Positions 1 to 15,047 of a stretch of 15,047 nt of DNA are shown here, one piece after another. The stretch's first letter is position 1. Each line of letters begins with the position of its first letter. The stretch comes from Chitinophagaceae bacterium (GTDB taxonomy: Bacteria > Bacteroidota > Bacteroidia > Chitinophagales > Chitinophagaceae): the NCBI GenBank assembly GCA_009996555.1, contig JAACZX010000011.1, positions 1 to 15,047 on the forward strand, read 5' to 3'. Below the pieces are notes generated by a model. The model saw only the letters and a list, made by a program, of their open reading frames with translations. It searched no databases and was not told where the DNA came from. Both the position numbers and the translations under genes were made by a program.

Positions 1-169
1 CCTCTTTCGGAAAATCGCCACCCACAACAGAAAGTTGTTTGATAGGATGGGCAAAATTGGAAGCGCTCCAGGCAATATAGGTGGCTGCACCGCCAATGAT
101 TTTATCGCTTTTACCAAAAGGAGTTTCAATTGCATCAAAGGCCATAGAGCCCACAACTACTAAAGACAT
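1..169 (-). CDS. PfkB/ribokinase-family sugar kinase, N-terminal part (cut by window edge)
   Basis: Only the first 56 codons are in the window; the rest lies beyond position 1. The protein begins MSLVVVGSMAFDAIETPFGK and continues through IIGGAATYIAWSAS and QLSVVGGDFP. This is the usual N-terminus of the ribokinase/PfkB fold: a first beta strand ending in VGS, a short lid region, then the Gly-Gly-Ala-(Thr)-Tyr substrate-contacting segment and a VVG.D strand. Members phosphorylate sugars or nucleosides with ATP in the cytoplasm; the substrate cannot be told because the C-terminal ATP and anion-hole motif (GAGD) is not present here. The ATG at 167-169 is the only start that keeps the full first strand. 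A consensus -33/-7 promoter lies 45 bases upstream, so this looks like the first gene of its own unit. Confidence 0.8.
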   Translation of the reverse strand, partial: MSLVVVGSMAFDAIETPFGKSDKIIGGAATYIAWSASNFAHPIKQLSVVGGDFPKE

Positions 170-213
170 AAGAGGGTTTGTTTTTAATTGTACCGCTTTT
201 TTGCGGACGCCGA

Positions 214-247
214 CAAAGGTAATGGCTGAGGGCTGAATCACCCCAAA
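214..247 (-). promoter_or_regulatory. Bacteroidota-type -33/-7 promoter for the PfkB kinase
   Basis: Read on the minus strand, TTTG (247-244) is followed after 22 bases by TACCTTTG (221-214), a match to the Bacteroidota -33 TTTG and -7 TAnnTTTG boxes. Transcription would begin near position 207, about 37 bases before the kinase ATG. The new transcript would start almost at a small hairpin, CCGC-A6-GCGG (206-193), which might protect its 5' end. The spacing is slightly longer than the usual 19-21 bases, so this is a sequence match only. Confidence 0.45.
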
Positions 248-251
248 AACG

Positions 252-282
252 CATAAAAAAAGCGCTTCGGCAGAAGCGCTTT
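252..282 (-). terminator. Rho-independent terminator of the small exported-protein gene
   Basis: A perfect 10-bp stem (AAAGCGCTTC at 259-268, GAAGCGCTTT at 273-282) closes a 4-base GGCA loop. On the minus strand it is followed by a run of seven T residues. It lies 18 bases past the stop codon of the minus-strand gene ending at 301 and separates it from the kinase promoter. Confidence 0.85.
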
Positions 283-300
283 ACTGAATTGAAGTCTGTT

Positions 301-774
301 TTATTTTTTATCGCTGCGAACCAGGTCAAAGAATTTGTTATCGCTCATGCTCAACCATATCTGGTCGATCTGGTTAATGTCAAATGCCTTGTCAAAACAA
401 ATGTACTGGATGTGGTTTTGGCCAGCACTCACTGTCCAGTTACAAGACAGATCACCGTCTTTTGCCTGGGTAGTGTAGTTGTAAAACATTTCATTGTTCT
501 TGAGCTTGATGTAGATCTTGTAATCGCTCCATTTGAAAGGATCGGCTCCTTCCTGGTTAATAACCGCCATACGCATTTTGGTATAGCCGGTACCATCATC
601 ACGTGTGATGTATTCGTTTTTTGTAACGTAAACACCAATGAGGAAGTTGATGGATTTACTGGGGTTTGAAATGCTCTCGTAATAATAATAATCACTTTGA
701 GCTTTTACAGTAGCGGGAGCCATTGCCAGGAATACTCCGCAAATCAGGGCGAGGAAGAAAAGTTTCTTTTTCAT
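301..774 (-). CDS. Small exported protein of unknown function (157 aa)
   Basis: I do not recognise a family. The protein has an N-terminal signal peptide of about 25 residues: a KKK start, the hydrophobic run LFFLALICGVFLAM, and a likely cut after VKA. The mature part is about 130 residues, rich in Tyr, Lys, Asp and Asn, opening with a QSDYYYYES stretch. Two cysteines (in LSCNW and YICFD) could form a disulfide, in keeping with a periplasmic or surface location. The frame stays open upstream to 1017, but the start at 774 is chosen because it places the signal peptide at the N-terminus and because a TAGTTTTG box lies 18 bases upstream. It diverges from the TetR gene and ends at a strong terminator, so it is probably transcribed alone. 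No function is inferred. Confidence 0.75.
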   Translation of the reverse strand: MKKKLFFLALICGVFLAMAPATVKAQSDYYYYESISNPSKSINFLIGVYVTKNEYITRDDGTGYTKMRMAVINQEGADPFKWSDYKIYIKLKNNEMFYNYTTQAKDGDLSCNWTVSAGQNHIQYICFDKAFDINQIDQIWLSMSDNKFFDLVRSDKK

Positions 775-792
775 GTTAAGTGGTTTACAATC

Positions 793-800
793 CAAAACTA
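793..800 (-). promoter_or_regulatory. -7 box for the small exported-protein gene
   Basis: On the minus strand the sequence TAGTTTTG (800-793) matches TAnnTTTG exactly and ends 18 bases before the ATG at 774. That spacing is almost the same as for the paaA box. No clear -33 TTTG was found at the expected distance. Confidence 0.4.
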
Positions 801-868
801 TCATTTCTTCCCATTCGTTCCTATACCCACATAACGGTATTTTACGCAAAACAAAGTACATTTGGTTC

Positions 869-1459
869 ATGGGAAAACTGAAAGTGCCAAAGAATGGCAA
901 CCGCAAAGACCTCATTGTTAAAGCCGGCGCAGCCCTGTTCAGGGAAAAAGGTTTTGGCGCAGCCAGTATGCGAGACCTGGCCGAAAACCTGGGTATTGAA
1001 GCCGCCAGCTTGTACAATCACATCCGCTCAAAGAATGAAATTCTGGAGTCGGTATGTTTTAATGTAGCCAATCGTTTTAACCTCCATCTCGATGAAATTG
1101 AGAGTGGCAGCCTGCCGCCGATCAAAAAGATCGAAACACTGCTTCGCTTTCATATCCAGAGTATGGTTGAAAATTACGAAGAAGTAATGGTAAGTGACAG
1201 GGAATGGAAACACCTGGACGAACCTTACCGCTCTAACTTCCACACTCAACGCCGCAACTACCGGAAACGTTTTGCTGCTATTATTGAAGATGGAATTAAA
1301 AAGGGTGAGATCAAAAAAATTGATGCCCCGACAGCTGTTGTGATCCTGCTGCATTCTGTAACAGGTATTGAGAGCTGGCATCGTTCCACCGCCAAGATCA
1401 GTGGTGCTGAGCTGGAAGACAATATGGTGATGATCATGATCGACGGTTTACGCAAGTAA
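869..1459 (+). CDS. TetR/AcrR-family transcriptional regulator, candidate regulator of the paa genes
   Basis: The 196-residue protein has the TetR layout. An N-terminal helix-turn-helix at about residues 12-58 contains ALFREKGFGAASMRDLAENL and then GIEAASLYNHIRSKNEIL, where the YNHIRSK part is the typical end of the recognition region. A helical ligand-binding domain of about 135 residues follows. TetR proteins are usually repressors released by a small ligand; in several bacteria TetR-type PaaR regulators respond to phenylacetyl-CoA. The location directly upstream of paaE, in the same direction, supports that role, but the ligand cannot be read from the sequence. The ATG at 869 is chosen because the longer frame from 773 adds 32 residues with no TetR similarity and covers the divergent promoter region. 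A TACATTTG box (857-864) lies only four bases before this ATG, which would imply a leaderless message. Confidence 0.88.
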   Translation: MGKLKVPKNGNRKDLIVKAGAALFREKGFGAASMRDLAENLGIEAASLYNHIRSKNEILESVCFNVANRFNLHLDEIESGSLPPIKKIETLLRFHIQSMVENYEEVMVSDREWKHLDEPYRSNFHTQRRNYRKRFAAIIEDGIKKGEIKKIDAPTAVVILLHSVTGIESWHRSTAKISGAELEDNMVMIMIDGLRK

Positions 1460-1528
1460 ACAATCTGAACTTGCCTTATTCAGTACATTAACAGCCGGTT
1501 TTACCAATGAAATACCTTTTCTGTTTGC

Positions 1529-1560
1529 TTGTGCCTTTTAATTTTGTAAAAAAGGCACAA
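1529..1560. promoter_or_regulatory. 11-bp-arm inverted repeat enclosing a -7 box; candidate TetR operator upstream of paaE
   Basis: The arms TTGTGCCTTTT (1529-1539) and AAAAGGCACAA (1550-1560) are perfectly complementary and flank a 10-base AT-rich centre. The sequence TAATTTTG (1539-1546) inside it matches the TAnnTTTG -7 box in the direction of paaE and would place a start near 1553, about 80 bases before the paaE ATG. A repressor bound to such a palindrome would cover the promoter. The alternative is a terminator for the TetR gene: the stem could form in RNA and a T7 run lies at 1568-1574, but eight to fourteen bases beyond the stem and after a GC-containing gap, which is poor for a terminator. 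Confidence 0.5.
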
Positions 1561-1633
1561 CAGGCGCTTTTTTTCTTATAAAAACCGAAACCTGCTTAAC
1601 CTTGCTGTAAGAATAACTTTTTTTGATTGCTGT

Positions 1634-2716
1634 ATGTCTATTCATTTTCACCCGTTAACTGTAAAAGAAGTAAAGAAGGAAACGAATGATTGTGTTTCTG
1701 TTCTTTTTGCCATACCTGATGAATTGAAAGAAACGTTTCAATTTACCCCGGGACAAAGTCTTACCATGCGCACTACACTTAATGGCGAAGAAGTAAGACG
1801 CACTTATTCTATTTGCAGCAGCCCCTTGGAACAGCAGCTGAGAGTAGCCATTAAAAAAGTAGAAGGCGGTGCCTTCTCAATTTTTGCAAACGAGCAATTG
1901 CAGCAAAATGATGTGCTGGAAGTAATGCCGCCCATCGGTCGTTTTTACACAACTCTTGCTGCAACCAACAAAAAAAACTATGTGGGCTTTGCAGCAGGCA
2001 GCGGCATCACACCTCTTCTTTCCATCATCAAAACCACACTTGCCACAGAGCCGCAAAGCTCATTTACACTTGTGTATGGAAACAAAACCCGTGCTTCGAT
2101 CATCTTTTTTGAAGAACTGGAAGGATTGAAGAATAAATACATGAACCGGTTTAACCTTATTCATATCCTCAGCCGGGAAAAAACGGATGCAGATCTGAAC
2201 TTTGGTCGTATTACAAAAGATAAATGCAGCCAGCTGTTTCAAAAACTGCTGACTCTTGAAACAACCGATGAATTTTTTATTTGCGGTCCGGAAGAGATGA
2301 TCTTTTCCGTTAAAGCATTTCTGGAAGAGAACGGAATAGCTGAAAAGAAAATTCATTTTGAGTTGTTTACTACACCCGGACAGAACAAAGCTACAGGGCA
2401 CAAGGCACAAGGCACAAGCAAAGAAGGCCCACAAAGTAATATTACCGTTACATTAGATGGACGGAGTTTTGGTTTTTCAATTCCACTCAACAGCGATACA
2501 ACCATACTGGATGCAGCCATGCAGCAAGGTGCTGATGTACCTTATGCCTGTAAAGGTGGCGTGTGCTGCACCTGCAAAGCCAAGCTTTTAGAGGGTGAAG
2601 TAAAGATGGATGTTCATTGGGGACTGGAACAGGAAGAAATTGAGCAAGGTTATATCCTGACCTGCCAAAGCCACCCGCTTACCGAAAAGGTAACGGTTGA
2701 TTTTGATGTGAAGTAA
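1634..2716 (+). CDS. paaE: Phenylacetyl-CoA 1,2-epoxidase, reductase subunit E
   Basis: The 360-residue protein passes electrons from NAD(P)H through FAD and a [2Fe-2S] centre to the di-iron site of the PaaABC oxygenase. An FAD-binding barrel covers about residues 5-110, with RTYSICSS at 56-63. The NAD(P)-binding part includes GSGITPLLS (122-130) and CGPEEM (217-222). A plant-type ferredoxin domain covers 268-360, with cluster ligands C306, C311, C314 and C344 (pattern YACKGGVCCTC then LTC). The order reductase-then-ferredoxin is that of PaaE, and the length is close to that of the E. coli protein (about 356, from memory). The linker at about 252-266 (TGHKAQGTSK) is encoded partly by a tandem GGCACAA repeat. 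It is the first gene of the paa cluster, 103 bases before paaA, and has its own candidate promoter. Confidence 0.95.
   Translation: MSIHFHPLTVKEVKKETNDCVSVLFAIPDELKETFQFTPGQSLTMRTTLNGEEVRRTYSICSSPLEQQLRVAIKKVEGGAFSIFANEQLQQNDVLEVMPPIGRFYTTLAATNKKNYVGFAAGSGITPLLSIIKTTLATEPQSSFTLVYGNKTRASIIFFEELEGLKNKYMNRFNLIHILSREKTDADLNFGRITKDKCSQLFQKLLTLETTDEFFICGPEEMIFSVKAFLEENGIAEKKIHFELFTTPGQNKATGHKAQGTSKEGPQSNITVTLDGRSFGFSIPLNSDTTILDAAMQQGADVPYACKGGVCCTCKAKLLEGEVKMDVHWGLEQEEIEQGYILTCQSHPLTEKVTVDFDVK
2397..2417 (+). repeat. Three tandem GGCACAA heptamers inside paaE
   Basis: GGCACAA occurs three times head to tail at 2397-2403, 2404-2410 and 2411-2417. Twenty-one bases is seven codons, so the array keeps the reading frame and encodes the linker between the FAD/NAD module and the ferredoxin domain. 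The same 7-mer or its complement appears in both arms of the inverted repeat at 1529-1560 and as TTGTGCC at 7824-7830. Confidence 0.8.
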
Positions 2717-2792
2717 TCGCTCACATCTTGCATGAGATAAATCAGTACAGACAAACTTTAAACAAAGTTCACAAACAGACGTTAGTTATCGT

Positions 2793-2800
2793 TAAATTTG
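2793..2800 (+). promoter_or_regulatory. -7 box for paaA
   Basis: TAAATTTG matches TAnnTTTG exactly and ends 19 bases before the paaA ATG, which would give a leader of roughly 13 bases. No good -33 TTTG is present. A small inverted repeat, AACTTT (2754-2759) and AAAGTT (2764-2769), lies just upstream and may be a binding site. This suggests paaABCD can be transcribed independently of paaE. Confidence 0.45.
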
Positions 2801-2819
2801 TGACCCAACCGGGATTGTT

Positions 2820-3785
2820 ATGTCAGTACATGATTTAGAAAATTTATTTCAACAAAAGATCGATGAAGAGGTAAAGATTGAGCCGAAGGATTGGATGCCC
2901 GAGGCCTATCGCAAAACCAATATTCGTCAGATCAGTCAGCACGCTCACAGTGAAATTGTGGGGATGTTGCCCGAAGGCAACTGGATCAGCCGTGCACCAT
3001 CGCTCAAACGCAAAGCTATTTTAATGGCCAAGGTGCAGGATGAAGCCGGTCATGGTTTATATCTCTACTGTGCTGCAGAAACATTGGGCATGAGCCGTGA
3101 AGAAATGATCAATGATCTGCACAGCGGCAAAGCCAAATACTCTTCCATTTTTAATTATCCGACACTTACATGGGCCGATATGGGTGCCATTGGCTGGTTG
3201 GTTGATGGTGCTGCCATTCTCAACCAGGTAATGTTGTGCCGCACCAGTTACGGACCTTATGCACGGGCTATGGTGCGAATTTGTAAAGAAGAAAGTTTTC
3301 ATCAACGCCAGGGTTTTGAATCGTTGCTGGTTCTATCAAAAGGAACAGATGAGCAGAAAGCGATGTGCCAGGATGCCATCAACAGATGGTGGTGGCCCAG
3401 CCTCATGATGTTTGGACCGAAGGATAGCGAAAGCACCAACAGCGATCAAAGCATGAAATGGAAGATCAAACGTAAAACAAATGATGAACTGCGTCAGCAG
3501 TTTGTAGACATGTGTGTGGAGCAGGTGAAATTGTTAGGCATGACCTTGCCCGACCCTGCTTTGAAATGGAATGAAGCACGTGGTCATTATGACTTTGGTG
3601 AAATTGACTGGAATGAATTCTGGAATGTGGTGAAAGGAAACGGCCCCTGCAACAAACAACGTTTGGATGCACGCCGCAAAGCACATGAAGAAGGAAGATG
3701 GGTACGTGAAGCAGCAGCAGCACATGCGGAGAAAAGAAAGGCCTCCCTAAATCCCTCCAAAGGAGGGACTTTGGCAGCAGCTTGA
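2820..3785 (+). CDS. paaA: Phenylacetyl-CoA 1,2-epoxidase, catalytic di-iron subunit A
   Basis: The 321-residue protein is the catalytic subunit that epoxidises the aromatic ring of phenylacetyl-CoA using O2 in the cytoplasm. The ferritin-like carboxylate-bridged di-iron motif is visible: E45 in HSEIVGML, E75-A-G-H78 in [12 protein letters not shown], and E158-S-F-H161 in [11 protein letters not shown]. The region [19 protein letters not shown] is also characteristic of PaaA. The E. coli protein is about 309 residues (from memory); the extra length here sits at the C-terminus, where residues 308-318 ([11 protein letters not shown]) are encoded by a palindromic repeat and only three alanines follow. 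It is the second gene of the cluster and is followed after 18 bases by paaB. Confidence 0.96.
3741..3772 (-). repeat. G/C palindromic repeat, copy 1 (orientation R), at the 3' end of paaA
   Basis: This 32-base element contains the hairpin CCCTCC-AAA-GGAGGG and a second C-rich arm, CCTCCCTAAAT, at its left. It is the exact reverse complement, 32 of 32 bases, of copy 4 at 4269-4300 inside paaC. It is read in frame as [11 protein letters not shown] at the very end of PaaA and lies 31 bases upstream of the paaB start codon. Confidence 0.9.
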
Positions 3786-3803
3786 TTAATTTTAAAAGAT
3801 TGA

Positions 3804-4190
3804 ATGATGAACTTTCAAATAAGAAAATTTTATTACGGCGACATACCTGATAGTAATTCAGGCGGAGACCCCATTGATGCAGGCTCTGAAATCCCCCCTT
3901 TGGGGGGTGGGGGGGCATGGCCTTTATGGGAAGTTTTCATCCGCAGTAAGCAAGGACTCGATCATAAACATGTAGGCAGTTTAAAAGCTGCTGATGCGCA
4001 AATGGCAATTGAGAATGCACGTGATGTGTATACACGCCGCATGGAAGGTGTAAGCATCTGGGTAGTGGAGAGCAAATACATTCATGCCAGCAATCCAGAT
4101 GAAGCAGAAAGTTTGTATGATCCTGCGAATGATAAAGTCTATCGTCATCCTACTTTTTATGATTTGCCTGATGAGGTGAAGCATATGTAG
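3804..4190 (+). CDS. paaB: Phenylacetyl-CoA 1,2-epoxidase, subunit B, with an extended N-terminus
   Basis: PaaB is the small non-catalytic subunit that bridges PaaAC pairs in the epoxidase complex. The core is unmistakable: WPLWEVFIRSKQGLDHKHVG (residues 39-58), then AADAQMAIENARDVYTRR and GVSIWVVESKYI. The E. coli protein is about 95 residues (from memory), and its WPLWEVF motif is near the N-terminus; here 38 residues precede it. Residues 29-38 (EIPPLGGGGA) come from a palindromic repeat. No Met codon exists between residue 2 and this motif in the same frame, so the start must be one of the two adjacent ATGs (3804 or 3807), unless a rare start codon is used. It follows paaA after 18 bases and precedes paaC by 48 bases. 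Confidence 0.92.
   Translation: MMNFQIRKFYYGDIPDSNSGGDPIDAGSEIPPLGGGGAWPLWEVFIRSKQGLDHKHVGSLKAADAQMAIENARDVYTRRMEGVSIWVVESKYIHASNPDEAESLYDPANDKVYRHPTFYDLPDEVKHM
3889..3916 (+). repeat. G/C palindromic repeat, copy 2 (orientation F), inside the paaB 5' region
   Basis: The element reads AAAT, then CCCCCC-TTT-GGGGGG, then T and a run of seven G, then C. It shares the AAAT...CTTTGG...GGGGC layout with the other F copies and is read in frame as IPPLGGGGA, between the unusual N-terminal extension and the conserved core of PaaB. It lies 85 bases after the paaB ATG. Confidence 0.85.
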
Positions 4191-4225
4191 GCCCCCCTCT
4201 AACTCCCCCAAAGGGGGAGAACTTT
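4190..4225 (-). repeat. G/C palindromic repeat, copy 3 (orientation R), between paaB and paaC
   Basis: The element fills the paaB-paaC gap from the last base of the paaB stop codon. It has GGCCCCCCTCTAA, then the hairpin CTCCCCC-AAA-GGGGGAG, then AACTTT. It is in the same orientation as copy 1 and ends 13 bases before the paaC start codon. Its internal hairpin lacks a T-run that would make it a convincing terminator. Confidence 0.85.
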
Positions 4226-4238
4226 AAACACTCCGAGA

Positions 4239-5018
4239 ATGGAATCAATTTCAAAAAAATCAGACTCTAAAGTCCCTCCTTTGGAGGGATTTAGGGAGGC
4301 TTATACTTTACACTTAGCAGATACAACCCTCATTCTTTCGCAACGGAACAGCGAATGGTGCGGGCATGGACCAATATTGGAACAGGATATTGCCATCACC
4401 AATATTTCGTTAGACCTTTTAGGACAATCAAGAAATTTTTATCAATACGCAGCTGCATTAAAGAACGATGGTTCAACAGAAGATTCATTGGCTTACTTAC
4501 GCACTGAACGTGAGTTTAAAAATTTATTGCTTGTTGAACTGGAGAACGGCGATTGGGGACAAACCATTTTACGGCAATATCTTTTCAGCCAATATCAACT
4601 GTTGCTGTTTCAACAACTGCAACAAGGCAGTGATGAACAATTAGCAGCCATTGCCACAAAAGCCATTAAAGAAATAACTTACCATGTTCGTTGGAGCAGC
4701 GAATGGGTGATCCGTTTAGGCGATGGGACAGATGAAAGTCATAATCGTATGTTGCATACCATTGATGAATTGTGGCGTTACACAGGCGAACTGTTTGAAG
4801 CTGCAGATTATGAAACAGCAATGGGGATTGATCTTGCAGCCATCAATCAAATATGGACAGAAAAAGTAACTGCCGTATTTGATGAAGCGAAACTACCTGT
4901 ACCTCAAAATGTATTTGTACAGAAAGGTGGCAAGCACGGCATCCATACTGAACAGCTTGGTTATATTTTAACGGAACTGCAATACCTGCAACGCACATAT
5001 CCGGGAGCGAAGTGGTAA
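4239..5018 (+). CDS. paaC: Phenylacetyl-CoA 1,2-epoxidase, structural subunit C
   Basis: PaaC is the ferritin-like partner of PaaA that has lost the metal site and supports substrate binding in the heterodimer. The 259-residue protein shows the family motifs: LADTTLILSQRNSEWCGHGP (residues 27-46), LEQDIAITNISLDLLGQSRN (47-66), RTEREFKNLLLVELENGDW (88-106), and KEITYHVRWSSEWVIRLGDG (144-163). The E. coli protein is about 248 residues (from memory). The excess of roughly 11 matches residues 11-21 ([11 protein letters not shown]), which are encoded by a palindromic repeat just before the first conserved helix. The ATG at 4239 is the only Met upstream of that helix in frame. The gene is 48 bases after paaB, and that gap is occupied by repeat copy 3. 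Confidence 0.95.
   Translation: MESISKKSDSKVPPLEGFREAYTLHLADTTLILSQRNSEWCGHGPILEQDIAITNISLDLLGQSRNFYQYAAALKNDGSTEDSLAYLRTEREFKNLLLVELENGDWGQTILRQYLFSQYQLLLFQQLQQGSDEQLAAIATKAIKEITYHVRWSSEWVIRLGDGTDESHNRMLHTIDELWRYTGELFEAADYETAMGIDLAAINQIWTEKVTAVFDEAKLPVPQNVFVQKGGKHGIHTEQLGYILTELQYLQRTYPGAKW
4269..4300 (+). repeat. G/C palindromic repeat, copy 4 (orientation F), inside the paaC 5' region
   Basis: This 32-base element contains TCCCTCC-TTT-GGAGGGA followed by TTTAGGGAGGC. It is the exact reverse complement of copy 1 (3741-3772). It is read in frame as [11 protein letters not shown] at residues 11-21 of PaaC and begins 30 bases after the start codon. Confidence 0.9.
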
Positions 5019-5026
5019 AGCCCAAC

Positions 5027-5061
5027 AGCCCCTCCCAACCTCCCCGGAGGGGAGGAATTTT
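5027..5061 (-). repeat. G/C palindromic repeat, copy 5 (orientation R), between paaC and paaD
   Basis: The element has AGCCCCTCCCAA, then the hairpin CCTCCCC-GGAGGGGAGG with almost no loop, then AATTTT. It lies in the 50-base paaC-paaD gap and ends seven bases before the paaD ATG. The GGAGGGGAGGA part is Shine-Dalgarno-like and lies 11-21 bases before that ATG, so the repeat may supply the ribosome binding site. Confidence 0.82.
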
Positions 5062-5068
5062 CAGCAAC

Positions 5069-5605
5069 ATGAACAACGAGCAACCATATATCAATATATC
5101 TGCAGCAGAGCAAAAGATCTGGTCGATACTTTCAACAGTAGTTGATCCGGAAGTTCCTGTGTTAACGATACTTGATTTAGGAATTGTTAGAGAGCTAAAA
5201 TTTGAGAGTGATATAAATCCCCCTTTAGGGGGTTGGGGGGTTTACATCACGCCCACTTACACCGGTTGCCCCGCAATGGACATGATTGCCATGAACATCC
5301 GTTTGGCATTAGCCGAACAGGGATATAAGCATGTAAAAGTTACTTCTGTTCTTTCTCCTGCATGGACGACTGATTGGATGACGGAAACAGGAAAAGAAAA
5401 ACTGAAACAGTACGGCATCGCTCCTCCTAATCCCAAACAACAGGTTTGTAACGATCAGTTATTTGCACCCAATGAGGCAGTGCAATGTCCGCACTGCAAT
5501 TCTTATCACACACATCGTATCAGTGAATTTGGTTCAACTGCCTGCAAAGCATTATACCAATGCGACGAATGCAAAGAGCCGTTTGATTATTTTAAATGCC
5601 ATTGA
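5069..5605 (+). CDS. paaD: Phenylacetyl-CoA epoxidase maturation factor PaaD (MIP18/DUF59 type)
   Basis: PaaD belongs to the MIP18/SufT-like family and is thought to help iron or iron-sulfur assembly in the epoxidase; it is not part of the catalytic complex. The 178-residue protein has DPEVPVLTILDLGIVRE (26-42) and TPTYTGCPAMDMI (61-73), the MIP18 core with its conserved Cys67. A C-terminal zinc-ribbon-like region has C140-P-H-C143, then C159, C165-D-E-C168 and C177. Residues 49-57 (INPPLGGWG) come from a palindromic repeat placed in the turn between two strands. A GTG at 5012 in the same frame would add 19 residues made largely from repeat copy 5; the ATG at 5069 is preferred because it follows that repeat and starts a normal N-terminus. 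It is the last gene of the cluster. Confidence 0.94.
   Translation: MNNEQPYINISAAEQKIWSILSTVVDPEVPVLTILDLGIVRELKFESDINPPLGGWGVYITPTYTGCPAMDMIAMNIRLALAEQGYKHVKVTSVLSPAWTTDWMTETGKEKLKQYGIAPPNPKQQVCNDQLFAPNEAVQCPHCNSYHTHRISEFGSTACKALYQCDECKEPFDYFKCH
5214..5243 (+). repeat. G/C palindromic repeat, copy 6 (orientation F), inside paaD
   Basis: The element reads TAAAT, then CCCCCTTTAGGGGG (a near-perfect hairpin), then TTGGGGGGTTT. It is read in frame as NPPLGGWGV, the same frame as copies 2 and 4, in the turn between two MIP18-core strands of PaaD. It begins 145 bases after the paaD ATG. Confidence 0.88.
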
Positions 5606-5606
5606 G

Positions 5607-5684
5607 GATTTTAGATTTGCGATTGCAGATTTAAATTTCAACACATCAGGCAAATCTAAAATCGCCAATCTGAAATCTGCAATC
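5607..5684. repeat. Two inverted arrays of degenerate GATTNNN heptamers between convergent genes
   Basis: On the plus strand 5607-5634 reads as four 7-mers: GATTTTA, GATTTGC, GATTGCA, GATTTAA. On the minus strand 5684-5651 reads GATTGCA, GATTTCA, GATTGGC, GATTTTA and a partial GATTTG. The two arrays face each other across 16 bases. GATTTTAGATTTG (5607-5619) pairs perfectly with 5651-5663, and GATTGCAGATTT (5621-5632) pairs perfectly with 5673-5684; the pairs interleave rather than nest. The block fills the gap between paaD (+) and the isomerase gene (-), where transcription from both sides must end. Confidence 0.75.
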
Positions 5685-5685
5685 A

Positions 5686-6600
5686 TCAAAAGCTGTCTGC
5701 TTCCCTATAAGCTTTAATCAACGCCAGCTCACCTTCTTTACCGGGCAACGCATTGCCATGTTCCATCCCCATGATCCCTTTGAAGCCTTTCTTGTGAATA
5801 TGTTTGAAGATGTTCTTGTAATTCATTTCACCGGTGCCCGGTTCTTTGCGGCCGGGGTTATCACCTATCTGGAAATAACCGGTTTCTTCCCACACACGAT
5901 CAATCGATGCAATGATGTTGCCTTCGTTACGCTGCATATGATACATATCAAACAAAAACTTGCACGACGGACTGTTCACTGCTTTGCAGATCATATAAGT
6001 TTGATCGGTGCCACGTAAAAACAGATCGCTGTTATCGCTCAATGCTTCCAGCACCATTACCAATCCATGCGGTTCAAGAATAGCAGCACCTTTACGTAAT
6101 GCAGTAATTACATTCGCTGTTTGCATTTCATGCGATAAACGACGATCGTAATTACCAGGCACTACCGTTAACCATTTTGCATTGCAACGCTTGGCTACTT
6201 CAATGGCTGTTCTGCAATCTTTCTCCATTTTATCAACCCACTCCTGCTTGCCGCTGGTGAGCGAAGTGATCCAATGCCAGTTATCGGAAGTGATCACAAA
6301 CACACCCATACGCATGCCCAGCTTTGCAAGCAAGTCGCCAATCTTTTTTTGTTCTTCAGCAGAACGGCTCATCATGCCATTGTCTTCAATACTGCGGAAA
6401 CCCTGGTCGTATGCCCAACGGATCTGATCGAGAAAACTATCACCGCCATTGTTTTTAAACATGCCTGCATGAAAAGCGTAATCCAATTGAAAAGGTTTCT
6501 CTGCCAATTGTTGTTTGTCCGATCCTGCCATTGCACTTGTACCTGTTACAGCAGCTGCTCCTGCCAATACCGATTGTTGAAGAAATTGTCTGCGTTGCAT
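5686..6600 (-). CDS. Tat-exported hydroxypyruvate-isomerase-like TIM-barrel protein
   Basis: The 304-residue protein belongs to the xylose-isomerase-like TIM-barrel superfamily, Hyi-like branch, which interconverts hydroxypyruvate and tartronate semialdehyde or acts on other small sugars. The signature DNPGRKEPGTGEMNY (247-261) is seen, with likely metal ligands E185 (VLEALSD), D218 and H221 (FDMYHMQ) and E280 (GMEHG). The N-terminus MQRRQFLQQSVLAGAAAVTG is a twin-arginine-type signal, so the enzyme should be exported folded, which is common for sugar enzymes of Bacteroidota but not for classical cytoplasmic Hyi. The frame extends to 6642, but the ATG at 6600 is chosen because it puts the twin arginines at residues 3-4. 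It points away from the SUMF1-like and Gfo/Idh genes; the true substrate is unknown. Confidence 0.87.
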   Translation of the reverse strand: MQRRQFLQQSVLAGAAAVTGTSAMAGSDKQQLAEKPFQLDYAFHAGMFKNNGGDSFLDQIRWAYDQGFRSIEDNGMMSRSAEEQKKIGDLLAKLGMRMGVFVITSDNWHWITSLTSGKQEWVDKMEKDCRTAIEVAKRCNAKWLTVVPGNYDRRLSHEMQTANVITALRKGAAILEPHGLVMVLEALSDNSDLFLRGTDQTYMICKAVNSPSCKFLFDMYHMQRNEGNIIASIDRVWEETGYFQIGDNPGRKEPGTGEMNYKNIFKHIHKKGFKGIMGMEHGNALPGKEGELALIKAYREADSF

Positions 6601-6754
6601 AAAATGTATTTGGGTTCTCAATTTAATGATCCTCTTCAACAATCAGGAAACGATTTTTCAATTGCGCAATCGGTTTCGCAGTAAAAAAACAGCCGCATTC
6701 ACATTTCACTAACAAGTGATACGGTTAGTTTCAGTAATTTCCCTTTTCACTATT

Positions 6755-7720
6755 ATGAACAGGAAAAATCTTCTTTCGCTTTTTTGCTTGCTGAGTGTTG
6801 TTGGAGCAAATGCTCAATCGACCGATACTTCGTTCCGAACTTATCAGCTGGCTATTCCGTCAAGTAACCTGCAAAGTACAATGGTCGCCATTCCCGCAGG
6901 CACATTTAAAATGGGCAGTGCTGATGCCGATAAACAAAAAGAAACAGATGAAACACCACAGCGTGAAGTAAGTATCGGTGCTTTCTGGATGGGTGCTTAT
7001 GAAGTAACGTACGATGAGTTCAATGCATTTTTTCTGGATGAATCCATCAGCCAAAATACAGCAGTTGATGCAGTAACAAGACCCAGCTCTCCTTATATTG
7101 ATATGACTTTGGGCATGGGAAAAACTGGCGGTTTTCCTGCAAACAGTATGCAGCAATATGGTGCACTCATGTATTGCAAGTGGCTGTATAAAAAAACAGG
7201 CGTGTTCTTTCGTTTGCCAACAGAAGCTGAATGGGAATATGCGGCTCGTGCAGGTGCAACAACGGTTTATCCTTTTGGTAATGATGCAAAAGAGTTAGGT
7301 AACTATGCATGGTTTAAAACAAACAGTGAGAACCGTTATCATAAAGTGGGTGAGAAAAAACCAAATGCCTGGGGTTTGTACGATATGCTGGGCAACGTAG
7401 GCGAATGGGTACTCGATCAATACAGCGAAACGTATTTCACGACTATTGGCGATAAAGCAAACAATCCTTTGATCGAGCCAACGAACCGTTATCCAAGAAC
7501 AGTGAAAGGCGGAACTTACCAGGATGAAGCAAAAGAATTGCGCAGTGCCAACAGAACAAAATCGGATCCTGTTTGGAATCGTCGTGATCCGCAAATACCA
7601 AAAAGCAAATGGTGGAATGCAGATGCACCGTTCATTGGTTTCCGTATTGTTCGTCCGTTGAAGCAACCGAGTGCGGAAGAAGCAGAAGCGTTCTTTCAAA
7701 AATATTTAGGCGAAGATTAA
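6755..7720 (+). CDS. Exported SUMF1/FGE-fold protein lacking the catalytic cysteines
   Basis: The 321-residue protein has a Sec signal peptide (LLSLFCLLSVVGANA, cut before Q21) and a formylglycine-generating-enzyme-like fold over about residues 43-310. Seen motifs are MVAIPAGTFKMGS (43-55), AYEVTYDEFNAFF, RLPTEAEWEYAARAG, YDMLGNVGEWVLD, RTVKGGTYQDEAKELRSANR and IGFRIVRP. True FGE uses two cysteines in the segment after the RGGS motif; here the corresponding KGGTYQDEAKELRS segment has none, and the only cysteines in the mature protein is the one in ALMYCKW. It is therefore more likely a binding or structural protein, as in the GldJ/GldK-like relatives, than a sulfatase activator. No sulfatase gene is in the window. 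The ATG at 6755 is chosen for the signal peptide; the frame opens 13 codons earlier. Confidence 0.88.
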   Translation: MNRKNLLSLFCLLSVVGANAQSTDTSFRTYQLAIPSSNLQSTMVAIPAGTFKMGSADADKQKETDETPQREVSIGAFWMGAYEVTYDEFNAFFLDESISQNTAVDAVTRPSSPYIDMTLGMGKTGGFPANSMQQYGALMYCKWLYKKTGVFFRLPTEAEWEYAARAGATTVYPFGNDAKELGNYAWFKTNSENRYHKVGEKKPNAWGLYDMLGNVGEWVLDQYSETYFTTIGDKANNPLIEPTNRYPRTVKGGTYQDEAKELRSANRTKSDPVWNRRDPQIPKSKWWNADAPFIGFRIVRPLKQPSAEEAEAFFQKYLGED

Positions 7721-7721
7721 G

Positions 7722-7739
7722 TACGAGGTACGAGGTACG
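7722..7739 (+). repeat. TACGAGG heptamer tandem repeat
   Basis: TACGAGG is repeated at 7722-7728 and 7729-7735 with a partial TACG at 7736-7739, beginning one base after the stop codon of the SUMF1-like gene. It is directly followed by an imperfect palindrome, CGTC-A-GACG-CTCT-CGTC-G-GACG (7747-7768), which could form a hairpin but has no T-run after it. Confidence 0.65.
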
Positions 7740-7783
7740 TATGCTTCGTCAGACGCTCTCGTCGGACGGATAAAATCAGTAAG

Positions 7784-7814
7784 TAAGGAATTTGGAATTG
7801 GGATTTAGGAATTG
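7784..7814 (+). repeat. Degenerate TTNGGAA heptamer array
   Basis: The stretch divides into TAAGGAA, TTTGGAA, TTGGGAT, TTAGGAA and a partial TTG, four units with a strict 7-base period. Ten bases further, 7822-7837 holds CTTTGTGCCTAAGTGG, which contains TTGTGCC, the complement of the GGCACAA heptamer found inside paaE. Together with the TACGAGG array these repeats occupy most of the 160-base gap before the Gfo/Idh gene. Confidence 0.6.
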
Positions 7815-7880
7815 AAAAACCTTTGTGCCTAAGTGGCAAAACAAACAAAACAATAAACTGTAAATATCTAAACCTTCAAC

Positions 7881-9200
7881 ATGAACAACGATAACAATTC
7901 ACGCAGGGAGTTTGTAAAAACTTCTTCGCTGCTTGCCGGCGGTCTTATCATGAGTCCGTTACTGTCAAAAGCCAATTTCTTTTCAGGTGCCGATGAAACC
8001 ATTAAAGTAGCGCTTGTTGGTTGCGGTGGTCGTGGTACTGGCGCTGCCATGCAGGCATTACTTGCCAAACAAAATGTAAAGCTGGTTGCAATGGCTGATG
8101 CTTTTCGTGACCGCATCGACAACTGTTATAAAACATTAACGAGAGATGATGGCTCAGGTTCTTCTGTAAAAGCAAAAGTGGATGTTCCGGACGAAAGAAA
8201 ATTTGCTGGCTTCGATGCTTATGCAAAAGCCATCGCATTGGCAGATGTGGTGATCTTAACCACACCTCCCGGTTTCCGTCCTATTCATTTTGAAGAAGCG
8301 GTGAACAAAGGCAAACACGTGTTCATGGAAAAACCTGTTGCAACTGATCCGGTTGGTATCCGCAGAGTATTGGATGCTGCTGAAAAAGCAAAACAGCAAA
8401 AGCTGAACGTGGTCGTTGGTCTTCAGCGCCGTTACCAGAATTCGTATCGTGAGTTATTCAAACGTAAAAATTTAATTGGCGATATCACATCTGCTCAAGC
8501 CTGGTGGAACAACGATGGTGTGTGGGTGAACAAACGCAAATACGGACAAACAGAAATGGAATACCAAATGCGGAACTGGTATTATTTCAACTGGCTTTGC
8601 GGCGATCATATCGTAGAACAGCACATTCACAATATTGATGTGGTGAACTGGTTTAAAGATGCCTATCCAGTGAAAGCACAAGGAATGGGTGGAAGACAGG
8701 TGCGTAAAGGAAAAGATCACGGTGAAATTTTCGATCATCACTTTGTTGAGTTCACGTATGCCGATGGTTCAGTATTGAACAGCCAGTGCCGTCATATTCC
8801 CGGAACCATGAGTCGTGTTGATGAATTGATCGTTGGCACCAAGGGAAGTATTAAAGGTGACGCTGCCACAATCTTAGATGCAAAAGGAAAATCGGTTTAC
8901 CAATTTGATAAGAAAGGTGAAAACAATCCTTACCAAAATGAACATGATGAACTTTTTGCAGCTATTGCCAAAGGCGAATATAAATTTGCTGATGCAGAAA
9001 TTGGTGCAAAGAGTACAATGACTGCTATCATGGGTCGTATGGCAACATACTCTGGTCAGATATTGGAATGGGATAAAGTGCTCGCCTCAAATCTTGATCT
9101 GCAACCAAAGAAATACGATTGGGATGCGGCACCACCTATTCTGCCAAACGATGATGGATATTACCCGATTGCAGTGCCAGGTGTTACGAAATATGTTTAA
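7881..9200 (+). CDS. Tat-exported Gfo/Idh/MocA-family oxidoreductase
   Basis: The 439-residue protein is an NAD(P)-dependent oxidoreductase of the glucose-fructose oxidoreductase/inositol dehydrogenase type, acting on sugars or polyols. It opens with a twin-arginine signal (SRREFVKTSSLLAGGLIMSP, residues 7-26). A Rossmann domain follows, with the dinucleotide motif KVALVGCGGRGTGAAM (42-57) and the conserved M-E150-K151-P152 that carries the catalytic lysine of the EKP motif. The catalytic domain includes HIVEQHIHNIDVVNWF (243-258), typical of the exported Bacteroidota branch, and GYYPIAVPG near the end. Its neighbours, an exported Hyi-like isomerase and an exported SUMF1-fold protein, suggest a periplasmic carbohydrate function. 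The substrate is not evident. The ATG at 7881 is the only start that gives a normal Tat signal. A terminator follows at 9221. Confidence 0.92.
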   Translation: MNNDNNSRREFVKTSSLLAGGLIMSPLLSKANFFSGADETIKVALVGCGGRGTGAAMQALLAKQNVKLVAMADAFRDRIDNCYKTLTRDDGSGSSVKAKVDVPDERKFAGFDAYAKAIALADVVILTTPPGFRPIHFEEAVNKGKHVFMEKPVATDPVGIRRVLDAAEKAKQQKLNVVVGLQRRYQNSYRELFKRKNLIGDITSAQAWWNNDGVWVNKRKYGQTEMEYQMRNWYYFNWLCGDHIVEQHIHNIDVVNWFKDAYPVKAQGMGGRQVRKGKDHGEIFDHHFVEFTYADGSVLNSQCRHIPGTMSRVDELIVGTKGSIKGDAATILDAKGKSVYQFDKKGENNPYQNEHDELFAAIAKGEYKFADAEIGAKSTMTAIMGRMATYSGQILEWDKVLASNLDLQPKKYDWDAAPPILPNDDGYYPIAVPGVTKYV

Positions 9201-9220
9201 TCATTTCTAATTGCATATAC

Positions 9221-9248
9221 AAAGGCCATCGCATTGATGGTCTTTTTT
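9221..9248 (+). terminator. Rho-independent terminator after the Gfo/Idh gene
   Basis: A 7-bp stem, GGCCATC (9224-9230) and GATGGTC (9236-9242) with one G-T pair, closes a 5-base loop and is followed by six T residues (9243-9248). The A-run before it extends the stem. It lies 21 bases after the stop codon. Confidence 0.85.
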
Positions 9249-9261
9249 GTTTAGGTGCATT

Positions 9262-9326
9262 CAGGTATGTCCTATTTATCAAAGCTTGACAAAACTTATC
9301 GGTTTGCTGGAAATATGGCATACCTG
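9262..9326 (+). other. Long-range inverted repeat upstream of the mgtC-like gene
   Basis: CAGGTATGTC (9262-9271) can pair with GGCATACCTG (9317-9326), 10 pairs with one G-T wobble across a 45-base loop. It lies 55 bases before the MgtC-type start. It may be an mRNA leader structure or a protein-binding site; nothing in the sequence decides between them. Confidence 0.3.
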
Positions 9327-9380
9327 GTCAACTCTTGTTTTACATTTACTAACTTGTTGCTTGTTTTAAGGATATAGCTT

Positions 9381-10022
9381 ATGGATATTACCATCTATTT
9401 AGAAGAGGCCGCACAGGTATCAATCGCCTTCATCATTGGTGCAGTTATTGGGCTTGAACGTGAGTTCAGAAGTAAACCTGCGGGTTTTCGAACCATGATC
9501 TTTATTTGTGTGGGCTCCTGTTTGTATACTATTCTTTCCAAAGAAAGTAACACGGTGAGTCCCGATCGTATTGCCAGTAACATTGTAACCGGCATTGGTT
9601 TTATTGGTGCAGGTGTCATTTTTAAAGAAGGTATTTCAGTGAATGGCTTAACGACAGCAGCATTGATCTGGATCACTGCTGCATTGGGTATGGCCATCGG
9701 TTTTCATAATTATCCGCTGGCATTTGTTGTAAGCAGTATGGTGGTGGTTGCTTTGTTTGTTTTAGAACCTGTGCAACGCTTCATTAACCGTTTACATAAA
9801 GTAAAAGATTACAAAGTAAGAACCGCCGACACCAGCGATGTGTTTAAAACAGAACTTGAACAATTTTTTACGACACACGACATCAGCTTCCGTTGTATGA
9901 AAATGAACAAGGAAAATAATGATGCAGTATACCTTTACCGCATTGGCGCACCCAAACATGATTATGATATTGTAAATGATTTTTTACTGAAGCACCAAAG
10001 TGTCAGCAGCTTTGATGTATAG
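9381..10022 (+). CDS. MgtC/SapB-family membrane protein
   Basis: The 213-residue inner-membrane protein has the MgtC/SapB fold. About four or five membrane segments lie at residues 9-27, 38-53, 66-84, 90-108 and 111-130. The conserved motifs IGLEREFRSKPAGFRT (23-38) and GIGFIGAGVIFKEG (71-84) are clear. A soluble C-terminal domain of about 75 residues (FKTELEQFFTTHDISFRCMK and onward) resembles the ACT-like tail of this family. Members are tied to survival at low Mg2+, to virulence in Salmonella and mycobacteria, and to control of ATP synthase; the role in an environmental Bacteroidota species is unknown. It lies 28 bases before paaG in the same direction and could be co-transcribed with it, although no functional link is known. 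The gene symbol is left open because the family is wide. Confidence 0.9.
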   Translation: MDITIYLEEAAQVSIAFIIGAVIGLEREFRSKPAGFRTMIFICVGSCLYTILSKESNTVSPDRIASNIVTGIGFIGAGVIFKEGISVNGLTTAALIWITAALGMAIGFHNYPLAFVVSSMVVVALFVLEPVQRFINRLHKVKDYKVRTADTSDVFKTELEQFFTTHDISFRCMKMNKENNDAVYLYRIGAPKHDYDIVNDFLLKHQSVSSFDV

Positions 10023-10050
10023 TTTTTTCACTCACACTTTAACTGTTGTT

Positions 10051-10827
10051 ATGTCATCCATTCTTTTTGAAATAAAAAATTCGGTTGCCTTTATTACACT
10101 TAACCGACCCGATAAATTCAACTCTTTCAACCGTGAAATGGCTTTGCTGTTGCAAAATAAACTCGATGAATGTGCATCGCTGCACGAAGTGCGTTGTGTG
10201 TACATGACCGGTGCAGGCAAAGCATTCTGTGCCGGGCAGGATATTGGCGAACTGGTTGGCGAACACAAAGTAGAACTGGCTCAGATCTTATCTGAACATT
10301 ACAATCCCATTGTTAAACGTATCCGTAATTTACCCAAGCCTGTTATTGCAGCTGTAAATGGTGTTGCAGCAGGAGCCGGCGCCAATATTGCGTTGTGTTG
10401 CGATATTGTTGTTGCTGCTGAATCTGCATCGTTCATCCAGGCATTTTCAAAAATTGGTTTGATACCAGACAGTGGCGGCACCTTCACCTTACCACGTTTG
10501 ATCGGCTGGCAAAAAGCAAGTGCATTAATGATGACGGGCGATAAAGTTTCTGCAGCAGATGCAGAAAAAATGGGTATGATCTATAAAGTAATGCCTGATA
10601 TTCTTTTTGAAGAAGAAAGTAAAAAAATGGCACAAACATTGGCAGCTATGCCCACCAAAGGTTTGGCCTACACGAAACATGTACTCAATTATTCGTTCAA
10701 TAATTCCTGGGAAGAACAATTGCTGGCAGAAGATCAGTTTCAACAAAAAGCTGCTGCAACGGAAGATTACCAGGAAGGCATTACAGCTTTTTTAGAAAAA
10801 CGTTCACCAAGGTTCAATGGTAAATAA
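10051..10827 (+). CDS. paaG: 2-(1,2-epoxy-1,2-dihydrophenyl)acetyl-CoA isomerase
   Basis: The 258-residue crotonase-fold enzyme converts the ring epoxide made by PaaABCE into the seven-membered oxepin-CoA, the step before ring cleavage. FITLNRPDKFNSFN (14-27) is the N-terminal crotonase motif. AFCAGQDIGEL (58-68) and AAGAGANIALCCDIV (106-120) form the acyl-CoA and oxyanion-hole region. KIGLIPDSGGTFTLPRLIG (134-152) has the PaaG-type PDSGGT sequence with the likely catalytic Asp140, where true enoyl-CoA hydratases usually have another layout. It could be another enoyl-CoA isomerase, but paaABCDE 4.4 kb upstream supports PaaG. The frame opens at 10000, inside the mgtC-like gene; the ATG at 10051 gives a start matching the family. 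paaF, paaH, paaJ, paaK and paaZ are not in the window. Confidence 0.85.
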   Translation: MSSILFEIKNSVAFITLNRPDKFNSFNREMALLLQNKLDECASLHEVRCVYMTGAGKAFCAGQDIGELVGEHKVELAQILSEHYNPIVKRIRNLPKPVIAAVNGVAAGAGANIALCCDIVVAAESASFIQAFSKIGLIPDSGGTFTLPRLIGWQKASALMMTGDKVSAADAEKMGMIYKVMPDILFEEESKKMAQTLAAMPTKGLAYTKHVLNYSFNNSWEEQLLAEDQFQQKAAATEDYQEGITAFLEKRSPRFNGK

Positions 10828-10855
10828 AAAAGCCCGCCACAAAATTGCAACGGGC
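10826..10855 (-). terminator. Terminator of the secreted-protein pair, overlapping the paaG stop codon
   Basis: GCCCG (10832-10836) pairs with CGGGC (10851-10855), and the stem can be extended with G-T pairs around an AATTTT loop. On the minus strand it is followed by six T residues (10831-10826), which fits a terminator for the gene ending at 10882. It overlaps the last two bases of the paaG stop codon, so it may also serve paaG, but there is no T-run on the plus strand. Confidence 0.7.
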
Positions 10856-10881
10856 CTGTCATCAGGGGTAAGCAAGTAGTT

Positions 10882-12330
10882 CTAGTTTAGTTTAATAAAG
10901 CGGAAGCTTTGTACATTATTCATCTCATCTTTCAATTGCAAAATATAAGTACCAGGTGAAAGCCTGTTCAGATCAAGGGTTAACTGCTGCTCTCCTTTTG
11001 TAAACCGTTGGTTGCTTGTATGAACAACCGCCCCTGCTGCATTCAATACATTTACTTCAACAGAAGATGATTGATGAAGAGTAAAGCTGATCGTTGTTTT
11101 ATCTTTCACCGGATTGGGGTAAAGTGTTGCTGCAGTAAAAGCAGCCATGTTTACTTTTACAATTTTTGAATATGCTGATTTACCATCAAGATCGGCTTGT
11201 TTGATCCTGTAGTAATAAGAATTGCTGTTGATACCATGGTGAACAAAATTGTAGGCTGTGCTGCTGCTACTGTTACCGGTTGCACTCACTCTTCCCACTT
11301 CGGTAAAATCAACAGCATTCAACGATGCTTCTACTGTATAATGAGAACAGTTTACTTCTGATGTTGCCGACCAGCTTACAATATTATCATCCCCTTTATT
11401 TTTTGCTGTAAGCTCCAGTTCACCTGCCGGTAAAATAGCCATGAGCATAGAAACAGCAAAGGGAGAAAAACTGGTGAAGCCTGCACGTGAAACTGAATAT
11501 GGGTTTGTGCCCGACGCAATAATATTCATCAAACCATAATCCCAGGATGAGGGAGAGAAATGTGCAAGCCTGCTGAATATCCGGTTAAAGCCAGTCAATT
11601 CAAGCGAGCCGGGCCATTGCACCGTAAGCGTAGCATTTGAACCCCCATTCACGGCTTCAGAAACCATCCAGGTTGCATTCACAGCATTTGAATTCATCGC
11701 ACTGCCACTGGTGCCGTTTGCATAAACAGCCGGCAGCATGCGCACATTAAACACATCTGTTGTTGACAACAAAGAAAGCGAAACGGTAACAGGCGTATAA
11801 GCACCTGATAAACCAACAGGAAATAATTTTGAACTATTACCAGCCACTTGCTGTTTCAAAACACCTGTACCCGTAGCCATCACATATTTGTCAGTACCAG
11901 CACCTGTTATCGAACCACTGCTGGCAATCGTAAGATCATAATTATTGATCGACAATTTGCCTGCAGACAAACTCAATGTATTGTTTATAGTAAGTGCTGA
12001 AGAAAGTGTGGCTACCCCCGAAGCTTTATTGATGGTAAGTTTATACAACGGCGAATTACTTGTTGTTGAAAGATATTGCGTAACAATGCCATCCATTATC
12101 AGTTCACCTGTACCAACCGGCGTAGCAGACTGATTGTTGGTAAAATTCTGCTTCATGTACATCTTCCCGTTATTTGTCAGCGATGCCGATGAGGCATTGG
12201 TAAAGTTGCCGTTTGCAGAAAAAATATCTGTGCTGCTGCCAATATATAATGTACCGTTGTTGGTAACATCAACCTGGGCCTTGGTAACCAATGCATAGAA
12301 AAACAGAAAAAAGCAGATTGTTTTCTTCAT
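10882..12330 (-). CDS. Secreted protein with a T9SS type A C-terminal sorting domain
   Basis: The 482-residue protein starts with a Sec signal peptide (KKTICFFLFFYALVTKAQ). A beta-rich N-terminal region (VTNNGTLYIGSSTDIF and repeated SLTNNGKMYMKQNFTNN type strands) suggests a beta-helix or polymorphic-repeat architecture. A small fibronectin-III-like domain follows at about 315-395 (EVNCSHYTVEASLNAVDFTE to YYYRIKQADLDGK). The last 80 residues form a type IX secretion sorting domain: LYPNPVKDKTTISFTL, NVLNAAGAVVH, LSPGTYILQL. Such proteins are exported by the Sec system, carried across the outer membrane by T9SS and attached to the surface or released. The ATG at 12330 is chosen to put the signal peptide at the N-terminus. 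It lies 24 bases after the 511-residue gene and probably forms a unit with it. Confidence 0.88.
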   Translation of the reverse strand: MKKTICFFLFFYALVTKAQVDVTNNGTLYIGSSTDIFSANGNFTNASSASLTNNGKMYMKQNFTNNQSATPVGTGELIMDGIVTQYLSTTSNSPLYKLTINKASGVATLSSALTINNTLSLSAGKLSINNYDLTIASSGSITGAGTDKYVMATGTGVLKQQVAGNSSKLFPVGLSGAYTPVTVSLSLLSTTDVFNVRMLPAVYANGTSGSAMNSNAVNATWMVSEAVNGGSNATLTVQWPGSLELTGFNRIFSRLAHFSPSSWDYGLMNIIASGTNPYSVSRAGFTSFSPFAVSMLMAILPAGELELTAKNKGDDNIVSWSATSEVNCSHYTVEASLNAVDFTEVGRVSATGNSSSSTAYNFVHHGINSNSYYYRIKQADLDGKSAYSKIVKVNMAAFTAATLYPNPVKDKTTISFTLHQSSSVEVNVLNAAGAVVHTSNQRFTKGEQQLTLDLNRLSPGTYILQLKDEMNNVQSFRFIKLN

Positions 12331-12354
12331 AAGATTTAAACGATTGATCACTGC

Positions 12355-13890
12355 TTATTTAATGGTAAGGTTCATGGTTTCAACAGTCATGCTGCTGCCA
12401 TCCGATGTATTCGCTGCCCATATTTCAATATAATCATTGGTTGAAAGTTGCACCGTACAGGTAATAGTAAGCGAGCCTTTGTCGACGCCAGTTGATAAAC
12501 GCATTGCCTGCTCCGATTCCGGAAGCTTTACACCATTTTTATAAATATAAAAAGAGAAATACTTGTTAGCCGATTGCGAAGTAACACTTACAGATGCAGT
12601 AACAGAAAACCGTCGGGTTTTTATACCATCATACACTAAACGGTTATTGGCTGATGAACTAACCCTGAACAAGCCAACAGCAGTTGTGCTACCCAATACT
12701 TTTGTGGGTGTGTTCACTGCCGAAAAAGTAGTTGGAACGGCAGATGTAAGATAAACATTCCCCGTAGCCACATCATCCTTCTCGGTTGTAATACCCGGGC
12801 ATTCCACTTCCCATTTGCCGGAAAAGCTTCCGCTTACTCTTGTGCCCGAGCCAATCATGGCCGTATTCCTGAACGTTGCAGCATCCGTAATATTTACTAT
12901 GCCCGATACTTCAACGCTTATTGTGGAATTGGCACTAGAGCCATGCATAAACCCACCAAGTTTCTCGATCATAGAAAAAGTGCCCACAAATTTTTCGAAC
13001 GTATTTGAGTTTGAGGAAAACCATGCCGTATTATCTAAAAGAAGGTGGTCAACATCCTGGTAAGTAATACCATTTGTGTTACCGGAATAATTAATAACAC
13101 TGAAGAATACAATATAGCCTCCTTTCACAACCCCTACATCTTTGCAATTGGCAATTACATTGTCACGCATGATCAGGTTTTCTGTTGCAGCAAGATCAAG
13201 GTTAAAAAGTTTTGAACCGGTAGTTATAGCAGCGAGGGTGAGTGTTTTAATGGTGCCGCCTTTTGTTCCGGTAAAAAGTTCACCGCTGCCGGGTGTGTAA
13301 ATCAGCTTATCATTATTTGCATCCTTGCCAATCAGGTAACAGCCATTCAGGTTGATTTTGCTTGCTATTGAAATGGTTCCGTTTATTTCATACGTAGTAC
13401 CTGCTGCCAATGTAATAATACCGGATACAGGTGCAGGCAGATCAGAAAGCGATTGCACCAGCACAAAATTGTTTCTTCCTTTTACAATGCCTGAATTTGT
13501 AACAGACCAGTTAGCACCATCGCTTACAACTGTAATAACAGATCTTGAAGTGCTTAACAACTGCGTGGTACTGCCATCAATGGTTTGGGATGAAGTTGTT
13601 GTAATTGTAAGCACAGGTAACGGTATTGTTGTACTTGCATTTTTTATGGTGTACACACGGCCGGCACATGCAGCAGCATCAGGTAACGTAACAGTTGCTG
13701 CCGATGAACCTGTAAACAACAGGTTATTATCGGTTGATGCAGCTGTGGTGGATGAAGTAAATGACCGGTAATTTAATGCCAGCGATCCTCTTACATCAAG
13801 TGTAGATGTAGGAGATGTGGTGCCGATACCTACCTGTGCCTGTGTAGCAAGCACATGTATGCACAGAAAAAAAACAAATAGCTTCTTCAT
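12355..13890 (-). CDS. Secreted fibre-like protein with GIGTTSP motif and C-terminal jelly-roll domain
   Basis: The 511-residue protein begins with a signal peptide (KKLFVFFLCIHVLATQA) followed at once by QVGIGTTSPTSTLDVRG, a motif that Bacteroidota secreted proteins share with phage tail fibres. Residues 50-130 (LPDAAACAGRVYTIKNAS and WSVTNSG) look like a beta-sandwich fibre segment. The middle part (IVKGRNNFVLVQ to about 400) shows repeated turn-strand patterns such as INLNGCYLIGKDANNDKLIY and NLIMRDNVIANCKDVGV, typical of a right-handed beta helix. The last 90 residues (RRFSVTASVSVTSQSANKYF to MTVETMNLTIK) resemble the knob domains at the end of phage fibres. There is no T9SS sorting domain. 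It is the first gene of a pair with the T9SS protein, so the two may work as a surface appendage or adhesin; that is inference. Confidence 0.82.
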   Translation of the reverse strand: MKKLFVFFLCIHVLATQAQVGIGTTSPTSTLDVRGSLALNYRSFTSSTTAASTDNNLLFTGSSAATVTLPDAAACAGRVYTIKNASTTIPLPVLTITTTSSQTIDGSTTQLLSTSRSVITVVSDGANWSVTNSGIVKGRNNFVLVQSLSDLPAPVSGIITLAAGTTYEINGTISIASKINLNGCYLIGKDANNDKLIYTPGSGELFTGTKGGTIKTLTLAAITTGSKLFNLDLAATENLIMRDNVIANCKDVGVVKGGYIVFFSVINYSGNTNGITYQDVDHLLLDNTAWFSSNSNTFEKFVGTFSMIEKLGGFMHGSSANSTISVEVSGIVNITDAATFRNTAMIGSGTRVSGSFSGKWEVECPGITTEKDDVATGNVYLTSAVPTTFSAVNTPTKVLGSTTAVGLFRVSSSANNRLVYDGIKTRRFSVTASVSVTSQSANKYFSFYIYKNGVKLPESEQAMRLSTGVDKGSLTITCTVQLSTNDYIEIWAANTSDGSSMTVETMNLTIK

Positions 13891-14152
13891 TGGATACTGA
13901 TTGGGATTATGATTAAAAGAATACCTGATTCTTTAAGAGGTAAAAGTAATTGGCCTAATCAGTTTCACTTATAGTACAAGCATCTATTCATGTCCTTTAG
14001 ATGCACTACATGTTATCACGAATTACTTAGCAACTGTTAACTGTTTTTACTTAATTTTCTTTGCAGAGATTTGTGAAGTACATTGAAAAACAACGGAATT
14101 TGCTGAATTTCGTTTGTCGTTCTATCCATCACTTTTTATTATACATTCCTTT

Positions 14153-15047
14153 ATGCAAGACCTGGCTCAACAGTTTCTCATCAGAAAAGATATTACCTAT
14201 CTCAACTTTGGCTCATTCGGCGCCTGTGTAAAACCCGTTTTTGAACGTTACCAGCAATACCAGCTGGAACTGGAGCAGGAAGCGGTACAATTTATTACTG
14301 TTACCGGACCTAAATATCTTGAACAATCAAGAAAAGCCCTGGGTACTTATATTAACTGTCATCAAGACGATGTTGTATTTGTAACCAACCCTTCTTATGC
14401 AGTAAATATTATTGCCAAGAGTTTAAAACTCCAGGCTGGCGATGAAATCCTCACCACTAACCTTGAGTATGGGGCCTGCGACCGTACCTGGAAATACTAT
14501 TGTGAAAGATCAGGAGCAGTGTACAAACAACAACCTATTCATTTACCACTAACAAGTAAAGAAGAGTTTGTTGAACAGTTTTTTAAAGGGCTTACAGCAA
14601 AAACAAAAATGGTTTTCCTCAGCCATCTTACCAGCAGTACCGGTTTACGTTTACCGGTTGAAGAAATTTGTGCAAAAGCAAAAGAACATGGCTTGCTCAC
14701 TTTTATAGATGGTGCACATGCACCGGGCCACGTGGAAGTTGATCTTCAAAAACTGCAGGCCGATATTTATACCGGTGCCTGTCATAAATGGATGATGACA
14801 GCAAAAGGAAGCTCTTTCCTGTATGTAAAAAAGGAATTGCAACCACTGTTCGATCCGTTGATTGTAAGCTGGGGTTACAATGCGTTGTTTCCCTCGCACT
14901 CACAATTTCTCGATTACCACCAGATGCAGGGCACCCGTGATTTTTCTGCTTTCTTAACTATTCCTGATGCTATTGCGTTTATGGAAAAATATGATTGGGT
15001 AAACGTGGCAGCACATTACCGGAAAATGACGCAGGATAATGCAACAA
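14153..15047 (+). CDS. Class V PLP-dependent aminotransferase / isopenicillin-N-epimerase-like protein, N-terminal part
   Basis: The frame runs from the ATG at 14153 to the end of the window with no stop, 298 codons. It has the fold-type I class V layout: an N-terminal YLNFGSFGACVKPVFE (substrate loop), FVTNPSYAVNIIAKSL, then VFLSHLTSSTGLRLPVEEI, the cofactor-binding Asp186 in FIDGAHAPGH, and the Schiff-base Lys212 in TGACHKWMMTAKGSSFLYV. The family covers cysteine desulfurase-like lyases, isopenicillin N epimerases and small-molecule aminotransferases. The HLTSSTG and FIDGAHAPGH motifs place it nearer the epimerase-like group; the reaction cannot be named. The C-terminal part is outside the window. 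It is transcribed away from the secreted-protein pair across a 262-base gap (13891-14152) in which I see only AT-rich sequence and no exact TAnnTTTG box. Confidence 0.88.
   Translation, partial: MQDLAQQFLIRKDITYLNFGSFGACVKPVFERYQQYQLELEQEAVQFITVTGPKYLEQSRKALGTYINCHQDDVVFVTNPSYAVNIIAKSLKLQAGDEILTTNLEYGACDRTWKYYCERSGAVYKQQPIHLPLTSKEEFVEQFFKGLTAKTKMVFLSHLTSSTGLRLPVEEICAKAKEHGLLTFIDGAHAPGHVEVDLQKLQADIYTGACHKWMMTAKGSSFLYVKKELQPLFDPLIVSWGYNALFPSHSQFLDYHQMQGTRDFSAFLTIPDAIAFMEKYDWVNVAAHYRKMTQDNAT

Follow-up and report, generated by a model that had tools for sequence, protein, structure and literature searches.

Alternating palindromic repeats in a phenylacetate operon are probably members of a dispersed repeat family linked to DUF559 nucleases

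The six palindromic sequences that alternate in orientation within the phenylacetate (paa) operon of the stretch of DNA analysed here (15,047 nucleotides, contig C77, hereafter the window) are probably copies of a dispersed REP-like palindromic repeat of a nuclease-linked mobile family. In its full form, a repeat in R orientation, a DUF559 nuclease domain and a repeat in F orientation are present in frame in host genes, and the nuclease appears in the translation as a domain of the host protein. The short forms are R-F pairs without the nuclease and single copies. The mobility of the family and the cutting of DNA by DUF559 are likely, judging from the sequences, and the presence of the same kind of repeats on both sides of in-frame nuclease domains suggests an undescribed kind of selfish DNA.

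The copies and the genes in which they are found are listed in Table 1. With a 35-position model of the repeat (150 of 466 first-look candidates were scored with it in the scan of the genome), the copies follow the order R-F-R-F-R-F between positions 3740 and 5242, and they are the only matches listed for the window at E<=10. Thus, the strict alternation described in the first-pass annotation, as well as its statement that no further copy occurs in the 15 kb, is borne out. The gaps of 29, 13 and 7 nt from an R copy to the next ATG (viz. paaB at 3804, paaC at 4239 and paaD at 5069), and the starts of the F copies 82, 28 and 142 nt after these ATGs, also agree, within the definition of the edges, with the ranges of 7-31 and 30-145 given there. 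What that account omitted is that F1, F2 and F3 are translated in frame inside paaB, paaC and paaD, and R1 in the C-terminus of paaA, and that the family is dispersed through the genome. F1 directly precedes the conserved WPLWEVF core of paaB, and the 27-base core of R1 is identical to that of the R copy upstream of the nuclease insert in metG. The ACTCCGA motif that flanks R2 at its head also accompanies R copies of nuclease inserts and of other R-F pairs; it lies within 34 nt of the head in 8 of 82 copies, and there are 14 occurrences in total on both strands of the 351 kb of contigs examined. The two copies of a pair may differ in subtype (R1 of the CCCTCC type with F1 of the CCCCCC type; R2 of the CCCCC type with F2 of the CCCTCC type), due to which local template switching, where the second copy is templated by the first, was rejected. 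A known RNA family was likewise rejected, as Rfam gave no match at E<=1 for positions 3600-5400.

Table 1. Repeat copies, associated motif and genes of the paa operon in the window
Feature	Position	Strand	Description
paaA	2820..3785	+	PF05138
Repeat copy R1	3740..3774	-	Model match; in frame, paaA C-terminus
paaB	3804..4190	+	PF06243
Repeat copy F1	3886..3917	+	Model match; in frame, paaB N-terminal linker (IPPLGGGGA)
Repeat copy R2	4191..4225	-	Model match; tail touches paaB stop codon, offset 0
ACTCCGA motif	4230..4236	+	On the head side of R2
paaC	4239..5018	+	PF05138
Repeat copy F2	4267..4301	+	Model match; in frame, paaC N-terminus; 41 nt from R2
Repeat copy R3	5027..5061	-	Model match; between paaC and paaD
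paaD	5069..5605	+	PF01883 and PF23451; start set by homology to relatives
Repeat copy F3	5211..5242	+	Model match; in frame within paaD (INPPLGGWG)

In the 4.13 Mb assembly (G000) there are 82 model matches at E<=10 and 49 at E<=0.1, the F form being about TAAAGTCCCTCCTTTGGAGGGATTTAGGGAGGCT, and a search with the 27-base core allowing up to 3 mismatches gave 7 matches compared to 0 for a reversed-pattern control. Among the 17 neighbouring pairs up to 200 nt apart in this genome, 16 are R-F and one is R-R, with none of the F-R or F-F kind (binomial at 1/4, 3e-9); the proportion is 13/14 without the window (1.6e-7) and 12/13 if the C643 pair used in the model is also removed (6e-7). The orientation is thus non-random genome-wide, and the tendency towards R-F pairs that was read from the paa operon is upheld. 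However, the rule underlying it concerns the ends of genes and not their starts. Based on simple longest-ORF gene calls, and among the scored copies lying no more than 100 nt from a gene end, the GGGAGGC tail points into the gene, i.e. R at 3' ends and F at 5' ends, in 56/59 cases in G000 and in 58/64 in the relative G011. Lone copies (no partner within 500 nt) that are located within 150 nt of a gene end follow the same rule (31/33 and 50/54, respectively). Of the 78 R copies at 3' ends in both genomes, 62 have their tail edge between -12 and +8 nt of the stop codon, including 34 where it is 0-8 nt past the stop, and the group at -12 to -8 (21/78) is partly mechanical, as the repeat itself supplies the stop. 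As regards the location of REPs with a RAYT, which is largely outside genes and behind ORFs, the midpoint of the copy here falls within an ORF of at least 100 aa in 38/82 cases in G000 and 56/105 in G011, and two R-F pairs lie wholly within metG, where they bracket no start. The lone copies, the clustering of R copies at stops and these metG pairs speak against the specificity for start codons that had been proposed. Because the copies are mostly tail-inward, consecutive genes of an operon will carry an R at the end of one and an F at the start of the next, and therefore the order R-F-R-F results; the bracketing of the paa start codons is mostly a consequence of this gene-end rule. The inward tail could reflect either a preference during insertion or the loss, through selection, of copies in the opposite orientation.

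Many lone 3' copies are accompanied at the head by another hairpin-like motif, about GCAAGGCACAGCCCTTGC as read by eye. Together with the close grouping of R tails around stop codons, this motif is what would be expected if the repeats were not mobile DNA but gene-end hairpins under host selection (terminators, or protection of the 3' ends of mRNAs), whose orientation reflects function. However, the copies inside operons and in frame, as well as those around the nuclease domains in metG, leuS and aroC, are left unexplained by this interpretation, and the presence of the copies varies among close relatives; we consider it unlikely.

It had also been suggested that the R-F pairs bracketing the starts form long hairpins in the mRNA, which adjust the ratio of the paa monooxygenase subunits. 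Pairing between R and F is possible, and in short windows (3700-3960 and 4990-5270) R1 is predicted to pair with F1 and R3 with F3, as this idea would have it. However, longer windows favour other partners, and in the predicted minimum-energy fold of 3730-5260, R1 pairs with F2 and F1 with R2 across the whole paaB gene. The repeats reduce the predicted unpaired probability of the paaB start (0.37, versus 0.53 with both copies masked) and the paaD start (0.25 versus 0.56), whereas the paaC start is predicted to be more open in their presence (0.61 versus 0.39); an effect of the repeats on translation is possible from these models, but it is not consistent across the three genes. R2 touches the paaB stop codon, and according to PMC12306157 translation in E. 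coli can be reduced when a REP lies less than 16 nt from the stop codon. On the other hand, an F-R pair folds as well as an R-F pair and therefore RNA pairing cannot select one over the other, yet F-R pairs within 200 nt number none in G000 and one in G011. The copies also vary among close relatives having the paa genes, and pairs are present inside metG. Based on the argument from R-F versus F-R, the lone copies and the folds, a start-codon hairpin was rejected as the cause of the alternation, and hairpins tuning the subunit ratio must be regarded as very improbable.

The distribution of the paa copies in relatives is uneven. R1 is also present in G012 and G013 and absent from G001 and G009, and its place is occupied in G003 and G006 by a shorter related repeat, without F1. 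F1 is shared with G011, while G012 has a different F copy at the same place and no F copy is found at this site in G001, G009, G013, G003 or G006; G013 thus has R1 without F1, and G001 and G009 have neither. R2 is absent from seven aligned relatives, the paaC N-termini of relatives are short at the F2 place (e.g. MDNSLINYTLHLAD, MSASLIDYTLHLAD, MQNNQTDYLLHLAD), and the five aligned relatives show diverged hairpins at the R3 place. At the F3 place in paaD, an F-like copy is present in G003 alone among five aligned relatives, with no copy in G001, G009, G013 or G006, and in-frame F copies occur in the middle of paaC in G011 and G012, where the source genome has none. In-frame insertions absent from same-genus orthologues, which are characteristic of RPE-like elements, were found in paaA, paaB, paaC, paaD, argB and metG. 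From these alignments, the bracketed start codons of paaB and paaD are ancestral and the two copies around each arrived separately, and strict paired-unit insertion for all pairs was rejected on account of these separate copies. The single insertions in paaB and paaD are not predicted by a strict paired-unit model, a point to be set against a nuclease-linked family. The idea of paired insertion raised in the first-pass annotation retains some support at argC-argB. This site is empty in G001, G003, G006 and G013; in G000 and G012 it contains an R, about 40 nt and an F, bringing a new start and N-terminus; and it carries DUF559 in G009 and, together with an F-like copy, in G008. Empty, R-F and nuclease states are thus seen in one genus (in this comparison the ilvN pattern was unmatched in 6/9 genomes and the hemF pattern in 2/8).

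The assembly yielded four DUF559 nuclease domains, which all adjoin repeat model matches, and three of them are in frame inside metG, leuS and aroC; most repeat copies have no adjoining nuclease. In the genus, the scan covered 29 loci from 38 DUF559 matches (it omitted L148 and eight further matches that had no locus), and at the lenient limit of E<=10 a repeat match lies within 200 nt in 27 of these, with R upstream and F downstream in 16; 13 are without such a pair and two without any match. Four stand-alone DUF559 genes (L127, L136, L143 and L144) have an R downstream, and one (L135) shows the reverse arrangement. At E<=1, these 29 loci (93.5 kb) contain 61 repeat matches. This result bears on the possibility that the repeats are classical REPs or BIMEs moved by an IS200/IS605-like HUH transposase (RAYT), the association with the nuclease being secondary. 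REPs are described, in the parts of PMC3733652 and PMC12306157 that concern them, as short palindromes with head-tail asymmetry, in inverted pairs and near stop codons, and the repeats here match all of these descriptions. Of the 14 genus genomes, 13 also have Y1_Tnp genes, and repeat number correlates with the number of these genes (rho 0.64) as it does with that of DUF559 (0.78, same 14 genomes), so that counts alone cannot choose the enzyme. However, scanning of 30 of the 50 genus Y1_Tnp matches with 1.5 kb flanks (92.6 kb) gave, at the same limit, a single weak match of 12.7 bits, and the full forms contain DUF559 and not Y1_Tnp. Further, according to the relevant text of PMC3733652, the palindromes of the REP/RAYT superfamilies carry a GTAG or CGTC tag at one end, and inspection of 14-15 aligned copies revealed no such tag in the consensus, whose ends are TAAAGTCCC.. 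and ..GGGAGGCT. BIME/RAYT membership was rejected from the scan of these 30 Y1_Tnp loci, and a RAYT-driven origin is improbable. The likeness to BIMEs noted earlier holds for the paired inverted palindromes, but the copies are translated and linked to another enzyme family, DUF559.

In metG, 156 residues are inserted in G000 at a site that is contiguous in 13/13 other genus genomes; five residues of the relatives are replaced and no target-site duplication was seen at this insert (the site 1 pattern matched G000 and five relatives, the eight others being unmatched mostly because the locus did not span the site). The DUF559 profile has matches to 3hrl and to 3r3p, which is named 'Mobile intron protein' (E 6.4e-5), and the positions that are invariant across 17 aligned domains include E16, D45, E56, D58 and H62. 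The relationship to 3r3p and the filled and empty alleles at metG and argB are as expected of a homing nuclease, and no Pfam family of the splicing (Hint) domain was detected at E<=0.001 in 11 fused ORFs (3+8). A defence role of the nuclease inserts was rejected, as PADLOC gave only two weak matches (E 1.4e-4 and 2.8e-4) for three fused ORFs. An AlphaFold model of the MetG-DUF559 fusion (24 sequences; mean pLDDT 60, pTM 0.40) is too weak to interpret; in it the repeat-encoded stretches 262-286 and 410-431 have pLDDT <50, and blocks from 291 to 410 are at 63-85. Possible carriage by phages is represented by two records, of about 41% identity and without annotation.

Insertions of the R-nuclease-F type are found repeatedly in Bacteroidota, in MetH, MetRS, LeuRS, adenine deaminase and other proteins, and DUF559 is present in 27/60 family genomes and 109/198 phylum genomes. 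In all of the best 80 of 542 named loci, the domain lies within an ORF of 255-1645 aa. The flanking inverted repeat scored above all 50 shuffles in 57 of the 79 of these tested (L223 was too short) and not above them in 22, and 41 of the 79 exceeded 13.5, the maximum of 287 shifted-position controls. For the family/phylum set, 29 of 57 loci (L154-L210) were chosen, mainly in long ORFs, and 24 were tested, with L154, L162, L188, L190 and L210 unmatched by the motif pattern; five of the 24 were not above shuffles, one shifted control scored 24, and the class-level leuS inserts L184 and L187 were at shuffle level. DUF559 is carried at E<=1e-6 by 703 of 834 length-matched candidate proteins (120 listed), and a tree of the nucleases (108 columns, bootstrap not settled) shows 27 host-label changes compared to 78.8 in shuffles.

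If the nuclease-linked family is as proposed, the DUF559 nuclease, a sequence relative of a mobile-intron protein, would cut DNA and cause the repeats to spread, acting in cis on the full form and in trans on the short forms. The surviving insertions would be those in frame in loops or at N- or C-termini, or touching a stop codon, and the paa copies would now contribute short peptides and hairpins. We are somewhat inclined to a broader view, namely that these are phylum-wide, non-splicing, in-frame selfish elements, in which DUF559 with palindromic R/F termini enters conserved sites of housekeeping enzymes (MetH, MetRS, LeuRS, chorismate synthase, adenine deaminase, CinA, MiaB and others), where it is translated as an added domain and the repeat peptides serve as flexible linkers replacing splicing, whereas single repeats and R-F pairs lacking the nuclease are dispersed in trans, tail into genes, giving new N-termini, C-termini and even start codons. 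Two questions are addressed here, viz. how palindromic elements enter bacterial proteins in frame and what moves REP-like repeats without a linked RAYT, and an identifiable nuclease tied to the repeat family provides a testable enzyme for both. If this is true, a homing-type nuclease colonises conserved genes without an intron or intein, the host protein tolerating it as an inserted domain, and repeats of this kind remodel the ends of proteins. In annotation of Bacteroidota, 'PPLGG' or 'NPSKGG' stretches and start sites may be element-derived.

Of the known systems, MITEs are similarly short, end in inverted repeats and lack the nuclease of the larger element to which they are related; however, each end here is itself a hairpin that can stand alone, and no duplicated target site was seen at the metG insert. 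With inteins and intron-borne homing endonucleases of the EDxHD type (I-Bth0305I), the elements share a nuclease inside conserved housekeeping genes, empty sites in relatives and, for this type, the profile match to 3r3p, but they differ in having no Pfam splicing domain in the fused ORFs scanned, in being palindrome-flanked, in an insert kept in translated frame and in short copies genome-wide. The REP/BIME-RAYT systems (REPtrons) likewise consist of dispersed, asymmetric palindromes of 20-40 nt, often in inverse pairs and frequent close behind stops, for which a cognate DNA-cutting enzyme is proposed. However, the enzyme here is DUF559 (Vsr/MTES-like), often in frame in host proteins, and not a free-standing Y1/HUH protein, and the untagged repeats pair as R-F, with their tails directed into the gene at gene ends as a rule. 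Lastly, Rickettsia palindromic elements (RPE) are, in the passages of PMC3733652 on them, palindromic repeats in frame in protein-coding genes, as is the case here, but the present repeats differ from these in sequence and host phylum, and they are distinguished by the constant direction in which they lie at the ends of genes and by the nuclease linked to them.

The metG gene of G000, the genome to which the window belongs, holds two R-F pairs of the REP-like G/C palindrome, and one of these pairs brackets 414 nt encoding an in-frame DUF559 nuclease domain. A search of the assembly with PF04480 identified four DUF559 domains, viz. in frame in metG, leuS and aroC and in one stand-alone gene, each of which lies no more than 100 nt from a match to a covariance model built from 14 copies of the repeat. 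Within the genus (14 genomes, among them G000 and relatives such as G011 and G012), 38 DUF559 matches were listed, distributed over 11 of the 14 genomes, and among the 29 loci scanned (E ≤ 10) a repeat match was present within 200 nt of the domain in 27, while R upstream and F downstream of the domain were seen in 16. The metG gene is uninterrupted in all 13 other genus genomes, where the match covers query positions 1-228 (28-228 in one genome) and then continues from about 381-387 onward within a few bases; in five relatives, where the insertion site was located by pattern, it reads IKVPL(K/Q)DAEGKVLYV. Other host genes carrying the domain in the genus are listed in the table. In this genus the repeat family and DUF559 domains read in frame are physically linked.

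Repeat copies and other features of the paa region, and DUF559 inserts and fusions within the genus
Feature	Position	Genomes
R1	3740-3774 (window)	G000
F1	3886-3917 (window)	G000
R2	4191-4225 (window)	G000
F2	4267-4301 (window)	G000
R3	5027-5061 (window)	G000
F3	5211-5242 (window)	G000
Different inverted repeat, paaD 3′ end	5601-5695 (window)	G000
ORF in paaB-paaC insert	L039:918-1325:-	G011
leuS, same-site DUF559 insert		G000, G011, G012
aroC, same-site DUF559 insert		G000, G012, G008
Adenine deaminase, same-site DUF559 insert		G012, G008
Acetyl-CoA synthetase, same-site DUF559 insert		G011, G012
argB and hisA, N-terminal DUF559 fusions		genus

It could be argued that the enzyme linked to these repeats is instead the RAYT-type transposase Y1_Tnp, as genes for this protein are present in 13 of the 14 genus genomes (50 matches) and their number also correlates with repeat number (rho 0.64, as against 0.78 for DUF559). 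Because repeat number correlates with both enzymes, the counts cannot choose between them. However, adjacency to the repeats does discriminate DUF559 from Y1_Tnp: at 30 Y1_Tnp loci with their flanks a single repeat match of 12.7 bits was found, compared with 61 at 29 DUF559 loci under an equal limit.

The covariance model gave at least 82 matches in the G000 assembly at E ≤ 10, with 150 of 466 candidates scored and chance matches included at the weak end. At E ≤ 0.1, with 150 candidates scored for each genome, four of the 14 genus members are rich in repeats, viz. G000 (49), G008 (63), G011 (81) and G012 (81), and the remaining 10 have 0-8 matches each. With gene ends taken from simple longest-ORF calls, 56 of the 59 copies in G000 that lie at most 100 nt from the end of a gene point their GGGAGGC tail into the gene (33 R at 3′ ends and 23 F at 5′ ends, the exceptions being 3 R at 5′ ends), as do 58 of 64 in G011 (44 R at 3′ ends and 14 F at 5′ ends; exceptions, 4 R copies located at 5′ ends and 2 F copies at 3′ ends). 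Lone copies, which have no partner within 500 nt, are also directed inward (31 of 33 in G000 and 50 of 54 in G011, within 150 nt of a gene end), and farther within genes the orientation is mixed (8 R and 8 F in G000; 12 R and 19 F in G011). The excess of R-F order among neighbours no more than 200 nt apart (16 of 17 pairs in G000, the other being R-R; 8 of 10 in G011, with one F-F and one F-R) is mostly due to this simpler rule at gene ends. The R copies at 3′ ends cluster on the stop codon, their tails lying at -12 to +8 nt from it in 62 of 78 cases in G000 and G011 together; 34 of the 78 are at 0 to +8 nt, and 21 fall at -12 to -8 nt, a group that is in part mechanical because the stop comes from the repeat itself. 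The family is dispersed, oriented and tolerated in frame. In many lone 3′-end copies of G000, the head side runs into a second motif of approximately GCAAGGCACAGCCCTTGCTTA, a hairpin followed by T/A-rich DNA, and the repeat together with this motif may constitute a longer element or a terminator.

The genes paaA-paaD are located on contig C77 of a 4.13 Mb assembly (801 contigs, 93% complete). The six G/C palindromes at 3740-5242 follow a strict R-F order throughout, as the first-pass annotation had described. R1 forms part of the paaA reading frame at its 3′ end, and F1, F2 and F3 are translated in frame within paaB, paaC and paaD, respectively. As the copies point their tails into genes at the ends, the R-F-R-F succession corresponds to the end-start-end-start of successive genes, and the paa arrangement is a clear, though probably passive, example of the repeat family. 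It had also been proposed that the R-F pairs form hairpins bracketing the start codons. In short windows such R1-F1 and R3-F3 pairing is indeed predicted; however, in the predicted minimum-energy fold of 3730-5260, R1 joins F2 and F1 joins R2, with R3 and F3 largely self-paired, and the predicted fold of 4160-4340 is mostly self-folding. The predicted unpaired probability with the repeats, and with both copies masked, is 0.37 and 0.53 for the paaB start, 0.61 and 0.39 for that of paaC, and 0.25 and 0.56 for that of paaD; in these models the repeats would close the paaB and paaD starts and open that of paaC.

The suggestion that the copies were inserted in pairs around starts has some support at argC-argB, where the start has clearly been replaced, MQRAFFNSDVSNSFPLGRLGGALIVIKIGGN in G000 standing for ancestral MDKLIVIKIGGN, and similarly in G012 and G011; at this junction all three states (empty, R-F and nuclease) are present within one genus. 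However, it does not hold for paaB, whose start, together with the N-terminus MN(F/I)QIRKFYYGDIP, is ancestral by comparison with the relatives, and G013 has R1 without F1. At the same paaA-paaB junction, neither copy is present in G001 and G009. In G012, R1 is accompanied by a different F in the place of F1; G011 shares F1, and its R site is altered; G003 and G006, which lack F, have a related repeat of shorter length where R1 lies. At the 3′ end of paaA in G011 (locus L039), a degenerate R copy encloses a CCCGATAGCTATCGGGA palindrome, and different palindromes reuse this one site. In paaB-paaC of G000, R2, 41 nt containing ACTCCGA, and F2 stand in place of the relatives' short junction and first paaC residues. 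Two different F copies occur in frame at one shared place in mid-paaC of G011 and G012 (AKTPPLEGLGEV and AKVSPSGGDLEGAS, before TEDSLAYL/SEDSLAYL), and G000 has no F copy there. For paaC-paaD, all five aligned relatives (G001, G009, G013, G003 and G006) have a diverged hairpin upstream of paaD, and among these and G000 an F-like copy within paaD is limited to G000 and G003. The place of R2-F2 is occupied in G011 (L039) by an insert of about 600 nt that carries inverted GGAATTTGTAATTTGGAA-type repeats and encodes a four-helix protein of the 23S_rRNA_IVP family (PF05635, E 3e-28); this insert may be another pairing of a protein with repeats that uses this niche. In the window, the 3′ end of paaD bears a different inverted repeat (ATTGAGGATTTTAGATTTGC ... 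GCAAATCTAAAATCGCCAAT), which resembles the A/T-rich repeats beside the IVP gene of G011.

Beyond the genus, DUF559 is present in 27 of the 60 genomes sampled from the family and in 109 of 198 from the phylum, as against 2 of 14 control genomes. At least 542 relatives were recovered by a scan of named records; the 80 best were retained, and most of them are Bacteroidota, the others being Ignavibacteria and a few MAGs of doubtful name. An ORF of 255-1645 aa surrounds the domain in all of these 80. The inverted repeat in the flanks outscored every one of 50 shuffles at 57 of 79 loci, and at 41 of 79 its score passed the maximum of 287 shifted-position controls. For the family and phylum loci, the inverted repeat exceeded shuffles in 19 of 24, and one shifted control scored 24. 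Across the phylum, DUF559 inserts flanked by inverted repeats share the build of those in the genus. By BLASTP to reference proteins, the hosts at 131 loci were MetH (46), MetRS (19), LeuRS (12), adenine deaminase (7), acetyl-CoA synthetase (5), CinA (4), AroC (4), MiaB (2), ArgB (2) and others (14), with 16 stand-alone. A large-database search found the domain in 703 of 834 length-matched candidate proteins, and among the 120 matches listed MetRS, MetH, adenine deaminase and CinA hosts were recognized by their Pfam sets. Two DUF559 stretches share a single host ORF in MetH of a Cytophagales MAG (L266) and in G026:C90. In four phylum-level loci (L182, L183, L185 and L198), DUF559 lies within long ORFs that, as read from the flanks, resemble N6-adenine DNA methylase or restriction proteins.

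Invariant positions in 17 aligned DUF559 domains include T13, E16, Q36, D45, E56, D58 and H62. The DUF559 profile matches 3hrl (endonuclease-like; 4.6e-31), 3r3p ('Mobile intron protein'; 6.4e-5), which we take to be the EDxHD homing endonuclease I-Bth0305I, and PvuRts1I (3.2e-3). In a short DUF559 tree, whose bootstrap is unsettled, the domains group by host (27 label changes versus 78.8 when shuffled, with none of 200 shuffles as low), yet domains hosted by MetG, adenine deaminase and LeuS are dispersed over the tree, a pattern that fits repeated invasion. We infer that the repeats are mobile, that the nuclease would serve as their motor and that short copies would be mobilised in trans. Among open-access papers, none of those naming DUF559 concerned such elements by title and beginning of abstract, and those combining DUF559 with 'palindromic' appeared unrelated by title, subscription papers being mostly outside this scope. 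No splicing domain was detected by Pfam in the 11 fused ORFs scanned. According to a review treating I-Bth0305I, homing endonucleases are freed by self-splicing to invade conserved host genes (PMC3943268); no splicing element is seen in the DUF559 inserts.
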